A stretch of 64,000 nucleotides of DNA from Desulforamulus ferrireducens. Lineage in GTDB: Bacteria > Bacillota > Desulfotomaculia > Desulfotomaculales > Desulfotomaculaceae. The notes under the pieces are model-generated. The model searched no databases and was not told the DNA's origin. It was given only the letters and a program-made list of their open reading frames with translations. This document shows positions 1-64,000 of this stretch, piece after piece (position 1 is the first letter of the stretch; every line of letters starts with the position of its first letter). The DNA is taken from assembly GCF_002005145.1 (NCBI RefSeq), contig NZ_CP019698.1:1674001-1738000 (forward strand), written 5' to 3'. The translations under genes were made by a program, and so were the position numbers.

Positions 1-1
1 C

Positions 2-345
2 GGTGCCGAAGCCTTAAATAATACCTTCTTTACCAACCATTATTCCTCACAACAGGATGATCCTGTGATTAAGTCCTTTGTGGAAAAATATCAAGCCAAA
101 TACGGTCAGGTTCCTGATACCTTTGCCGCCCTTGGTTATGACACTGCCATTTTATTGGTAGAAGCTATTAAAAACTCCGGTGAGGCACTCCTGAAAAGAT
201 TAAAGACGCCCTGGCCAATACCAAGGATGTGCAAGCTGTTACCGGTAAGCTCTCCTTTGACCAAGACCATAACCCCATTAAGGGTGCTGTTATCTTAGAA
301 ATGAAAGATGGCAAGCAAGTTTACAAAACCTATGTAAATCCCTAA
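2..345 (+). pseudogene. 3' part of livK-type substrate-binding protein, frameshifted
   Basis: This is the C-terminal end of a periplasmic-binding (Leu/Ile/Val-binding type) lipoprotein of an ABC importer; its start lies outside the window. The reading frame beginning at base 2 gives typical LivK sequence (SFVEKYQAKYGQVPDTFAAL, then GYDTAILLVEAI). Near base 190 the family pattern moves to another frame (EKIKDALANTKDVQAVTGKL, later KQVYKTYVNP) that ends at a TAA at 343-345. Joining the two frames needs one extra base at about 188-191, so a single-base deletion has occurred, or it is a sequencing error. The complete paralogue at 5737 shows the expected uninterrupted layout. livHMGF follow directly, so if the frameshift is real this transporter has lost its own binding protein or borrows the second one. 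Confidence 0.85.
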
Positions 346-363
346 TTAACAAATAGACAAAAA

Positions 364-385
364 GTGAGGGGGTTTTCCCCCTCAC
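364..385 (+). promoter_or_regulatory. Intercistronic stem-loop between livK and livH
   Basis: A perfect 9-bp stem (GTGAGGGGG pairing with CCCCCTCAC) with a TTTT loop follows the livK stop codon. There is no T-run after it, so it looks more like an RNA-processing or attenuating hairpin than a full terminator. Such hairpins commonly let the binding protein be made in excess over the membrane subunits. The second liv operon carries an unrelated hairpin in the same place. Confidence 0.6.
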
Positions 386-413
386 ACTATTTACAGTGAT
401 TGGAGTGGACTCC

Positions 414-1295
414 TTGGAAGTATTCATACAACAATTAATTAACGGTATCTCACTGGGGAGTATCTATGCACTCATAGCCCTTGGTTACACCATGGTATAT
501 GGAATTGTTAAACTAATTAACTTTGCCCATGGTGACATTTATATGGTAGGCGCCTACCTGGGTTTCTTTGCCATAGCAATTCTGGGCTGGCCTTTCCTAC
601 CTTCGCTGTTGCTGGCTATGGTGGTTTGCTCCATGTTAGGTATGATAATTGAAAAATTAGCCTACAAACCCCTGCGCAATTCACCAAGAATTACGGCCTT
701 GATTACTGCCATTGGTGTGTCCTTGTTCTTGGAATACAGCATGATGTTAATAGTAAAGCCGGAAGTTCGTTCTTTCCCGCCGGTGCTGACAGATGTGCAG
801 TATAAGCTTTTTGGCAGTGTTGTGGTCAGTAGTCGGCAGTTAATTATTCTGGTGGTCACCCTGGCTCTCATGATGTTATTGCAATATATTGTGCACAAAA
901 CCATGATCGGTAAAGCTATGCGGGCAGTTTCCCATGATAAACAGGCTGCCCAACTAATGGGTATTAACGTTGACAACACCATCTCTTTCACCTTTGCCAT
1001 TGGCTCAGCCCTGGCTGCTGCGGCTGGCGTGTTGGTGGGTATCTACTATAATGCCATTAACCCCCTTATGGGCATTATGCCCGGCTTAAAAGCCTTCGTG
1101 GCTGCTGTGTTAGGTGGCATTGGCATTATTCCCGGGGCCATGACCGGTGGCTTTTTGTTGGGGATTGTGGAAGCCATGGTTAGCGGTTATGGTAAATCCC
1201 TCTACCGTGATCCGGTGGCCTTCGTTATTCTCATCATCATTTTAATCGTTAAGCCGGCCGGATTGTTTGGTAAGAATGTCCGGGAGAAAGTGTAG
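414..1295 (+). CDS. livH: Branched-chain amino acid ABC transporter permease LivH (copy 1)
   Basis: Integral membrane permease subunit of a Liv-type (HAAT family) amino-acid importer. The sequence is highly hydrophobic and carries the family blocks LINFAHGDIYMVGAYLG near the N-terminus and LKAFVAAVLGGIG with GAMTGGFLLG near the C-terminus. A longer GTG frame opens at 396, but GGAG at 402-405 lies 8 nt before TTG 414, which would give the usual short N-terminus (EVFIQQLINGISLG), so TTG 414 is chosen. It follows the livK remnant and is followed by livM, livG and livF. Substrate cannot be read from sequence; this family also carries amides, urea and aromatic compounds. Confidence 0.93.
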   Translation: MEVFIQQLINGISLGSIYALIALGYTMVYGIVKLINFAHGDIYMVGAYLGFFAIAILGWPFLPSLLLAMVVCSMLGMIIEKLAYKPLRNSPRITALITAIGVSLFLEYSMMLIVKPEVRSFPPVLTDVQYKLFGSVVVSSRQLIILVVTLALMMLLQYIVHKTMIGKAMRAVSHDKQAAQLMGINVDNTISFTFAIGSALAAAAGVLVGIYYNAINPLMGIMPGLKAFVAAVLGGIGIIPGAMTGGFLLGIVEAMVSGYGKSLYRDPVAFVILIIILIVKPAGLFGKNVREKV

Positions 1296-1304
1296 GTGAA
1301 GTCA

Positions 1305-2279
1305 ATGTATCAGCGTAAGCTAGGCAAACAAATTGCCATTTTACTGGTACTGATTGTTTTTTGGTGCAGTATTCAAATGATGATCAGTACGGGTATGCTT
1401 AACCCTTACTACGAATTAAACCTAATATTGATGTGTATCAACATAATATTGGCTGTTAGCCTTAACCTCATTAACGGCTTTAACGGTCAATTTTCCATTG
1501 GACACGCTGGCTTTATGGCTGTAGGGGCCTATGGTGCGGCCATAATTACTCTGAAAGCTCAGTTACCCTTCCCGGTGGCACTGTTATTTGGGGCTTTGCT
1601 GGCTGGAGTATTTGGTATCCTGGTGGGATTACCTACCCTGCGCCTGCGTGGTGACTATCTGGCCATTGCCACCCTGGGCTTTGGTGAAATTATTCGTGGT
1701 CTGATAGTCAATATTGACTATATCGGCGGTGCCTATGGCCTTTCAGGTATTCCTAAATTAGCCAATTGGACCTGGGTTTTCTGGCTAACAGTATTAACAG
1801 TTGTGGTGATTGCTAACTTTGTCAACTCAACCCACGGCAGAGCCACCATTTCCATCAGGGAAAATGAAATAGCCGCCGAGGCCATGGGTATTAACACCAC
1901 CAAGTATAAAGTCATGGCCTTTACCATTGGTTCTCTTTTTGCCGGTCTGGCCGGTGGTTTACATGCGCACTATTTTTATACCATCCAGCCAGGTACTTTT
2001 AACTTCCTCAAATCCTTTGATATTTTGGTCATGGTGGTATTGGGCGGACAGGGCAGTATCACCGGCTCCATCATCGCAGCAGTTGGTTTAACTATCATCT
2101 CTGCAGCCCTGCAAAAATTGGCGGCCTTACGCCTGGTTATTTACGCATTATTGTTAATTATAGTCATGATTTTCAGACCTCAAGGTCTGATGGGAACCAA
2201 AGAGTTTAGTTTTAAAATGTTTACCCGCAAGTCGAAAGATAAGGAGGGAAAACAACGTGGCACTGCTATCGGTCAATGA
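1305..2279 (+). CDS. livM: Branched-chain amino acid ABC transporter permease LivM (copy 1)
   Basis: Second membrane permease of the Liv-type importer, partner of LivH. Typical LivM blocks are present: FNGQFSIGHAGFMAVGAYG early, LRGDYLAIATLGFGEI in the middle, and IRENEIAAEAMGI before the last membrane segments. A GTG start at 1296 is possible, but AGGTGA at 1294-1299 is better spaced for ATG 1305. The C-terminal coding end overlaps livG by 23 bp, which suggests translational coupling within livHMGF. Confidence 0.92.
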   Translation: MYQRKLGKQIAILLVLIVFWCSIQMMISTGMLNPYYELNLILMCINIILAVSLNLINGFNGQFSIGHAGFMAVGAYGAAIITLKAQLPFPVALLFGALLAGVFGILVGLPTLRLRGDYLAIATLGFGEIIRGLIVNIDYIGGAYGLSGIPKLANWTWVFWLTVLTVVVIANFVNSTHGRATISIRENEIAAEAMGINTTKYKVMAFTIGSLFAGLAGGLHAHYFYTIQPGTFNFLKSFDILVMVVLGGQGSITGSIIAAVGLTIISAALQKLAALRLVIYALLLIIVMIFRPQGLMGTKEFSFKMFTRKSKDKEGKQRGTAIGQ

Positions 2280-3024
2280 ACTATCCATATCTTTCGGAGG
2301 TCTCAAAGCTGTTACCAACCTTAACCTTGAACTGAACAAAAATGATTTGGCCGGGCTAATTGGTCCCAACGGAGCGGGTAAAACAACGGTATTTAATATG
2401 TTAACCGGTGTCTATCTGCCTACCAGCGGTGACATAAAACTAGACGGGAAAAGTTTGGTAGGATTAAAGCCTTACCAAATTAATCATCGTGGTGTGGCCC
2501 GAACCTTTCAAAATATTCGTTTATTTGGTGACCTCACGGTTCTTGACAATTTAAGAATTGCTTATCACAGTCATGCTAAGTATGGCTTGCTGGGGGCCAT
2601 CTGTCGGCTGCCTGGTTTCTATACCGGTGAAAAAGAGATTTACGAGAAGTCTATGGACCTATTAAAGATTTTTAAGCTGGATCATAAGTATGATGAATTA
2701 GCCAACAACCTACCCTATGGGGAGCAACGACGACTGGAAATAGCCCGGGCCATGGCTACACAACCAAGGCTACTATTGTTGGATGAACCGGCAGCGGGTA
2801 TGAATCCACAGGAAACCCGCGAATTAATGGAGATGATTCACTGGATTCGTGATCGATTTGATCTGACTATACTTCTAATTGAACACGACATGTCCTTGGT
2901 GATGGGGGTTTGCGAAAAAATCTATGTTTTGGATTACGGTCAGATAATAGCCATGGGTACACCGGAGGAAATTAAAAATAATCGACGGGTAATCGAAGCC
3001 TACCTGGGAGAGGAGGCCTCTTAA
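2257..3024 (+). CDS. livG: Liv-type ABC transporter ATPase LivG (copy 1)
   Basis: Cytoplasmic ATPase that powers the LivHM importer. Walker A is GPNGAGKTT at residues 36-44, the signature region reads YGEQRRLEIARAMA, and Walker B reads LLLLDEPAAGMNP. YGEQRRLEIARA in place of the canonical LSGGQ is normal for LivG. At 255 residues it has the usual length. GTG 2257 is preceded by AAGGAGGG with an 8-nt spacer. The stop codon overlaps the livF start by one base (TAATG). Confidence 0.94.
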   Translation: MALLSVNELSISFGGLKAVTNLNLELNKNDLAGLIGPNGAGKTTVFNMLTGVYLPTSGDIKLDGKSLVGLKPYQINHRGVARTFQNIRLFGDLTVLDNLRIAYHSHAKYGLLGAICRLPGFYTGEKEIYEKSMDLLKIFKLDHKYDELANNLPYGEQRRLEIARAMATQPRLLLLDEPAAGMNPQETRELMEMIHWIRDRFDLTILLIEHDMSLVMGVCEKIYVLDYGQIIAMGTPEEIKNNRRVIEAYLGEEAS

Positions 3025-3728
3025 TGTTAAAAGTGGAAGATATTCATGTTTATTATGGAGCAATACACGCCATCAAAGGTATCTCTCTTGAAGTCTCCCA
3101 GGGCGAAATTGTAACTCTTATTGGAGCCAACGGGGCAGGTAAAACCAGTATCCTCAATACCATCTGCGGCTTGATTAAACCCAAAAGTGGTAAGATAACC
3201 TTTGAAGGTAAAGATATTACCGGCGTGGCTACCCAGGAGTTGGTAAAAAGGGGCTTAACCCAGGTCCCCGAGGGACGGAGAATTTTTGCTAACATGCCGG
3301 TTTACGAAAACCTTGAACTGGGTGGTTATCTAAACAAAAATAAAAAAGAAGTGGCAGAGGATATAGAAAGGGTTTATAACAGATTTCCCAGGCTGAGGGA
3401 AAGAAAAAATCAGCTGGCAGGTAGTTTATCAGGTGGTGAACAACAAATGTTGGCTATGGGGCGTGCTCTCATGTCCAAGCCAAGATTACTGTTGTTAGAT
3501 GAACCCTCCATGGGTTTATCGCCCATTTTGGTTAAGGATATTTTCTCTATTATTAAAGAATTAAACCAACAGGGAACAACCATACTGCTGGTGGAACAAA
3601 ACGCCAAAATGGCTTTATCCATTGCTCATAGAGGATATGTAGTGGAAACCGGTCGCATAGTACTGACCGGGATGGCAGCAGATTTGCTTGATTCCCCAGA
3701 GGTGAAAAAGGCATATCTAGGTGGTTAG
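3024..3728 (+). CDS. livF: Liv-type ABC transporter ATPase LivF (copy 1)
   Basis: Second ATPase subunit of the Liv-type importer. Walker A is GANGAGKTS, the signature is LSGGEQQMLAMGRALM, Walker B is LLLLDEPSMGLSP, and VPEGRRIFANMPVYENLE is the LivF-type segment after Walker A. It has 234 residues, normal for LivF. It ends the first liv operon. After the stop only a weak inverted repeat (CTAATT/AATTAG, 3759-3778) is seen, so read-through into the downstream regulator is possible. Confidence 0.94.
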   Translation: MLKVEDIHVYYGAIHAIKGISLEVSQGEIVTLIGANGAGKTSILNTICGLIKPKSGKITFEGKDITGVATQELVKRGLTQVPEGRRIFANMPVYENLELGGYLNKNKKEVAEDIERVYNRFPRLRERKNQLAGSLSGGEQQMLAMGRALMSKPRLLLLDEPSMGLSPILVKDIFSIIKELNQQGTTILLVEQNAKMALSIAHRGYVVETGRIVLTGMAADLLDSPEVKKAYLGG

Positions 3729-3895
3729 TTCTTCAGGTTGGCTACAACTTTTTTCAAGCTAATTTTTGTGTCAATTAGTTGTACATTAAGCGGCTATAAC
3801 TTATTATAAAATTCAAAAATGTGCAGGAATTTTTATTTATACTGTGGAATTCATTTTTAATAATCAAAATGAATTTTAACCTGGATGTGATTGTT

Positions 3896-5644
3896 ATGGG
3901 GAGGTATCATCTATTTCACCCTAAGGCTGGTGATTTGCATAGTCTACCTGTGCAGGAAGTTGACGCTGCCACTTTAGTAAAGGAAGGTCAAGTGTTACTG
4001 CAAACTGGCTTATTGGGTGGCTTGTTATTGTTTGTTAATAATCATTACATGGTTGTTTTAGCTTCAGATTTGACATATTCTTTGGAAGGTGACACTTTAG
4101 CTGCCGTTGCTTGGCGCAAGGCAATCTTTGTCCCGGAGCAACAACCCTCTGAGGAACTTATGGAGAAATGGCTAAAGCAGCCAAATGATGTACCAATAAT
4201 TACCGACTCTGTCGGCAAGCCTTTAGCCATGCTGGAGCCATTGACGGTAGCCGGTGCACTGCAAGAAGAATTAATTAAAATGCGGGCTTATTTAGACAGT
4301 TTATTATGTCTGGTTAATGAAAGTGTCTGCGGTATCGATCGGTCGCACCAGGTTGTCATGTGGAACCCCAAGGCGGAAGAACTTTACGGCGTAAAGGCAG
4401 ATGCCATTCTTACTCATCGTATTGAGGATTTCTTCTCTAATCTGAGAATCAGTAACTGCATGCACGAAAGAAAAGAATTAAAAGGTCACTATCATCAACC
4501 CTGTGAGGGCACCCATGTACTTATTAATTCCGGTCCGGTGGTGGCGGCTGAGGAGGTCATAGGCGGCCTATCGGTGGAAAAGGATATTACCGAAGTGGTG
4601 CAGCTTAACCAGGAACTGACCAAGGCCAGTTCACAGGTGAAATTACTGGAACAGGAAATTAAAAAAATGTCCGGACAGGAAGATGCCTTTCGTAAGCTAA
4701 TTGGCCGCAGCCAGGCCATTCAACAGCTCATCTCCTTTGGTAAAAAAGTCAGTGTGACCGATGCCACCGTACTACTGAGGGGTGAAAGTGGCACAGGCAA
4801 AGAATTGCTGGCACGGGCAATCCACCAAAATAGTCACCGTCATCACTACCCCTTTATTGTGGTGAACTGCGGTGCCATTCCCCCCAACCTATTTGAGAGT
4901 GAACTTTTTGGCTATGAAGCGGGAGCCTTTACCGGTGCGGACCGTAAGGGAAAACCAGGTATGTTTGAACTGGCCAACGGCGGCACCCTCTTCCTGGATG
5001 AAGTGGGTGAAATGCCTGTGGAGATGCAGGTCAAACTGCTTAGAGTACTGCAGGAAGGCACCTATTACCGGGTTGGCGGTTCCCAGCCGGTCCAGGTAAA
5101 TGTGAGGGTACTGGCTGCAACCCACCGTGATTTAGAGACCATGATTAGCCGAGGTCAGTTTAGAGAGGATCTTTATTATCGCTTAAACGTAGTTTCCTTA
5201 GAAATACCTCCCTTAAGGGAGCGCAGAGAAGATATCCCTGAATTGGTTCATCTGTTCTTACAGGAATTCGGTCCCAAATATGATAAGTCCATTAAAAAAT
5301 TAGAACCGGCAGTTATGTCCGCCTTTTTGGACTATTCCTGGCCAGGCAATATCAGGGAATTAAAAAACGCTGTAGAAAGACTGGTAGTACTTACCGAAGG
5401 GGATACCATCGACGAACAAGCCTTACCGGAAAATTTACGTCGTAATACCTATATTTCACTGGTTACCAGTCCCGTAGCCCAAGGTAAATTAATGAATGTA
5501 GCCATCGAGGCAGAGAAACAATTGATCCTAAAGACTCTACAGCAGGTGAGAGGAAATCGGTCCGAAGCAGCTAGAGTTTTAGGAATCCCCAGAAGTACCC
5601 TTTACTACAAGCTTCGTCAACTGGGCATTCCGACAAAAGGATAA
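3896..5644 (+). CDS. Sigma-54-dependent activator with PAS sensor domain (copy 1)
   Basis: Enhancer-binding transcription activator acting with RNA polymerase sigma-54. Order: a divergent N-terminal region of about 145 residues, possibly CBS-like; a PAS domain ([20 protein letters not shown]); a coiled linker; an AAA+ domain with Walker [16 protein letters not shown], the sigma-54 contact loop GAFTGA and Walker [14 protein letters not shown]; and a C-terminal Fis-type helix-turn-helix ([20 protein letters not shown]). The open frame extends upstream to 3821, but ATG 3896 follows GGATGTGA with a 5-nt spacer and fits a normal soluble N-terminus. The 167 bp before it hold only a weak sigma-A-like promoter (TTGTAC, 17 bp, TATTAT). 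It lies between two liv operons and is a paralogue of the protein at 10329. Its target promoter was not found. Confidence 0.9.
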
Positions 5645-5736
5645 AGGATACTTACTTTTCCTAGGAGGTGATTGGGACTTTTAGTCGAATATTCATTAAC
5701 TGTACAAAAAATTAGAAAGGGAGCAGAGAAAAAGAG

Positions 5737-6936
5737 ATGAAAAAAAGCAAAATTTGGCTTATTCTCAGCACTTTATTGATTACTGCCCTGCTAATAACCG
5801 GATGCGGAGGCGGCGGTACAGAAAATAAACAAGCTGAGGGCGAAAAAGCTGCAGCCGATGGCGGGGACACCATTAAAATTGGTTTCCTGGGAGCTAAAAC
5901 CGGCGGCCATGCAGCCTATGGTGTGGAAACCTTAAAAGGTATGAAAATGGCAGTGGAAGATATTAACAACGCTGGTGGAATCTTAGGTAAAAAGCTTGAG
6001 ATTGTTGAAGAAGATCATGGCAGCAAACTTTCTGAGGGAACTACCGTAACTCAAAAACTTATCACCCGTGACAAGGTTGTAGCAATCGTGGGTGACCCTA
6101 CCACCGGTATTACTAAAGCAGCAGCACCTATCGCGCAACAGAACAAGGTTGTCTTAATATCTGCCGGTGCTGTGAGTACTGGTGTAGTGGAAATTGGTGA
6201 CTATATTTTCCGTGACGTTCTGGTGGATGCAGTGGGTGGACCTGCTGTAACCAAGTATCTCAAGGAAAAACTGGGCTGGCAAAAGGTTGTTATCGTTACC
6301 TCCAGCAACCTGGATTACAGTGTCGGTTTAACCAAGATTTTTGAAGATGCCATTGCTGCAAACGGTATTGAAGTATTAGAAAGAGTTACTTATTCCGAGG
6401 GTGACCAAAACTTCAGTGCCCAGGTAACTAAAATTAAGGATAAGAACCCCGATGGTATTATCTTTACCGGTTACTACACCGAGGGTGGCCTGTTTATGAA
6501 AGAAGCTCGTAAGCAAGGCGTTACAGCCCCGATGGTTGGTGGCGATGGTCTGTTGTCTGACGTACTCATGAAAATGGGCGGTGAAGCTGTAGAAGGCAGT
6601 ATGGTTTATTGTGGCTTTGCTGCTGACGAAGCAAGGGCTGGCGAAAAGACCAAGAAGTTTATTGAAGCTTATAAAGCCGGTAACAACGGTGCTCTGCCCG
6701 ATATGTTCTCTGCCCAAGGCTATGATGCCGTCATGCTGTTGGCAGATGCTATGAAAGCAGCTAATAGTGATGATCCGGTAAAATTCCGTGATGAATTAGC
6801 CAAGACCAAGGATTGGTCCGGTGTTTCCGGTACCATTACCTTCCAGGAAAACCGTGAACCCATTAAGAGTCCTGTCTATCTGTTAGAAGTTAAGGACGGC
6901 AAATTCCAGATTAAAGATACTGTAGATGTGATCTAA
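5737..6936 (+). CDS. livK: Amino-acid ABC transporter substrate-binding lipoprotein LivK (copy 2)
   Basis: Extracytoplasmic binding protein of the second Liv-type importer. A lipoprotein signal is clear: a KKSK n-region, a hydrophobic core and the lipobox LITGC at about residues 20-24. The mature part shows type I periplasmic-binding features (IKIGFLGAKTGGHAAYGVET; later VGDPTTGITKAAAPIAQQ). At 399 residues it is full length. ATG 5737 is preceded by GAAAGGGAGCAGAG. It is the intact relative of the broken gene at the left edge. The ligand is unknown; the context suggests an amino or imino acid. Confidence 0.93.
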   Translation: MKKSKIWLILSTLLITALLITGCGGGGTENKQAEGEKAAADGGDTIKIGFLGAKTGGHAAYGVETLKGMKMAVEDINNAGGILGKKLEIVEEDHGSKLSEGTTVTQKLITRDKVVAIVGDPTTGITKAAAPIAQQNKVVLISAGAVSTGVVEIGDYIFRDVLVDAVGGPAVTKYLKEKLGWQKVVIVTSSNLDYSVGLTKIFEDAIAANGIEVLERVTYSEGDQNFSAQVTKIKDKNPDGIIFTGYYTEGGLFMKEARKQGVTAPMVGGDGLLSDVLMKMGGEAVEGSMVYCGFAADEARAGEKTKKFIEAYKAGNNGALPDMFSAQGYDAVMLLADAMKAANSDDPVKFRDELAKTKDWSGVSGTITFQENREPIKSPVYLLEVKDGKFQIKDTVDVI

Positions 6937-6942
6937 TTCTCA

Positions 6943-6975
6943 GGTTGCAGCCATTCTTCTGTAATGGCTGCAACC
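6943..6975 (+). promoter_or_regulatory. Intercistronic stem-loop after livK (copy 2)
   Basis: A perfect 13-bp stem, GGTTGCAGCCATT (6943-6955) pairing with AATGGCTGCAACC (6963-6975), lies between livK and livH without a T-run. Its position matches the hairpin after the first livK although the sequences differ. That supports a conserved role in differential expression or mRNA protection. Confidence 0.65.
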
Positions 6976-7016
6976 AATTATGTACATAGTCAGTACACCG
7001 CGGAAGGAGGAGCTAA

Positions 7017-7889
7017 ATGCTTTCGCAGCAAATTTTAAACGGTATAACATTGGGTGCTACCTACGCCTTAATCGCGCTTGGCTATACCATGGTATATGGC
7101 ATTATTCAATTAATTAACTTTGCTCACGGAGAAATCTACATGGTTGGAGCCTTTGTCGGTGTGCTGGCCGTTACCGTTTTTCAACAGGGTCTGGTGGCAT
7201 CTTTATTAATGGCTATGCTAACATGTGTTATTTTGGGAGTTTCCATAGAAAGAATTGCTTATCGGCCGTTGCGGCGTTCCACTCGCTTAGCACCATTAAT
7301 TTCGGCCATTGGTGTATCTATCTTTTTACAAACGCTAATGACAAAATTACAAGGACCTCAGCCAGTGCCCTTTCCTCCGGTTATCACCGATGCGCTTTAC
7401 AAAATCGGTCCCATTGAAGTTAGTAAGGTGCAAATATTAATCATGGTTGTGGCCAGTTTATTAATGGCAGCCTTAACCTTTATCGTTAAATATGTCAAAA
7501 TTGGTAAAGCTATGCGTGCTGCTTCGGAAGATTACGATACAGCTGCCCTCATGGGCATTAACGTTAACAGAGTCATTTCCTTCACCTTTGCCATTGGTTC
7601 TTCCTTGGCTGCTGCCGGCGGGGTTTTGGTCGGTATTTACTTTAACTCTGTATCGCCCTTTATGGGAGTAACCGCGGGTTTAAAGGCATTTTGTGCCGCA
7701 GTTTTAGGAGGCATTGGCAGTATCCCTGGGGCTATGTTAGGCGGGTTATTCTTAGGTGTGGCTGAAACTTTGGGTGTCGCTGGCGGCTTTGACACCTATA
7801 AGGACGCCATTGCCTTTTCTCTGTTGATCATTGTATTATTGTTCCGGCCTACCGGATTGCTTGGACGGCCAATCCAGAGGAAAGTGTAG
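7017..7889 (+). CDS. livH: Branched-chain amino acid ABC transporter permease LivH (copy 2)
   Basis: Membrane permease of the second Liv-type importer. Family blocks are LINFAHGEIYMVGAFVG and LKAFCAAVLGGIGSIPGAML. It has 290 residues and its ATG follows GGAAGGAGGAGCTAA. It is clearly paralogous to the protein at 414 (both share IALGYTMVYGI and FTFAIGS), which supports tandem duplication of the operon followed by divergence. Confidence 0.94.
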   Translation: MLSQQILNGITLGATYALIALGYTMVYGIIQLINFAHGEIYMVGAFVGVLAVTVFQQGLVASLLMAMLTCVILGVSIERIAYRPLRRSTRLAPLISAIGVSIFLQTLMTKLQGPQPVPFPPVITDALYKIGPIEVSKVQILIMVVASLLMAALTFIVKYVKIGKAMRAASEDYDTAALMGINVNRVISFTFAIGSSLAAAGGVLVGIYFNSVSPFMGVTAGLKAFCAAVLGGIGSIPGAMLGGLFLGVAETLGVAGGFDTYKDAIAFSLLIIVLLFRPTGLLGRPIQRKV

Positions 7890-7899
7890 GTAGATTGAC

Positions 7900-8799
7900 A
7901 TGGATAGTATTTTCAGCATGTTTCTCAACGATTATTATATCCAGGTATTAATAATGCTGGGTATTTATCTAATTGCTGCTTTGGGACTAAATATTATCAC
8001 AGGTGTTACCGGTCAGCTTTCCTTTGGTCATGCAGCTTTTTTGAGTATTGGTGCTTATACCGCCGCTATTTTGGGTATGAAATTGCAAGTTCCTTTTATT
8101 TTAGCATTATTGGGCGGGGGATTGATGGCCGCTCTCTTAGGTGTTTTGATTGGTTATCCGACCCTTCGGCTTACAGGAGATTATCTTGGTATTGCCACCC
8201 TGGGCTTTGGGGAAATTGTTCGGGTTGTTTTCATTAACATACCTATTACCGGGGGTGCTTTAGGCTTAGCAGGAATTCCTCGTCACACAACCCTAACCCT
8301 GGTTATAATTTTAGTTGCACTTACTATTTTTGCTATGTATCGTCTTGAAAACTCTCGCTTTGGCCGTTCTCTGGTTGCCATTCGGGAAGATGAAATAGCA
8401 GCAGAGGCCATGGGCGTTAATATTACTACCACCAAAATAACTGCCTTTGCCATCGGTACCTTTTTTGCCGGTCTCAGTGGAGGTTTATATGCCCATCTTA
8501 TTCAATACCTAAACCCGGCAGATTTTGGCTTTATTAAATCCTTTGAATTTTTAACCTTTGTTGTGCTAGGAGGTCTGGGAAGTATACCTGGTGTTATTCT
8601 TGGTACAACAGTGCTTACCTTAGCACCGGAATTTTTGCGCTTTATCGCTGATTACCGCATGATGGTTTATGGTGGTTTAATGGTGTTTATGATGATTGTT
8701 CGTCCCAGAGGTTTGTTGGGCGGAGTTAAGTTAAGCAGAATATTGTTTAAAAAGAAATCTCAAAAAACAGGTTCTTCAGTCACTGGCGGGGCCAACTGA
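7900..8799 (+). CDS. livM: Branched-chain amino acid ABC transporter permease LivM (copy 2)
   Basis: Second permease subunit of the second importer. LivM blocks are TGQLSFGHAAFLSIGAYTAA, LTGDYLGIATLGFGEI and IREDEIAAEAMGV. It has 299 residues with several predicted membrane segments. ATG 7900 lies 10 nt after the livH stop. It ends in TGATG, overlapping an alternative livG start. Confidence 0.93.
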   Translation: MDSIFSMFLNDYYIQVLIMLGIYLIAALGLNIITGVTGQLSFGHAAFLSIGAYTAAILGMKLQVPFILALLGGGLMAALLGVLIGYPTLRLTGDYLGIATLGFGEIVRVVFINIPITGGALGLAGIPRHTTLTLVIILVALTIFAMYRLENSRFGRSLVAIREDEIAAEAMGVNITTTKITAFAIGTFFAGLSGGLYAHLIQYLNPADFGFIKSFEFLTFVVLGGLGSIPGVILGTTVLTLAPEFLRFIADYRMMVYGGLMVFMMIVRPRGLLGGVKLSRILFKKKSQKTGSSVTGGAN

Positions 8800-8813
8800 T
8801 GGAGGTGCAGCAG

Positions 8814-9584
8814 ATGTCGAAGGTTATACTGGAAATGGAAGAAGTAACCATTCGTTTTGGTGGCCTCACCGCGGTGGATAGTGTATCTATGAAAATAGAA
8901 GAAGGTACTATTAGGGCCCTGATTGGGCCTAATGGTGCCGGGAAAAGTACCATTTTTAACCTCATTACCGGCATTTATCCACCCACCTCGGGAAATATTC
9001 GCTTTCGTGGCACACCAATTAACGGTTTAAAACCTCACCTAATTACTGAGATGGGGATAGCCAGAACCTTCCAGAATATTCGTTTGTTTGGTGAGTTAAC
9101 TGTTTTAGATAATGTAAAAATTGGCCAACACTGCCGCACCAAAACCGGCTGGATAGGTGCATTAATTCGTGGTCCAAGGGTAAACAGAGAGGAGAAAGAG
9201 ATAACCGAAGCCTCGATGGAAGCCTTAAGACTAATGGAACTGGACCACAAAGCAGATGAATTAGCTAAGAATTTGCCCTATGGAGAACAACGACGCTTGG
9301 AAATTGCCCGGGCCATGGCCAGCCAGCCTAAATTAATTTTGCTGGATGAACCTGCAGCGGGTATGAACCCTCAAGAAAAACAAACTCTGATGAGTATGAT
9401 ACGTAAAATACAAGACAAGGGCTTAACCATCTTTTTAGTAGAGCATGATATGAAATTTGTCATGAATTTATCCGATCGCATAGTTGTATTAGATTACGGC
9501 AGAAAAATAGCTGCAGGTTCCCCGGCGGAAATTCAAAAAAATCCGGCGGTAATTGCTGCTTACTTGGGAAAGGAAGTGGGCTAA
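8814..9584 (+). CDS. livG: Liv-type ABC transporter ATPase LivG (copy 2)
   Basis: ATPase subunit of the second Liv importer. Walker A is GPNGAGKST, the signature is YGEQRRLEIARAMAS, and Walker B is LILLDEPAAGMNP. An in-frame ATG at 8799 overlaps the livM stop, but GGAGGTG at 8801-8807 sits inside that extension and is spaced 6 nt from ATG 8814, so 8814 is preferred (MSKVILEMEEV). Length is then 256 residues. Confidence 0.93.
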   Translation: MSKVILEMEEVTIRFGGLTAVDSVSMKIEEGTIRALIGPNGAGKSTIFNLITGIYPPTSGNIRFRGTPINGLKPHLITEMGIARTFQNIRLFGELTVLDNVKIGQHCRTKTGWIGALIRGPRVNREEKEITEASMEALRLMELDHKADELAKNLPYGEQRRLEIARAMASQPKLILLDEPAAGMNPQEKQTLMSMIRKIQDKGLTIFLVEHDMKFVMNLSDRIVVLDYGRKIAAGSPAEIQKNPAVIAAYLGKEVG

Positions 9585-9590
9585 GCCGTG

Positions 9591-10295
9591 ATGCTTGAAA
9601 TTCAGGATCTACATGTTTCCTACGGGGCGATCCGAGCTCTCAAGGGGGTTTCCTGCCATGTTGAGCAGGGTGAAATTGTAGCATTAATTGGGGCCAACGG
9701 AGCGGGTAAAACCACCACCCTGCGCACCATCTCGGGACTAATTCGTCCTCAAAGCGGAGCAATCATTTATAAGGGACAAGACATTACCAAATTGCCTCCT
9801 CACCAGATTGTCAATTTAGGTCTTAGTCAGGTGCCCGAAGGTCGCCGGGTATTTACCCGTATGACCGTACTGGAAAATCTGGAAATGGGTGCTTACGTCA
9901 GAAATGACAAAGCAAATATCAAACAGGATATTAAAAAAGTATTTGAACGCTTTCCACGCCTGGAAGAACGTAAGGGACAGTTAGCAGGTACCCTCTCCGG
10001 TGGTGAACAGCAAATGCTGGCTATGGGCAGAGCTTTGATGTCCAAACCTACCCTGATGTTATTGGATGAACCCTCCATGGGTTTGGCTCCCATGTTGGTG
10101 CAAGAGATTTTTAATATTATTAAAGAGATTAACCAATCTGGCACCACCATCTTATTGGTGGAACAAAATGCTCATATGGCCTTGTCCATTGCCAACCGTG
10201 CTTATGTATTAGAAACCGGCGAAGTGGTACTTTCAGGTGATGCACAGGATCTGGCTAACGACCCTCAGGTAAAAAAGGCCTATTTAGGAGAATAA
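9591..10295 (+). CDS. livF: Liv-type ABC transporter ATPase LivF (copy 2)
   Basis: Second ATPase of the importer. Walker A is GANGAGKTT, the LivF segment is VPEGRRVFTRMTVLENLEMG, the signature is LSGGEQQMLAMGRALM and Walker B is LMLLDEPSMGLAP. A GTG at 9588 directly precedes ATG 9591; the ATG is taken as start. The sigma-54 activator gene follows after 33 bp, the same order as in the first unit. Confidence 0.93.
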   Translation: MLEIQDLHVSYGAIRALKGVSCHVEQGEIVALIGANGAGKTTTLRTISGLIRPQSGAIIYKGQDITKLPPHQIVNLGLSQVPEGRRVFTRMTVLENLEMGAYVRNDKANIKQDIKKVFERFPRLEERKGQLAGTLSGGEQQMLAMGRALMSKPTLMLLDEPSMGLAPMLVQEIFNIIKEINQSGTTILLVEQNAHMALSIANRAYVLETGEVVLSGDAQDLANDPQVKKAYLGE

Positions 10296-10328
10296 TATTG
10301 ACAATAAAGAGTAGGATCTGGTGATTAT

Positions 10329-12056
10329 ATGCACAAAGGATTCTTGACAGTAAAAGATATGTTATACAAGGACTTGCTGTATGTTACCCCTGTTACCACC
10401 ATAGGAGAAGTAAGGGAGAAGGGGATTCCCCGTCGACCCGTGGTACTGGCTATGGAGGGAGACAGGCTGGTTGGTGTATTACTTTGGAAGGATGCCATCA
10501 ACCGTAAATTGGAGTCCGATGTTTTAGTTCAGCAGGTCATGAAAAGGGATTTTTCTGTCTTGGATGAGGAGGATCTGGAAAGGGAAATACTTGCTTTTCT
10601 TCCTGAATTAAGGTATCACGCCTTAGTTTGTCGCAACTCCCAGGGGAAAATTCTTGGAGTACTATCCTACGATCAAGTATTTCATAATCTGGCCTTAAAA
10701 CTCTGTGAGACGGAAGCACGCATTAATGCTGTGGTGGAAACAGTGGATGAAGCCATTTGCATTGTGGATAGTAACGATGTTGTTGTAGTGTGGAACAGTC
10801 GAGCAGAAGAACTGTACGGTATTAAAGCCGATGACATTATTGGCCAACCAGTGCATAAGTTTTTCTCCAACTTAGTGGTTACTAAGGTAAACAAGGAATG
10901 GCAGGAAATTCGCTCATTACCCCATCAACCGGTGGAAGGTACCCATGTGTTAATTAATGCCACACCGGTTCGCTTAGGAGCAAAGGTAATCGGCGGTGTC
11001 AGTGCAGAAAAAAATGTTACGGAGATTGTACAACTAAATCAAAAGCTCAGCCAAGCCAGTGCGCAGGTTCAAAGATTGGAAAACGAAATCCATGAAATAG
11101 CCAGCAACAAGAACCCCTTTGCGACTATTAAGGGACACAATAAACGGTTAATTGAATTAATTAATATAGCCAGAAAAGCTGCTGTCACCAACGCAGTGGT
11201 ACTGCTCAGGGGAGAAAGCGGTACCGGTAAGGAGTTATTTGCCAAAGCCATCCATGATGCCAGTCCCAGGGCAGATAAGCAGTTTAGTGTGATTAACTGC
11301 GCAGCTATTCCCCCGGCTCTTTTTGAAAGCGAGATGTTTGGCTATGAAGCCGGTGCCTTCACAGGTGCCGATAAGAAGGGTAAAAGGGGTGTTTTTGAAA
11401 TAGCCGATGGTGGGACCCTGTTCTTGGATGAAATCGGTGAATTGCCCCTGGATATGCAGGTTAAACTCCTAAGAGTATTGCAAGATGGCGAGTTCCTTAG
11501 GGTGGGTGGTTCCACCCCCATCAGAGTGGATGTCAGAATTATAGCAGCTACCAACCGCTCCTTGGAGAATATGATGGCTAACGGCACTTTTCGTGAGGAT
11601 TTGTATTACCGTTTAAATGTAGTTTCCTTAGAAATTCCACCCTTGCGGGAAAGAAGAGAAGACATCCCTGAGTTGGTTTACCTGTTTTTGCAAGAATTCA
11701 GTCAGCTTTACAATAAATATATTACTAAGCTGGAACCAGGGGTCATGGCAACCTTTCTAGCCTACTCTTGGCCGGGTAACATCCGTCAATTAAAGAATAT
11801 CATTGAACGTATGGTTATTTTGACGGAAGGGGATACAATAACGGAAAAATCCATTCCCGATACTCTAAAGGTAAGTTCGCGGCAGGATCAACTTAGTCCC
11901 GCAGTGGGCTTGGCTTCCGTGACAGAACAAACCGAGCGGGAGCTAATTATCCGTACCCTGAAGCAGGTAAATGGCAACCGTTCGGAAGCCGCCCGGATGT
12001 TGGGCATTCCCAGAAGCACACTCTACTATAAGATGCATCAACTGGGTATTATGTAG
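10329..12056 (+). CDS. Sigma-54-dependent activator with PAS sensor domain (copy 2)
   Basis: Paralogue of the activator at 3896. The N-terminal 130 residues look like a pair of divergent CBS motifs (VKDMLYKDLLYVTPVTTIGE; later VQQVMKRDFSVLDEEDLE), then a PAS domain (AICIVDSNDVVVVWNSRAEE), AAA+ domain with [21 protein letters not shown] and [13 protein letters not shown], and a C-terminal Fis-type helix-turn-helix ([20 protein letters not shown]). It has 575 residues. It ends 0.25 kb before a textbook -24/-12 promoter with an inverted repeat between them, so it most likely activates the dehydrogenase operon starting at 12348. A strong terminator closes this gene. Confidence 0.93.
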   Translation: MHKGFLTVKDMLYKDLLYVTPVTTIGEVREKGIPRRPVVLAMEGDRLVGVLLWKDAINRKLESDVLVQQVMKRDFSVLDEEDLEREILAFLPELRYHALVCRNSQGKILGVLSYDQVFHNLALKLCETEARINAVVETVDEAICIVDSNDVVVVWNSRAEELYGIKADDIIGQPVHKFFSNLVVTKVNKEWQEIRSLPHQPVEGTHVLINATPVRLGAKVIGGVSAEKNVTEIVQLNQKLSQASAQVQRLENEIHEIASNKNPFATIKGHNKRLIELINIARKAAVTNAVVLLRGESGTGKELFAKAIHDASPRADKQFSVINCAAIPPALFESEMFGYEAGAFTGADKKGKRGVFEIADGGTLFLDEIGELPLDMQVKLLRVLQDGEFLRVGGSTPIRVDVRIIAATNRSLENMMANGTFREDLYYRLNVVSLEIPPLRERREDIPELVYLFLQEFSQLYNKYITKLEPGVMATFLAYSWPGNIRQLKNIIERMVILTEGDTITEKSIPDTLKVSSRQDQLSPAVGLASVTEQTERELIIRTLKQVNGNRSEAARMLGIPRSTLYYKMHQLGIM

Positions 12057-12089
12057 GCTAAGGTAGAAGTTGGCAGGATGTTAAATCAC

Positions 12090-12130
12090 TGTACAAACAA
12101 CTACTGTCAGAGAACATGACAGTGTGTACA
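12090..12130. promoter_or_regulatory. Nested inverted repeats, candidate activator binding site
   Basis: ACTGTCA (12103-12109) and TGACAGT (12117-12123) form a 7-bp perfect inverted repeat, and a TGTACA lies on each side at 12090-12095 and 12125-12130. It lies about 180-210 bp upstream of the -24/-12 promoter, a usual enhancer distance for sigma-54 activators. Assignment to the activator encoded next door is inference. Confidence 0.5.
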
Positions 12131-12160
12131 ATAAACTATACAAAATACTCCCCCTTATTT

Positions 12161-12188
12161 AAAAGACACGTAAAATTACGTGTCTTTT
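12161..12188 (+). terminator. Rho-independent terminator of the second activator gene
   Basis: A stem of about 13 bp (AAAAGACACGTAA with TTACGTGTCTTTT) with a 2-nt AA gap ends in a T-run to 12190. It lies about 100 bp after the activator stop, separating that transcript from the sigma-54 promoter. Confidence 0.88.
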
Positions 12189-12272
12189 TTGTTGTATACA
12201 ATATTCTTAAAGTTACTACTATTCGCAAAAAGCAGTAATAATAAGGTTTTGAACCTACAGGGCACTGACAGG

Positions 12273-12285
12273 TGTCCAGTGGACA
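12273..12285. promoter_or_regulatory. Short palindrome upstream of the -24 element
   Basis: TGTCCA-G-TGGACA is a perfect 6-bp inverted repeat about 18 bp upstream of the -24 box. It could bind a second regulator or an accessory protein. No family assignment is possible. Confidence 0.3.
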
Positions 12286-12302
12286 GGGACTAATGTCTTT
12301 TC

Positions 12303-12319
12303 TTGGCACAAAACTTGCT
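12303..12319 (+). promoter_or_regulatory. Sigma-54 (-24/-12) promoter
   Basis: TTGGCAC, five bases AAAAC, then TTGCT: the GG (12305-12306) and GC (12317-12318) are 12 bp apart, matching the sigma-54 consensus exactly. Transcription should start near 12330, just before the GGAGGAGG ribosome site of the gene at 12348. Two sigma-54 activator genes lie upstream. A TTG-started frame beginning at 12303 is ruled out because it starts inside this promoter. Confidence 0.93.
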
Positions 12320-12347
12320 TTATATACATAAGGAGGAGGTATCGTTC

Positions 12348-12653
12348 ATGCGCATAGAAAAACACCCGATATTGGAATTTAAACCTGGTAAAATTGTCAG
12401 ATTTACCTTTGATGGTAGGGAACTAAAGGGATATGAAGGAGAAACCATTGCCGCCGCACTGCATGCAGCCGGTATTCGAACCATGCGGGAAAGTGGTCAT
12501 TTACATCGCCCGCGGGGACTTTTTTGTAATATAGGAAATTGTTCGTCCTGTTTAATGATAGTGGACGGAGAACCCAACGTAAGGGTGTGCGTGGAACGAC
12601 TACGTGAGGGTATGAAAGTGGAGACCCAGAAGGGGAAAGGTGAGCTGAAGTGA
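12348..12653 (+). CDS. (2Fe-2S)-binding subunit of amino/imino-acid dehydrogenase
   Basis: Small [2Fe-2S] protein of the type found as the N-terminal part of sarcosine oxidase alpha and as HcnA or opine-oxidase small subunits. The cluster ligands are visible in FCNIGNCSSCLM (C-x4-C-x2-C) with a fourth Cys in VRVCVERL. It has 101 residues. ATG 12348 follows AGGAGGAGG with a normal spacer. It is the first gene after the sigma-54 promoter and overlaps the next gene by 4 bp. It probably passes electrons between the flavin subunits encoded downstream. Confidence 0.88.
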   Translation: MRIEKHPILEFKPGKIVRFTFDGRELKGYEGETIAAALHAAGIRTMRESGHLHRPRGLFCNIGNCSSCLMIVDGEPNVRVCVERLREGMKVETQKGKGELK

Positions 12654-13726
12654 GACAAATTGAGATTGCCATTGTGGGAGGTGGCCCTGCAGGTTTAGCC
12701 GCAGCTCTCAATGCTTCTAAACTGGGAGCCAGGGTAATATTAATTGACCGTAATGATTATTTAGGTGGTCAATTAATTAAACAAACTCACCGTTTTTTTG
12801 GTTCCAAACAGCAAAGGGCATCGGAACGTGGCATCGATATTGCCTTGGAACTGGCCCGGGAGGTCATGTCCAATGAACACATAGAGGTTTTAACCAAAGC
12901 CACTGCTTTAGGTTACTATGAAGATGGCGTTTTGCTGGTGGAGCAGGCTGGCAAAATTATTGCCATTAAGCCAGAGCGTGTTATTATCGCCACCGGAGGC
13001 GCAGAAAAAACACTATTATTCCCCAATAACGATTTACCCGGTGTCTATGGTGCCGGAGCCGTACAAACACTGGTTAATGTCTATGGGGTAAAACCTGGCC
13101 AGCGAGTCTTAATGGTCGGGGCGGGTAACATTGGTGTCATTGTTAGCTACCAACTGTTACAAGCAGGCGTGGAGGTAGCTGCTATCATTGAGGCAGCACC
13201 ACGGATTGGGGCTTACTGGGTGCACGCCGCTAAGGTTGTCCGGGCCGGTGTGCCTATTTATACCCGCCACACCATCCTGCGGGCCATTGGAGAGAGGGAA
13301 GTGAAGGGTGCGGTCATTGCCCAGTTAGATGAAAACTGGCAGCCCATCCCTGGCACAGAGAGAGAACTGGCTGTCGATGTCATATGTCTCTCCGTAGGTC
13401 TTACTCCTCTCACAGAATTGTTGTGGCAGGCAGGCTGCCAAATGACCTTCGTGCCGGAATTAGGCGGCAATGTACCCTTGCGTAACGAGCAACTGGAGAC
13501 CTCGGTACCTGGTATCTATGTAGCTGGGGACGTAGGCGGGATAGAGGAAGCTTCCGCTGCCATGATGGAGGGGGCATTAGCCGGTCTCAATGCTGCTGCT
13601 AGTTTGGGCTATACCTGCGATACCCTGATAGATGATCGTCAAAATGTACTGCAGCAACTGGCCGGCCTGCGCTCCGGCCCAGTGGGAGAAAAAATTCGCA
13701 AGGGCCTGGCCCAGTGCAGCCTATAA
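12650..13726 (+). CDS. FAD/NAD(P)-binding alpha-type subunit of dehydrogenase complex
   Basis: Flavoprotein with an N-terminal dinucleotide-binding motif (VGGGPAGLAAALNASKLGA), a second such motif mid-protein (MVGAGNIGVIVSYQLLQAGV) and a C-terminal FAD motif (GIYVAGDVGGIEEASAAM). This is the layout of HcnB, opine oxidase A and the alpha subunit of dye-linked L-proline dehydrogenase. Its 358 residues are shorter than fused alpha subunits, because the [2Fe-2S] and other Fe-S domains are separate genes here. The GTG start overlaps the preceding TGA. Its role is probably to accept electrons from the substrate-oxidising subunit at 14519. Confidence 0.85.
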   Translation: MRQIEIAIVGGGPAGLAAALNASKLGARVILIDRNDYLGGQLIKQTHRFFGSKQQRASERGIDIALELAREVMSNEHIEVLTKATALGYYEDGVLLVEQAGKIIAIKPERVIIATGGAEKTLLFPNNDLPGVYGAGAVQTLVNVYGVKPGQRVLMVGAGNIGVIVSYQLLQAGVEVAAIIEAAPRIGAYWVHAAKVVRAGVPIYTRHTILRAIGEREVKGAVIAQLDENWQPIPGTERELAVDVICLSVGLTPLTELLWQAGCQMTFVPELGGNVPLRNEQLETSVPGIYVAGDVGGIEEASAAMMEGALAGLNAAASLGYTCDTLIDDRQNVLQQLAGLRSGPVGEKIRKGLAQCSL

Positions 13727-13739
13727 AGGAGTGATATTG

Positions 13740-14234
13740 ATGCTGGCAGAAACAGGCATTCCCACTAAGGAAAATTTAGCCTCGATCATGCCGCCGGATG
13801 AACGTCTGGCCCAAGGGCCGGTGGCCATTGCCGAGTGCTTTCAAAATATCCCCTGTGATCCCTGTTATCACAGTTGTAAACAAGGAGCAATTCAAGAGTT
13901 TCAAGATATTAATGATCGTCCGCAAATTGATTTTAACAAATGCAACGGTTGTGGCTCTTGCATGAGTCGTTGCCCAGGTTTAGCCATTTTTGTGGTGGAT
14001 GCCACCTATGGAGATAACGAAGCTTTGGTGAAAATTCCCTATGAATTTTTACCTATCCCTGAGGTTGGAGAAATTGTTACTGCCATCAATCGCGCCGGCC
14101 AACCAGTGGCGGACGCCAAGATAATTAAAGTGCAAAATACCAAGGTGCAGGATCGCACAGCCATTATTTGGTTGGCTGTACCAAAGGAATATATGATGGA
14201 AGTGCGGCACTTCAAAGTTAAGGAGGTGCGGTAA
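13740..14234 (+). CDS. [4Fe-4S] ferredoxin-like subunit of dehydrogenase complex
   Basis: Iron-sulfur protein of 164 residues. The Cys pattern is CDPCYHSC early and CNGCGSCMSRCPG in the middle, suggesting one complete [4Fe-4S] site plus ligands for another. The C-terminal half lacks cysteines and resembles a small beta domain. ATG 13740 follows AAGGAGTGAT; the frame is open further upstream, but that part overlaps the previous gene. It is probably an electron-transfer subunit linking the flavin dehydrogenase to a cellular ferredoxin or menaquinone pool. Confidence 0.8.
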   Translation: MLAETGIPTKENLASIMPPDERLAQGPVAIAECFQNIPCDPCYHSCKQGAIQEFQDINDRPQIDFNKCNGCGSCMSRCPGLAIFVVDATYGDNEALVKIPYEFLPIPEVGEIVTAINRAGQPVADAKIIKVQNTKVQDRTAIIWLAVPKEYMMEVRHFKVKEVR

Positions 14235-14235
14235 A

Positions 14236-14526
14236 ATGTGCGATGATAAAAATAAAGACCTCACCATCCTGTGCCGTTGCGAAGATATTACCTTGGAGGA
14301 AATTAGGGAGTACATTAACCAGGGTGTGACAGACTTGGAGCAGTTAAAACGATTATTGAGGGTGGGGATGGGTCCCTGCCAGGGACGTACCTGTACCCCC
14401 TTGCTGGTGAATGAAATTGCCAAGGCCACCGGGCGACCTGTTAAGGATATACCTCTCACTGTATTCCGACAACCCACCACGGCAGTGAAATTGGGTGTGC
14501 TGGCAGGAGGTATTAATCATGAATAA
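14236..14526 (+). CDS. BFD-like [2Fe-2S] subunit of dehydrogenase complex
   Basis: A 96-residue protein with the bacterioferritin-associated-ferredoxin-like fold signature: LCRCEDIT (C-x-C) followed after about 30 residues by GPCQGRTC (C-x4-C). In related amine oxidases this domain is fused to the alpha subunit; here it is free-standing, as in archaeal proline dehydrogenases. It begins one base after the previous stop and overlaps the next gene by 8 bp. Confidence 0.85.
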   Translation: MCDDKNKDLTILCRCEDITLEEIREYINQGVTDLEQLKRLLRVGMGPCQGRTCTPLLVNEIAKATGRPVKDIPLTVFRQPTTAVKLGVLAGGINHE

Positions 14527-15667
14527 AACAGCGGAATATGTGATTATCGGCGGTGGTGTCATTGGCTGTTCCATTGCTTATAATTTAGCAAAAAAAGGTG
14601 CTAAAAACATTGTCTTAATTGAAAAAAAATACCTCACCAGCGGCGCCACCGGACGTTGCGGTGCCGGTGTGCGCATGCAGTTTGGAACGGAAACCAACTG
14701 TCTACTGGCCAAGAAGAGTATTGAAATGTTTGAAAACCTGGAAGAAGAATTGGGTTATCAAGGAAGCATTGAATTCAAACAGGGTGGCTATTTGCTGCTG
14801 GCCTATACCGAAAAAATGGTAGAGCAATTTCATAAAAACCTGGGGGTTCAACATAAATTAGGCATTCCTTCCAGCTGGGTTACCCCGGAGGAGGCCAAGG
14901 AAATAGTTCCTCATTTAAATATCCAGGGTTTACTGGGGGCAACCTTCTGTGGCAAGGATGGCCATTGTAACCCCTTTAAAACCACCGATGCCTACGCCAA
15001 GGCAGCAGAACGGCTGGGTGTAGAGATTATGACCTACACGGAAGTAATAAAACTTCTGGCCCGGGATGGCCGGATAACCGGGGTGGAGACTGATAAAGGT
15101 ACCATAGAAGCTCCTGTGGTGGTGCTTTGTGCCGGTTCCTATTCCCGCGACTTAGCAGCTACTCTTGGCATTGATTTACCCCTGACACCGGAACGTCACC
15201 AAATCCTGGTCACCGAACCGGTGGAGATGATGCAGGGCCCCATGGTCATGAGCTTTTATCATGGACTGTATTGCCAACAGGTACCCCACGGCAGCTTTGT
15301 CATGGGGCTGGGTGACCCCAATGAACCCAAGGAATATAACTATAATGGTACTTGGCAGTTCTTGCATGAAATGGCGGCCAAAGTCACCTTTCTACTGCCA
15401 CCACTGGCTAATTTAAGGGTGGTGCGTCAGTGGGCCGGTCTATACGACTTAACCCCGGATCGTCAGCAGATTCTTGGTAGTATACCAGGTTTTGAAGGCT
15501 TACATCTGGCTGCAGGCTTTTCCGGCCACGGCTTTATGATTGCGCCCATGACCGGCAAACTTATGGCAGAGCATATCTTAGGTGAAGAAACCAGCCTACC
15601 CATTAGTATGTTTGATTTTAGCCGCTTTGCCCGAGGAGAACTGTATGTGGAACCTTCGGTGGTATAA
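14519..15667 (+). CDS. Proline-dehydrogenase-like FAD subunit (DAO family, beta type)
   Basis: Substrate-oxidising flavoprotein of the D-amino-acid oxidase family (HcnC, sarcosine oxidase beta, dye-linked L-proline dehydrogenase beta). The FAD-binding motif is IIGGGVIGCSIAYNLAKKGA, followed by SGATGRCGAGVRMQFGTE and, near the C-terminus, AAGFSGHGFMIAPMTGKLMA. These blocks resemble, from memory, the Thermococcales L-proline dehydrogenase beta subunit most closely. ATG 14519 follows GGAGGTATTAATC; the upstream in-frame ATG at 14495 has no ribosome site. Substrate is not proven: proline, hydroxyproline, sarcosine or another secondary amine are all possible. The nearby HypD favours a proline-family substrate. 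Confidence 0.82.
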   Translation: MNKTAEYVIIGGGVIGCSIAYNLAKKGAKNIVLIEKKYLTSGATGRCGAGVRMQFGTETNCLLAKKSIEMFENLEEELGYQGSIEFKQGGYLLLAYTEKMVEQFHKNLGVQHKLGIPSSWVTPEEAKEIVPHLNIQGLLGATFCGKDGHCNPFKTTDAYAKAAERLGVEIMTYTEVIKLLARDGRITGVETDKGTIEAPVVVLCAGSYSRDLAATLGIDLPLTPERHQILVTEPVEMMQGPMVMSFYHGLYCQQVPHGSFVMGLGDPNEPKEYNYNGTWQFLHEMAAKVTFLLPPLANLRVVRQWAGLYDLTPDRQQILGSIPGFEGLHLAAGFSGHGFMIAPMTGKLMAEHILGEETSLPISMFDFSRFARGELYVEPSVV

Positions 15668-15747
15668 TCGGTTATCAAGCAATAAGATTTAACAAACTAG
15701 TTAACGAAAGTATAATGAACAAATAGACAACAGGAAGGTGATACTAC

Positions 15748-16146
15748 TTGAAAATTGCCTTAAACGAAGCCCGTTGTTCCGGTTGCCGCACCTGTCAGGT
15801 TATCTGCGGTCTGCACAACTTTGCGGAGAACAATCCAAAAAAAGCAGCCTTAAAAATTATTGGCCATTTTCCTGCCCCTGGTCACTACGAAATAAAGATT
15901 TGCGATCAGTGTGGTGTCTGTGCCGCCACCTGTCAATTTGAAGCAATTAATGAAATAGACGGTGTTTATCATATTGATAAAGAAAAATGCACCGGCTGTG
16001 GAGAGTGTATTGAAGCTTGTCCTTCCCAGGCAATGTTCAGACATCCGGCAGAACAGGCACCTATTAAATGTGTAGCCTGCGGTCAATGTGTGGAACTGTG
16101 CCAACGGGGTGCCATTTACGATGCAGACAGCAGGGAGGTGCACTAA
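15748..16146 (+). CDS. Four-cluster ferredoxin, electron-transfer partner of AOR
   Basis: A 132-residue polyferredoxin with 16 cysteines in four groups: CSGCRTCQVIC, CDQCGVCAATC, CTGCGECIEAC and CVACGQCVELC, enough for four [4Fe-4S] clusters. It is directly followed, with a 1-bp overlap, by the AOR gene, the arrangement of AOR small subunits such as AorA of Aromatoleum (family knowledge). TTG 15748 follows GGAAGGTGAT. It probably carries electrons from the tungsten site to a ferredoxin or a flavoprotein. Confidence 0.87.
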   Translation: MKIALNEARCSGCRTCQVICGLHNFAENNPKKAALKIIGHFPAPGHYEIKICDQCGVCAATCQFEAINEIDGVYHIDKEKCTGCGECIEACPSQAMFRHPAEQAPIKCVACGQCVELCQRGAIYDADSREVH

Positions 16147-17993
16147 TGAACGGTTATGGCGGTAATATCTTACGCATTAATCTCACCCAGGGAGACATAA
16201 AAGTTCAACCTTTGGATGAAACAATGGCTCGGGAATGGATTGGTCAGAGGGGGTTTATTGCCAAAATTCTTTGGGATGAATTAAAACCCGGCATTGATCC
16301 TCTGGGACCGGACAATCTCTTAGTTATGTCCACCGGACCCCTGGCAGGCACCCTGGTACCTGCCGGCGGTAAAGTAAGTTTTGGTGCTAAATCTCCGGCC
16401 ACCGGCATTTACGGTGAGAGTTGCATGGGTGGTCATATAGCCGCGGAAATGAAATATGCTGGTTATGACATTATTATTTTAGAAGGTATGGCTGCCAAAC
16501 CAAGCTACATTTATATAGAAGACGACAAAATAGAAATACGGGACGCCTCCCACCTCTGGGGTAAGGGGGCTATACAAGCTGAAAAGCTCTTAAAGGAAGA
16601 ACTGGGTGATGATTTTCAAATCTGTACCATCGGACCGGCAGGGGAAAAGGTGGTAAAATATGCTTGTATTTCCCACGATTTTGGTCGTCAGGCTGGACGT
16701 ACCGGCATGGGTACGGTAATGGGTAGTAAAAACATTAAAGCCATCGCCATTTGTGGCAGTAAAAGCATTCCCCTGGCAGATATGGCTAGCGCTGTAGCTA
16801 AAGGCAAGGAAATGTTAAAGGGCTGTTTTGCCAAAGAAAACCTGGACGAATGGCAGGATTATGGCACCGCTGGTGTTCCTGTCTGGGCTAATAAAATTGG
16901 TGCTTTCCCCACCAAAAACTTTCAATCTTCCTATTTAGAGGGTAACGAAGCCCTGGATGGTAAGATCATGCGTGAAAAAATGGTGATCAATGACAAGGGA
17001 TGCTTTGGTTGCCCCAGCCCCTGCGGTAAATACTGCTATGTTAAGGAATATAATGTTTATACCGAAGGACCGGAATATGAAACCACTGCCCTAATTGGTG
17101 GTAATTGTGTATTTACCGATATTGAGCAGGTGGGGTATCTAAACTATCTTTGCGATGAAATGGGTCTGGACACTATCTCCACCGGTAATGTCATTGGTTT
17201 TGCCATGGAGTGCTTTGAAAAGGGTATTTTAACCGCCGAACAGGTGGGACGAGAAATAAAATTTGGTGATGTGGCCAGCTTTAAATATTTGGTGGAGCAG
17301 ATTACCGCTCGTCAAGGCATTGGTGATATACTGGCAGAAGGTGTTAAATACGCCGCCGAGAGGTTTGGCGGAGACTCGATAAAATTTGCTATCCAAATTA
17401 AAGGTTTGGAATGGAGTGGCTATGAATCCCGCAGTGCCCCATCCAATATGCTGGCCTATATGACTTGCGATCTAGGTGCTCATCACAGCCGTGCTTGGTC
17501 AGTTACCCATGACATAGCTGTGGGCAGGAAGGTACTGGAGGGTAAGGCCCAAAAGGTTGTGGAACTGCAGCATATTCGTCCCTTCTTTGATCTCATTGGC
17601 TGCTGCCGTTTACAATGGGTGGAAATCGGCTTTGAATTGGAACATTACCCGGAGGTGTTCCGTTATATTACTGGTTTCGACTACTCCCAGGAGGATCTCA
17701 TGAAGATATCCGAAAAGGTTTGGAATCTAACCAGAGCCTTTGCCTGGAGAGAAATTGTTGATTTTGGTAGAAAATACGACTATCCACCGGCCCGTTTTTA
17801 TGAGGAAGCAGTGACCACCGGCCCCAACGCCGGGGATACCCTAAGCAAAGAGGCTTTAGAGTATTTATTGGACGATTATTATAACTTACGGGGCTGGGAT
17901 AAAAACGGTCTGCCCACCAAGGAAAAACTGCTGCAATTGGGTCTAGGGTTTGTGGTACAGGAACTGGAGGCAATGGAAAGAAAGCTGGCCTAG
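16146..17993 (+). CDS. aor: Tungsten-type aldehyde:ferredoxin oxidoreductase
   Basis: Oxidises aldehydes to carboxylic acids with a tungstopterin cofactor and one [4Fe-4S] cluster. It has 615 residues, the normal family length. Cluster ligands are seen in GCFGCPSPCGKYC, and a distal Cys in DLIGCCRLQWVE. The pterin-binding segment GLEWSGYESRSAPSNML is typical of the family. ATG 16146 overlaps the ferredoxin stop by one base and follows GGAGGTG; the upstream extension is out of the family pattern. It is followed by a MoaD/ThiS-like gene. Probable substrates are aldehydes from amino-acid breakdown. The cytosolic, oxygen-sensitive enzyme fits a strict anaerobe. Confidence 0.93.
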   Translation: MNGYGGNILRINLTQGDIKVQPLDETMAREWIGQRGFIAKILWDELKPGIDPLGPDNLLVMSTGPLAGTLVPAGGKVSFGAKSPATGIYGESCMGGHIAAEMKYAGYDIIILEGMAAKPSYIYIEDDKIEIRDASHLWGKGAIQAEKLLKEELGDDFQICTIGPAGEKVVKYACISHDFGRQAGRTGMGTVMGSKNIKAIAICGSKSIPLADMASAVAKGKEMLKGCFAKENLDEWQDYGTAGVPVWANKIGAFPTKNFQSSYLEGNEALDGKIMREKMVINDKGCFGCPSPCGKYCYVKEYNVYTEGPEYETTALIGGNCVFTDIEQVGYLNYLCDEMGLDTISTGNVIGFAMECFEKGILTAEQVGREIKFGDVASFKYLVEQITARQGIGDILAEGVKYAAERFGGDSIKFAIQIKGLEWSGYESRSAPSNMLAYMTCDLGAHHSRAWSVTHDIAVGRKVLEGKAQKVVELQHIRPFFDLIGCCRLQWVEIGFELEHYPEVFRYITGFDYSQEDLMKISEKVWNLTRAFAWREIVDFGRKYDYPPARFYEEAVTTGPNAGDTLSKEALEYLLDDYYNLRGWDKNGLPTKEKLLQLGLGFVVQELEAMERKLA

Positions 17994-18074
17994 CAGACGG
18001 CTCAGACTCTGTAAACTTTATGCTTTTGTGGCCGTCAAATGATGGTCGGATCTTTACCTTGGGAGGTAATCACT

Positions 18075-18308
18075 TTGCAAATCACCATTCGTGTCACAGG
18101 ACTGCTCACAGAGTATTTTCCCGCCGGCAAAGGTATTCTCCCGGTAGAATTATCTCAACCTGCCACGATCCAGGAAATACTGGAACAAATTAAAGTAAAC
18201 CCGGAGTTGGTCATGACCGTTGTGGTTAACGGCCAACGCCGGGAGTTATCCTATATTCCTCAGGAGGGGGAGGAAGTAGTTTTGATTTCACCCCTGGCCG
18301 GGGGATAG
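18075..18308 (+). CDS. MoaD/ThiS-family sulfur carrier next to AOR
   Basis: A 77-residue ubiquitin-like sulfur carrier ending in LAGG, the double-glycine end that is adenylated and thiocarboxylated by MoeB/ThiF enzymes. Such genes often accompany AOR and would help build the tungstopterin dithiolene. TTG 18075 follows GGGAGGTAAT with a normal spacer; the open frame begins at 18039 but has no ribosome site. It closes the dehydrogenase-AOR gene run that starts at 12348. Confidence 0.82.
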   Translation: MQITIRVTGLLTEYFPAGKGILPVELSQPATIQEILEQIKVNPELVMTVVVNGQRRELSYIPQEGEEVVLISPLAGG

Positions 18309-18379
18309 ATATTCGAATGCTCCACTGAACTGAGCTTGTAACAGCCAGTCTACCTGCTTAATTTATCCTGGCAATAACG

Positions 18380-18414
18380 GGAAGTGTCGCCATGCCATGA
18401 TTAGCGACGCTTCC
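18380..18414 (+). terminator. Stem-loop of the GAAGTGTCGC family, no T-run
   Basis: GGAAGTGTCGC (18380-18390) pairs with GCGACGCTTCC (18404-18414), 11 bp with one G-U pair. It lies after the MoaD-like gene, so it may end the AOR transcript, but the T-run seen in its relatives is absent. The 235-bp gap around it (18309-18543) holds no other clear element beyond a weak TTGACT sequence at about 18439. Confidence 0.55.
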
Positions 18415-18543
18415 TGTAAGCTAAAGGCAATCTACCCCATTGACTTTACATAAAATAAGAGTTACTCTAGTCTTAATTATCTAAATAGTTAGAACAATTT
18501 ACGAGAATATATGGGGCCCTAACCCCTGATAGGGAGTGACAGT

Positions 18544-18771
18544 GTGACAGAATTATCAACTGTACCTGGCTTGCCCAAAACCAAAGTGGTCATTAATCAG
18601 TCTTTCTGTAAGAAATGTGGTATCTGTATTGCTTTTTGTAACAAAGCTGTACTGGCTGCTGGAGAAGGTAACCGAATAGAGGTGGCACAACCGGAAAAAT
18701 GTGTAGGTTGTGGGAACTGCGAAAACCTTTGCCCGGATTATGCCATCACTCTGGAGGTGGAAGAAGCATGA
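18544..18771 (+). CDS. korD: 2-oxoacid:ferredoxin oxidoreductase, ferredoxin (delta) subunit
   Basis: A 75-residue two-cluster ferredoxin: CKKCGICIAFC and CVGCGNCENLCPD bind two [4Fe-4S] clusters. It is the first gene of a four-subunit 2-oxoacid oxidoreductase in the order delta-alpha-beta-gamma, typical of 2-oxoglutarate (Kor) and branched-chain 2-oxoacid (Vor) enzymes. GTG 18544 follows GGGAGTGAC. It overlaps the next gene by 4 bp (ATGA). Confidence 0.88.
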   Translation: MTELSTVPGLPKTKVVINQSFCKKCGICIAFCNKAVLAAGEGNRIEVAQPEKCVGCGNCENLCPDYAITLEVEEA

Positions 18772-19901
18772 GTACGGAACCACGTTTAGTACAGGGCAAC
18801 GAAGCCTGTGCTGAGGGAGCCATTTATGCCGGTATGCGTTTTTATGCCGGTTATCCCATTACACCTTCCACCGAAATTGCAGAAATTTTGGCCAAAAGAT
18901 TACCCCAGGTGGGGGGTAAATTCATTCAAATGGAAGATGAAATTGCCAGTATGGCGGCGATTATAGGTGCGTCACTTACCGGTGCTAAAGTAATGACTGC
19001 CACCAGTGGCCCTGGTTTTTCCCTCATGCAAGAGAATATTGGCTATGCCTGTATGGCAGAAATACCTTGTGTTATAGCCAACGTCCAGCGTCTGGGACCC
19101 AGTACAGGTGTTGCCACTGCCCCGGCTCAGGGAGATGTGCAGCAGGCACGCTGGGGTACCCATGGAGACCACCCTATTATTGCCCTTGCACCTTCATCTG
19201 TCAAAGAAGCCTTTGAACTGACAGTCAGGGCTTTTAATTTGGCAGAACAGTATAGAGTGCCGGTAATTCTCTTACTGGATGAAGTGGTAGGACATATGCG
19301 GGAAAAGGTTACTTTGCCTCAGCCAGGTGAGATTCCTGTACTGGACCGCAACAAACCCACCTGTGACCGGGAAAATTACTATCCCTACAGAGCTGATAGC
19401 GACAAGGCACCGGCTATGGCTAGCTTTGGCGAGGGTTATCGCTATCATGTAACCGGTCTATTCCATGATGAGAGTGGGTTTGCCACCGAAAAGCCAGAAA
19501 TAATTCATGGACAGTTAAAGCGACTGCATGAGAAAATTAATCAACATTTGGCCGAAATAATCACCTATGTTACTGAAGACATAGATGACGCCTCTTTGAT
19601 AGTTATTTCCTACGGGGGTACGGCCCGGGCTGTGAGCAGGGCGGTGAAGCTGGCACGACAGGAAGGCCTTAAGGTGGGGATATTCCGCCCCCAGACCATT
19701 TGGCCTTTTCCAGAGGAAGCCCTGGGAGAATTAGCTGCCAGGGGAAAGAAACTATTGGTGGCAGAAATGAACTTTGGTCAACTGCTCTTGGAAGTACAAC
19801 GGGTGGCTGCTGGAAGATGTCAGGTACATAGCTGCCTGCAAAGCAATGGTGAACTAACCCAACCGGAGATTATCCTTAATAAAATTAGGGAGGTGTATTA
19901 A
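18768..19901 (+). CDS. korA: 2-oxoacid:ferredoxin oxidoreductase alpha subunit
   Basis: Large subunit of the CoA-dependent 2-oxoacid:ferredoxin oxidoreductase, which forms acyl-CoA, CO2 and reduced ferredoxin. The family blocks QGNEACAEGAIYAGMRFYAG, GYPITPSTEIAE and TATSGPGFSLMQENIGYA are present, and the C-terminal domain begins near IVISYGGTARAVSRAV. It has 377 residues. ATG 18768 lies behind GGAGGTGGAAGAAGC; the longer frame from 18699 overlaps the ferredoxin gene and is rejected. Substrate may be 2-oxoglutarate or a branched-chain 2-oxoacid. Confidence 0.9.
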   Translation: MSTEPRLVQGNEACAEGAIYAGMRFYAGYPITPSTEIAEILAKRLPQVGGKFIQMEDEIASMAAIIGASLTGAKVMTATSGPGFSLMQENIGYACMAEIPCVIANVQRLGPSTGVATAPAQGDVQQARWGTHGDHPIIALAPSSVKEAFELTVRAFNLAEQYRVPVILLLDEVVGHMREKVTLPQPGEIPVLDRNKPTCDRENYYPYRADSDKAPAMASFGEGYRYHVTGLFHDESGFATEKPEIIHGQLKRLHEKINQHLAEIITYVTEDIDDASLIVISYGGTARAVSRAVKLARQEGLKVGIFRPQTIWPFPEEALGELAARGKKLLVAEMNFGQLLLEVQRVAAGRCQVHSCLQSNGELTQPEIILNKIREVY

Positions 19902-19902
19902 C

Positions 19903-20718
19903 ATGCTCCCGGAAATAGAACAATATTTTCGTCTGGAAAAGTTGCCCCATATGTGGTGCCCCGGTTGTGGTAACGGTATAATATTGCATTGTCTGGTTAA
20001 GGCCATCGACAAATTATGCTTGGATCAGAACCGCACCACCATGGTCTCCGGCATAGGTTGCGCTGCCAGAGCTTCAGGTTACTTGGATTTTGATACATTG
20101 CATACCACTCACGGTCGGGCTTTGGCCTTTGCCACCGGAGTTAAATTTGCTAAACCAGAACTCAATGTCTTTGTTCTTACCGGTGATGGGGACTGCACAG
20201 CCATTGGCGGCAACCATTTTATTCACGCAGCCCGTCGCAATATTAACCTTACCACCATAGTATTTAATAACAGCATTTATGGTATGACTGGTGGGCAGTA
20301 TTCACCCATGACACCCAGTACCAGCCGAGCTACCACCTCTCCCTATGGGAATCTGGAACGACCCTTTAACCTAGCCCAACTGGCCATTGCCGCAGGAGCT
20401 ACCTTTGTGGCCAGAACCACCACCTATCATACCAAGCAATTAACTGATTTAATTATCGAGGGCTATAAAAATAACGGCTTTTCCCTCATCGAAGTGGTTA
20501 CACACTGCCCAACTTCCTTTGGACGACAGAACAAAATGGGTTCCCCGGCAGATATGCTAAAATGGCAGCGGGATCATGGCGTTTCAGCCATACGTTATGA
20601 AAAATTAAGCCCGGAGGAACGGGCAGATAAATTTATCACCGGCATACTGCATAAAGCAGAGGCACCGGAATACACCGCGGAGTATCAGAAACTGTTAGAA
20701 AAACTGCGGGGGAGGTAG
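19903..20718 (+). CDS. korB: 2-oxoacid:ferredoxin oxidoreductase beta subunit (TPP-binding)
   Basis: Thiamine-diphosphate-binding subunit. The TPP/Mg motif GDGDCTAIGGNHFIHAARRN, followed by FNNSIYGMTGGQ, is the hallmark of the family, and MWCPGCGNG at the N-terminus supplies conserved Cys. It has 271 residues, usual for KorB. ATG 19903 is one base after the alpha stop, behind GGGAGGTGTATTAAC, so translation is coupled. Confidence 0.92.
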   Translation: MLPEIEQYFRLEKLPHMWCPGCGNGIILHCLVKAIDKLCLDQNRTTMVSGIGCAARASGYLDFDTLHTTHGRALAFATGVKFAKPELNVFVLTGDGDCTAIGGNHFIHAARRNINLTTIVFNNSIYGMTGGQYSPMTPSTSRATTSPYGNLERPFNLAQLAIAAGATFVARTTTYHTKQLTDLIIEGYKNNGFSLIEVVTHCPTSFGRQNKMGSPADMLKWQRDHGVSAIRYEKLSPEERADKFITGILHKAEAPEYTAEYQKLLEKLRGR

Positions 20719-20722
20719 GATT

Positions 20723-21289
20723 ATGCCAGGAACATGGGAAGTAAGACTGAGCGGCTCAGGGGGCCAGGGACTTATTTTAGCCGGTATTATTTTGGCTGAG
20801 GCAGCCATTATAGACGGTCAAAACGTGGTGCAAACCCAATCCTACGGACCTGCCGCCAGAGGCGGCGCCAGTAAAGCGGAGGTTATTATCAGCCCTGAGG
20901 AAATTGACTATCCCAAGGTGGAACGCCCCGATGTGTTTTTGGGCCTTAATCAAGAGTCTGTCCTAAAATACATGACTGGCTGTAAGGAAAATGCCCTAGC
21001 TATTGTGGATGCCGGTTTGGTAAGTCAGATACCGCCCAGTAAGGCCAGGGTTTATGCCTTGCCCATTACCGAAACCGCCCGCAAACAGGTGGGCCGGGAA
21101 CTGGTGGCTAACGTGGTGGCACTGGGTGCTTTAACCGCACTGTCCGGCGTAGTTAGCAAAGAAGCGGTCAGCACAGCCCTGTTACGGCGAGTTCCTAAAG
21201 GTACAGAGGAGATGAACCGTAAAGCTCTGGAGTTAGGCTTTAGCCTGGCGGAGCAAGCCATCACCGGTGCTGTGGTGGGGGAAAACTAA
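20723..21289 (+). CDS. korC: 2-oxoacid:ferredoxin oxidoreductase gamma subunit
   Basis: Gamma subunit with the typical GSGGQGLILAGIILAEAA start and QSYGPAARGGASKAEV block. It has 188 residues. It completes the four-subunit enzyme (delta-alpha-beta-gamma) and is followed by a strong terminator. In the proposed pathway it would help turn 2-oxoglutarate into succinyl-CoA, the substrate of SucCD encoded at 38768. Confidence 0.9.
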   Translation: MPGTWEVRLSGSGGQGLILAGIILAEAAIIDGQNVVQTQSYGPAARGGASKAEVIISPEEIDYPKVERPDVFLGLNQESVLKYMTGCKENALAIVDAGLVSQIPPSKARVYALPITETARKQVGRELVANVVALGALTALSGVVSKEAVSTALLRRVPKGTEEMNRKALELGFSLAEQAITGAVVGEN

Positions 21290-21312
21290 TCAATAAATTG
21301 GGAAGATATGAG

Positions 21313-21347
21313 GAAGTGTTGCCTAGCCAAGCGACACTTCTTTTTTT
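21313..21347 (+). terminator. Rho-independent terminator of the kor operon
   Basis: GAAGTGTTGC (21313-21322) pairs with GCGACACTTC (21331-21340), followed by seven T. It is a member of the recurring stem-loop family found also at 18380, 25531, 35961 and 41585. Confidence 0.9.
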
Positions 21348-21390
21348 GTTGTCAGCTATTAGCTGTCGGGTTTAGGCTATAGGCAAAGGG

Positions 21391-21438
21391 GCACAGCGAC
21401 TAAGGGAGTTTAGCTTATATGCCCAACTCCCTCCAGCG
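21391..21438. repeat. Dispersed repeat core, copy 1
   Basis: GCACAGCGACT, a GGGAGTT segment and TATGCCCAACTCCCTC match, with small differences, the segment at 25784-25830. GGGAGTT pairs with AACTCCC, so the unit is itself a hairpin. It lies in the 309-bp gap before the regulator at 21657, which also holds degenerate AGCTATTAGCTG-like repeats at 21352-21384. No sure promoter was found in the AT-rich 21480-21650 stretch. Confidence 0.5.
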
Positions 21439-21656
21439 GCTGAGCCTTCGGAGAGGGAGATTTTTTATGGCTAACAGATAATACACAACATTCCTATCGA
21501 GCAACAGCACCAATCATCTTCATATTTATAAATTAATATTCACCAACAAGAACATTTTAAAAATATAATTTCATATCTATAAAAATAGTACTAGATTTTT
21601 TCATGCCAGTTGTACTATAGTGGTGTTAATAATCGTAATAAAGGGGCCTGTTTCAA

Positions 21657-22256
21657 TTGAATAAAGACATTGGCAAGAAAATAAAAGAGCTGAGAAATAA
21701 CAAAAAAATGACTTTAAAGAATTTAAGCGAGTTAACAGGTTTGTCCACTGGTTTTTTATCACAATTGGAACGAGGGTTGACCAGTATTGCCACAGATTCC
21801 TTGGCAAACGTGGCCGAGGCTCTGGAGGTGGATTTATCCTATTTTATTAAACCCCAACGGAAGCGCAGTCATATTGTCAGAAGTTACGAAAAAGAACTGT
21901 TTCGTGTAGAAAATCGCTTTATCCAGTATCTCCTCTCCAGTGATGTACAGGATAAGGCCATGATGCCAAGGATTATTGAATTGCTGCCTATAAACAGTGA
22001 GGAAAACATTAACCAGTATCCCCACGAAGGGGAAGAATTTGTCTATGTCTTAGAAGGTACTTTAACCCTCTTAATTAATGATCATCAGTACGAGCTTTTT
22101 CCGGGGGATTCGGCACATTACAGTTCACGATTGGCTCATAACTGGGCCAACTATACCAACAAACTGACCCGTCTACTGGTGGTGAGTACACCTAATCTAC
22201 TCAAGGAGAATAACCAAGGGGCAGAGGTGGCTGATGACAAAAGCAACGATCTTTAA
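21657..22256 (+). CDS. XRE-family regulator with C-terminal cupin domain
   Basis: DNA-binding regulator. Residues 1-70 are a helix-turn-helix of the XRE type (MTLKNLSELTGLSTGFLSQL); the C-terminal half is a small beta-barrel cupin (PHEGEEFVYVLEGTLTLLI, then FPGDSAHYSSRLAHNW) that probably senses a small molecule. It has 199 residues. TTG 21657 is preceded by AAGGGG at 10 nt. It overlaps the activase gene by 23 bp, so it is the first gene of the hydroxyproline operon and most likely controls it. The ligand could be hydroxyproline or proline (inference). Confidence 0.87.
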   Translation: MNKDIGKKIKELRNNKKMTLKNLSELTGLSTGFLSQLERGLTSIATDSLANVAEALEVDLSYFIKPQRKRSHIVRSYEKELFRVENRFIQYLLSSDVQDKAMMPRIIELLPINSEENINQYPHEGEEFVYVLEGTLTLLINDHQYELFPGDSAHYSSRLAHNWANYTNKLTRLLVVSTPNLLKENNQGAEVADDKSNDL

Positions 22257-23136
22257 TATCCAAAAATATTGCGTTCATGATGGTCCAGGGATTCGCACCA
22301 CAGTTTTTTTCAAGGGTTGTCCCCTACGCTGCGCCTGGTGTCACAACCCGGAAAGTCAACACTTTCAGAGGGAGTTGTTATATAACCCCGGCCAATGTAC
22401 CCTTTGCGGGCAGTGTCAGCGACAATGTGAGCACGGAGCCATCACCATCAACCAGGGCAGTCTAAAGCAGGACCATAGTAAGTGTCAGGCCTGCGGGAAA
22501 TGCTTAGATTACTGTCTTACCGATGCCAGGGAAATAGCCGGGCAAACATATAGCCTGTCAGAAATAATCAAGGAAATAGAAAAGGACAGACCCTTTTATG
22601 AAGAATCCGGCGGTGGGGTAACATTATCCGGTGGTGAACCTCTCTGTCAAATTGACTTTGTCACGGAGCTAGTAAAAAGCTGTCAAGACATGGGTATCTC
22701 CGTGGCCGTGGATACCTGTGGGCACGTTCCCTTCAGTTACTTTGAAAACATCCTGGCAGAGGTGGATCTTTTTCTCTACGACTTAAAACTTATGGACCCA
22801 GAGTTACACCGGCAATATACCGGCGTGGATAATAAGCTAATTCTGGAGAATTTGCAAAAACTGTCTGCCAGAGGTGGCAATATTTGGCTTAGGCTGCCCT
22901 TGATTGAAGGAGTTAACATGAATCGAGAGCACATCAACCAAGTAATCAGTTTTACCCGAGACCTAAATATTTCACTGGTTAACCTGCTACCCTATCATGA
23001 TATACATAGAGCCAAGTACTCCCGATTGGCCAGGCCCTATGCCCATCACTTAATGACCACTCCCAGTGAAGAAAAAATAGAAGAAATTAAGTCTCTTTTG
23101 GAAACCCACCAGTTTAAGGTGAAAATTGGAGGATGA
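22234..23136 (+). CDS. hypE: Glycyl radical enzyme activating enzyme (HypD activase)
   Basis: Radical SAM enzyme that installs the glycyl radical on its partner. The SAM cluster motif is C29-x3-C33-x2-C36 in KGCPLRCAWCHN, and an inserted ferredoxin-like domain carries CTLCGQCQRQC and CQACGKCLDYC, so two extra [4Fe-4S] clusters are expected. The GGEP motif occurs in LSGGEPLCQ. It has 300 residues. The start overlaps the regulator and the stop is 6 nt before the start chosen for hypD. The partner assignment follows from adjacency. Confidence 0.92.
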   Translation: MTKATIFNIQKYCVHDGPGIRTTVFFKGCPLRCAWCHNPESQHFQRELLYNPGQCTLCGQCQRQCEHGAITINQGSLKQDHSKCQACGKCLDYCLTDAREIAGQTYSLSEIIKEIEKDRPFYEESGGGVTLSGGEPLCQIDFVTELVKSCQDMGISVAVDTCGHVPFSYFENILAEVDLFLYDLKLMDPELHRQYTGVDNKLILENLQKLSARGGNIWLRLPLIEGVNMNREHINQVISFTRDLNISLVNLLPYHDIHRAKYSRLARPYAHHLMTTPSEEKIEEIKSLLETHQFKVKIGG

Positions 23137-23141
23137 ACGCT

Positions 23142-25514
23142 ATGGAACGGGGAATGAATGAAAGAATTCGCCAACTGAGAAAACAAAGCCTGTCAGTGGA
23201 ACCGTCCATCTCCATTGAAAGGGCGCTGCTGGTTACCGAGGCCTATGAAAAATATGCCGGCACAGTGGAGACACCAATTCTCAGGGCCTTAACATTTAAG
23301 CATATCATGGAAAACAAAACCCTTTGCATTAACGATGGGGAACTAATTGTCGGTGAAAAGGGGGAAGGGCCGCAGTCAGCACCCACCTTTCCGGAATTAT
23401 GCTGTCATACCTTGGAAGATTTGGATATTATGCACCGGAGGGAAAAAATTTCCTTTAAGGTAAGTGAGAAAGTCAAACAGATACAAGCGGAAAGGATTAT
23501 TCCCTACTGGCAGGAAAGGTCACTGCGACAAATTATTCTGCGCCATATGACACCGGAATGGAAAGACTGCTATAATGCTGGGATTTTTACTGAGTTTATG
23601 GAACAACGCTCCCCAGGTCATACCGTAGCAGACGGTAAAATATACCAGAAGGGCTTTCTTGATTTTAAACAAGAAATTCAGCAGGCCATAGATAACCTTG
23701 ATTTTTTAGAAGATGAACAGGCCTACGAGAAAAAAGTGCAACTGCAGGCTATGCAGATCTGTTGCGATGCCATCATCACTTTGGGTCAGCGTTATGCTGC
23801 CTATGCCAGGGAATTGGCCGCCCGGGAAACAAATCCCCAGCGTCGGGAAGAATTACTGGCTATCGCCGCCAATTGTGATGTGGTGCCAGCCCATCGGCCA
23901 ACTACCTTTGCCCAGGCCATACAGATGTATTGGTTTGTGCACATTGGAGTTACCAGCGAACTAAATAACTGGGATGCCTTCAGCCCCGGACGGCTGGATC
24001 AACATCTCTATCCTTTCTATAAAAAAGGTATTGAAGAAGGTACCCTAACCAGAGAGCAGGCCAAGGAACTACTGGAGTGTCTTTGGGTAAAATTTAACAA
24101 TCAACCGGCTCCCCCCAAGGTAGGCATTACCCTCAAGGAAAGCGGTACCTATACCGATTTTGCCAACCTGAATACCGGCGGGGTAAAGCCTGACGGCTCC
24201 GATGGAGTTAATGAAGTGAGCTATTTAATCCTGGATGTCATGGACGAAATGAAGCTATTACAGCCTAGCTCCAATGTCCAAATCAGCCGTAAGACGCCCC
24301 ACCGTTTTATTAAAAGGGCATTAGAGATAGCCCGCAAAGGCTGGGGGCAACCGGCACTGTATAACACCGATGCCATTATTCAGGAGATGCTGCGGGCCGG
24401 TAAAGATATCGTGGATGCCAGGGAGGGCGGCGCCAGCGGTTGTGTGGAAACCGGTGCCTTTGGCAAAGAGGCTTATATTCTCACCGGCTACTTTAACTTG
24501 CCCAAGATACTGGAGATTACCCTCCACAACGGTTTTGATCCGGTATCCGGTAAGCAGCTTGGCTTAACCACAGGTTATGCCACCGACTATCAAAGCTACC
24601 AGGAGTTGTTTAAGGCCTTCCAGCAACAGGTTAACCACTTTGTGGAAATAAAGATTAAGGGTAATCATGTTATAGAAAGAATCTATGCCACCCAAATGCC
24701 CTGCCCCTTCTTATCCATCATTATCAGTGATTGTATTCAAAAGGGCATGGATTATAACGCCGGGGGAGCCAGATATAATACCTCCTATATCCAGGGTGTG
24801 GGAATTGGCACTCTCACAGACTCACTGTCTGCCATAAAATATAATGTCTTTGAGCATAAAAAGTTCACCATGCAGGAACTGATGCAGGCCTTAAAGGCTA
24901 ATTTCGTAGGCTATGAGAGAATTCGTCACTTAGTGTTGAACAAAACCCCGAAATATGGTAACGATGACGACTTTGCCGATGACATCATGGTGGCTGCCTT
25001 TAATGCCTTTTATAATGCGGTAAATGGCCGCAAGAACAGAAAGGGTGGTACCTATCGTATTGATATGTTGCCCACCACCTGCCATGTTTACTTTGGTTCT
25101 GTCACCGGTGCCACTCCCAACGGCAGATTAGCCGGGAAGCCTCTCTCCGAAGGAATCTCACCGGAGCAGGGGGCGGATCGTCAGGGTCCCACTGCCGTGA
25201 TCAAATCCGCGGCCAAAATGGATCACCTGCGTACCGGCGGCACCTTGCTCAACCAAAAATTCAACCCCTCAGTGCTGGCAGGGGAGGAAGGTTTGGAAAA
25301 ATTGGTTTCTCTGGTAAGAACCTATTTTAATTTGGATGGGCACCATATTCAATTCAATGTTATAGACCGTAAAACTTTGCTGGCAGCCCAGGAGAGACCG
25401 GAGGAATACAAGGATCTGATTGTGAGGGTGGCGGGATACAGTGATCTGTTCCACAACCTCACTAAAGAATTACAGGACGAGATTATAGAGAGAACAGAAC
25501 ATAGTTTTTGCTAA
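23142..25514 (+). CDS. hypD: trans-4-hydroxy-L-proline dehydratase (glycyl radical enzyme)
   Basis: Dehydrates trans-4-hydroxy-L-proline to (S)-1-pyrroline-5-carboxylate by glycyl-radical chemistry. From ATG 23142, the catalytic Cys is residue 434 (SGCVETG) with Glu436, and the radical Gly is 765 (VRVAGYS). Residues recalled for the Clostridioides difficile HypD active site are all found at the same numbers: Phe152, His160, Asp278, Ser334, Phe340, Tyr450 and Thr645. This separates it from choline lyase, glycerol dehydratase and isethionate lyase. GGAGG at 23128-23132 touches ATG 23133 but is 9 nt from ATG 23142, so the latter is preferred. It has 790 residues. No pyrroline-5-carboxylate reductase gene is in the window. 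A strong terminator follows. Confidence 0.94.
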   Translation: MERGMNERIRQLRKQSLSVEPSISIERALLVTEAYEKYAGTVETPILRALTFKHIMENKTLCINDGELIVGEKGEGPQSAPTFPELCCHTLEDLDIMHRREKISFKVSEKVKQIQAERIIPYWQERSLRQIILRHMTPEWKDCYNAGIFTEFMEQRSPGHTVADGKIYQKGFLDFKQEIQQAIDNLDFLEDEQAYEKKVQLQAMQICCDAIITLGQRYAAYARELAARETNPQRREELLAIAANCDVVPAHRPTTFAQAIQMYWFVHIGVTSELNNWDAFSPGRLDQHLYPFYKKGIEEGTLTREQAKELLECLWVKFNNQPAPPKVGITLKESGTYTDFANLNTGGVKPDGSDGVNEVSYLILDVMDEMKLLQPSSNVQISRKTPHRFIKRALEIARKGWGQPALYNTDAIIQEMLRAGKDIVDAREGGASGCVETGAFGKEAYILTGYFNLPKILEITLHNGFDPVSGKQLGLTTGYATDYQSYQELFKAFQQQVNHFVEIKIKGNHVIERIYATQMPCPFLSIIISDCIQKGMDYNAGGARYNTSYIQGVGIGTLTDSLSAIKYNVFEHKKFTMQELMQALKANFVGYERIRHLVLNKTPKYGNDDDFADDIMVAAFNAFYNAVNGRKNRKGGTYRIDMLPTTCHVYFGSVTGATPNGRLAGKPLSEGISPEQGADRQGPTAVIKSAAKMDHLRTGGTLLNQKFNPSVLAGEEGLEKLVSLVRTYFNLDGHHIQFNVIDRKTLLAAQERPEEYKDLIVRVAGYSDLFHNLTKELQDEIIERTEHSFC

Positions 25515-25530
25515 ACATATTTGGAATAAA

Positions 25531-25572
25531 GGGAAGTGTCGCATAACTACGGTATGCGACACTTCCCTTTTT
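25531..25572 (+). terminator. Rho-independent terminator of the hypD operon
   Basis: A 15-bp perfect stem, GGGAAGTGTCGCATA (25531-25545) with TATGCGACACTTCCC (25553-25567), 7-nt loop, then TTTTT. It is the longest member of the recurring terminator family. Confidence 0.93.
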
Positions 25573-25573
25573 G

Positions 25574-25935
25574 GGGGCCATCGGCCGACGGCTAAAATAT
25601 TGGCCCTTGGCTGTTAGCTTTTGGCCATCAGCCATCAGCCGTCGGCTTTCGGCTAAAAAATTGGCTATTGGCCTTTGGCCGTTAGCCATTGGCTTAGTTG
25701 GATTAACCTAGTACTCGTAGCACATTCCTCTGGAGAAGGAACTTTATTGGAACCCCTCGGCGAGGGATCGGAGGCCGCTTGGTGCGCAGCGACTTGAGGA
25801 GTTATGCAGTTTTTTGCCCACTCCCTCTGGTGGTTACACCACCACCTACAATACAGGGAGGTTCTAAAAAAGCCAATGGCCAAAGGCTAAAGGTCAAAAA
25901 GCCATAGGCCAAAAGCCGATGGCTGATGGCCAGTT
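25574..25935. repeat. MITE-like block of self-complementary short repeats
   Basis: The left arm (about 25577-25696) is built from degenerate GGCCATCAGCC/TTGGCTATTGGCC units. The right arm (about 25866-25933) carries the same units inverted: 25866-25895 read on the minus strand matches 25670-25696. The centre (25697-25865) holds CCTCGGCGAGG, GGTGGTTACACCACC and a copy (25784-25830) of the repeat core seen at 21391. No gene is visible in this 0.45-kb gap. A non-autonomous mobile element or repeat-induced structure is the likely explanation. Confidence 0.6.
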
Positions 25936-26027
25936 CGCAACAACCACTTTTTATGGTCCTGCCACTATTTTGGGAGTCAGATCCCACATAATACTTCCTG
26001 GATTGGTGAAACTAACCATGGTGATGC

Positions 26028-27911
26028 ATGATGAATTGGTGGCAAGAACTGCAAAAGACATTTACAAATACCGATCGGGAAGGATTTGTGCTGCAAGAAA
26101 CCTCTGAGGAAAAGGCCGAGGCCCAGCAACAACAAAAAAGTGAGCCAAGTACTTCCCAGGAAAAAGAAAAAGCTGAGCAAGGGAAAAAACGTTCGCAGTT
26201 AAAGCGCCCTCAGAAAGTGGCTGGTAGAAAAAAAACTGAGCAGCAGGAAGACAAACCGCTAGGTGAGGATAAGGAAGCCCAGCAAGCTGGGCAAGATGCT
26301 CGCCAGGAACCCAGAGAGCAACCAGGACAGGATAAGGGAAAAATAAAAAAACCGCTCAAAGTGTATCAGGCCCAAAAAGATCAAGACCCCGATCTGGTTA
26401 GTCCTTACCTGGAACTAAATGAGCAGCGGTTAAAGGAACTCTACGATCTGCCCAATAACAAAGACTTTATCATACGGCACTTTACCATTGCCGTATCACC
26501 ACCGGTGAAAGCCTTTGCCTTTTTTATGGAGGGTATGAGTGATAAAACTTCTATAAACACCTATGTCTTACAACCCTTAATGCTATTTTCCAATTTTCAG
26601 CCCCATATAGAGGGTTATCTCATAGACCATATTGAAAAAAGAGTGCTCATTGGCAATCAGGTTAATGTGCACCAAAAATTTGAACAAATTGTAGCTGGTA
26701 TTAACTTTGGCTCCACCGCTGTTTTCGTGGATGGTTGTGAGCAAGCCCTGCTGGTGGATACCAAGGGTTGGGACCACCGCAGTGTCTCTATGCCCATTAA
26801 TGAAAAGGTTATTCGGGGTCCCCATGAATCTTTTACAGAAACACTGCGTACCAATACAGCCTTAATTAGGAAACATATTCGCTCGGCTAACTTAACCACT
26901 GAGATGCTGAAGCTGGGTAAAACAACCCACCGTGATGTGGCCATTATGTATTTAAGAGATGTGGTTAATCCGCAGCTATTAAAAGAAGTTAAGCGCAGAA
27001 TTGCATCAATAAAAGTGGAAGGCATCATGGAAAGCGGCATCTTGGAGCAAATGATTGAGGAGCGCCCCTGGAACATTGCCCCCCAAGTTATGGCCACTGA
27101 AAGGCCGGATCGGGTAGCCTTTTATATCGTGAAAGGTAAAGTGGCTATTCTCCTGGATGGCAGTCCCTATGCACTTTTGGTGCCTACCACCATGTTTGAT
27201 CAGATGCAAACCATGGAGGATTTTTACCTGCGGCCGCTCTACGGCACCTTTCTGCGGCTGATTAGGGGATTTGCCTTTTACATATCCTTCCTCACACCGG
27301 GATTTTATTTGGCCATTATATTATTTCATAAGGAAATGGTGCCCACGGATCTATTACTGGCCATTGCCGGTGCTCGGGAGAGGGTACCCTTTCCTAGTCT
27401 GGTGGAAGTAATTATTATGGAGGTATCCTTTGAACTTATTCGGGAGGCTGGCATCAGGGTACCGGGGGTGATGGGGAATACCATCGGCATTGTGGGGGCA
27501 CTGATTTTAGGGCAGGCCGCGGTACAGGCCAATATCGTCAGTCCTATCTTAGTTATTGTGGTGGCGGTAACCGGTTTAGCCTCCTTTGCGGTACCCTATT
27601 ACTCACTGCAGTTTTCTTTACGCATTATGCGTTTTGCTTATATTTTTCTAGGTGCAGCACTTGGTTTTGTCGGTATTATCTTTGGTCTGTTCGTACAGAT
27701 GCATATGATGGCTGCCCTGAAATCCTTTGGTGTACCTTATTTAGCTCCCATGGCACCTACCACCAAATCTGTAGGTGATGTAGTACTGCGTCGACCAGCC
27801 TACTCCTGGGAAAAAAGACCTGATTATCTAAATACCCAGCAGGAGAAGCTGCAGCCCAATATTGCCCGAGGCTGGATAAAAGAATCCACCAAAAGGAAGA
27901 GAAAGCCTTGA
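26028..27911 (+). CDS. gerA: Spore germination receptor subunit A (GerA family)
   Basis: A subunit of a nutrient germinant receptor of the spore inner membrane. The N-terminal 120 residues are low-complexity and highly charged (many Lys, Glu, Gln), followed by the soluble GerA domain (FIIRHFTIAVSPPVKAFAFF) and four to five membrane segments in the C-terminal 230 residues, ending in a short basic tail. It has 627 residues, at the long end for the family because of the charged N-terminus. ATG 26028 has only a weak ribosome site (GGTGATG). It overlaps gerB by 4 bp. It is first in a gerA-gerB-gerC operon. Confidence 0.92.
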   Translation: MMNWWQELQKTFTNTDREGFVLQETSEEKAEAQQQQKSEPSTSQEKEKAEQGKKRSQLKRPQKVAGRKKTEQQEDKPLGEDKEAQQAGQDARQEPREQPGQDKGKIKKPLKVYQAQKDQDPDLVSPYLELNEQRLKELYDLPNNKDFIIRHFTIAVSPPVKAFAFFMEGMSDKTSINTYVLQPLMLFSNFQPHIEGYLIDHIEKRVLIGNQVNVHQKFEQIVAGINFGSTAVFVDGCEQALLVDTKGWDHRSVSMPINEKVIRGPHESFTETLRTNTALIRKHIRSANLTTEMLKLGKTTHRDVAIMYLRDVVNPQLLKEVKRRIASIKVEGIMESGILEQMIEERPWNIAPQVMATERPDRVAFYIVKGKVAILLDGSPYALLVPTTMFDQMQTMEDFYLRPLYGTFLRLIRGFAFYISFLTPGFYLAIILFHKEMVPTDLLLAIAGARERVPFPSLVEVIIMEVSFELIREAGIRVPGVMGNTIGIVGALILGQAAVQANIVSPILVIVVAVTGLASFAVPYYSLQFSLRIMRFAYIFLGAALGFVGIIFGLFVQMHMMAALKSFGVPYLAPMAPTTKSVGDVVLRRPAYSWEKRPDYLNTQQEKLQPNIARGWIKESTKRKRKP

Positions 27912-29023
27912 TCAGAGAAGGAAAGATTGGTTTTACCGAGGGTTTTGCCTTAATTTTCATATCTTATATATCCAAAATTTTTCTCGTAGAACCTAGCTTA
28001 CAAATAGAAACGGCCAAAAATATGGCTTGGTTGCTAGTGCTGTTTGGCGTGCTCCTAACACTGGTTGAATTCTGGATCATAGTATCATTAATGAAGCGAC
28101 ATAAGAATTCTACTATTATTGAAACCAGTGAAGAGTTGCTGGGGCCATATCTGGGCATTCTGTGCAGCCTATCCTTTGGCCTTTTCTTTATTGTTGAGGA
28201 AGCCATTCTCATTAGGAGATATGCCGAGACACTAATCATGGCATCTCTGCCAGAAACACCCATTAGTGTAGTTATGGTTATACTCACCCTGGCGGCGGTG
28301 ATTAGCTGCTATTATGGCATAGAAGCCATGGCCAGAGTATCGAGGATTTCCCTTACTTTTATTCTTCTTGGTATTGTTGTTTTGTTTGTGGCGGTAACGG
28401 GTTACATTCACATGACTAATTTTTACCCCCTTTGGAGTGTTGAACTTGTCAAACCGTTAGTGGAATATCTGCCAAGGTTTATTATTTTTAGTGAAGGCCT
28501 ATTGGCTGTGGTGCTTTTCCAAACCTTTGGTAGTTGGCAAAACTGTCGTTCGGCAGGCCTGCTGGCCATCGCTTGTGGTGGCTTTATTCGCTTATCCTTG
28601 GTAGTCTTATTAATTCTTACCTTTGGTGTGGAAATAGCCACCGAAAAATCGTTACCCTTTTTCAATCTTAGCCGCCTGGTTAGCTTAGGAAGCTTTTTCC
28701 AACGGGCGGAATCGGTATTCCTCCTAACCTGGGCTATGGTGGGTTTTCTCAAATTAGCTTTGAATATGTATGCGGCAACGGTTATCTTAGCCCGTATCTT
28801 TCGTCTGCCGGATTATCGTCCCCTCATTTGGGTAGTGAGTCTGCTGTGTTTTAGTTTAAGTATTATCCCCAAGGATTTATCAGCAGTGATCGCCTTGGAT
28901 GTGGGCTTTTTTAAAATCTGGGGAATAGTGCCCACCATCATTTTGCCTATCTTACTGTTACTGGTGTCACTAATACGTAAACCCGGTAAGAAGAAAGAAC
29001 TAGAACCAGAACCAGTAAAATAG
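27908..29023 (+). CDS. gerB: Spore germination receptor subunit B (GerB family)
   Basis: Integral membrane subunit of the germinant receptor, of the amino-acid/polyamine permease superfamily, with about ten hydrophobic segments over 371 residues. It begins with EGKIGFTEGFALIF, typical of the GerB/Spore_permease family. TTG 27908 overlaps the gerA stop. GerB is thought to bind the germinant, often an amino acid. Confidence 0.92.
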   Translation: MIREGKIGFTEGFALIFISYISKIFLVEPSLQIETAKNMAWLLVLFGVLLTLVEFWIIVSLMKRHKNSTIIETSEELLGPYLGILCSLSFGLFFIVEEAILIRRYAETLIMASLPETPISVVMVILTLAAVISCYYGIEAMARVSRISLTFILLGIVVLFVAVTGYIHMTNFYPLWSVELVKPLVEYLPRFIIFSEGLLAVVLFQTFGSWQNCRSAGLLAIACGGFIRLSLVVLLILTFGVEIATEKSLPFFNLSRLVSLGSFFQRAESVFLLTWAMVGFLKLALNMYAATVILARIFRLPDYRPLIWVVSLLCFSLSIIPKDLSAVIALDVGFFKIWGIVPTIILPILLLLVSLIRKPGKKKELEPEPVK

Positions 29024-29053
29024 TAAATCCAACAGCTCAAGAGGTGAGTAGAC

Positions 29054-30331
29054 TTGAACATAACCACTCTAATCAGACGCTGGGTCACAGTTGGTTGCCT
29101 GATTCTACTGGTCATCCTTAGTACCGGCTGTATGGGAGCCAGGGAAACCGACCAGGTGGCCTATGTTTTGGCTGTTGGCTGGGATAAACTGGATGATGGA
29201 CAAATAGAGGTAACACTAGTCATAGCCAATACCTTAGCCTTTGCCAGTACAGGTGGTGGCGGTGGTCAGGAAGCTCAACCATATATCATCAACAGTGTTA
29301 AAGCCATTTCTCCCTGGGAAAGCAGAAATCTATTCAGCAGCTTCGGTAGCCGCCAACTGTCCTTCATGCATACCAAAGCCTATATCATTGGTGAGGCGGC
29401 AGCCAGAGATGGTATAAGCAAATTCCTTAACGGAATTTTTCGTTACCGGGAGGACCGAGAAAACAGTTCCATTTTCATCTGTAAGGGTAAGGCCAAAGAA
29501 TTTTTAATGAATAACAAGCCGGTACTGGAGGCATCTCCGGCAAAGCAATTTGAATTATTAGAGGTTACCTCCGAAACCACAGGTCTCTTTCCGGTCACCA
29601 CCTTGCATGATTTTTACAATATCTTGAAGAACCTGCACAGTGCTCCAACCACAGGTTTGGTGGGGATACTAGATGCGAATAAAGATAAAGAAGAACAACT
29701 ATTGGAACAGGAAGAGGCCAATCCTTTAGCAGAACCCTTTTATGCCGGGGCATTACCCAGGAGCCATGGAAATAAAGCGGAGTTTGTAGGTACAGCGATA
29801 TTTAATGATGACAAAATGGTGGGCATACTAAACGCCGGGGAAAGCCGGATTATGTTATTGCTACAGGGCAAATTTAACTCCGGCACCTTTAATTTAAGCG
29901 ATCCAAAACATCAGGAAAACTATATTTCCTTAGGTTTAAGACAGGCAAAAAAACCTGAAATCTCCTTCAAGCAGGATGATGAGGGACTAAAGATCCAAAT
30001 AACAGTGTTTTTGGAAGGTAATATACTGGTCATTGAAAGTGGTGAAAACTACGAAGAACCTAAATTAAAAAGATGGCTTGAGCAGTATTTTAGTAAGGAG
30101 ATAGAAAAGCTAGCCCAGCAATTAATTGCCAAAACTAAGGAAAAGGATTATGGAGATATATTTAATCTTGACCGCTATTACCGTAAGGAGGTAACTTGCT
30201 GGAATGAATGGGAACAATTAAATTGGAGACAAATTTATAACGATGCTGAGATAACTGTTACTTGTAAAACCAATATCCGCCGACCGGGGTTAATGAGAAA
30301 AACAGAAAGAATCTTAAAGGAGCAACCTTAG
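29054..30331 (+). CDS. gerC: Spore germination receptor subunit C (GerC lipoprotein)
   Basis: Lipoprotein subunit of the germinant receptor. The N-terminus has a hydrophobic core ending in the lipobox LSTGC, followed by GARETDQVAYVLAVGWDK, the usual start of mature GerC. The C-terminal part includes the family block EQLNWRQIYNDAEITVT. It has 425 residues. TTG 29054 follows AAGAGGTGAGTAGAC. It is directly followed by a 56-residue membrane protein that may be a fourth subunit. Confidence 0.91.
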   Translation: MNITTLIRRWVTVGCLILLVILSTGCMGARETDQVAYVLAVGWDKLDDGQIEVTLVIANTLAFASTGGGGGQEAQPYIINSVKAISPWESRNLFSSFGSRQLSFMHTKAYIIGEAAARDGISKFLNGIFRYREDRENSSIFICKGKAKEFLMNNKPVLEASPAKQFELLEVTSETTGLFPVTTLHDFYNILKNLHSAPTTGLVGILDANKDKEEQLLEQEEANPLAEPFYAGALPRSHGNKAEFVGTAIFNDDKMVGILNAGESRIMLLLQGKFNSGTFNLSDPKHQENYISLGLRQAKKPEISFKQDDEGLKIQITVFLEGNILVIESGENYEEPKLKRWLEQYFSKEIEKLAQQLIAKTKEKDYGDIFNLDRYYRKEVTCWNEWEQLNWRQIYNDAEITVTCKTNIRRPGLMRKTERILKEQP

Positions 30332-30502
30332 ATGAACTATCTTCTTGCGTTAGTTCCGCTGGCCGTTGGCTTTTACACTACCTCCTTTGTGGTATGGCTT
30401 TGGGGACAAAAGAACAAGAGGGGGGCTATTGGTACTATGCTGTTGAACCTTCTCACCATGGCCGTAACTTTCTATGCGATTTTCTTCCGGGAAGGGTTTT
30501 AA
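30332..30502 (+). CDS. Small two-helix membrane protein, candidate GerD-type receptor subunit
   Basis: A 56-residue ORF starting ATG 30332 one base after the gerC stop, behind AAAGGAGCAACCTTAG. It begins MNYLLALVPLAVGFYTT and has two predicted membrane segments separated by a basic turn (GQKNKRG), ending FFREGF. Small two-helix D subunits are known in some Bacillus ger operons, where they modulate receptor function. Position and topology fit that role, though no sequence motif proves it. Coupling to gerC and codon use support a real gene. Confidence 0.68.
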   Translation: MNYLLALVPLAVGFYTTSFVVWLWGQKNKRGAIGTMLLNLLTMAVTFYAIFFREGF

Positions 30503-30569
30503 GTGAAGGATTATATACAGCTTATGCAGAATAATACACTTTTGGTAAAAGAATGTAGGATGTGATGCC

Positions 30570-32036
30570 ATGGATATAAAGGTGCAGCCCAAGCCTTGGG
30601 ACAGAGCAGAAAGCTTGGCCCTGGCGCTGGAGAAGACCTTTACCGAGGAATGGGGCGGACCAAAAAGTGCCTTGGCTTTGGCTTATCTCAGGGATACTGT
30701 CATTCCGGAATTGGTTTTTTGCTTAATTACCAATTGGCATTTTTTAGATAACCAAACCTTTCGCCAAATCCTGACAGCTAAATTAAATACCCAGTTTGCC
30801 TATCCTCCTGTCTTTGCCGAGGGTTTAGCCGGGGATGTGCTAATGGCTGCCAAGTCTGTGCTCGGGGTTAGTCCCCTGGCTAATAACCACCCCTGGCAAC
30901 CCTGGGAAATAATCCTGCGTATGTTTACCATTGGTTACCGTTTACCGGAAATTGCGCAAAAAACCGGCTACCCCGAAACTTACCTGGATATTTTTAAGAA
31001 AATATACCAGCAATTGCAGGCTGTCACCCAAGACTTGGGACAGGCTAGCGAAGAAGTGGTGCTGGCTCATCGGGATTTAGCCGGTTCGGACATTCAAATG
31101 CTTCGCTTTATGTTGGATTTTCGTGCTCGTTTTGAGGTATTTCACAATTATTTCGAGCGGTTACAAGCGGAGCAAATTATTATGGAATTAGGCTTGGAAA
31201 TAGATCCCGACAACCTCATCCGCCTCTTTGAGGGTCTCTTTGAAATTGAGAAACAAGTTACCGTCGCCCGTTTGGCAGATATTCTTAAAGGGGCTAAGTC
31301 TGCCTGGTTAACTGGTGAAAATTATTTTACGAAAACCCGGGGTTATGGGCTATTAGCCCACTGGCCGAAAAAACAAATAGTACTCCTGCTGGAGCATTTA
31401 CTGGCGGCAAATCTAATTATCAGTGATGCTAACCATGATCATGTCTTGAGCCTTTCCGAAAAAGCGGCCCGTCTGATAGTACCACTGGTGGTACCAAGGC
31501 TGGCCGATGAAGTACAAAATACCCTGCGCAGCAAAGCCCGTGATAAAATTTCACGCAGTACGGCAGTACTGCAGGGTAAAAATCCGGAAATTGCGGTGCA
31601 TGTCATCCGAGAATTAGTTCGCCGGGGTGATGCAGGGGTAGTGATGTGTTTTAAAGCTTTGCAGCGAAGGGTGTCCAAAAAGGTCTTCCTACAAATTGTT
31701 TGGGCCTGTGGTCAATTAGGGGGGAAGGATGCCATTAGTCTGTTAAGCAAAGCTATTTTGGATCGAGACAGTCTGGTTAGGGTGCGGGCTTGCCAAGCCA
31801 TGGGGCACATGGCTGACCAATCCTTTTATTTTGCCTTAATTAATGCCTTAGAGGACCCGGTAGCTTTGGTACGGGAACAAGCAGCCAGGTCACTGGCTAA
31901 ATTAAAAATGCCCAGTGCCTTAAAGCATTTGGAGCAGTTAATTAACAAAATAGGTGAGGATCCTCAGGTACAGCGGGCAGCCAGGGAAACCAAAGCTCTC
32001 CTACTAAAGGAAAAGGAGCAAAAGGAACAGGAATAG
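30570..32036 (+). CDS. HEAT-repeat protein of unknown function
   Basis: A 488-residue soluble, helical protein. The first 330 residues show no recognised domain and are Leu-rich. The C-terminal 130 residues hold HEAT-like repeats (DAISLLSKAILDRDSLVRVR, then FALINALEDPVALVREQAA), a scaffold for protein or nucleic-acid contacts. ATG 30570 follows GGATGTGATGCC. It lies after the ger genes on the same strand, 67 bp away, so cotranscription in the forespore is possible but unproven. Confidence 0.75.
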   Translation: MDIKVQPKPWDRAESLALALEKTFTEEWGGPKSALALAYLRDTVIPELVFCLITNWHFLDNQTFRQILTAKLNTQFAYPPVFAEGLAGDVLMAAKSVLGVSPLANNHPWQPWEIILRMFTIGYRLPEIAQKTGYPETYLDIFKKIYQQLQAVTQDLGQASEEVVLAHRDLAGSDIQMLRFMLDFRARFEVFHNYFERLQAEQIIMELGLEIDPDNLIRLFEGLFEIEKQVTVARLADILKGAKSAWLTGENYFTKTRGYGLLAHWPKKQIVLLLEHLLAANLIISDANHDHVLSLSEKAARLIVPLVVPRLADEVQNTLRSKARDKISRSTAVLQGKNPEIAVHVIRELVRRGDAGVVMCFKALQRRVSKKVFLQIVWACGQLGGKDAISLLSKAILDRDSLVRVRACQAMGHMADQSFYFALINALEDPVALVREQAARSLAKLKMPSALKHLEQLINKIGEDPQVQRAARETKALLLKEKEQKEQE

Positions 32037-32132
32037 GCATGAAGAAAAACTTAAATTTTTTCTACTTGCCGAAAATTCTGCTAAATGAGATAATATATAA
32101 TGTGTTGTCATTAGGAATTTGGAGGTGCTCTA

Positions 32133-33053
32133 GTGCAAGAAAAAGAACTGGTGATTATTGGTGGGGGACCGGCTGGTTATACTGCTGGTCTTTATGCAGC
32201 CAGGGCAGATATAGATGCAGTGTTAATTGAAAGAGGGATGCCCGGTGGTCAGGCTGCTGCCACAGAGTGGATTGAAAATTATCCTGGTTTTCCCGGTGGT
32301 ATAGGCGGTATTGATTTAGCCTTAAAGATGGACGAACAGGCTCGTTCCTTTGGCCTTACCGTTATCAATGATAATGTTGAAGCGGTTGAGAAACAAGGTC
32401 GGGAATTTATAGTTAAGACCAGTCAAACTGTTTTTAAAACCAAAACCGTTATTTTGGCCACAGGTTCTAAACCCAGTTTTCTGGGAGTTGAGGGTGAACA
32501 AAAGTTTCATGGCCGGGGTGTTTCCTATTGTGCAACCTGTGACGGTGCCTTTTTCAGAGATAGAACCGTAGCAGTGGTGGGTGGTGGCGATGCCGCTGTG
32601 GAAGAAGCCCTATTTCTCACCAAGTTTGCTGCCAAGGTATATATCATTCATCGCCGGGATGAACTGCGGGCAGCTAAGGTCATTCAAAAGCGTGCCATGG
32701 CCAATGAAAAGATTGAATTTCTCTGGAATTCTGTGGTAGAGAAGGTTGTGGGGGAAGATAAGGTAGAAGCTGTAACCCTCAAAGATGTTCGTACAGGAGA
32801 ACTAAAGGATATTCCCGTTGATGGCGTATTTGTTTACGTGGGGACCAGAGCTAATTCTGAGTTAATTAAAGATTTGGTGGAAACCGATGCCCGGGGCTAT
32901 GTCTTAGCCAACAATAAAATGCAAACCCGTGTACCTGGTCTGTATGTAGCCGGAGATATTTGCCAAAAGCCCCTGCGCCAGGTTGTAACTGCCGTAGCAG
33001 ACGGCGCGGTGGCTGCCATGGAAGTGGAAAAATATTTGGCATCTTGGGAATAA
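32133..33053 (+). CDS. trxB: Thioredoxin reductase
   Basis: FAD- and pyridine-nucleotide-dependent reductase of thioredoxin. The FAD motif is IIGGGPAGYTAGLYAARA, the redox-active disulfide is CATC in SYCATCDGAFF, the NADPH motif is VVGGGDAAVEEALFL, and the C-terminal FAD motif is GLYVAGDICQKPLRQVVTA. At 306 residues it is a standard low-molecular-weight type. GTG 32133 follows GGAGGTGCTCTA. A more divergent paralogue lies at 61892. Confidence 0.93.
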   Translation: MQEKELVIIGGGPAGYTAGLYAARADIDAVLIERGMPGGQAAATEWIENYPGFPGGIGGIDLALKMDEQARSFGLTVINDNVEAVEKQGREFIVKTSQTVFKTKTVILATGSKPSFLGVEGEQKFHGRGVSYCATCDGAFFRDRTVAVVGGGDAAVEEALFLTKFAAKVYIIHRRDELRAAKVIQKRAMANEKIEFLWNSVVEKVVGEDKVEAVTLKDVRTGELKDIPVDGVFVYVGTRANSELIKDLVETDARGYVLANNKMQTRVPGLYVAGDICQKPLRQVVTAVADGAVAAMEVEKYLASWE

Positions 33054-33082
33054 CCACCAGCCTTATGCTAGCAAGAAAAAAT

Positions 33083-33144
33083 GCTGTATCTATGGTTAGA
33101 TACAGCGAGAAAGGGAGAGGAGATTAGGTTGATAATTCAACCTA
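33083..33144. other. Two hairpins in the trxB downstream region
   Basis: GCTGTATCTA (33083-33092) pairs with TAGATACAGC (33097-33106), and TAGGTTGA (33125-33132) pairs with TCAACCTA (33137-33144). Neither has a T-run; an A-run precedes the first. They could be the trxB transcript end or a structured leader of the next operon. I see no known riboswitch consensus in 33061-33192. Confidence 0.4.
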
Positions 33145-33192
33145 CCCTGGTAGTATATCCAAAGAAGTAAAAATTATAGATTTTTTTATATC

Positions 33193-33226
33193 TGGGAGTG
33201 TGGTATTTTGCTACACTCCCATTTTT
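33193..33226 (+). terminator. Rho-independent terminator
   Basis: TGGGAGTGT (33193-33201) pairs with ACACTCCCA (33213-33221), followed by TTTTT. It ends transcription from the trxB side and sits upstream of the promoter at 33279. Confidence 0.88.
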
Positions 33227-33278
33227 GTTGTCAGCAAAGGGGAGCATTTAAAGCCTTTGGTCTACGTCAATAGGGGAC

Positions 33279-33307
33279 TTGTCTCCCGAATATATGTTCG
33301 CTATAAT
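33279..33307 (+). promoter_or_regulatory. Sigma-A-type promoter of the ATPase operon
   Basis: TTGTCT, a 17-bp spacer and a perfect TATAAT. It lies between the terminator and the ATPase start at 33344, leaving a leader of about 30 nt. Confidence 0.65.
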
Positions 33308-33343
33308 GTAATACAAACACATGTTCTGGAAGGAGTGATGATA

Positions 33344-35200
33344 TTGACAACCCTTGGCTGGCACAAAATCTTACAAATTGAGGTAGTGGGAGGCTTTCTG
33401 GATGGTGAAGTAATTAAATTTAACCCTTATCTTAACTGTTTAGTAGGGGGGAAGGGTGCTGGAAAAACCACCATCATTGAACTAATTCGCTATGCCCTTG
33501 ATGCCTACCCGGAGGACCTTCAACTGCGCAAGAGACTAGAAGGACACGCCACAGGTGTTTTAGCGGGAGGTAAGGTCAAACTACTGGTGGAAACATCCAC
33601 CGGTCAACAATATACCATCCAGAGGACGGTGGGGAATGCAGCCCCCCGTATCCTGGATGGGCAGGGTAACCCGGTAACAATTCAACTGGCCCAGGGATTA
33701 AATTTTGGTGTTGTCATTATCGGTCTTAAGGAACTGGTTACCATGGCCGAGTCCTCAGCCGCCCAGTTGGCTCTCCTGGACGGCAGATATCCCACCCTTA
33801 CCCTGTTAAAAGCTGAAATTAATCAATGTACCAGGGAACTGCAAAGCAATAGAGAGGAATTAAGCAAAATCATTACCGAGGCCCAAGAATTAGCCGCACG
33901 TGTAGAAGTTTTGCCGGAAATACAGGAAAGACTGGCAACCCTGGCCAGCAAAGAGCTGGATGCCTTATTACATCGACAGCGGACCCGAGAAAAGGAAAAG
34001 CTAATGCTGGAAGAGCTGCTTAGAACAGTTAAAGTAAATTTACAACACCATCAGCGACTTTTATCCACCCCACTACAGTTGGGGGAAACAGCAGAATACT
34101 CCCACCAAGACCTGTTGGAGGAAGCCTTTGGTCTTTATCGAGCTACCTTGAACCAGGTGGCAGCTTTAACCCACCAAGCAGTTGCCCACTGGCAAGAAAC
34201 TCTGGTGGATTTACAGCAAATGGCTAACGAATTGGCAGAGAGACACCGCTGTGAGGAAGCCATTGATGATGAAATGCAAGCCCGTTTACCCGGCAAAGGG
34301 CTTCAGGAGGCATTACAACAGCGGGCCCAGTTGACCGCAAAGATGTTGGAGTTAGAAAGGTTAATGTCTGTCCTTAATCACAAGGAACAGCAACGGGCGG
34401 AATTGGCGGCACAAAGAAGGCTAATACAGGAACGCTTGCAAAGCTTACGGCAAAAGCTCTTTGAGCAAAGGCAGAAATCCGCCGAGGAGCTAACTAAGCA
34501 AGTGACGGAAATTCAAATCAAAATAATTCCCGCAGGAAATTTGCAAGCCTACCGTAATTTTTTGCAGGGGATACTCATGGGTTCTAATATGCACTACCGG
34601 GCTGCGGTGGAGAAAATTACCAAATACCTTAGCCCTAAGGAATTGGTGCAAATTATACAAGATATGGATCAGAGCTATTTTGAACAATGCACCGGTCTGG
34701 ATCAGGAAAAGGCACGCAAAATTCTCTACCGCTTAAGTTGCTTGACACCTGGGGAACTGTTAAGCTTAGAGGATGTCGAAGTGGAAGATTTGGTGGAAAT
34801 TCGCTTAAGGGATGGCCAGGAATACAAACCCACCTGGCAGCTTTCGGAAGGTCAAAAATGTACAGCCATCCTACCACTGTTATTATTGGAGGACAGCAGA
34901 CCGCTGCTAATTGATGAGCCGGAAGTACACCTGGACAACTCCTATATTTTTGAAACAGTTGTTCCTGCTTTAAAAAAGGTTAAGCTTGGCCGCCAGCTTA
35001 TCTTTGCCACCCATAATCCCAATATTCCTGTGAACGGTGAAGCGGAAAACATTCTGGTACTAAGCTCCAACGGTCAACACGGCAGGGTGGCTGTACAAGG
35101 GGATTTGACCAACTACCGGGTTAAGGATGCAGTGAAATGGCTGCTGGAGGGAGGAGACGCAGCCTTAAGAGAGCGGGTGGCCAAGTATGGAGATAAATAG
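33344..35200 (+). CDS. SMC/RecF-like AAA ATPase with coiled coil
   Basis: ATPase of the ABC/SMC-RecF class with 618 residues. Walker A is VGGKGAGKTTIIE near the N-terminus; a central region of about 300 residues, rich in Glu, Gln and Leu, is probably coiled coil; the C-terminal head carries a signature-like LSEGQK and Walker B PLLIDEPEVHLDN, then an H-loop in IFATHNPNIPV. No nuclease or TOPRIM domain is visible. The open frame reaches back to 33200 through the terminator, so TTG 33344, 8 nt after AAGGAG, is taken as start. It overlaps the winged-helix gene by 14 bp. It could act in DNA repair, defence or chromosome regulation; the function is unknown. Confidence 0.82.
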   Translation: MTTLGWHKILQIEVVGGFLDGEVIKFNPYLNCLVGGKGAGKTTIIELIRYALDAYPEDLQLRKRLEGHATGVLAGGKVKLLVETSTGQQYTIQRTVGNAAPRILDGQGNPVTIQLAQGLNFGVVIIGLKELVTMAESSAAQLALLDGRYPTLTLLKAEINQCTRELQSNREELSKIITEAQELAARVEVLPEIQERLATLASKELDALLHRQRTREKEKLMLEELLRTVKVNLQHHQRLLSTPLQLGETAEYSHQDLLEEAFGLYRATLNQVAALTHQAVAHWQETLVDLQQMANELAERHRCEEAIDDEMQARLPGKGLQEALQQRAQLTAKMLELERLMSVLNHKEQQRAELAAQRRLIQERLQSLRQKLFEQRQKSAEELTKQVTEIQIKIIPAGNLQAYRNFLQGILMGSNMHYRAAVEKITKYLSPKELVQIIQDMDQSYFEQCTGLDQEKARKILYRLSCLTPGELLSLEDVEVEDLVEIRLRDGQEYKPTWQLSEGQKCTAILPLLLLEDSRPLLIDEPEVHLDNSYIFETVVPALKKVKLGRQLIFATHNPNIPVNGEAENILVLSSNGQHGRVAVQGDLTNYRVKDAVKWLLEGGDAALRERVAKYGDK

Positions 35201-35867
35201 CAGGCGGACCAACTTAATCTGCCAGCTTAAGCATCCAGATCCCTGGAGGCGAAGGAGAGCAATTAGAGTTCTCAAGTCCTCTGGTAGGATACAGCTAAGA
35301 CCACTCTTGCAGGAGTTAGATGCTTTACCGGCAGATGTGCTACCCGAAGTATTAGATTGGCTGGGTCATTGGCAGTGGCCCAACTGGATTGCCCCTACTT
35401 CCGGTGAATTAAAACAATGTGTTAAACTGCTGGAACACAGTAACCCCGCCATTGCTCGCACAGCCGTTAAACTACTTCAGGGCTTGAGGGAAGATGATAA
35501 AATCCCTGTCCGGCAAGCGGCGACGTCACTGCCTAATTCCCGGGAGGCGGGAGCATACCTACCTTTGCTGACCATTGATATGGCCGGTTCTCGGGTTTGT
35601 TTAGGCGATAAACCATGTGATTTAACTCAACATCAGAAACGGATACTTTATCGCCTGGCAGAATCCCGGGGGCATTATGTCAGCGCCGGAGAACTTTATT
35701 TTGCCGCCCAGGGAGAGTACTATGTCTATGACCGGGCCGGTGATGTAAAATCCAACATCAGAAATCTGCGGGGAAGGCTGGGGGACGATGGAAAACGCCA
35801 GTATTATATCCAAAGTAAGAAACACGTGGGTTACCGTCTTAATTTGCAAAATGTAAAGGTTATTTAG
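35187..35867 (+). CDS. HEAT-like plus OmpR-type winged-helix protein
   Basis: A 226-residue protein. The first half is helical with HEAT-like patterns (KHPDPWRRRRAIRVLKSSGR); the last 90 residues match the OmpR/PhoB winged-helix effector domain (LTQHQKRILYRLAESRGHYV, then VKSNIRNLRGRLGD and KHVGYRLN). There is no receiver domain, so it is not an ordinary response regulator. ATG 35187 lies within the ATPase gene, so the two proteins are translationally coupled and probably work together. Confidence 0.8.
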   Translation: MEINSRRTNLICQLKHPDPWRRRRAIRVLKSSGRIQLRPLLQELDALPADVLPEVLDWLGHWQWPNWIAPTSGELKQCVKLLEHSNPAIARTAVKLLQGLREDDKIPVRQAATSLPNSREAGAYLPLLTIDMAGSRVCLGDKPCDLTQHQKRILYRLAESRGHYVSAGELYFAAQGEYYVYDRAGDVKSNIRNLRGRLGDDGKRQYYIQSKKHVGYRLNLQNVKVI

Positions 35868-35960
35868 CAAATATCAAGGGGCTGTTGCTAAATGAGCTGG
35901 CTGTTAGCCAGAGCCGTTGAGACCTATAGCCTAAGATCCAAAGCTGATGGCCGATGCTCA

Positions 35961-36000
35961 AAAAAAAGAAGTGCGCATGATGCGACACTTCTTTTTTTTA
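35961..36000. terminator. Bidirectional terminator between convergent genes
   Basis: An A-run, GAAGTG, CGCA, TGCG, CACTTC and a T-run form a stem with one bulged base. A on the left and T on the right let it work in both directions, between the winged-helix gene and the chemoreceptor. It belongs to the GAAGTGTCGC family. The stretch before it (35885-35960) has degenerate GGCTGTTAGCC repeats and no gene. Confidence 0.85.
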
Positions 36001-36002
36001 AG

Positions 36003-37913
36003 CTAGTATTTAAAACGGCTAATTTCTTCTTTCATGGCAGCGGCAAGGGCATTTAATTCCTCTGCCGAACTGGCCAGTTCTTCTACCGTGGCAGATTGTT
36101 CCTGGGTATAAGCTGCAATACTTTCTGAAGCTTCGGTAGTGTCCTTAACTAAATTGGCAATATAGTTTACTTCTCCCTCAATTTTTATACTTTCCTCCTG
36201 GATCATCTTGGCGGTGGATACCAGGGAAGCGACACTCTGAGAAGCTCGCTGGGTTTTTTCCAAAATTTCTATAAAGGCTTTCACCACATTGTTGGAATTG
36301 TTCTGGGCGGTAGCCAATTTTACTACTGTTTCCATACCAGATTTAATTTCTCTAACCAGTTGACCGATCTGGGTGGTGGCATCGGAACTTTGGTTAGCAA
36401 GTTTTCTTACTTCTTCAGCAACCACAGCAAAACCCCTACCGGAATCACCGGCTCTGGCCGCTTCAATAGCGGCATTAAGAGCCAGTAGATTTGTTTGCTC
36501 AGCTATGGAACTAATGGTCTCAACTATAGTGTTAATATGGTTAATCTTTTCACTCAGGTTATTGATGGACAAAGCCATGTTCTCCACCAACTGCTGACCA
36601 TTTTTAGCTGTGTAATAGGCTTGCTCCGAAGAACTCTGGCTATCCTCTAATCCATCCTGCATCTGGCTTAATTCGTGATTTATATTGGCTATAAAGTTAC
36701 TCACTTCGCCAATCTTTTGTTTTTGATAGAGGGAAGACTCGGCAATATTTTGTACCTTGGTGGTAGTATCATTGGCGGCAGCAGCAGTGCTTTCAGAGAT
36801 ATCTCGGAAACGTTCAGATGAAGAACTTAATTTTTCTATATTCATATTTAAACTGGATAACATGGTTTGTAATTCCGAGGACATTTTGCCAAAGGCAGCG
36901 CCTAATTCGTCATTGGTATGTTGTTGTTGGGTAAAATCACCGGCATTAACCATTTTGACATACTGGTAAATGGGTTTTAAGATGCGTCCGCTGATAATGG
37001 TTACCAGCAGCAATAGCAAGAGAGAAATAAGTAGGATAGCTTTCCAGGTATCCGCCTTTAATTTATTAGCCAGGGAATAGACTTCTTCCACTGGACTTAC
37101 AGCAGCGATGGACCAACCATTAATATTGGCAGGTTTGTAATTTATAATTACCTTTTTGCCATCCAGTATGGTTTCTTCAACCCCGCTCTGCAGTTTGATC
37201 ATGTTTTGCAAAACCTGTTTAGTGTGTTCGTCCAGATTCTTATCTTCTAAAACATTTTCTTCCAACAGCTTACTGGTATCCGGGTGGCCAATTAGTTCAC
37301 CCTTTTTATTTAGCATAAAGGTATAACCACTTTCTGAAACTTTTTTGCTGGTGACACGATCAGAGATATACCCCAAGCGAATGAAACCAACAATAACGCC
37401 CACCTTTTCTCCGTTATCAGTAAAGATAGGCACCCCTAAACCGATAATTTTACGTCCTGTACTGGTGGAAAAGGTGGCATCGGCAATTACCGGCTTACCT
37501 GTTTCCCAAGGGGTCTTAAAGTACTCTTTGTCGGCTATGCTTTTCCCATGGTGCTCTGCTCCCTCAGAGTGAGCTATTTCAATGCCCTGGGGATTACAAA
37601 TGAGGATGTGGGAGTATTGGGGGTTGTCCTTAATAAAACGTTGAAAATATGGTTCGGATTGAGTAAAATCCATGGATTTGACCAGCGGACTATGGGACAT
37701 CTCTAAAATCAATTTTTGTTCGGCTGCTAATACTTCGTCTAAATTGGTACTTAACAATTGCTGAGTTTGGGTTTCATATTGTTCTTTGAGAATTTGTTCA
37801 GCTTTGTTGGTGCTGTAAAAAGAGTAGCACACCAATGGGATTATGGTAATCAATAGGAAATAAACCATTAGTTTAGTTCTTAAACTGCCTGCCTTTGGAG
37901 TATGCTTTTGCAT
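36003..37913 (-). CDS. Methyl-accepting chemotaxis protein with extracellular sensor domain
   Basis: Transmembrane chemoreceptor of about 636 residues. A first membrane segment ([20 protein letters not shown]) is followed by a double-Cache-type extracellular sensor of about 240 residues, a second membrane segment ([19 protein letters not shown]), a HAMP-like linker and a long helical signalling domain with the highly conserved tip [20 protein letters not shown]. It ends EISRFKY. The frame is open up to 37970, but the Met codon at 37913, preceded by AAGGGG, gives the normal N-terminus. No che genes are nearby. Its ligand is unknown. Confidence 0.92.
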
Positions 37914-38054
37914 AAAAAATTCAACCCCTTGTGATATTTTGAATTTAACCAAATGCAATGCACCCGACATTATATGACAATTTTACCAACTGTGGCATAA
38001 TTAACTGTCACCTATACGACAAATTTGCCCTTAGAAGGAGCGTATATTAAAAGT

Positions 38055-38070
38055 TGACACTTTTGTGTCA
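38055..38070. promoter_or_regulatory. Perfect short hairpin, possible operator
   Basis: TGACAC-TTTT-GTGTCA in the 267-bp gap between the divergent chemoreceptor and the gene at 38181. Similar TGACA/TGTCA elements occur at 37974 and 38008, so a shared operator is possible. No sure promoter is assigned. Confidence 0.35.
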
Positions 38071-38180
38071 GATCACTTTCACCTATCTGGCACCAATCTT
38101 TTACCAAGCAAAGGATTCCTTTCACCTTCCTTGCACTGCTGACCGTTATGCTCAAGGCAAAAAGGAAAGGAAGGAACACC

Positions 38181-38723
38181 ATGAAGCAAACACCCTGGTT
38201 AAAGGATATCAACCAGCTGGCTTATATCATTCCCATCTATTTGCCCGAGGGAGATGGTACTGAGATTATGAATGCTGCAGGTAATTGTTATTATGATTCC
38301 CGCAATATTCGCAGTCTGAAAAGGATAATTTGTCATCACTTTGCCCTGGACTATCAAGCCCTCAGACAGCATTTTTGTCGGCGGGGAGGCACTGGTCAGA
38401 CACCTCTTACCCTGGCTCCGGGCTATACCTTGCTGGCGGTCAAAACTCGTTCCGCCCGTTGTGCCGGTGATCCTTGTTATGGTTATGTCAACTTAAAGAT
38501 GATTGCGTCAGTGGAGAAATATGATCAGGAGGGATTCAGAGCAAGGTTGGTTTTGACCAACGGTGGCCAGCTGTTTTCTGTCAGTTCGGTTAAGACCATA
38601 CAAAATTCACTTTTGTTAGCGAAAAGCATGGCAGTAAAAGAAAGCTTGCCTGAGGATGTTACCCTTGCTGATTTATTGTTACGTTTTCTTAAACTGTATG
38701 AACAGGAAAAGAAAGGTTTGTAG
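38181..38723 (+). CDS. Possible ComK-like DNA-binding protein
   Basis: A 180-residue protein without membrane segments. A central pattern (TLAPGYTLLAVKTRSARCAG, then PCYGYVNLKMIASVEK and LVLTNGGQLFSVSSVKTIQ) resembles the beta-rich core of ComK-family regulators, in which a loop with Cys and a GYV/GWI element precede a 'TNG..L.....S..' segment. Similarity is faint and from memory. ATG 38181 follows AAGGAAGGAACACC; the longer frame from 38148 lacks a ribosome site. No competence genes are nearby, so the role is open. Confidence 0.4.
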   Translation: MKQTPWLKDINQLAYIIPIYLPEGDGTEIMNAAGNCYYDSRNIRSLKRIICHHFALDYQALRQHFCRRGGTGQTPLTLAPGYTLLAVKTRSARCAGDPCYGYVNLKMIASVEKYDQEGFRARLVLTNGGQLFSVSSVKTIQNSLLLAKSMAVKESLPEDVTLADLLLRFLKLYEQEKKGL

Positions 38724-38767
38724 CGAATATTTCAATTAGTGTGACTTTTAATTAGGGGGGTTACCAG

Positions 38768-39883
38768 TTGAAATTATACGAGTACATGGGAAAAGACATC
38801 TTGCGTCGGGAAGGCATTCCGGTACCCCGGGGGCAGGCATTTCTAAGCCCGTCTGGTGTGGCAGATTTTGCTGCCCAGTTGCCGGGCATTGTTGTCAAAA
38901 GTCAGGTACTATCCGGCGGCAGGGGGAAGGCCGGTGGCATTAAGTTTCCTGCTTCCGCAATGGAGGCAGAGGCAGCAGCCCAAGAACTGCTAACCTCCCT
39001 GGTAAAAGATTTACCGGTACATGCGGTGTTAGTAGAAGAAAAATTAAAGATTGACAGGGAATATTATCTTGCCATTACTGTGGACGGGGGTAAGCGTAAA
39101 CCTCTGGTAATTGCCTCGGCCCACGGGGGAATGGATATTGAGGAAGTGCCCGAGGAGCAAATTATCAAGTTTCATGTGGATGTGCACGCCGGTATACAAC
39201 CCTATTTGGGCCGGGAAGTGGCCAGACGCATGGGTCTGCCAGTCTCAGAGGTTAAGCCCTTTAGTGATTTGCTGGTCAAACTTTATCATCTCTTCCGTAA
39301 ATATGATGCTGAATTGGTGGAGATTAACCCCCTGGTGGTTAGTGATGGTAAACTAATTGCCGCAGATGCCAAGATAACCATAGATGATGAAGCTGCTTAC
39401 CGCTTCCCAGAGTGGCTCCCCAGGGTGGAAGAACGCACCGACCTGGAATTAAAGGCAGCAGAAATCGGCATCTCCTTTGTGGAATTGGCTGGCGATATTG
39501 GTGTGATGGCCAACGGAGCGGGTATTACCATGGCCACTTTAGATATGATTAATCATTTTGGCGGCAGTCCCCGTAACTTTATGGATGCCGGTGGTGGCGC
39601 CGGTACCGAAGCCACGGCCAAGGCGTTGGAAATTCTTTTATCCACCAACCCCAAGGTGATTTTGGTAAATATTTTTGGCGGTATTACCCGGTGTGATGAT
39701 GTGGCCCGGGCCTTTAGCCAGGTAAAAGAAAGCATTGGTATTTCAGTTCCCCTGGTGATTCGCCTGGTGGGTACCAATGAAGAGGCCGGGATAGAAATTT
39801 TACGGCAGCAGGGTATGAGCGCCTACCGCAATATTGAGGAAGCAGTGGCTAAAGCAGTGGAACTGGCAGGGGAGGCAAGATAA
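38768..39883 (+). CDS. sucC: Succinate-CoA ligase (ADP-forming) beta subunit
   Basis: Nucleotide-binding subunit of succinyl-CoA synthetase, which makes ATP from succinyl-CoA. The ATP-grasp domain starts MKLYEYMGKDILRREGIPVP with VVKSQVLSGGRGKAGGIK, and the C-terminal part has NFMDAGGGAGTEATAKALE and VNIFGGITRCDDVA. It has 371 residues, slightly short for SucC (about 385). TTG 38768 follows GGGGGGTTACCAG. It overlaps sucD by one base. It would extract energy from succinyl-CoA formed by the 2-oxoacid oxidoreductase at 18544. Another acyl-CoA specificity cannot be excluded. Confidence 0.9.
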   Translation: MKLYEYMGKDILRREGIPVPRGQAFLSPSGVADFAAQLPGIVVKSQVLSGGRGKAGGIKFPASAMEAEAAAQELLTSLVKDLPVHAVLVEEKLKIDREYYLAITVDGGKRKPLVIASAHGGMDIEEVPEEQIIKFHVDVHAGIQPYLGREVARRMGLPVSEVKPFSDLLVKLYHLFRKYDAELVEINPLVVSDGKLIAADAKITIDDEAAYRFPEWLPRVEERTDLELKAAEIGISFVELAGDIGVMANGAGITMATLDMINHFGGSPRNFMDAGGGAGTEATAKALEILLSTNPKVILVNIFGGITRCDDVARAFSQVKESIGISVPLVIRLVGTNEEAGIEILRQQGMSAYRNIEEAVAKAVELAGEAR

Positions 39884-40752
39884 TGGCAATCATCGTTGAT
39901 AAAAATAGTGTTATTCTGGTACAGGGCATCACCGGAAAACAGGGTAGTTTTCATACCTCCCAGATGCTGGCCTATGGCGCTAAGGTGGTTGCCGGGGTCT
40001 CACCCGGTAAGCAAGGCCAGACGGTACACGGAGTACCGGTATTTGATACCGTAGCTCAGGCGGTGGAAATGTTTCCTATCACAGCTTCCATCATCTTTAT
40101 TCCGGCTCCCGGGGTCAAGGATGCCGCCTTTGAAGCCATGTCCGCCGGCATTAAAACTCTGGTGATCATTACTGAACACGTGCCGCTGCACGATGAATTA
40201 GATATTATGGCTTATGCAGAAAAACAGCAGGTAACCATTATTGGTCCTAATACCTTTGGCATTATTTCCCCTGGACAGACTAAATTGGGCATTATGCCTA
40301 ACAGTATTTACACACCCGGTCCAGTGGGGGTAGTAGCCCGCAGCGGTACCCTTAGCTATGAGATTGCTAACCAACTAACCCAAAACGGCCTGGGCCAATC
40401 CACCGTGGTAGGTCTGGGTGGCGATCGAGTGGTAGGTCTTTCTTTCACCGAGGTGCTGGCAAAATTTGAGCAGGACCCGGCCACTAAAGCAGTGGTTTTA
40501 GTGGGAGAAATCGGCGGCAACGCAGAGGAAGAGGCTGCACTGTATATTAAGGAAATGACAAAACCTGTGGTAGCCTTCCTGGCAGGCAGCTCGGCACCCC
40601 CTGGTAAGCGCATGGGACACGCCGGCGCCATTATAGAAAGAGGTAAGGGTACTTTCCAAAGTAAAGTTACAGCCCTTACGGCTGCCGGGGCTAAGGTGGC
40701 AGCCTTGCCCTGGGAGGTGGCGGAGTTGGTGCGGCAGAGCATGGGTGAGTAG
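39883..40752 (+). CDS. sucD: Succinate-CoA ligase (ADP-forming) alpha subunit
   Basis: CoA-binding subunit that carries the phosphohistidine. QGITGKQGSFHTSQMLAYG is the CoA-binding start, and the active-site His lies in KRMGHAGAIIERGKGTF. It has 289 residues, the family's normal length. ATG 39883 overlaps the sucC stop (TAATG), behind GGGGAGGCAAGA. Confidence 0.92.
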   Translation: MAIIVDKNSVILVQGITGKQGSFHTSQMLAYGAKVVAGVSPGKQGQTVHGVPVFDTVAQAVEMFPITASIIFIPAPGVKDAAFEAMSAGIKTLVIITEHVPLHDELDIMAYAEKQQVTIIGPNTFGIISPGQTKLGIMPNSIYTPGPVGVVARSGTLSYEIANQLTQNGLGQSTVVGLGGDRVVGLSFTEVLAKFEQDPATKAVVLVGEIGGNAEEEAALYIKEMTKPVVAFLAGSSAPPGKRMGHAGAIIERGKGTFQSKVTALTAAGAKVAALPWEVAELVRQSMGE

Positions 40753-40874
40753 GTGTCTGTCGTCCCACCTAGCTTTGCTAACGGCTGTCATTTAAAAGTG
40801 GAGTTTTTTAGAATGTCAGTTTTGTGGCATAATAAGGAAAATGGCTAAAGTCTAGATAAAAAGGAGTTGATATT

Positions 40875-41564
40875 TTGCAAATTACATTTCTCGGTCACGC
40901 TGCCTTTTTATTAAAGTTTAACGGCACTACCATCGTCATAGACCCTTTTCTAACCGGTAATCCGGTGGCACCTGCTAATATCAACATTCAGCCAGATTAT
41001 ATCCTGGTTAGCCACGGACATAGTGATCATTCATCAGATGTTTTAGCCCTGGCCAAAGGGTCTGGCAGTACTGTTGTGGCTGTTTTCGAGTTGGCCAATT
41101 ATTATGCCCGTCAAGGCGTAAAGGCCCACGGGATGCACATTGGCGGGGCTCACGATTTTGGACCCTTTAAGTTAAAGTTAACCCAGGCCTTACATGGTAA
41201 TTCCGTTGGTGGGAATCAAGGACCGGCGGAATATTTAGGCAACCCCTGCGGTTTTCTAATTACCGCCAATGGTAAAACCGTGTACCATGCGGGCGATACC
41301 GGCTTATTTGGGGACATGTCATTGCTTGGTCGGTTGCACCCCATTGATTTGGCCCTGCTACCCATAGGTGATAATTTCACCATGGGACCGGAGGATGCTC
41401 TGGAAGCAGTTAAAATGCTTAAGCCTAAACATGTGATACCCATGCATTACAATACCTTTCCCTTAATTGCTCAGGATCCCCTTGCTTTTAAACAGGCAGT
41501 GGAGGGGCAGACAACTAGCCAGGTCAGTATCCTGCAACCAGGGGAAACCTTTGAGTTACCTTAA
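40875..41564 (+). CDS. UPF0173 metal-dependent hydrolase (metallo-beta-lactamase fold)
   Basis: A 229-residue protein of the YtkL/UPF0173 family. The metal site motif is SHGHSDHSSD near residue 40, with further ligands in YHAGDTGLFGDM and IPMHYNT. TTG 40875 follows GGAGTTGATATT. The substrate of this family is not known. It stands alone between sucCD and a bidirectional terminator. Confidence 0.88.
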   Translation: MQITFLGHAAFLLKFNGTTIVIDPFLTGNPVAPANINIQPDYILVSHGHSDHSSDVLALAKGSGSTVVAVFELANYYARQGVKAHGMHIGGAHDFGPFKLKLTQALHGNSVGGNQGPAEYLGNPCGFLITANGKTVYHAGDTGLFGDMSLLGRLHPIDLALLPIGDNFTMGPEDALEAVKMLKPKHVIPMHYNTFPLIAQDPLAFKQAVEGQTTSQVSILQPGETFELP

Positions 41565-41584
41565 CCAGTGGTACAGTACAAAAA

Positions 41585-41624
41585 GGGAAGTGTCGCTTTG
41601 CCGTAGTTATGCGACACTTCCTTT
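41585..41624. terminator. Bidirectional terminator between convergent genes
   Basis: GGAAGTGTCGC (41586-41596) pairs with GCGACACTTCC (41611-41621) with an A-run on the left and TTTA on the right. It is a member of the recurring family. Confidence 0.85.
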
Positions 41625-41632
41625 ACTATTTC

Positions 41633-42946
41633 CTAGCGTATCCTCTCTAAATTAGGATTATGGCAGGCCTGACGTCCCACCTTAGCCATAGGCTGCCACT
41701 CCTGACCAATCTTAACTCTAACAATGTCCGCTGTGTAATCACTACTTTTGCCGTGAGCACTGCAGTTTTCCAAAAGGGAAGAACCAACCCCGTAGATATC
41801 CACCGGTACCTGAAGTTTTTCAAACTTCTTTATTTTTTCCGCATCAAAACCACCTGTAACGACAATTTTCACAGCTTGACACCACTCTTTAGCCACCTCC
41901 AGGGCTTCAGTAGGTAGCTGCCAATTCAGGTAGGCTCCATCTATTGCCTTGCGCAGATTCCAGACCAGGCGAGGATTTACCCCTAAATCCAGCGACTCAT
42001 CTCCTAAGGGTTCCACCGATGCATCTCTCATATTGCCAGAGGTATCAGCCCTGACAGCAAAGAGTTTATATCCTTTAGCTTCCTCCAGCTTTCCTGCACT
42101 ATAGAGCTCCCAGTACTTGGCAAACATTCTTTCCATAACCTTAAGGGTATCCCCAACACAATCATTGTGAAAATCCACCAGGGCAATTCGCGGGATATTC
42201 ACCGGCATAATGCGGGAAAACTGCAGCATCGTTTCTGCCGTATCTCCCAGGAAGCAAGCAATAGAGGCATGGGCAATGGTACCGCCTCCTTTGCCGCCCC
42301 ACCAGTCACCCTGGTCATCGGTGGAGATAAAGGGGGCAGAGGTTTTCTTGAATTTATGATTATAGGCTTGTACAGCCAAAGAGTAGGCATAGCCGTGTAA
42401 TGCTTGCAGTTTGTAATGGGTAAAACGGGCGGGGAAAAAGAGCACATCCTTCCCGCGGCTGGCCTCCAATACGTTATAAACATTGGTGGCTATCCGGGTA
42501 GCTTCCGATAAGGCGCCTAAAATAGGTGTTTCCAGTTTGGCAAAATCACGATAGCGTCCCCTTATTTTGAGAACTGGCTGCACCTCCAGTGGATTGCCGT
42601 TGTAGTAGGTGAAGGTGCCGTCCTGTACAGCTTCTACCTCAAGTTGGTCGTAGGTATTAACAAACTTACCATCCTGATTGTAGTATCCTGTACCTTCTTC
42701 CAATAAGGCTAGGGCCTCATCCACTCCAGCCACCAGGCTAAAGGGGCGGCGTCTGGTGAAAATCTGCATTTCCACTTCTAAATCTCCTGTGTTAACCCCT
42801 TTATACCTGTAGCCTTCCCTTGCCAGGGTATGAAGTATTGTTTCAATGTTGATAAAATAACTATCGGTGTACCATCCCTGACGCAACCTGTCTGTATCGA
42901 TGGCGAATAACTTTTTATCCAGTCTTTTTCCATTAAAAATACTCAT
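41633..42946 (-). CDS. pncB: Nicotinate phosphoribosyltransferase
   Basis: Converts nicotinate and PRPP to nicotinate mononucleotide for NAD salvage. Family blocks include LFAIDTDRLRQGWYTDSYF, LETPILGALSEATRIATNVY and the loop STDDQGDWWGGKGGGTIAH, with VDFHNDCVGDT and VVTGGFDAEKI in the C-terminal half. It has 437 residues. The Met at 42946 follows AGGGGGACCGAA; the upstream extension to 42994 has no ribosome site. Confidence 0.88.
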   Translation of the reverse strand: MSIFNGKRLDKKLFAIDTDRLRQGWYTDSYFINIETILHTLAREGYRYKGVNTGDLEVEMQIFTRRRPFSLVAGVDEALALLEEGTGYYNQDGKFVNTYDQLEVEAVQDGTFTYYNGNPLEVQPVLKIRGRYRDFAKLETPILGALSEATRIATNVYNVLEASRGKDVLFFPARFTHYKLQALHGYAYSLAVQAYNHKFKKTSAPFISTDDQGDWWGGKGGGTIAHASIACFLGDTAETMLQFSRIMPVNIPRIALVDFHNDCVGDTLKVMERMFAKYWELYSAGKLEEAKGYKLFAVRADTSGNMRDASVEPLGDESLDLGVNPRLVWNLRKAIDGAYLNWQLPTEALEVAKEWCQAVKIVVTGGFDAEKIKKFEKLQVPVDIYGVGSSLLENCSAHGKSSDYTADIVRVKIGQEWQPMAKVGRQACHNPNLERIR

Positions 42947-43113
42947 TTCGGTCCCCCTAACTGTAAATTGAGCCAATAAAAGTATTATAAACAATTACCA
43001 TCCTTATGAATATGCCTTATTAGTAGCATGTGTATATAGAAGGGAAAAAAGGTAAAACTAGTAACGTTTTGGAGTAAGAAATTTAGTACTTTAGAGAATT
43101 GGGGTTGGCGATC

Positions 43114-43581
43114 TTGAAACGAACCCTTTTATTATCATTATTGGTTCTCTCCTTGGTAGGCTTGCTAGGTATATTTTCTACCAAACTGCCTCCTTTATCA
43201 AAAAAGTTGGATGGCCCGGAGTTTTGCGGTAGCTGCCACGTAATGGCACCCTGGGTAGATACCTATTTAAAGTCCAGTCATAAGGGTGAGGCAACCTGTG
43301 GCGGCTGTCATATCCCGCATAATTTTATTAGTGGGGCTTTTTATAAAGCTTTCACCGGTACCAGGGATGGCCTTTATATGATCATCGGGAAAATTCCGGA
43401 GAGCTTTCAAATTAGCTGGCACGGCGCTAAAGTAGTTAATGACAATTGCTATAGTTGCCATGCCGAGGTAATGAAAAGGGTGGGATACCCCTTGGCAGAA
43501 AGAGATAAAAACTGTTTTGATTGTCATCGGAATATGCCCCATGACCGGATGGACATCAAGGAAGGAGGGAAACCACAATGA
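43114..43581 (+). CDS. nrfH: Cytochrome c nitrite reductase small subunit NrfH
   Basis: Membrane-anchored tetraheme quinol dehydrogenase that feeds NrfA. An N-terminal membrane helix (TLLLSLLVLSLVGLLGIFS) is followed by four heme motifs: CGSCH, CGGCH, CYSCH and CFDCH. It has about 155 residues. TTG 43114 (KRTLLLS) gives a normal signal anchor; an in-frame TTG at 43099 is also possible. It overlaps nrfA by 4 bp. Function: ammonifying nitrite reduction, with menaquinol as donor, outside the cytoplasmic membrane. Confidence 0.93.
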   Translation: MKRTLLLSLLVLSLVGLLGIFSTKLPPLSKKLDGPEFCGSCHVMAPWVDTYLKSSHKGEATCGGCHIPHNFISGAFYKAFTGTRDGLYMIIGKIPESFQISWHGAKVVNDNCYSCHAEVMKRVGYPLAERDKNCFDCHRNMPHDRMDIKEGGKPQ

Positions 43582-44861
43582 AAAACAAGGGAATTATTAT
43601 AGCTCTTTCCGTGGTTGTGGCCATAATCATATTAGGGGCAGTTTACACGGCCTTTGCTATTAATAACCGGGATATCAGTGAAGCAGCTAAAAAACCAAAT
43701 CCAGAGGAAATCCAAAAAAATCCTACGGTAAACGAAGTGTGGGGCAAATACTACCCTGAGCACTGGCAAAGCTATTTAAAGGGTAAAGAGAGCGATCAAA
43801 AGACCAAGTATGGTGGTAACCTTCGTGAATCTAAGTTAGAGCATTTTCCGTATCTAAGAACTCTCTATGCAGGCTTAGGTTATTCAGAGGAATTTTGGGA
43901 ACCCCGAGGTCACCCTTATGCTTTAGAAGATATCAACAGTGTACCTGGTTCTCGGAAAAAAACTGGCGGTGCCTGCCTTACCTGTAAATCTCCCGAAGTT
44001 CCGGCCTTGATCGAAAAATACGGGGACGATTTTTATCGCAAGCCTTTTAATGAAATGGTTAAGAATGTTAAGTACCCCATTGGTTGTAGCGATTGCCATG
44101 ATCCTCAAACCAATGATTTGCGTATCACTCGCCCAGCCTTAATTAAAGCTTTTGAGCGGCAGGGTAAGGATATTACTAAGGCATCCAGGCAAGAATTGCG
44201 CTCTTTGGTCTGTGCCCAATGTCATGTCACCTATTACTTTAAAGAGGGGAGTAAGGAAACCACCTTCCCCTGGGACGAAGGCTTAAAGGCCGATCAAACC
44301 TTCCAGTATTTTGAGAAGAGAAATCTTACCGAGTGGGTTCAACCCCTGGTACAAACCGGCCTAAACAAGGCTAGGCATCCGGATTATGAATTATTTGTGG
44401 GCAGTACCCATCACTCGGCTGGGGTGGCCTGTGCCGACTGCCACATGCCCTATACCAAGCAGGGAGACAGTAAAATATCCTCCCACTGGTGGGTAAGTCC
44501 ACTGCTAAACATTGAAGCCTCTTGTACCAAATGCCATACCCAAGGTGCAGATTATCTCCAAAAGAGAGTCTACCAAATTCAAGATGAGTTTAAAGCCGTT
44601 TTAGATCTGGCCTCGGAAACAAATCTAAAGGCAGTAAGAACCATTGAAGCCGCCTTAAAAACACCCGGTGCAGATCAGGCCTCCATCAAAAGGGCGCAAG
44701 ATCATTACCGTAAGGCCTTCTGGTACTTTGACTGGGTTTCCACTGCAAACAGCATGGGCTTTCACAACCCACAGGAGGCTACTAGATTCTTGGCTGAATC
44801 TATCCAATATGCCAACGAAGCTATCCAGGCTGCCGATCAGGCTATGTTAAAGAAGCAATAG
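43578..44861 (+). CDS. nrfA: Cytochrome c nitrite reductase catalytic subunit NrfA
   Basis: Pentaheme enzyme that reduces nitrite to ammonium. The special catalytic heme site is C133-LTC-K137 (CXXCK), followed by four CXXCH motifs beginning at residues 170 (CSDCH), 212 (CAQCH), 285 (CADCH) and 316 (CTKCH). An N-terminal hydrophobic signal anchor is present. It has 427 residues. The sequence between hemes 3 and 4 contains FVGSTHHSAGVACADCH. CXXCK heme attachment normally needs a dedicated lyase, which is not in this window. A terminator follows. Confidence 0.95.
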   Translation: MKNKGIIIALSVVVAIIILGAVYTAFAINNRDISEAAKKPNPEEIQKNPTVNEVWGKYYPEHWQSYLKGKESDQKTKYGGNLRESKLEHFPYLRTLYAGLGYSEEFWEPRGHPYALEDINSVPGSRKKTGGACLTCKSPEVPALIEKYGDDFYRKPFNEMVKNVKYPIGCSDCHDPQTNDLRITRPALIKAFERQGKDITKASRQELRSLVCAQCHVTYYFKEGSKETTFPWDEGLKADQTFQYFEKRNLTEWVQPLVQTGLNKARHPDYELFVGSTHHSAGVACADCHMPYTKQGDSKISSHWWVSPLLNIEASCTKCHTQGADYLQKRVYQIQDEFKAVLDLASETNLKAVRTIEAALKTPGADQASIKRAQDHYRKAFWYFDWVSTANSMGFHNPQEATRFLAESIQYANEAIQAADQAMLKKQ

Positions 44862-44864
44862 CAA

Positions 44865-44897
44865 AAAACACTCCCGGTATGAACACGGGAGTGTTTT
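44865..44897 (+). terminator. Rho-independent terminator of nrfHA
   Basis: ACACTCCCG (44868-44876) pairs with CGGGAGTGT (44886-44894), flanked by A and T runs. Confidence 0.9.
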
Positions 44898-44930
44898 AAT
44901 TATCATTCATATTTTAAGGATGTTTCTCAT

Positions 44931-45074
44931 TTATTTAACAAGAGTAACTGGACAATGGGAGTTGCTTAGCACTCGGTGACTGATACTTCCTTTCACTAAA
45001 CCTTGTAAAGTCGTTAAACCCCTGGTACCAATAACTATTTGTAAGCTGCTTTGAAGAGTCTCTATTGGTATTTG
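44931..45074 (-). pseudogene. Universal stress protein (UspA) C-terminal remnant
   Basis: On the minus strand, 47 codons remain before a TAA: the translation contains IVIGTRGLTTLQGLVKG and ends in SHCPVTLVK, the ATP-binding glycine region and last strand of UspA proteins. An in-frame stop at 45075-45077 and the absence of the first 90-100 residues show that it is a decayed fragment. It lies between nrfA and the gene at 45171. Confidence 0.8.
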
Positions 45075-45170
45075 TTATGATAGCAGAAGGCTGTGTGAGG
45101 TACAGTGATTTGCATCACCTTGTTTATAAAATAATTTGCATTATAATTAAGCTAAAACTATGCGGGAGAG

Positions 45171-45443
45171 ATGTTTATGAGCAGAAGACCTAAAATTAAA
45201 ATTTCGGTTGTTGGTAAGCTGGGGCAAGGTAACTGTCATCGGGGTCACCGAATTGGTGATGCTTTTGACTTTGACACAGAAAGAGGAAAACTATGCCCCC
45301 TGGCTATGCATGTGTTATTCCCCATGATTGATACTTTAAGATACGGTGGTAGCTTTCCCTGGGAGGAACAACCAGGAACTGGGGAATTTTGCTGCCCGGA
45401 CCCCAAGGTGGCTACCGTATTTAGAATTGAAAGGGAAGAGTGA
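45171..45443 (+). CDS. TIGR04076-family small protein
   Basis: A 90-residue protein with the pattern of the TIGR04076 family: GQGNCHRGHRIGDAFDFD, GKLCPLAMHVLFPMIDTLRY, GGSFPWEE and CCPDPKVATVFRIER. The conserved Cys and His suggest a metal or redox role, but no function is known. ATG 45171 follows GGGAGAG. Confidence 0.78.
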   Translation: MFMSRRPKIKISVVGKLGQGNCHRGHRIGDAFDFDTERGKLCPLAMHVLFPMIDTLRYGGSFPWEEQPGTGEFCCPDPKVATVFRIEREE

Positions 45444-45574
45444 GCAGCTGCACCTGCCAATTAAAAGGGCGACATCGTACAGATATCTATGGATAACTTA
45501 ATTTAGTAATGTATAAAAATGATTAATCAAAGGCAAATTACCCACAAAAGATTAAGCTGTAAGGGGGATTAGTA

Positions 45575-45751
45575 TTGCCTCAACATAAGTCTAACCAAAA
45601 CAATAGTACCCCTGTAGGAGATAGTTATATTTGTGAGCCTACAGGATCAGCGGAATGTATTAATGTTGATGGAAAATCGGAATATGGTCAGTATAATTTA
45701 ACAAAGCAAGAACAAAGCGGCGGTACAGGTGAAAATCCGCTGGCTGAATAG
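45575..45751 (+). CDS. Orphan small protein, paralogue of the one at 58843
   Basis: A 58-residue ORF from TTG 45575 behind AAGGGGGATTAGTA. It contains CEPTGSAECINVDGKSEYGQ and ends GGTGENPLAE. The minus-strand gene at 58843 encodes a protein with the same blocks (AEPTGSATQVNVDGKWEQ and GTGDNPLAE). Shared motifs at two loci show that both are real and define a small family I do not recognise. It is polar, without membrane segments or signal peptide. Confidence 0.72.
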   Translation: MPQHKSNQNNSTPVGDSYICEPTGSAECINVDGKSEYGQYNLTKQEQSGGTGENPLAE

Positions 45752-46002
45752 TTTAATCGTAGAGTTGTGGGGAATATGGTAAATATGCGGTAATAAGAAA
45801 TACATATTGTTCTATCCGTGATAGTGTGTTATGTTATTTGAGTCAGATTTATTTTAGGAGATGTTTGTAACAGTGAACACCCAATTTATGCGTTTACGTT
45901 AATTGCAAGGTACAATACACTTAGACTCAGCTCAGCTAACGGGCTTGGGTTTATTTGATTGTGCCTTCTTTCACGTATAACGTGTGAATGGGGTGCATTT
46001 TT

Positions 46003-46602
46003 ATGCCTAAAAATAAGGTAAATTCTGGCATATTGGCAGAAAATGAATGTCTTTTTAGATGTCCTTTATGTTATGGTCAAATGAAATTGATTAACTTAAA
46101 AAGTTTAGTCTGTGTTAATAGGCATTGCTTTGATATATCAAAGCTGGGCTATATAAATATGTTAACGCGTGCTACACAAACAAAATACAATAGTCAATTA
46201 TTTAAATCCAGAAGAGCTATTTGTCAGACTGGCTTTTTCAAGCCTATGATTAAAAAGATTAGTAGAATTATGATGAGAAATGCTCACTGCCAAAACAAAG
46301 GGATTAAAATACTGGATGTTGGCTGCGGCGAGGGTTCAAATCTGTCAATGATACAAGAAATACTGTCCCAAAATTTGGAGAGTGATCTTTTGGGGGTAGG
46401 TTTAGATATTGCCAAGGACGGTATTTGCCTAGCCTCAAAGGAATATCCGAATAAGATTTGGTGTGTTGGGGATCTGGCCAAAGCTCCCTTTGTTGATAAA
46501 CAATTTAACTTTATTTTAAATATTTTATCCCCGGCAAATTACGCTGAATTTAAACGAATGGTCTGTCCTGGAGGAATGGTCATAAAAAATTACTTTTTAT
46601 AA
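46003..46602 (+). CDS. Truncated RlmA-like rRNA methyltransferase
   Basis: Similar to 23S rRNA (guanine-N1)-methyltransferase RlmA: an N-terminal zinc-binding region (FRCPLCYGQMKL, then LVCVNRHCFDISKLGY), followed by SAM motif I (ILDVGCGEGSNLSMI). It ends abruptly after RMVCPGGMVIKNYFL, at about 199 residues against roughly 270 for the family, so the C-terminal part of the methyltransferase domain is missing. ATG 46003 follows GGGGTGCATTTTT. The 251-bp gap before it holds only a small hairpin (TTCACGTATAACGTGTGAA) near 45970. Confidence 0.72.
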   Translation: MPKNKVNSGILAENECLFRCPLCYGQMKLINLKSLVCVNRHCFDISKLGYINMLTRATQTKYNSQLFKSRRAICQTGFFKPMIKKISRIMMRNAHCQNKGIKILDVGCGEGSNLSMIQEILSQNLESDLLGVGLDIAKDGICLASKEYPNKIWCVGDLAKAPFVDKQFNFILNILSPANYAEFKRMVCPGGMVIKNYFL

Positions 46603-46656
46603 ATGTTTAACTTTGAGGGAATATTAAAATTAAATTTAGTAAGAGGAGGTATTGAC

Positions 46657-47097
46657 ATGTCACTAATTCCCTATGAACCAATGCGTCATCTTGATAACAT
46701 TAGACGTGAGTTTGATCGTTTCTTTAGCAATGACCTTCCAGCTATAACAAGCCTTGGTTCAAGTTTTGCTAACCCACGTATTGATATTCATGAAACTGAT
46801 AATGAAATAGTAGCTACATGTGATATCCCAGGCCTAGAAAAGAAAGAGGACGTTAACATTGAAATAGATAATAACCTTTTAATTATCAGTGGCTCTGTAA
46901 ACCGGGCAAACGAAGTAAAAGAAGCAAATTTCCACAGACAAGAACGCTTTTTTGGCCGTTTTCAACGTTCTATCAGTTTACCAGCCCGTGTTTCACCGGA
47001 GGGTGTCAAGGCAACCTATAAGAATGGTGTACTGGAGATTCATATGCCCAAGTTACAATCCGATACGAGAAAAAGAATTGACATTGATTTTCATTAA
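46657..47097 (+). CDS. Hsp20/alpha-crystallin small heat-shock protein
   Basis: ATP-independent chaperone of 146 residues. The alpha-crystallin domain runs from NPRIDIHETDNEIVATCDIP to PEGVKATYKNGVLEIHMPK, containing the conserved A-x-x-x-N-G-V-L motif. ATG 46657 follows AGAGGAGGTATTGAC. It stands alone with its own terminator. No heat-shock operator was recognised upstream. Confidence 0.93.
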   Translation: MSLIPYEPMRHLDNIRREFDRFFSNDLPAITSLGSSFANPRIDIHETDNEIVATCDIPGLEKKEDVNIEIDNNLLIISGSVNRANEVKEANFHRQERFFGRFQRSISLPARVSPEGVKATYKNGVLEIHMPKLQSDTRKRIDIDFH

Positions 47098-47107
47098 TTT
47101 GGATCTT

Positions 47108-47128
47108 AAACCCCTACATGGGGTTTTT
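47108..47128 (+). terminator. Rho-independent terminator of hsp20
   Basis: AAACCCC (47108-47114), loop TACAT, GGGGTTT (47120-47126), more T. Confidence 0.88.
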
Positions 47129-47156
47129 CTGATGCACAAAATTCAGCAAAAATAAA

Positions 47157-47194
47157 GCCACTTCGATTTAACACACATAATCGAAGTGGCTTTT
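47157..47194 (+). terminator. Second strong stem-loop after hsp20
   Basis: GCCACTTCGATT (47157-47168) pairs perfectly with AATCGAAGTGGC (47179-47190), then TTTT. It is only 30 bp after the hsp20 terminator, so the two act in series. Confidence 0.82.
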
Positions 47195-47264
47195 CTGTCA
47201 CACCGCTACAAGATGGCATTTCAAATATGGTAAAATCTAAGAAAAATAATTGGAGGAAACAACC

Positions 47265-47756
47265 TTGCATATAAGAATTGCCACTGAAAGGGATCTACCA
47301 ACTATAGTAGATATTTATAATTCTACCATTCCTTCCAGAATGGTTACGGCTGACACCACCCCGGTAACAGTGGAAAGCAGGTTAACGTGGTTTCGTGAAC
47401 ATGATCCGAATCATCTACCTATTTGGGTTGCAGAAGAAAACGGAATTATCCTGGGTTGGTTAAGCTTCTCTTCTTTCAAAGACAGACCAGCATATAATTC
47501 TACAGCTGAGGTGAGTATTTATATTGCCGAACAGTATCGAGGTCGGGGTATAGGTAAAAAATTGCTGTCTAAAGCAATTCAAGAGGCTCCCAAATTAGGA
47601 ATAACAACTATCCTAGGATTTATCTTTGGGCATAATGAACCAAGTTTATGTTTATTTATGAAATATAATTTTGAACGTTGGGGATTTTTACCCAAAGTAG
47701 CTGTTCTTGATGGTATAGAAAGGGATTTAGTAATCCTTGGACTTCGGGTATTATAA
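47265..47756 (+). CDS. GNAT acetyltransferase, phosphinothricin-acetyltransferase type
   Basis: N-acetyltransferase of 163 residues resembling the Pat/YwnH group: [20 protein letters not shown] at the N-terminus, and the acetyl-CoA-binding block [22 protein letters not shown] 47265 follows TTGGAGGAAACAACC; the upstream TTG at 47250 is the one overlapping the ribosome site. Possible substrates are amino-acid analogues such as methionine sulfoximine. A hairpin without a T-run (TAGTGTAGCA/TGCTACGCTA) follows at 47770-47793. Confidence 0.85.
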
Positions 47757-47845
47757 GGTGCTTTTGCAGTAGTGTAGCAACATTGCTACGCTATTTAGTT
47801 GCTATGTGAACCAATAAGTATCAACTATTGCTTACCTTGGAAAAA

Positions 47846-48033
47846 TTACTCTATCTTGCGTTTAAAAGTTGCGAACAGTTCAACTGACATTGCCCAACCA
47901 GAAACGGGAGTAACCATTGCTACAAGTTCCCAATCTTCCTTGCCCAGTTCGTTTAATTTCCCATCCAAATCAAATTTTGTTTTTAAAATACCATTTTTAT
48001 CAAACACAACAATTTTGTATTTCCATTTTCCAT
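47846..48033 (-). pseudogene. DUF4177-like small protein, frameshifted at the start
   Basis: On the minus strand, ATG at 48033 lies behind CTAGGAGGATTAAG, but its frame closes early. One base shift in the following A-run opens a frame with KWKYKIVVFDKNGILKTKF, LNELGKEDWELVAMVTPV and a TAA at 47846. The GWELV-like core is typical of DUF4177 proteins. The total length of 188 nt is not a multiple of three, consistent with loss of one A within GAAAAT. It is either a real frameshift or a homopolymer sequencing error. Function of the family is unknown. Confidence 0.62.
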
Positions 48034-48168
48034 CTTAATCCTCCTAGCAGAACTGCTGTTTCCAACAGTTAATTCATATTTTAGTTAAAATTTATAGAAT
48101 TAATATCTTCTAAGAAGGTTTTTGATAAGTATAAACGTAATATATTGAAATATATACATGTTTAGGGA

Positions 48169-48267
48169 GTGATAAACCTGAAGCAGAGCCTGTCCCGCTT
48201 TTTATGTTTTTTAACCTATGTATTTGTTTTAGGATATATTGTTTTCAAGGTGCGTTTGTCAATTTAA
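48169..48267 (+). pseudogene. Membrane ORF interrupted by the IS21 element
   Basis: From GTG 48169 the frame encodes a short start and one hydrophobic segment (RFLCFLTYVFVLGYIVFKV), then runs into the left end of the insertion sequence and stops at 48265-48267. Removing the element and one copy of the duplicated GCGTTT continues the frame for only about ten codons after the junction. The original gene was therefore small or already decayed. The ribosome site is poor. Confidence 0.4.
48252..48257. repeat. Left target-site duplication of the IS21 element
   Basis: GCGTTT directly outside the left end, repeated at 50678-50683 outside the right end. A 5- or 6-bp duplication fits IS21-family insertion. 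Confidence 0.65.
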
Positions 48268-48331
48268 AACTAAGCCACTGTGCTCATCATAAGTGAGCCA
48301 CTTGTGCTCATTTAAAACTGAGCCAGCGTGC

Positions 48332-49090
48332 TCAGTCATGAGAGCCAAATTTTGATTCAATTCTCTGCTTAAGCCGATAGGATTCAGCGTTCATATCTAA
48401 AATATATGCATGGTGAGTTAATCGGTCGATTAATGCAGCGGTGAGCATTTCATTCGGAAAGAGTTCTCCCCACCGGGAAAATTCAAGGTTAGTGGTAATG
48501 AGCACACTTCCTCGCTCATTCCGGTTGGACAGCACATGAAAGAGAAGTTCCGCATGAGCCTTGGAAAAGGTGAGATAAGAAAGTTCATCCACAATGAGGA
48601 GATCGACTTTGGATAGGGCTTTCTCTAACTTGGTTAACCGATGAAACTCTTGGGCTTCAGAGAGTTCAGTGACCAGATTGGCGGCCGTATAAAACCGTAC
48701 GGATAACCCTTGTTTACAAAGTCGTCGGCCTAAGCCTATGGCTAAATGCGTCTTTCCCGTCCCGGGGTTGCCAATCATGATCACATTCTCTTGACGTTTT
48801 ACAAATTCTCCGGTGGCCAGCTGCCAAACAGTGGCTTCTTGAACGTTGGGTAAATGGTGAAACCGAAAATCGTCGAGGCTTTTATCTAAGGGGAAGTGAG
48901 CATTCCTAATCCTGCGTTTCATTTGGTTTTCTTGGCGCTGGGTTATTTCTTTACGAAGAATCTCCACCAAAAACTGCTCATATCCCCAACCTTGCGCTTG
49001 AGCGAGCCGCAACACTTCTTCATAGCGGAGCACGGTGGGGAGTTTCAGGTGTTTAGCATAGGCTTTGATGAGACCACTTTGGGTATTCAA
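48332..49090 (-). CDS. istB: IS21-family helper ATPase IstB
   Basis: AAA+ ATPase of 252 residues that helps the transposase choose and join target DNA. Walker A is MIGNPGTGKTHLAIGLGRRL, Walker B is LLIVDELSYL, and sensor-1 region is VLITTNLEFSRW. Its start overlaps istA by 4 bp (translational coupling), the standard IS21 arrangement. It looks full length. Confidence 0.94.
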   Translation of the reverse strand: MNTQSGLIKAYAKHLKLPTVLRYEEVLRLAQAQGWGYEQFLVEILRKEITQRQENQMKRRIRNAHFPLDKSLDDFRFHHLPNVQEATVWQLATGEFVKRQENVIMIGNPGTGKTHLAIGLGRRLCKQGLSVRFYTAANLVTELSEAQEFHRLTKLEKALSKVDLLIVDELSYLTFSKAHAELLFHVLSNRNERGSVLITTNLEFSRWGELFPNEMLTAALIDRLTHHAYILDMNAESYRLKQRIESKFGSHD

Positions 49091-50583
49091 GACACCTGGC
49101 CTCCCCTCAGAAGCCGGTCATAGCAGGCGAGGTCGATCGGTTTTACTTGAGGGCCTATGGCTTTCAGTCGTTTAGGTTGAACCCTTTCAGTGACATAATA
49201 CTCCACGACCTCAAGTGAATATTGACCCTGGCTCATCGCTTTATGAAGGGCGGTTTGTACGGGTTCCAATCCATGGTCGACTATGAGTCGCAGGAGCCGG
49301 ACCAAACTGCGATCTGCATCATGCGCTTTAAGATTGCGGTAAAACCGCCAGAACTCTTCCGGTAAATTCGCCTCCTGAACCGGTCGGGCATGACGCACGG
49401 CTCGAGGGCGTTGTTCCAGTAAGGGGAGGTAATGCGCCAAAGTATAACACGTTTTCCCTTTGCGATAACTCCGGGCGTGCCGGGCAATTTCATGGCCGCG
49501 GTAATAAATACGCACCCAAAAGGCGCTGGCTTTTAAGGTCACCGTGTGTCCCGCATAGCTTACGGGAACCGAATAATGGCACCCTTCAAAGGAAACGGTC
49601 GCAAAATAGTCGACCTTAAGGTCCGCCATTTTAACGGCTTCAAACGGTTGAATCGGCAGTGGCGTAAGCGAGGCTTGCTCAAAGGCAAAAGATTCTTTGA
49701 CCGAGAGCTCGCGCCCTCGAATATGGTGGTTTTCGCGGTAATGTTCACAGCGTCTAAGCAGGAGCTGATTTAATTCTTCCCAGGTCTGGACTTTAGGAAT
49801 GGGTACGAGCACGTTGCGGCGGATATAGCCCACTAGGTTTTCAATCAGTCCTTTTTCATGCCCCTCGCCGGGATTGCAGAATGACGCTTCATAGGCATAG
49901 TGAGCTCGAAACGCTCTAAACCGGTCTTGCTCTTTGACTTGTTTTCCCCAACCTTCTTTGACTGCAGTCTTGAGATTGTCGTAGATTATTCGTTGGGGAA
50001 CCCCTTGGAAATACTCAAAGGCACGCTGATGTCCTTCGAGGAAGGCTTCTTCACGTTGTGAAGGGAAGGCCATCACAAACGGAGCACAGCTATGGCAAAG
50101 GCGCATACAAAAGAGATTGACTTCGGTCTGCTCACCGGCGATAAATACCGTGGCTTTTCCCCAATCCACTTGGGCCGCTTCAGCCGGTGCAAACCGGAGA
50201 GGTACATAAACCTCCGGGAGTTTCGCTTTCATTTCGGCGACGACCCGACGGATCGTCGATTCACCGCCTGTAAAACCCTGTTCATCCCGAAGGCGTTCAT
50301 AAATCCTGCGGGCCGTGTGTCGCTGTTTGCGCGGGGCTTTCCGATCATGTTCAAGACAGCGTTGAATGAAGGTTCGGACGCTTTGAGTAACTACCGGGCT
50401 GCTTCGTATTGACGACTCTCTTTTCCACGGCACGTGGTTTCCTTTACAATACCGAGCCACAGTATTCCGGGAAATACCCAGCCTTCGGGCAATTTCCCGT
50501 TGAGAAAGGCCTTCCACTGCAAACAAATGTCTGATAAGCTGATATTGATCCACTCCAATCACCTCTAAATCCTCCCGTATCAC
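49087..50583 (-). CDS. istA: IS21-family transposase IstA
   Basis: DDE transposase of 498 residues. N-terminal helix-turn-helix (LSQREIARRLGISRNTVARY), then an integrase catalytic core starting around APAEAAQVDWGKATVF with the first Asp, IIYDNLKTAV with the second, and a Glu within GEGHEKGLIENLVGY. A C-terminal beta domain follows. The reading frame is intact. Base composition is clearly richer in G+C than the neighbouring AT-rich region. Confidence 0.94.
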   Translation of the reverse strand: MIREDLEVIGVDQYQLIRHLFAVEGLSQREIARRLGISRNTVARYCKGNHVPWKRESSIRSSPVVTQSVRTFIQRCLEHDRKAPRKQRHTARRIYERLRDEQGFTGGESTIRRVVAEMKAKLPEVYVPLRFAPAEAAQVDWGKATVFIAGEQTEVNLFCMRLCHSCAPFVMAFPSQREEAFLEGHQRAFEYFQGVPQRIIYDNLKTAVKEGWGKQVKEQDRFRAFRAHYAYEASFCNPGEGHEKGLIENLVGYIRRNVLVPIPKVQTWEELNQLLLRRCEHYRENHHIRGRELSVKESFAFEQASLTPLPIQPFEAVKMADLKVDYFATVSFEGCHYSVPVSYAGHTVTLKASAFWVRIYYRGHEIARHARSYRKGKTCYTLAHYLPLLEQRPRAVRHARPVQEANLPEEFWRFYRNLKAHDADRSLVRLLRLIVDHGLEPVQTALHKAMSQGQYSLEVVEYYVTERVQPKRLKAIGPQVKPIDLACYDRLLRGGQVS

Positions 50584-50677
50584 AGAATCTGGTCAATTCA
50601 ATGATACAGGATTTTAGTATTGGAGTGGCTCACTTTTATGTGAGCATTAGCCGGCTAAATGGCTCAGTTTTAGTTTA

Positions 50678-50683
50678 GCGTTT
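50678..50683. repeat. Right target-site duplication of the IS21 element
   Basis: GCGTTT immediately after the right end of the element, matching 48252-48257. Confidence 0.65.
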
Positions 50684-50816
50684 ATATTCAAGGGAACTGA
50701 ATATCAACATTACTTAGAAAAACAAATATTAACGACCTACCAAGCATATCCAAAACTCCTCTCTATGTCATTCTTCCCCATCACAATAGGTTATTAATTT
50801 CTGGGCTAGATAAAAA

Positions 50817-51134
50817 ATGATTTTGCACATATTGTCGAAGAAGCAAAGCGTATCATTTTTGAAGTTCCGTACTGCATTTAGGACAATATTGGATTATCTA
50901 TTGCTATTAAACCCAGATAATATGACAGAACATGATAGGCAGGTAATGAAAGAAATCATAAAAATTGGGAAAGAATTTAGGATTTCTAGTTATGGGGAAA
51001 GGTCTATGTGGATATGGGAAGAACCCGAAAAAAATAGATTGCTACCTACTAAAAAAACACTTGATAATTATAAAAAGATAGAAGAGTTAAGTAGAAAAGC
51101 TATAAAAGAGCTTAATCCAACAGCCCGAAAGTAA
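50817..51134 (+). CDS. Hypothetical protein in AT-rich accessory region
   Basis: A 105-residue ORF with no domain that I recognise. The C-terminal two thirds are polar and helical (MTEHDRQVMKEIIKIGKEFR, later TLDNYKKIEELSRKAIKEL) and look truly coding; the first 25 residues look less so. The ATG has no good ribosome site, so the start may be wrong or the gene a fragment. Codon use is AT-rich, unlike the conserved genes. Confidence 0.4.
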   Translation: MILHILSKKQSVSFLKFRTAFRTILDYLLLLNPDNMTEHDRQVMKEIIKIGKEFRISSYGERSMWIWEEPEKNRLLPTKKTLDNYKKIEELSRKAIKELNPTARK

Positions 51135-51159
51135 GCAGAATTGGTTCTGTTATTTATTT

Positions 51160-51270
51160 ATGAAGTTAAGAACATTCCTTCTTACCCGTGGAAATATCGA
51201 GAGAGTAAAATCCGATGAAAAATATAGAGAGATATTTATTAGGATCATAAAGGAAAATGAAATAATATAA
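51160..51270 (+). CDS. Short ORF or gene fragment
   Basis: A 36-residue frame starting MKLRTFLLTRGNIERV and ending RIIKENEII. Its composition resembles the end of a larger helical protein rather than noise, but there is no ribosome site and no recognised family. It may be a remnant of the same decayed locus as the preceding ORF. Confidence 0.25.
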   Translation: MKLRTFLLTRGNIERVKSDEKYREIFIRIIKENEII

Positions 51271-51380
51271 CCTCGTTGGAATTATTTTTTCTATGGGATT
51301 TTGGCTATAGGTACAAGAACCTAACAAAAAATAATAACAACGCGTAACACGAAGGTATTCTATAAAAAGGGTGAAACAGA

Positions 51381-51710
51381 TTGTTTTTCTTTTCCATACT
51401 TTTCTATTTTCTAGCCGGACTAACTATTTTAGCGATTATCCTAGGAATTACGGTAGATGCAAAATATTATTGGATTGGCGCATTAACTTCTTACCTTTGT
51501 AGCATTTTAGGTAGTTGGTCAATTGGCATTTATATTCTTAACATTACTTTTGCACTACTTGCTTTAGCATTTGCTCATAAAATGGGATGGATAAAAAATC
51601 CTTGGCACTCTATACTTGTCATTGTAATTTCTACACTAATTTGGGTATTTAGTATTTTAACTATTGATGATGCTTGGCTTTTTTTCCCTGCTAGGTTTAT
51701 CTTTAGTTAA
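51381..51710 (+). CDS. Hypothetical membrane protein
   Basis: A 109-residue, strongly hydrophobic protein with three to four predicted membrane segments and almost no polar loops, apart from GITVDAKYYW and HKMGWIKNPWHS. TTG 51381 follows AGGGTGAAACAGA. No family is recognised. The 165 bp after it (51711-51875) hold only the cyclophilin terminator. Confidence 0.5.
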   Translation: MFFFSILFYFLAGLTILAIILGITVDAKYYWIGALTSYLCSILGSWSIGIYILNITFALLALAFAHKMGWIKNPWHSILVIVISTLIWVFSILTIDDAWLFFPARFIFS

Positions 51711-51844
51711 ATGTTTTTACTTATCTGAGACTCTTAATTTAAAGCACAACATCACGAGACATAATTTTTTAGCTGACACGAATCAACTTAAGTAGCGTTA
51801 TTTGTGCTTGTCGCTTTCCGCAACGATGTTCTAGTACATACAAA

Positions 51845-51868
51845 AACCAGCCCTATACAGAGCTGGTT
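51845..51868 (-). terminator. Terminator of the cyclophilin gene
   Basis: AACCAGC (51845-51851) pairs with GCTGGTT (51862-51868); the A-run at 51842-51846 forms the T-tract on the minus strand. Confidence 0.8.
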
Positions 51869-51875
51869 CTACTAT

Positions 51876-52310
51876 TTACTCTTCCCAAACCTTAACTTCC
51901 TTCATTTTTGTACCGGGTCTAATCTGGTCTACATATTCCATACCTTCAATTACTTTACCAAATACAGTATGTACACCGTCTAAGTGGGGTTGTGGCTCAT
52001 AGACGATGAAGAATTGGCTGCCGCCGGTGTCTTTGCCAGCGTGGGCCATGGATAGAGCACCACGTTCATGTTTATGGGGGTTGCCTGCAGTTTCGCATTT
52101 AATGGTGTAGCCAGGACCACCTGTACCGGTACCGTAAGGGCAACCGCCTTGGGCCACAAAACCGGGAATTACGCGGTGAAAGGTCAAGCCGTTGTAAAAA
52201 CCTTGATTGGCCAGCTTTTCAAAGTTTGCCACTGTGCCCGGTGCAGCTTCCTCAAAAAACTCAATCATAATTTTGCCGCCGTTTTCCAGTTCAATGCTAC
52301 CTTTTTTCAA
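51876..52310 (-). CDS. ppiB: Cyclophilin-type peptidyl-prolyl cis-trans isomerase
   Basis: A 144-residue cytoplasmic isomerase that speeds proline peptide-bond rotation. Signature blocks: [19 protein letters not shown], with the catalytic Arg in FHRV, then [19 protein letters not shown] and [11 protein letters not shown]. No signal peptide. The minus-strand ATG at 52310 follows AAGGAGGTTCTTACTTTG. It stands alone with its own terminator. Confidence 0.93.
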
Positions 52311-52385
52311 AGTAAGAACCTCCTTGTAGTGGGATAGGGTTATTTTACCATATTATATCAAGCTGCAGCAAATAAACAGTTCGCG

Positions 52386-52646
52386 TTAAATACCTTCTCC
52401 GGTTTGAATTGATTTGGCCAGACGCAGCACTTCGACAGACCGTTGGGAGTGGGGGAGGGTGCCGGTGAGTTCGGCCAGAGCCAATTCTTCCTTAACTTTA
52501 TACCACAGCAAAACCTGGGGATGCAGATTTGGTGCTCCTTCTGGATTCCAACTCTCAATTTTGTGGACTTCAGCTTTAATCAGAGTCGGACCCAAATAAT
52601 CTTCCAGGATTTTCAGAGCTTCCCTTAGCTGCTTTAATTCCTCCAT
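52386..52646 (-). CDS. Hypothetical 86-residue protein
   Basis: The minus-strand ATG at 52646 lies behind GAGGAGGCTTTGTC, which supports a real gene. The protein is soluble, with helical ends (ELKQLREALKILEDYLGP and SVEVLRLAKSIQTGEG) and a central LLWYKVKEELALAELTG. No family is recognised. It lies between ppiB and the divergent dinG. Confidence 0.6.
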   Translation of the reverse strand: MEELKQLREALKILEDYLGPTLIKAEVHKIESWNPEGAPNLHPQVLLWYKVKEELALAELTGTLPHSQRSVEVLRLAKSIQTGEGI

Positions 52647-52760
52647 GACAAAGCCTCCTCAAAACATTTGTTACAATATTTATCATATAGCTTTCGCTGA
52701 GTGCTGTCAGCAGATATAATAAATTTATTTGAGGTATAAATAATGGGGGTATTATAACGG

Positions 52761-55556
52761 ATGTTGACCTTTGTGGCCATAGACCTGGAAACTACCGGCC
52801 TAAATCGCTGGCAAGATGAAATTATCGAAATTGGTTTAGTAAGAGTAGAGGAAGGGCAAGTGGTTGAGACATGGCAAACCTTTCTCCGTCCCAGTTTTTC
52901 TTTGCCGGTGAGAATTAAAAGATTAACGGGGATTAAGGATGAAGATTTAGCAACTGCACCTACTCTAGCTGAAGTAAAGGAACAGGTTAGAAGTTTTATT
53001 GGCCATTTGCCTCTGGTGGGTCATAATGTTCAGTTCGACCGAGATTTTTTAGCCACTGCTTGTAACTGGCCAATCACCAACCCCCTCTATGATACCCTGG
53101 AACTGTCCAGATATTTATTGCCTTCCGCCATGAGTCATCGTCTGGGTGATTTATGCAAGCTCTTTGCTCTAGAACAGGAACAAGCTCACCGTGCCTTAGC
53201 CGATGCTCAAAATTCCGCTCGGCTACTATTAAAACTACTGGAACGATTAAACGATTTTGAACCTGAGTTGATCTGGCAAATGAGTTTGCTACTAAAGCAA
53301 AGTGGTAGTGTCTGGCATACGTTTTTTCATACCCTGGGTAGCGAACTGCTCAAAAAGTTTCCTGATAAAAAAATCAGCACGAAGACTTTTGGCGTAAAAA
53401 TAGACCAAATTGCTTTGCGCGAGCGTATTCAACATGAAAAACAACCCATTTCTTTAGATGATTGCTGGCAGATTTTAGGCCCCGGCGGTTCCCTGGCAGT
53501 CAACCTGCCCAGATTTGTGTATCGGCCACAGCAATTTGATATGGTGACTACAGTGGTACAAGCTCTTAACGAGACCAATACAGCCCTGGTGGAGGCAGGT
53601 ACCGGTACAGGAAAGTCATTGGCTTATTTAATTCCTGCCATCCTCTGGGCTCGACAAAATGGTGAGCGTGTGCTGGTAACCACCCATACCATTACCCTGC
53701 AGGAACAACTTTGGCAGAAGGATGTACCGCTGTTATCTAATTTGCCGGGGTTAAAGACCTATGCCGCTTTATTGAAAGGGCGTAGTAATTATCTTTGCCT
53801 AAGACGTTGGCAGGCAGTGATGGAGGAAGCTCATCATAGTCCGGAAGAAGCAAGTTTTTTAACCAAAATACTGGTTTGGTTGCAGGAAACACAGACCGGG
53901 GACAGGAGCGAGCTCCATGTTCACTGCCAGGAATTGGAATACTGGTATAGTATTTGCTCCGACAGTGAAGGTTGCCTGGGTAATCGCTGCCGATATTCTG
54001 GCGAAAACTGTTTTTATAATGCTGCCAAAAAGCGTGCTGAGCAAGCTGACGTAATAATTGTCAATCATTCTCTCCTACTTAGTGATGTCAGTGCGGATAA
54101 CCGTATCCTGCCCACCTATGGCCCATTAATTATCGATGAGGCTCACCATCTGGAGAGTTGTGCCACAGAGCATTTAGGCCATCAATGCTCACGCACGGAA
54201 ATGTTGCGTTGGCTCTCTGTTACCGGTAAACAATTAGCTAAGCTAGAAAAGATAACTTTAACTGAAGACCCGGCCAGCTGGGAAAAAAGCCTTAACCAAT
54301 CTGCGGAGGTACGGCAAAGATGCCGGGAAGCCGCCCTGAGCTTCTTTGAGATGTTACTGCGCTGGCTAGAGACGACAGCCAACAATAGCGATGGGCGCCG
54401 CGCCTTACGCTTTGCTGCCGATGGCAATTTAGACGGTATCCCATGTCTTCCCCCTGCGGTGGAGAGTGAATTGGATAATCTTTTATTTAATCTGAGAAGT
54501 TTATGTCAGGTCATGCGACAGTTAGCAGACCGCCTGACGGATTGGTCTGCCTGGCGGGAGGACTTACCTGGTACTGCCCGGGATTTATTGGCCAGGATCA
54601 CGGCAGGGGAAGAGCTGGCCCAAAGCCTGGAGTGGATCTGCCGCAATCACCAGGAAGATTATGTCTACTGGGTGGAAGGGGGCGGCGAACAAGGGGAAGT
54701 GGTGTTACGATCCGCCCCGGTGGAGGTGGGTGCCTTACTGCATGCCAAACTCTTTGCGGAATCCCGTCCGGTGATCCTAACCTCTGCCACCATGGCGGTG
54801 GACGGTCATTTTAAGCACTTTATTAAAAGTACTGGTTTGGATTTACTGCCCCCTGGCAGGCTTATCCATAAGCTGTTAGATTCACCCTTTCAATACAACG
54901 AACAAGCTTTATTATGTGCCGTCAAAGATTTAGCACAGCCAGGCCCCGGGGGAGAAAAAGCCTATTGCGATCAATTGGCCCAGGCCATCTTTCATCTGTC
55001 CCTGGCAGTTCAGGGGCGCACTTTGGTTTTGTTTACCTCTCACCGAATCTTAAGAGAGGTCTATCATCGTTTGAAAGAGCCTTACGAGGTTGAGGATATT
55101 TGTTTGTTAGGGCATGAACTGGATGGTAGTAGAAACCGCCTGGTTGAACTTTTCAAAGAGGGTAACCGTACTGTCCTGTTTGGTGCCGCAAGTTTTTGGG
55201 AGGGTGTTGATATTCCGGGAAATGCTTTATCCTGTGTAATTATTGTCAAACTTCCCTTTGCACCGCCCAATCATCCGGTGATGGAAGCAAAGGTACAAAG
55301 GATCAAACGGCAGGGTCGCAATGCCTTTACAGAATATCAGCTACCCCAGGCTATTATTAAATTCAAACAGGGATTTGGCAGACTTATTCGCGACTCACAG
55401 GATAAAGGAGTAGTAGTGGTATTGGATAGTCGGTTATTGGAAAAAAGGTACGGTGTAAAAATTTTCAACTCCCTGCCTGTAAGGGAGCATTTTCGAGGAA
55501 ACTGGCAGGAAATTGTCGAAAAAGTAAAGTTATGGTTGGCTAAGGGTGAAGAATAA
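52761..55556 (+). CDS. dinG: DinG-family helicase with N-terminal exonuclease domain
   Basis: DNA helicase/exonuclease of 931 residues. Residues 1-165 are a DnaQ-like 3'-5' exonuclease domain (FVAIDLETTGLNRWQDEIIE, later LVGHNVQFDRDFL, and HRALADAQNSARL). The helicase domain carries Walker A ALVEAGTGTGKSLAYL, the DEAH box IIDEAHHLE, and motif VI in FKQGFGRLIRDSQDKG. Cysteines in CSDSEGCLGNRCRYSGENC match the Fe-S cluster position of DinG/XPD helicases. It probably acts in DNA repair. ATG 52761 has only a weak ribosome site. Confidence 0.92.
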   Translation: MLTFVAIDLETTGLNRWQDEIIEIGLVRVEEGQVVETWQTFLRPSFSLPVRIKRLTGIKDEDLATAPTLAEVKEQVRSFIGHLPLVGHNVQFDRDFLATACNWPITNPLYDTLELSRYLLPSAMSHRLGDLCKLFALEQEQAHRALADAQNSARLLLKLLERLNDFEPELIWQMSLLLKQSGSVWHTFFHTLGSELLKKFPDKKISTKTFGVKIDQIALRERIQHEKQPISLDDCWQILGPGGSLAVNLPRFVYRPQQFDMVTTVVQALNETNTALVEAGTGTGKSLAYLIPAILWARQNGERVLVTTHTITLQEQLWQKDVPLLSNLPGLKTYAALLKGRSNYLCLRRWQAVMEEAHHSPEEASFLTKILVWLQETQTGDRSELHVHCQELEYWYSICSDSEGCLGNRCRYSGENCFYNAAKKRAEQADVIIVNHSLLLSDVSADNRILPTYGPLIIDEAHHLESCATEHLGHQCSRTEMLRWLSVTGKQLAKLEKITLTEDPASWEKSLNQSAEVRQRCREAALSFFEMLLRWLETTANNSDGRRALRFAADGNLDGIPCLPPAVESELDNLLFNLRSLCQVMRQLADRLTDWSAWREDLPGTARDLLARITAGEELAQSLEWICRNHQEDYVYWVEGGGEQGEVVLRSAPVEVGALLHAKLFAESRPVILTSATMAVDGHFKHFIKSTGLDLLPPGRLIHKLLDSPFQYNEQALLCAVKDLAQPGPGGEKAYCDQLAQAIFHLSLAVQGRTLVLFTSHRILREVYHRLKEPYEVEDICLLGHELDGSRNRLVELFKEGNRTVLFGAASFWEGVDIPGNALSCVIIVKLPFAPPNHPVMEAKVQRIKRQGRNAFTEYQLPQAIIKFKQGFGRLIRDSQDKGVVVVLDSRLLEKRYGVKIFNSLPVREHFRGNWQEIVEKVKLWLAKGEE

Positions 55557-55636
55557 TTTGGCTTACCCCTTTCCCTTCAATTGGTTGAATGATAGAATAG
55601 AGTAATGATAATGGATTCAATGATGGGAGGTTGCCC

Positions 55637-56143
55637 ATGAGGGGTGGTCAACACATACCCAGTTTATTTACACTGGGTAATTTAATATTTGGCGTTTTTG
55701 CTCTGGTTTTGGCCTTGGATGAGCAATATATTCAAGGCGGTCTAATGATATTATTAGCAGGCGTAATGGATTATCTAGATGGCAAAGTGGCCCGTAAACT
55801 ACAGGTTTCTTCAGACTTCGGTAAAGAACTTGATTCCTTGGCCGATCTGGTTTCCTTTGGCGTGGCACCGGCAATTTTAGCTTATGCCCTCAAGCTCTCA
55901 GACTGGGGCTATTTGGGATTAGCCATTTCTTTGGCTTTTGTTATGTGTGGCGCTTTACGATTAGCCCGTTTTAATGTCACCACATTCACCGGTAGTTTTA
56001 TGGGAGTACCCATTACCGTAGCCGGTGGCATCGTAGCACTTCTAATTATCTTGCCTGGTAACTTACCGGTTTTGGTCTTGCCTCTGGCTATGTTACTTTT
56101 GTCTTACCTAATGGTTAGCAAAATAAAGGTACCAAAATTCTAA
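55637..56143 (+). CDS. pssA: CDP-diacylglycerol-serine O-phosphatidyltransferase
   Basis: Membrane enzyme making phosphatidylserine from CDP-diacylglycerol and serine. The CDP-alcohol phosphotransferase motif D-G-x2-A-R-x8-G-x3-D-x3-D is complete in DYLDGKVARKLQ followed by DFGKELDSLAD. It has 168 residues with several membrane helices. ATG 55637 is 6 nt after GGGAGG; the TTG at 55631 is too close to that site. A terminator follows. Confidence 0.92.
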   Translation: MRGGQHIPSLFTLGNLIFGVFALVLALDEQYIQGGLMILLAGVMDYLDGKVARKLQVSSDFGKELDSLADLVSFGVAPAILAYALKLSDWGYLGLAISLAFVMCGALRLARFNVTTFTGSFMGVPITVAGGIVALLIILPGNLPVLVLPLAMLLLSYLMVSKIKVPKF

Positions 56144-56172
56144 AAATACCACTGTTATGGTGGTATTTTTTT
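56142..56172 (+). terminator. Rho-independent terminator of pssA
   Basis: AAAAATACCA (56142-56151) pairs with TGGTATTTTT (56161-56170), with further T. Confidence 0.88.
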
Positions 56173-56206
56173 CTCGTTGTCGTCATATTGTTACACAGAT
56201 GCACAA

Positions 56207-56234
56207 ATATTGCCCCCAAGTCGTAATATACAAG
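56207..56234 (+). promoter_or_regulatory. Candidate sigma-E (sporulation) promoter of spoVM
   Basis: ATATT at 56207-56211, a 15-bp spacer and TATACAAG at 56227-56234 match the mother-cell sigma-E pattern (ATATT and CATACAAT with 14-15 bp between). It lies 30 bp before the spoVM start, and spoVM is sigma-E-dependent in Bacillus. Confidence 0.5.
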
Positions 56235-56264
56235 GAATTCAAATATGAACAAGGGGTGAGCGAG

Positions 56265-56330
56265 ATGCGCGTGTACTTTGTACGGCTTCCCAACTTTATT
56301 AGGTCTTTGTTATTAAAAATATGGAATTAG
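56265..56330 (+). CDS. spoVM: Stage V sporulation protein M (spore coat/cortex morphogenesis)
   Basis: A 21-residue ORF (ATG 56265, TAG 56328-56330) behind AAGGGGTGAG. It starts MRVYFVRLPNF and is amphipathic. Alignment with Bacillus subtilis SpoVM (26 residues, starting MKFYTIKLPKF) gives identity or conservative change at most of the first 11 positions, including Tyr4, Leu8, the essential Pro9 and Phe11. SpoVM sits on the forespore surface by sensing positive membrane curvature and anchors SpoIVA. The gene is single, with a sigma-E-like promoter upstream and its own terminator downstream. It is five residues shorter than the Bacillus protein. Confidence 0.85.
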   Translation: MRVYFVRLPNFIRSLLLKIWN

Positions 56331-56331
56331 T

Positions 56332-56363
56332 TACAAGGCAGGCCTAATGGGCTTGCCTTGTAC
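56332..56363 (+). terminator. Terminator of spoVM
   Basis: TACAAGGCAGGCC (56332-56344) pairs with GGGCTTGCCTTGTA (56350-56363), then CATTTT. It is a strong stem starting one base after the spoVM stop. Confidence 0.8.
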
Positions 56364-56484
56364 ATTTTAGAGATATTAACATCCTTAAAATAATCTTACA
56401 TTATTTTCCGTCTGAAGGATTCTTAAAAAGCCGCGTCGAATTAGCAAAATATAACAATTATGGTGTAATATGCAGGGGTGGGTG

Positions 56485-57711
56485 ATGGCAATGACAATTA
56501 AACAATCGGTTACCTTTATCGGGGTTTTTGTTGTTGCACTTGCCCTTTCTCATTATGTAAGCTATATATATCAATTAAGTCCTTGGCTGGACTTTGTTCT
56601 TAGCACCATAGCAGCACTTGGTGCCGCCACCTATTTTTTGATAAAGTTTGGTAGAAAAAAGGGTAAAATACTACATTTCTTGAACAATATCGATATAGCC
56701 CTCATTGTCACAGACAATCAGGGAAATATTACACTTATTAATAGTAAGGCCAAGGAGATGTTTGGCTTAGGTCAAAGGGAAAAGATCAACATCAAAGAAA
56801 TGCCTTTGGATAAAGACAGTCCATTACATTATTTGGTGAGAACCCTCAACGGTAGCCAGGTTTACCAGGAACCCTATTTTACCTCCCAGAGTGGTGAAAA
56901 TATTCAATATTTCTACATCAACGCCACTAACATTTTAAATGAGCAGGGGCAACCTGTGGGGGCAATATTAGTGGCCTGGCCCGTTTCTGAGCAATCCTTT
57001 CATGGCCTGCAATTAAGTCAATCGGGAAAGCTTACTATGATTGGCGAATTAGCCGCGGGAACTGCTCATGAAATTCGTAACCCCCTAACATCGGTCAGGG
57101 GATTAATCCAGATTATTGATCAGCGCCTGCTTCCGCAGGACCCAACCAAAGAATATCTCTCTGTCATTATGCGGGAGATTGATCAAATTAACCATATTAT
57201 TAAAGAACTGTTACTGCTGGCACGCCGCACCACGCCTAACCTTAGTTTTACTTCTTTACCTGCCATACTGGATCATGTCTTGTCTTTAATTGAGGGGGAA
57301 GCTGCCAGTAAAGGTATTATCATAAATAAAAAATATCAGGATAATCTACCCTTAATGGTGTTGGATGAAGATCAAATTAAACAAGTTTTTTGGCACTTAG
57401 CTTCCAATGCCATCAACGCTATGTCTATGGGCGGGCAACTAACCGTAGCTGTGACATATTATGAACAACAGGAACAGGTAGAAATTAATTTTATCGACAC
57501 AGGAACGGGTATCAGCAAAGAAAATATCTCCCGTATATTTTTACCCTTCTTTACTACCAGAGCTGAAGGAACCGGGTTGGGCTTGCCGGTGAGCTACCAA
57601 ATAGTGGATAATCATGGTGGTAAACTTTCGGTTAAATCGGCAATAGGCAAAGGTAGCACTTTTACAATAAAGCTACCTCTGGTTAATTACCAAAACACTA
57701 AGGCCTCTTAA
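56485..57711 (+). CDS. PAS-domain sensor histidine kinase (sporulation-kinase type)
   Basis: Membrane sensor kinase of about 408 residues. Two N-terminal membrane segments (FIGVFVVALALSHYVSYIY and FVLSTIAALGAATYFLI) precede a PAS domain (DIALIVTDNQGNITLINSKA), then the phospho-accepting H-box GTAHEIRNPLTSVRGLI and an ATPase domain with DTGTGISKENI and AEGTGLGLPVSYQIV. The pattern matches KinB/KinE-like kinases feeding Spo0 phosphorelays. No response regulator is adjacent, which is normal for such orphan kinases. ATG 56485 or 56491 behind GGGGTGGGTG is likely; an in-frame ATG also exists at 56470. Confidence 0.87.
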   Translation: MAMTIKQSVTFIGVFVVALALSHYVSYIYQLSPWLDFVLSTIAALGAATYFLIKFGRKKGKILHFLNNIDIALIVTDNQGNITLINSKAKEMFGLGQREKINIKEMPLDKDSPLHYLVRTLNGSQVYQEPYFTSQSGENIQYFYINATNILNEQGQPVGAILVAWPVSEQSFHGLQLSQSGKLTMIGELAAGTAHEIRNPLTSVRGLIQIIDQRLLPQDPTKEYLSVIMREIDQINHIIKELLLLARRTTPNLSFTSLPAILDHVLSLIEGEAASKGIIINKKYQDNLPLMVLDEDQIKQVFWHLASNAINAMSMGGQLTVAVTYYEQQEQVEINFIDTGTGISKENISRIFLPFFTTRAEGTGLGLPVSYQIVDNHGGKLSVKSAIGKGSTFTIKLPLVNYQNTKAS

Positions 57712-57716
57712 TATGT

Positions 57717-58118
57717 TTAAGAGGCCAAACCTACGCCCAGGGTACCGCCCAAACCCCCTGCTACCAGTGTGAGAGTTAATTTTCCCAATGCCCCCATGAA
57801 AAGGACGTTGCCTGGCAAAAAGAAACCTACGAGGATCCAGATGAGAATGAAGGTAGCCACTCCTACACCTAAACCGTTAAATAAACCCTTAGTACCGGCT
57901 CTTTTGGCAGCGTAGGCACCGCCTATGGCAACACTAAGAAAAAGAATGATAGCTGCTGCCCAGGGCATGGTATTCTCGGAAAGACTGGTAAAATAATAAC
58001 ACAGTCCCGCCAGAGTGCTGAGAATTAATGAAAGACCCAATGCTACTAAAGTGCCCCGGTAAATGGAGGAAAAATGTAATACCGGTGTTCCCGGTGTTTC
58101 TGGTTTGCGCAGGGCCAT
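57717..58118 (-). CDS. TIGR04086-family membrane protein
   Basis: A 133-residue protein with four predicted membrane segments, matching from memory the TIGR04086 family of Firmicute membrane proteins. The block GGAYAAKRAGTKGLFNGLGV is characteristic. The minus-strand ATG at 58118 follows AGGAGGTAAAAAGTT. Function unknown. Confidence 0.78.
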   Translation of the reverse strand: MALRKPETPGTPVLHFSSIYRGTLVALGLSLILSTLAGLCYYFTSLSENTMPWAAAIILFLSVAIGGAYAAKRAGTKGLFNGLGVGVATFILIWILVGFFLPGNVLFMGALGKLTLTLVAGGLGGTLGVGLAS

Positions 58119-58198
58119 AACTTTTTACCTCCTTACACTTTTATCATATCTTTATGGATACGCTTTGCATTTTATGACAGAATTAAGGAGTTATGACA

Positions 58199-58795
58199 AT
58201 GGATAAAGATTTTACCTTAAGTTATCAAATAGGGGATGCTTTGTATCTCAATATTACCAATCGTTGTTCCAACAATTGTGCCTTTTGTATTCGGGATACT
58301 GCCGAAGGAGTCGGTTATCATCTTTGGCTGCAAAAAGAACCCACTGCCGAGGAAATCTTAGCAACCATAGAGAATCCTTCACAATACCGGGAAATTGTCT
58401 TCTGTGGTTATGGGGAACCCCTCTGTCGCCTGGAAATTGTCAAAGAAGTGGCAGCCGCCTTAAAGGAGCGGGGAGCCCGTTCCATTCGGATAAATACCAA
58501 TGGCCAAGCAAATCTGTTTTATGGCCGCAATATCGTACCCGACCTGGCTGGTTTGGTGGATGTTATCTCCATTTCTTTAAATGCCCATAATGCTGCTACC
58601 TATGTGGAGCTTTGCCGTCCCCAGCAAGGTGAAGAAGCTTATTATGCCATGCTTAATTTTGCTAAAAAATGTGTGGGAGTGATACCCAGGGTGGTTTTAT
58701 CGGTGGTAGAATGGCCGGGCGTGGATGTGGAAGCCTGCCGAGCCATTGCCCGGGACCTGGGAGCGGAATTTAGATTAAGAAAATATTCAGGTTAG
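58199..58795 (+). CDS. TatD-associated radical SAM protein
   Basis: Radical SAM enzyme of 198 residues. The cluster motif C-x3-C-x2-C is in NRCSNNCAFCIRD, and FCGYGEPLCRLE is the GGEP-like element. The sequence resembles the small 'TatD-linked' radical SAM family. No tatD gene is present nearby. AAGGAG lies 8 nt before ATG 58199 and only 2 nt before ATG 58193, so 58199 is preferred. Substrate is unknown. Confidence 0.8.
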   Translation: MDKDFTLSYQIGDALYLNITNRCSNNCAFCIRDTAEGVGYHLWLQKEPTAEEILATIENPSQYREIVFCGYGEPLCRLEIVKEVAAALKERGARSIRINTNGQANLFYGRNIVPDLAGLVDVISISLNAHNAATYVELCRPQQGEEAYYAMLNFAKKCVGVIPRVVLSVVEWPGVDVEACRAIARDLGAEFRLRKYSG

Positions 58796-58809
58796 TCTAA
58801 AATAAAGAA

Positions 58810-58837
58810 AACCCCTCGGTTATAAAACCAAGGGGTT
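58810..58837. terminator. Bidirectional terminator between convergent genes
   Basis: AACCCCTCGGTT (58810-58821) pairs with AACCAAGGGGTT (58826-58837) with one mismatch, flanked by A-rich sequence on the left. Confidence 0.75.
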
Positions 58838-58842
58838 ATAAG

Positions 58843-59028
58843 TTATTCTGCCAGGGGGTTATCTCCGGTCCCCATGGAGCGATCCTTCTTTTGGTTGGTA
58901 TCATAAAAATCCTGTTCCCATTTACCGTCTACATTGACTTGGGTTGCTGAACCGGTAGGCTCAGCAACAAATTTCTTTCCTTTATCAAAGTCATCTAAGC
59001 GGTAACTTTTGTTCTTACCTTTATTCAT
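58843..59028 (-). CDS. Orphan small protein, paralogue of the one at 45575
   Basis: A 61-residue, polar, Lys- and Asp-rich protein starting MNKGKNKSYRLDDFDKGK. It holds the blocks AEPTGSATQVNVDGKWEQ and GTGDNPLAE, shared with the 58-residue protein encoded at 45575. The minus-strand ATG at 59028 follows GGGAGGAAATTAT; an upstream ATG at 59043 overlaps that site. Function unknown; the small size and composition would suit a spore or stress protein, but nothing proves it. Confidence 0.75.
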   Translation of the reverse strand: MNKGKNKSYRLDDFDKGKKFVAEPTGSATQVNVDGKWEQDFYDTNQKKDRSMGTGDNPLAE

Positions 59029-59086
59029 ATAATTTCCTCCCATCAGCTACTTGGTTTATCAGTAGTCTTGCCCGGGTTGATTTAGT

Positions 59087-59106
59087 TATACACCCAGGGG
59101 GGAGAC
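59087..59106. promoter_or_regulatory. Possible copper-responsive operator upstream of copA
   Basis: TATACACCCAGGGGGGAGAC is a G/C-tract pseudo-palindrome resembling CsoR operators, 55 bp before copA. No regulator gene is nearby and the match is approximate. Confidence 0.28.
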
Positions 59107-59160
59107 TATTTAAAGTGACTTGTTACATAGTGATTATATCGCGCAGGTGGTGATAGAATT

Positions 59161-61572
59161 ATGGGTGTGCAGACAAAGCTAAGGATTACCGGTATGAGTT
59201 GTGCCGCCTGTTCCGCCCGTATTGAAAGGGTTTTAGCCAAACAACCTGGTATAGTCAAGGCGCAGGTAAATTTAGCCGGGGAAACGGCTACTGTGGAGTA
59301 TAACCCTGACAACATAAGCTTAACGGGTATAATTAAAAAAATTGAAGAGATCGGCTTTGGTGTAGCCCGTCAAAGTACGGATATTAAAATAAAGGGTATG
59401 ACCTGCGCTGCCTGTTCCTCCCGGGTGGAAAGGGTGTTAAAAAAGCTGCCGGGAGTTTTTGAGGCTTCGGTTAATCTGGCCACTGAAAGGGCTGCGGTGG
59501 TTTTTAACCCTGCGGAACTGACGCCGGCTGACTTGGGCAAAGCGATCAAAGAAGCGGGCTACACGCCGGTGGCGGCAGAGGAAAGCAGTGATCTGGATCG
59601 GGAACAGCAGGAAAGACAGAGGGAGATTACCCACCAACGCCGGATGTTCATGCTGGCCGCAATTTTCTCTCTGCCCCTGTTGGCCTTTATGGTGGTAATG
59701 CTGGTTAAGGGACACTCTGCCATGACTTTAGGCGGCATTTTCCATCCCTACAGCCAATTTTTCTTTGCTACGGTAATTCAATTTGGACCGGGTTGGCATT
59801 TTTATAAGGACGCCTATCGCTCCCTGCGGGGTGGCGGTGCAAATATGTCGGTTTTGGTAGCTCTGGGAACCAGTGCGGCTTACTTTTACAGTGTAGCAGC
59901 CACTTTCTTTGGTGAACAAATCGGACAAACCGAAGTTTATTACGAAACCGGTGGCATTATTATTACCCTGGTCCTGTTGGGTAAAATGTTGGAAGCCCGG
60001 GCTAAGGGTAGGACTTCGGAAGCCATCCGCAAACTCATGGGTCTAAGACCCAAAACCGCCAGAGTACTGCGGGGTGGGGAAGAACGGGAGATCCCCATTG
60101 AAGATGTGCTGGTAGGAGATTTCCTGGTGGTACGTCCGGGGGAAAAAATTCCGGTGGATGGCATCATTACCGAAGGAACTTCCACGGTAGATGAAAGTAT
60201 GCTCACCGGCGAAAGTGTGCCGATAGATAAGCAGCCTGGTGATGAGGTTATCGGTGCCACCATTAATAAATTAGGTACCTTTACCTTTAAAGCAACTAAG
60301 GTAGGCAAAGATACCGCCCTATCGCAAATCATCCGTATTGTGGAGGACGCCCAAGGGAGTAAAGCTCCTATACAGCGCATGGCCGACGTGATATCTTCCT
60401 ACTTTGTACCTGCCGTGGTGGTTATAGCCTTGCTCACCTTTGCATCCTGGTACTTTGTGGCAACCCCTGGAGATTTGTCCCATGCTTTGCTAACCGCCAC
60501 CGCTGTCTTGGTCATAGCCTGTCCTTGTGCCCTGGGTTTAGCCACTCCCACTTCCATTATGGTGGGAACAGGTAAAGGGGCAGAATTGGGTATCTTGATT
60601 AAAGGCGGCGAACACCTGGAAAACACCCATCGCCTTAATACCGTGGTGTTGGATAAAACCGGCACCATCACCTACGGTCAACCGAAGTTAACCGATTTAT
60701 TGACAGTGGGAGCTTTTGCCGGCCAGGAGGACAAGGTCTTGCAGTTAGCTGCAGCAGTGGAAAAGAACTCCGAACACCCGCTGGCCCAGGCCATCGTGGA
60801 GGCTGCGGGCAAGCTGACACAGACCAGCTCAGATTTTACTGCCATTCCCGGTTATGGGGTAAAGGCCCGGGTAGCAGATGCTGAAGTGTTACTGGGTACC
60901 GGTAAACTCATGGAACAGCATAAAGTAGATTTTCGGCCCTGGCTGGAGCCTAAAGAAACCTTGGAGGGACAGGGAAAAACCGTGATGTTAATGGCGGTGG
61001 ATGGCCAACCAGCAGGACTCTTAGCGGTGGCAGATACAGTAAAGGAGGAGTCAGCTGCAGCTATTAAAAAGTTGCAGTCCATGGGCATTGAGGTTTGGAT
61101 GCTTACCGGAGATAATGAGCGAACTGCCCGCACCATTGCCGAACAGGTGGGCATTAAAAATATTTTGGCAGAGGTACTGCCAGAGGATAAGGCGCAAAAG
61201 GTGAAGGAACTCAAGGAACAACAAAAAGTAGTGGGCATGGTGGGTGATGGAATCAACGATGCCCCTGCCCTGGCCACGGCGGATGTGGGGTTTGCCATAG
61301 GCACAGGTACTGATGTAGCCATGGAAGCGGCTGATATCACCTTAATGCGGGGCAATCTCTGGGGTGTGGTGGATAGTATTGCCCTGTCCCGGGCAACCAT
61401 TAAAAATATTCGACAAAATCTTTTTTGGGCGTTATTTTATAATACCGTAGGCATCCCGGTGGCAGCTTTAGGTTTGTTAAATCCGGTATTGGCGGGTGCA
61501 GCTATGGCCTTTAGCTCAGTATCGGTGGTAACTAACGCCCTGCGCTTAAAATCCTTTAAAATCCAACATTAA
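59161..61572 (+). CDS. copA: Copper-exporting P-type ATPase CopA
   Basis: P1B-type ATPase pumping Cu(I) out of the cell, with 803 residues. Two N-terminal heavy-metal domains carry GMSCAACS and GMTCAACS. The transport site CPC lies in [15 protein letters not shown], the phosphorylation motif in [12 protein letters not shown], the HP motif in [13 protein letters not shown] and the nucleotide hinge in [23 protein letters not shown] in helix 7 and MAFSSVSV in helix 8 support Cu(I) specificity. ATG 59161 follows AGGTGGTGATAGAATT. It is followed by copZ after 20 bp. Confidence 0.95.
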
Positions 61573-61592
61573 TAAACAAGGAGGAGAAACAA

Positions 61593-61802
61593 ATGGCAGA
61601 AACCATTACCCTTAAAGTGGAAGGTATGAGTTGCAACCACTGTAAGATGGCAGTGGAAAAGGCAGTGCAAAAATTAGCTGGTGTGCAATCTGTAGAAGCT
61701 ACCCCCTCAGAAAATTTAGTGAAGATTACCACTGACGGCAGCAGTGATCTGGCAGCCATTAAAGAAGCCATAACAGAAGAAGGCTATACAGTTGTAGATT
61801 AA
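61593..61802 (+). CDS. copZ: Copper chaperone CopZ
   Basis: A 69-residue heavy-metal-associated domain protein. The Cu(I) site is C-x2-C in VEGMSCNHCKMAVEKAV. It hands copper to CopA, encoded just upstream. ATG 61593 follows AAGGAGGAGAAACAA. The operon is closed by a terminator. Confidence 0.94.
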   Translation: MAETITLKVEGMSCNHCKMAVEKAVQKLAGVQSVEATPSENLVKITTDGSSDLAAIKEAITEEGYTVVD

Positions 61803-61824
61803 AGCCCCCCCAAACGGGGGTTTT
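61803..61824 (+). terminator. Terminator of copAZ
   Basis: CCCCC (61806-61810) pairs with GGGGG (61816-61820), followed by TTTT. Confidence 0.82.
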
Positions 61825-61891
61825 CTTATACCCTACATAAGAGTAATAACCGGAGTAATAATATACTTGACTAAGCAAAAGAGGTGAAGAT

Positions 61892-62827
61892 ATGGCCAAT
61901 GAATTGAAAATAACCGAGGAGTTTGATATCGCCATTGTAGGCTGTGGTCCCGCAGGCCTTGCCGCCGCTATTAACGGTGCTATTCGTAAAAAGAAGATTG
62001 GCATCTTCGGTACGGATTTTTGCAGCCCTAAATTACATCATGCTCCACACATCGATAACTATCTGGGTTTGCCGGAGCTAACCGGTGATGAACTGCGCCA
62101 ACGCTTTTTGGCACATGTGCAAAAAATGGGGTTAAAAATTAATGACAACAAGGTCACAGGAGTCTATCCCTCAGAGGGCGGTTTTACCCTGCAGTCCAGG
62201 GATAAGTTTTACCAGGCTAAGGCCGTTATTATAGCCACCGGGGTAAATACAGTAAAACCCATTGAACAGGAATTGGATTATCTGGGTAGGGGTGTTAGCT
62301 ATTGCGCCACCTGTGACGGTCCGTTGTATAAAGGTAAAAGGGTGATCGTTCTGGCCTATAATCGGGAGGGATTGGAGGAAGCAAATTTCCTGGCAGAAAT
62401 TGCTGCCGAGGTAATCTTGGTTTCCCAAGTGAAAGAAAGGGATGCCGCGGGAATTCATCTGGATGAAAGAATAAAACAAATAAAAGGTAAGCCGGTGGGT
62501 ATTCTGGGAGAAATGTGGTCTACCGGAGTAAAATTGGAGGATCAAGAGCTCAAGGCCGATGGCATTTTTATTATCAGGGATTCAGTATTGCCAGACCAAT
62601 TGGTGCCAGGTCTTAATGTAAGTAATCAAGGCATAGAAGTGGATCGCCACTGTGCCACCAATATCCCAGGCATATTTGCTGCCGGTGATTGCACCGGCAT
62701 GCCTTACCAGCTTAGCAAAGCAACCGGCGAAGGTCAGGTAGCCGCCTTAAGTGCCGTGAAGTACCTGGATGAATTGAAAAATAAGGCCAAGAAAGAGTTG
62801 GCCAATTGGGATAGGGGGCGGAGATAA
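61892..62827 (+). CDS. Thioredoxin-reductase-like flavoprotein, 3' end altered by intron
   Basis: A 311-residue relative of thioredoxin reductase. FAD motif IVGCGPAGLAAAINGAIRKK, redox motif CATC in SYCATCDGPLYKGKR and a C-terminal FAD motif GIFAAGDCTGMPYQLSKATG. The nucleotide motif is degenerate (VLAYNREGLEEANFL instead of GxGxxG), so it may use ferredoxin or no pyridine nucleotide, as in ferredoxin-dependent or flavin-type reductases (inference). The last residues (NWDRGRR) and the stop come from the end of an antisense group II intron. Removing 62805-63451 restores a frame ending ELATV. ATG 61892 follows AGAGGTGAAGAT. Confidence 0.85.
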   Translation: MANELKITEEFDIAIVGCGPAGLAAAINGAIRKKKIGIFGTDFCSPKLHHAPHIDNYLGLPELTGDELRQRFLAHVQKMGLKINDNKVTGVYPSEGGFTLQSRDKFYQAKAVIIATGVNTVKPIEQELDYLGRGVSYCATCDGPLYKGKRVIVLAYNREGLEEANFLAEIAAEVILVSQVKERDAAGIHLDERIKQIKGKPVGILGEMWSTGVKLEDQELKADGIFIIRDSVLPDQLVPGLNVSNQGIEVDRHCATNIPGIFAAGDCTGMPYQLSKATGEGQVAALSAVKYLDELKNKAKKELANWDRGRR

Positions 62828-63451
62828 TCTCCGCCGACCCTCCCACACCACCGGACATGCGGGTCCGCATCCGGCGGTTGGCCAGGGTTAACTGATTACT
62901 CAGCGATTAAGATTAAGATTTTCGGGTATTGTGCCGGAGAATTCTCAGCCCTTCTATAAGCCATTGTGGCTTCACCACTCCCTCTTATAGATAGGTCTCT
63001 GTTTCAGAGACAACTGCTATCAGCAAATTCTCTCGAACGCACCGTTCTTAGTCTGCCCTGACCTTCGGCCCTTCCTCGTTAGGAGTACTATGGCCTCTGC
63101 TGACTTCTGCCGACTCAGCCGACACCTCACGATGCGGGTTGGTATTGTTAAGGACTTCCTTACCATTACCGGATCGACAGACCTCCCCGGATAAGAGCGA
63201 TAACTTTCATCCCATGTACCTGCCACATTTACTGCTATATCCCTTGGCAACATAGGGCTTTGACTTGTCTGGCAGTCTTGCCCGAATATAACAGCCTCGA
63301 ATGTGATTCGTGTACCTCAGGTCGGGAATTTGCCTCCAGCTTCTTTCAGATTCCACCTCACGATGGACACCCTTGCTCTTGGCTAACAGTTGGTGTTGCC
63401 AACCCCTGTTCGGGACTTTCACCCTAAAGCTATCGCCCATGCCGGGCATAC
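62805..63451 (-). mobile_element. ORF-less group II intron
   Basis: Read on the minus strand, the sequence starts GTATGCCCGGC, soon followed by GGGTGAAAGTCCC, CAAGGGTGTCCATCG and later AAGTCAGCAGAGGCCATAGT: the conserved 5' half of a bacterial group II intron. Near the 3' end a domain-V-like hairpin (62848-62877) has an 8-bp lower stem, a 2-nt bulge and a short upper stem, followed by a domain-VI-like stem ending CCTATCCCAAT. The reverse-transcriptase ORF normally found in domain IV is absent; only about 0.2 kb separates the two halves. It lies right after a terminator hairpin, as group IIC introns do. Boundaries are inferred, within a few bases. Confidence 0.82.
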
Positions 63452-63457
63452 CAGTTT

Positions 63458-63486
63458 AAAAGAGAAGGCTGTCGGCCTTCTCTTTT
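63458..63486 (-). terminator. Terminator hairpin at the intron insertion site
   Basis: AAAAGAGAAGGC (63458-63469) pairs perfectly with GCCTTCTCTTTT (63475-63486), 5-nt loop. It can end the acetyltransferase gene on the minus strand and, before the insertion, also the thioredoxin-reductase-like gene. The intron begins 7 bp beyond the stem. Confidence 0.88.
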
Positions 63487-63937
63487 ATGCTAACCTTTTA
63501 ATCATGGGGAAATTTTCATCATCAAAGGCATAATGTACTCCTGGCATAAAACCTTGCTTGCCCCAGAAACCCACTGAATTATCCTTGGGGTTTAGTGAAT
63601 TGACCCTGGCTTCCAGAGTAATACACTGGCAGCCCTGTTCACGCAGCAATTGTTCTAAGAGCTGGTAGACTTTACTCCCCAGTTTTTGACTTCTACAGCA
63701 AAGAGGTATCTGTAGAAAATGTATCTTACATTGAAGAATGCCGTTACGGTTTTTCTTCAAATCATAGATTAAATAGAAATTTTCGTCTTCCATTTCGTCG
63801 TTGTGCTGTAAAGAAGTCAAATAAATACAACCCGGAAACAATACATGATTAACATAAGTTAAAGGATGACCCAAAAGCTTTTCCAGAGCTTCCTGGAATA
63901 AGGCCAATTGAGTATTAGGAGCAGCCAACAATTGCAT
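63485..63937 (-). CDS. GNAT-type acetyltransferase
   Basis: A 150-residue protein with the GNAT pattern: a central beta strand (ILQCKIHFLQIPLCCRSQ) followed by GSKVYQLLEQLLREQGCQ, the acetyl-CoA-binding helix, and GFWGKQGFMPG near the end. The acetyl-CoA loop is degenerate (CCRSQKLGS for R/Q-x-x-G-x-G/A). The Met at 63937 lies 10 nt after AGGAG; the ATG at 63946 is too close to it. Substrate unknown. It ends at the terminator next to the intron. Confidence 0.7.
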   Translation of the reverse strand: MQLLAAPNTQLALFQEALEKLLGHPLTYVNHVLFPGCIYLTSLQHNDEMEDENFYLIYDLKKNRNGILQCKIHFLQIPLCCRSQKLGSKVYQLLEQLLREQGCQCITLEARVNSLNPKDNSVGFWGKQGFMPGVHYAFDDENFPMIKRLA

Positions 63938-64000
63938 AAGAAACATACTCCTTTTAGTTTACTAGTTATAATATATCACTACTGTGTACAATAAGAAACC

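Follow-up and report, generated by a model that had tools for sequence, protein, structure and literature searches.

The 64,000-nt stretch of the Desulforamulus ferrireducens genome analysed here (the window) contains a 647-nt element with the features of a group II intron and no RT gene, inserted on the minus strand between a thioredoxin-reductase-like gene and a GNAT-like acetyltransferase gene. The locus raises the question of how an intron that encodes no protein reached this site, and whose RT, if any, it uses. The genome of the window (G000; 3.24 Mb, one contig) was compared with congeners and more distant genomes.

Anatomy, boundaries and target of the intron

Searches with Rfam models recovered D1, D2/D3 and D5/D6 in canonical order on the minus strand, all above the gathering scores (Table 1). 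A bulged A was located in D6, 8 nt from the 3' end (a bulged UA in the predicted fold), and the minimum free energy of the folded intron was 4.5 sd below that of shuffled sequences. Neither an RT open frame nor RT similarity was detected within the 647 nt by ORF list and similarity search. The ends satisfy the group II form (5' GUNNG-type, GTATG; 3' AY, CCCAAT) in four copies. Boundaries were set by these same-genome copies, in which unrelated flanks ending in TG precede GTATGCCC and CCCAAT is followed by T, and also by orthologous empty sites in congeners. Chance or spurious domain matches were ruled out by the Rfam scores, the extra copies and the empty sites, and a circularly permuted group II intron by the position of D1 before D5 on the minus strand (Rfam). 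The element of the window is a complete group II intron without its own RT gene; splicing and joining of the exons are predicted. The preliminary description had reported both conserved ends and no maturase gene, and the identical ends of the four copies and the lack of an RT inside bear this out. The covariance-model search that it proposed recovered domain V (RF00029, 43.8 bits) along with D1 and D2/D3, and the search for related introns with the predicted boundaries yielded three further copies with identical ends.

Table 1. Positions of the intron, its parts and its neighbours in the window.
Feature	Position	Strand	Basis
ORF-less group IIC intron, 647 nt	62805..63451	-	Rfam domains; three further copies with same ends; empty sites
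Intron ends	5' GTATGCCC at 63451; 3' CCCAAT at 62805	-	Copies and empty sites
Domain I core, RF02001	63196..63367	-	Rfam, 143.2 bits
Domains II/III region, RF01998	63068..63141	-	Rfam, 65.3 bits
Domains V and VI, RF00029	62805..62879	-	Rfam, 43.8 bits (gathering score 40); fold
EBS1 (CAGA) in D1 loop GCCAGACA	63268..63271	-	Pairs with IBS1; covaries with exons
IBS1 (ACTG), final 4 nt of 5' exon	63452..63455	-	Junction sequence and pairing
Remnant of N-terminal part of lost RT gene, forming D4a	62930..63042	-	Aligns to in-frame RT starts; alignments
D4a hairpin A, GTCTCTGAAACAGAGAC	62995..63011	-	Fold and comparison
D4a helix B (TCTATAAG/CTTATAGA), apical GTGGTGAAGCCAC	62953..62991	-	Compensated double substitutions in non-coding lineage; folds
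Convergent terminator hairpin TAAAAGAGAAGGC-CGACA-GCCTTCTCTTTTA, target landmark	63457..63487		Sequence; kept between same two genes in congeners
GNAT-like acetyltransferase gene, terminator source	63485..63946	-	PF00583, E=0.0013, 19.5 bits, slightly below cut-off
Thioredoxin-reductase-like flavoprotein gene, last codons from intron antisense strand	61892..62827	+	Pyr_redox_2, 88.1 bits; TIGR01292 below cut-off

The intron begins 5-6 nt past a hairpin with a stem of 12-13 bp and lies on the same strand as the GNAT-like gene. Owing to its short T tail, this hairpin is absent from the output of a simple terminator scan; its inverted repeat of 12-13 bp is nevertheless evident in the sequence and conserved in congeners. 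Terminator hairpins stand directly before all four G000 copies, before three remnants in the congener G003 and before a copy in Desulforudis. EBS1 is carried by a D1 loop of the form GC-NNNN-CA; in the window family it reads CAGA, which pairs with exon TCTG, forms a wobble with TTTG and makes three pairs with ACTG, giving 3-4 EBS1-IBS1 pairs in each of the four copies, the short pairing of group IIC. The group IIC target choice assigned earlier agrees with the hairpin before every copy and with this 3-4-bp pairing; of the claimed position 7 bp past a perfect terminator hairpin, the terminator target stands and the spacer is corrected to 5-6 nt. Over 31 relatives, EBS1 and exon paired at a mean of 3.05 of 4 positions compared with 1.92 after shuffling (0 of 100,000 shuffles reached the observed value), and this coupling indicates that the predicted junctions are right. 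The resident full-length introns have EBS1 AAAG with exon CTTT, and the ORF-less family has a target specificity of its own. A natural retargeting event was observed in a full-length-family IIC copy with a broken RT gene (L005, G000:2230639), whose EBS1 is now ATGC with target GCAT.

Each of the eight congeners that were searched carries a close relative of the thioredoxin-reductase-like gene (73-85% identity), and the empty-site comparison proposed earlier found no intron at this locus in any of them. The protein ends in ...LATV-stop in four of them, with the hairpin directly next in three of those four, and in-silico removal of the intron converts the present end ...ELANWDRGRR-stop into ...ELATV-stop. 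These two results indicate that the insertion rewrote the C-terminus, in agreement with the earlier claim that an intron antisense to this gene replaced ATV-stop by ANWDRGRR-stop. Since the shared convergent terminator is now 647 nt farther from the gene, its mRNA should run antisense through the intron. The thioredoxin-reductase-like protein (61892-62827) carries a CATC motif, and its usual NADPH-binding glycine motif is seemingly replaced by VIVLAYNREG (judged by sequence); the protein may use another electron donor.

The four ORF-less copies in G000 are located at 1736805 (window), 510130, 498317 and 2340900. Three are identical, and the copy at 2340900 lacks 6 nt, a single repeat unit of a short tandem array. 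All share the junctions TG before GTATG and T after CCCAAT within unrelated flanks, which ruled out segmental duplication as the copy source; the pattern points to recent retrotransposition. Copy 2340900 sits after ..CCTTTTTTG and before TGCGACAGG.., that is, between G1 and U2 of an outer group II intron of 2.2 kb encoding a 514-aa RT. In other genomes the outer intron is uninterrupted, with terminator and T before GTGCGAC, and the G003 version is 99% identical; therefore the outer intron settled behind the terminator first. Its first G, together with the same hairpin, would then have formed the target (TTTG followed by T) for the ORF-less intron, and the outer intron would splice only once the inner one has left. 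The outer intron (L026, G000:2337500-2343500, minus strand) represents, along with L123-L133, a second terminator-associated group II intron type with the 5' end GTGCGACAGGCAGTCGC and a 514-aa RT without GIIM Pfam match; wherever its 5' junction can be read, the locus lies directly after a terminator hairpin, and Rfam D1 models match it poorly.

Domain IV and the relatives of the intron in other genomes

The D4 segment retains the beginning of an RT gene, in which the start codon is now GTG and a stop follows after 12 codons. In a public genome search the D4 motif was found within the first ~50 codons of class-C RT genes of Moorella, Fervidicola, Desulfovirgula and an Armatimonadetes MAG; in the first three and others, the remnant aligns to RT starts that are in frame. 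Its occurrence inside RT genes of genome contigs ruled out the motif as a marker of ORF-less introns only and revealed the origin of the ORF-less D4, which is an RT gene start left by an internal deletion. Upstream of D5, the sequence is suggestive of a C-terminal RT remnant.

In the full-length introns the same stretch folds as hairpin A and helix B, with a GUGGUGAAGCCAC-like hairpin at the apex, and the ORF-less RNA takes the same D4a fold (predicted folds). Helix B of three independent ORF-less sequences reads UCUAUAAG/CUUAUAGA, UCCGUAGG/CCUACUGA and UUCUGAG/CUCAGAA. Pairwise comparison of G000, G063 and G169 revealed 2-4 compensated double substitutions, no single-sided ones and one broken pair; when equally many changes were placed at random, 2.3%, 0.3% and 0.09% of trials retained as many helix B pairs. 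These comparisons are not mutually independent, were registered by hand and cover four ORF-less sequences, three of them independent. The apical GTGGTGAAGCCA was invariant in all four ORF-less alignment rows. With the full-length introns included, 192 of 209 D4a cells were paired compared with a shuffled mean of 163 (reached in 0 of 20,000 shuffles), relatedness inflating this control. The RT gene is thus dead, while the shape of its RNA has been preserved. In IIA introns D4a is known to be where the RT binds, according to PMC2882425, and the simplest reading is therefore that selection acts on the binding of a trans-supplied RT; by this analogy, the kept D4a is probably a handle that an RT grips.

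The same deletion form was found in three other genomes. A Desulforudis MAG (G063), placed in the same order as G000, has a complete ORF-less copy of 637 nt with 78% identity over the full length; the congener G003 has three decayed copies, and G169, a host outside the order, a D3-D4 fragment. No full-length parent with the same RNA was found above ~80% identity over the 5' half. In the D1 tree, the window copies, those of G003 and Desulforudis and one full-length G095 intron were grouped (98/94), separate from the resident full-length introns of G000. Among the full-length introns of the tree, that G095 intron (L041) is the closest relative, with ~75% identity over the first 274 nt and a long branch. 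The ORF-less introns to the exclusion of G095 were weakly grouped by D1 alone (82/0), and the basis for that grouping is the shared deletion. A recent one-off deletion from a resident full-length intron was ruled out by 70% identity and the separate clade. Viral contigs contained no D4 motif (motif search), and plasmids gave partial matches only, none covering 80% of the intron.

Other derivatives were observed alongside the family. A 659-nt intron in G000 (L007 and L090, G000:158040-158695, ~158 kb) that keeps D4a and 52-54 RT codons is a second, independent and younger ORF deletion within the resident full-length IIC family. L042 (G044) and L058 (G118) are RT-less IIC introns of ~440 nt, in which D4 is wholly lost and a D5-like 3' end lies close to D1. 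In the IIC introns L085 (G003:402500-408000), L057 (G136) and L036 (G140), segments of a different group II intron type break up D1 or D3, so that these are mosaics or twintrons.

RT sources and explanations for the spread of the intron

Five intact full-length IIC introns are present in G000, each with a 470-aa RT/maturase (E=1e-129 to TIGR04416) containing the GIIM maturase domain, and broken RT genes occur in addition; the intact introns are ~70% identical to the ORF-less family in the 5' half. The search for full-length relatives in the genome, proposed in the preliminary description, was thereby successful, and its view that a maturase would have to act from elsewhere is consistent with five intact class-C-type RTs outside an intron that contains none. 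One IIC RT gene of G000 (L030 1930-6817, G000:2322000-2331000) is split at its GTPQGG motif by inserted DNA with three consecutive tyrosine-recombinase-like genes. G003 contained no class-C RT; the RTs of G003 and G169 are only 33-45% identical to the 470-aa RT, and the G063 assembly (a MAG) contained no intact class-C RT, just a 42-residue fragment. The ORF-less copies of G000 are fresh, those of G003 decayed. Across these four genomes, one of them a MAG, copy state and RT presence fit dependence on a class-C RT.

The observations are best explained, with a probability of about 0.78, by a non-autonomous deletion derivative of a group IIC intron that is spliced and mobilised in trans; in all likelihood, the ORF-less intron spreads by parasitising related RT-making introns. 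An ancestral full-length IIC retrointron would have lost most of its RT gene by internal deletion, keeping the ribozyme (D1-D3, D5-D6) and the gene start that doubles as the D4a RNA hairpins. An RT/maturase encoded by a full-length IIC intron at another genomic locus would bind D4a and the core, allow the ORF-less intron to be spliced from readthrough transcripts, and copy it into new sites marked by a terminator hairpin and a short EBS1-IBS1 match. Splicing, binding and mobility in trans, as well as which RT acts, are the parts of this mechanism that we infer. As the resident RT introns are only ~70% identical and have a different EBS1, their recognition of the ORF-less intron is not certain.

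The 514-aa RT of the outer twintron intron, a different terminator-associated type, could instead be the driver, since it adjoins the 2340900 copy and its own intron likewise follows terminators. We regard this as improbable: identity between that RT and the class-C RT is only ~39%, the IIC D1 models fit its intron poorly (39 bits for RF02003, under the cut-off), and the outer intron is also present in G003, at 99% identity, where the ORF-less copies have nevertheless decayed. Those three decayed copies in a congener without class-C RT, along with the loss of the ORF, would suit an immobile, dying IIC relic in which splicing and movement are lost; such a relic is similarly hard to reconcile with three identical copies at unrelated sites, which mean recent spread in G000, with well-scoring D5/D6 and D1, with an EBS1 that fits its sites and with a maintained D4a. 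We consider it slightly less probable still that the ribozyme is self-sufficient, splicing hydrolytically without protein and being copied by a cellular or unrelated RT or by recombination. The ORF-less C.te.I1 does splice in vitro without known RT (PMC4424553), and the complete copy in G063, where no intact class-C RT was found, makes RT-free persistence or splicing possible. This account is opposed by the maintenance of D4a, by intact IIC RTs where copies are fresh, and by a terminator-plus-IBS1 target typical of IIC retromobility. Within the preferred reading of a trans-mobilised derivative, a more tentative proposal, which we hold to be somewhat less probable than its negation, is a long-lived, purely non-autonomous IIC lineage: after one old RT deletion, it would have persisted and moved between families under selection on D4a, borrowing successive RTs.

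Known systems and significance

For the ORF-less TeI3 introns of T. elongatus, TeI4 RTs act as the 'drivers' of mobility (Mohr et al. 2010, PMC2882425), and the best reading by analogy is that the window family is the IIC counterpart of these Thermosynechococcus introns. Both show a single internal RT deletion, a D4a kept with compensating changes, EBS divergence, proliferation beyond the RT-coding parent, and twintrons, with an identical inner intron in TeI3. TeI3 keeps N- and C-terminal RT remnants, whereas here the N-terminal one is plain and the C-terminal one suggestive. Moreover, TeI3 is of CL/IIB1 type and targets genes, IS elements and introns within one genome; the present family belongs to subgroup IIC, targets terminators, occurs in several host families and has resident RT introns only ~70% identical to it, and in its twintron the inner intron sits between G1 and U2, not within D4, of the outer one.

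Full-length introns of group IIC (class C) are found behind intrinsic terminators (Robart et al. 2007, cited in PMC8919778); they resemble the window intron in ribozyme architecture, hairpin-plus-T-run target and short EBS1, and differ by the RT gene that is missing here. C.te.I1 of Clostridium tetani is likewise an ORF-less bacterial group II intron, but it is located within a gene, its genome contains no related RT, and it undergoes alternative splicing (PMC3919590; PMC4424553). The twintrons of Trichodesmium and T. elongatus (PMC4649490, PMC2882425) also contain a group II intron nested in another, whereas here the inner intron is an ORF-less IIC one that splits off the first nucleotide of the outer intron and re-uses its terminator as target. 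New aspects are the IIC/terminator setting, one deletion form in several host families and the insertion between G1 and U2; a literature search, with most subscription journals outside its coverage, retrieved no published description of such a family.

These results suggest that an RT-less IIC derivative can spread, and perhaps last, with just a ribozyme and a covarying D4a. The long-lived lineage, if real, would include as hosts the organism of the window and a congener, Desulforudis and one host outside the order, and would have decayed where class-C RT is lacking (G003) and multiplied where one is present (G000), as a bacterial analogue of SINEs. Fresh copies in the company of RTs and decayed or single copies without them form a natural test set for the reach of RTs onto foreign introns.
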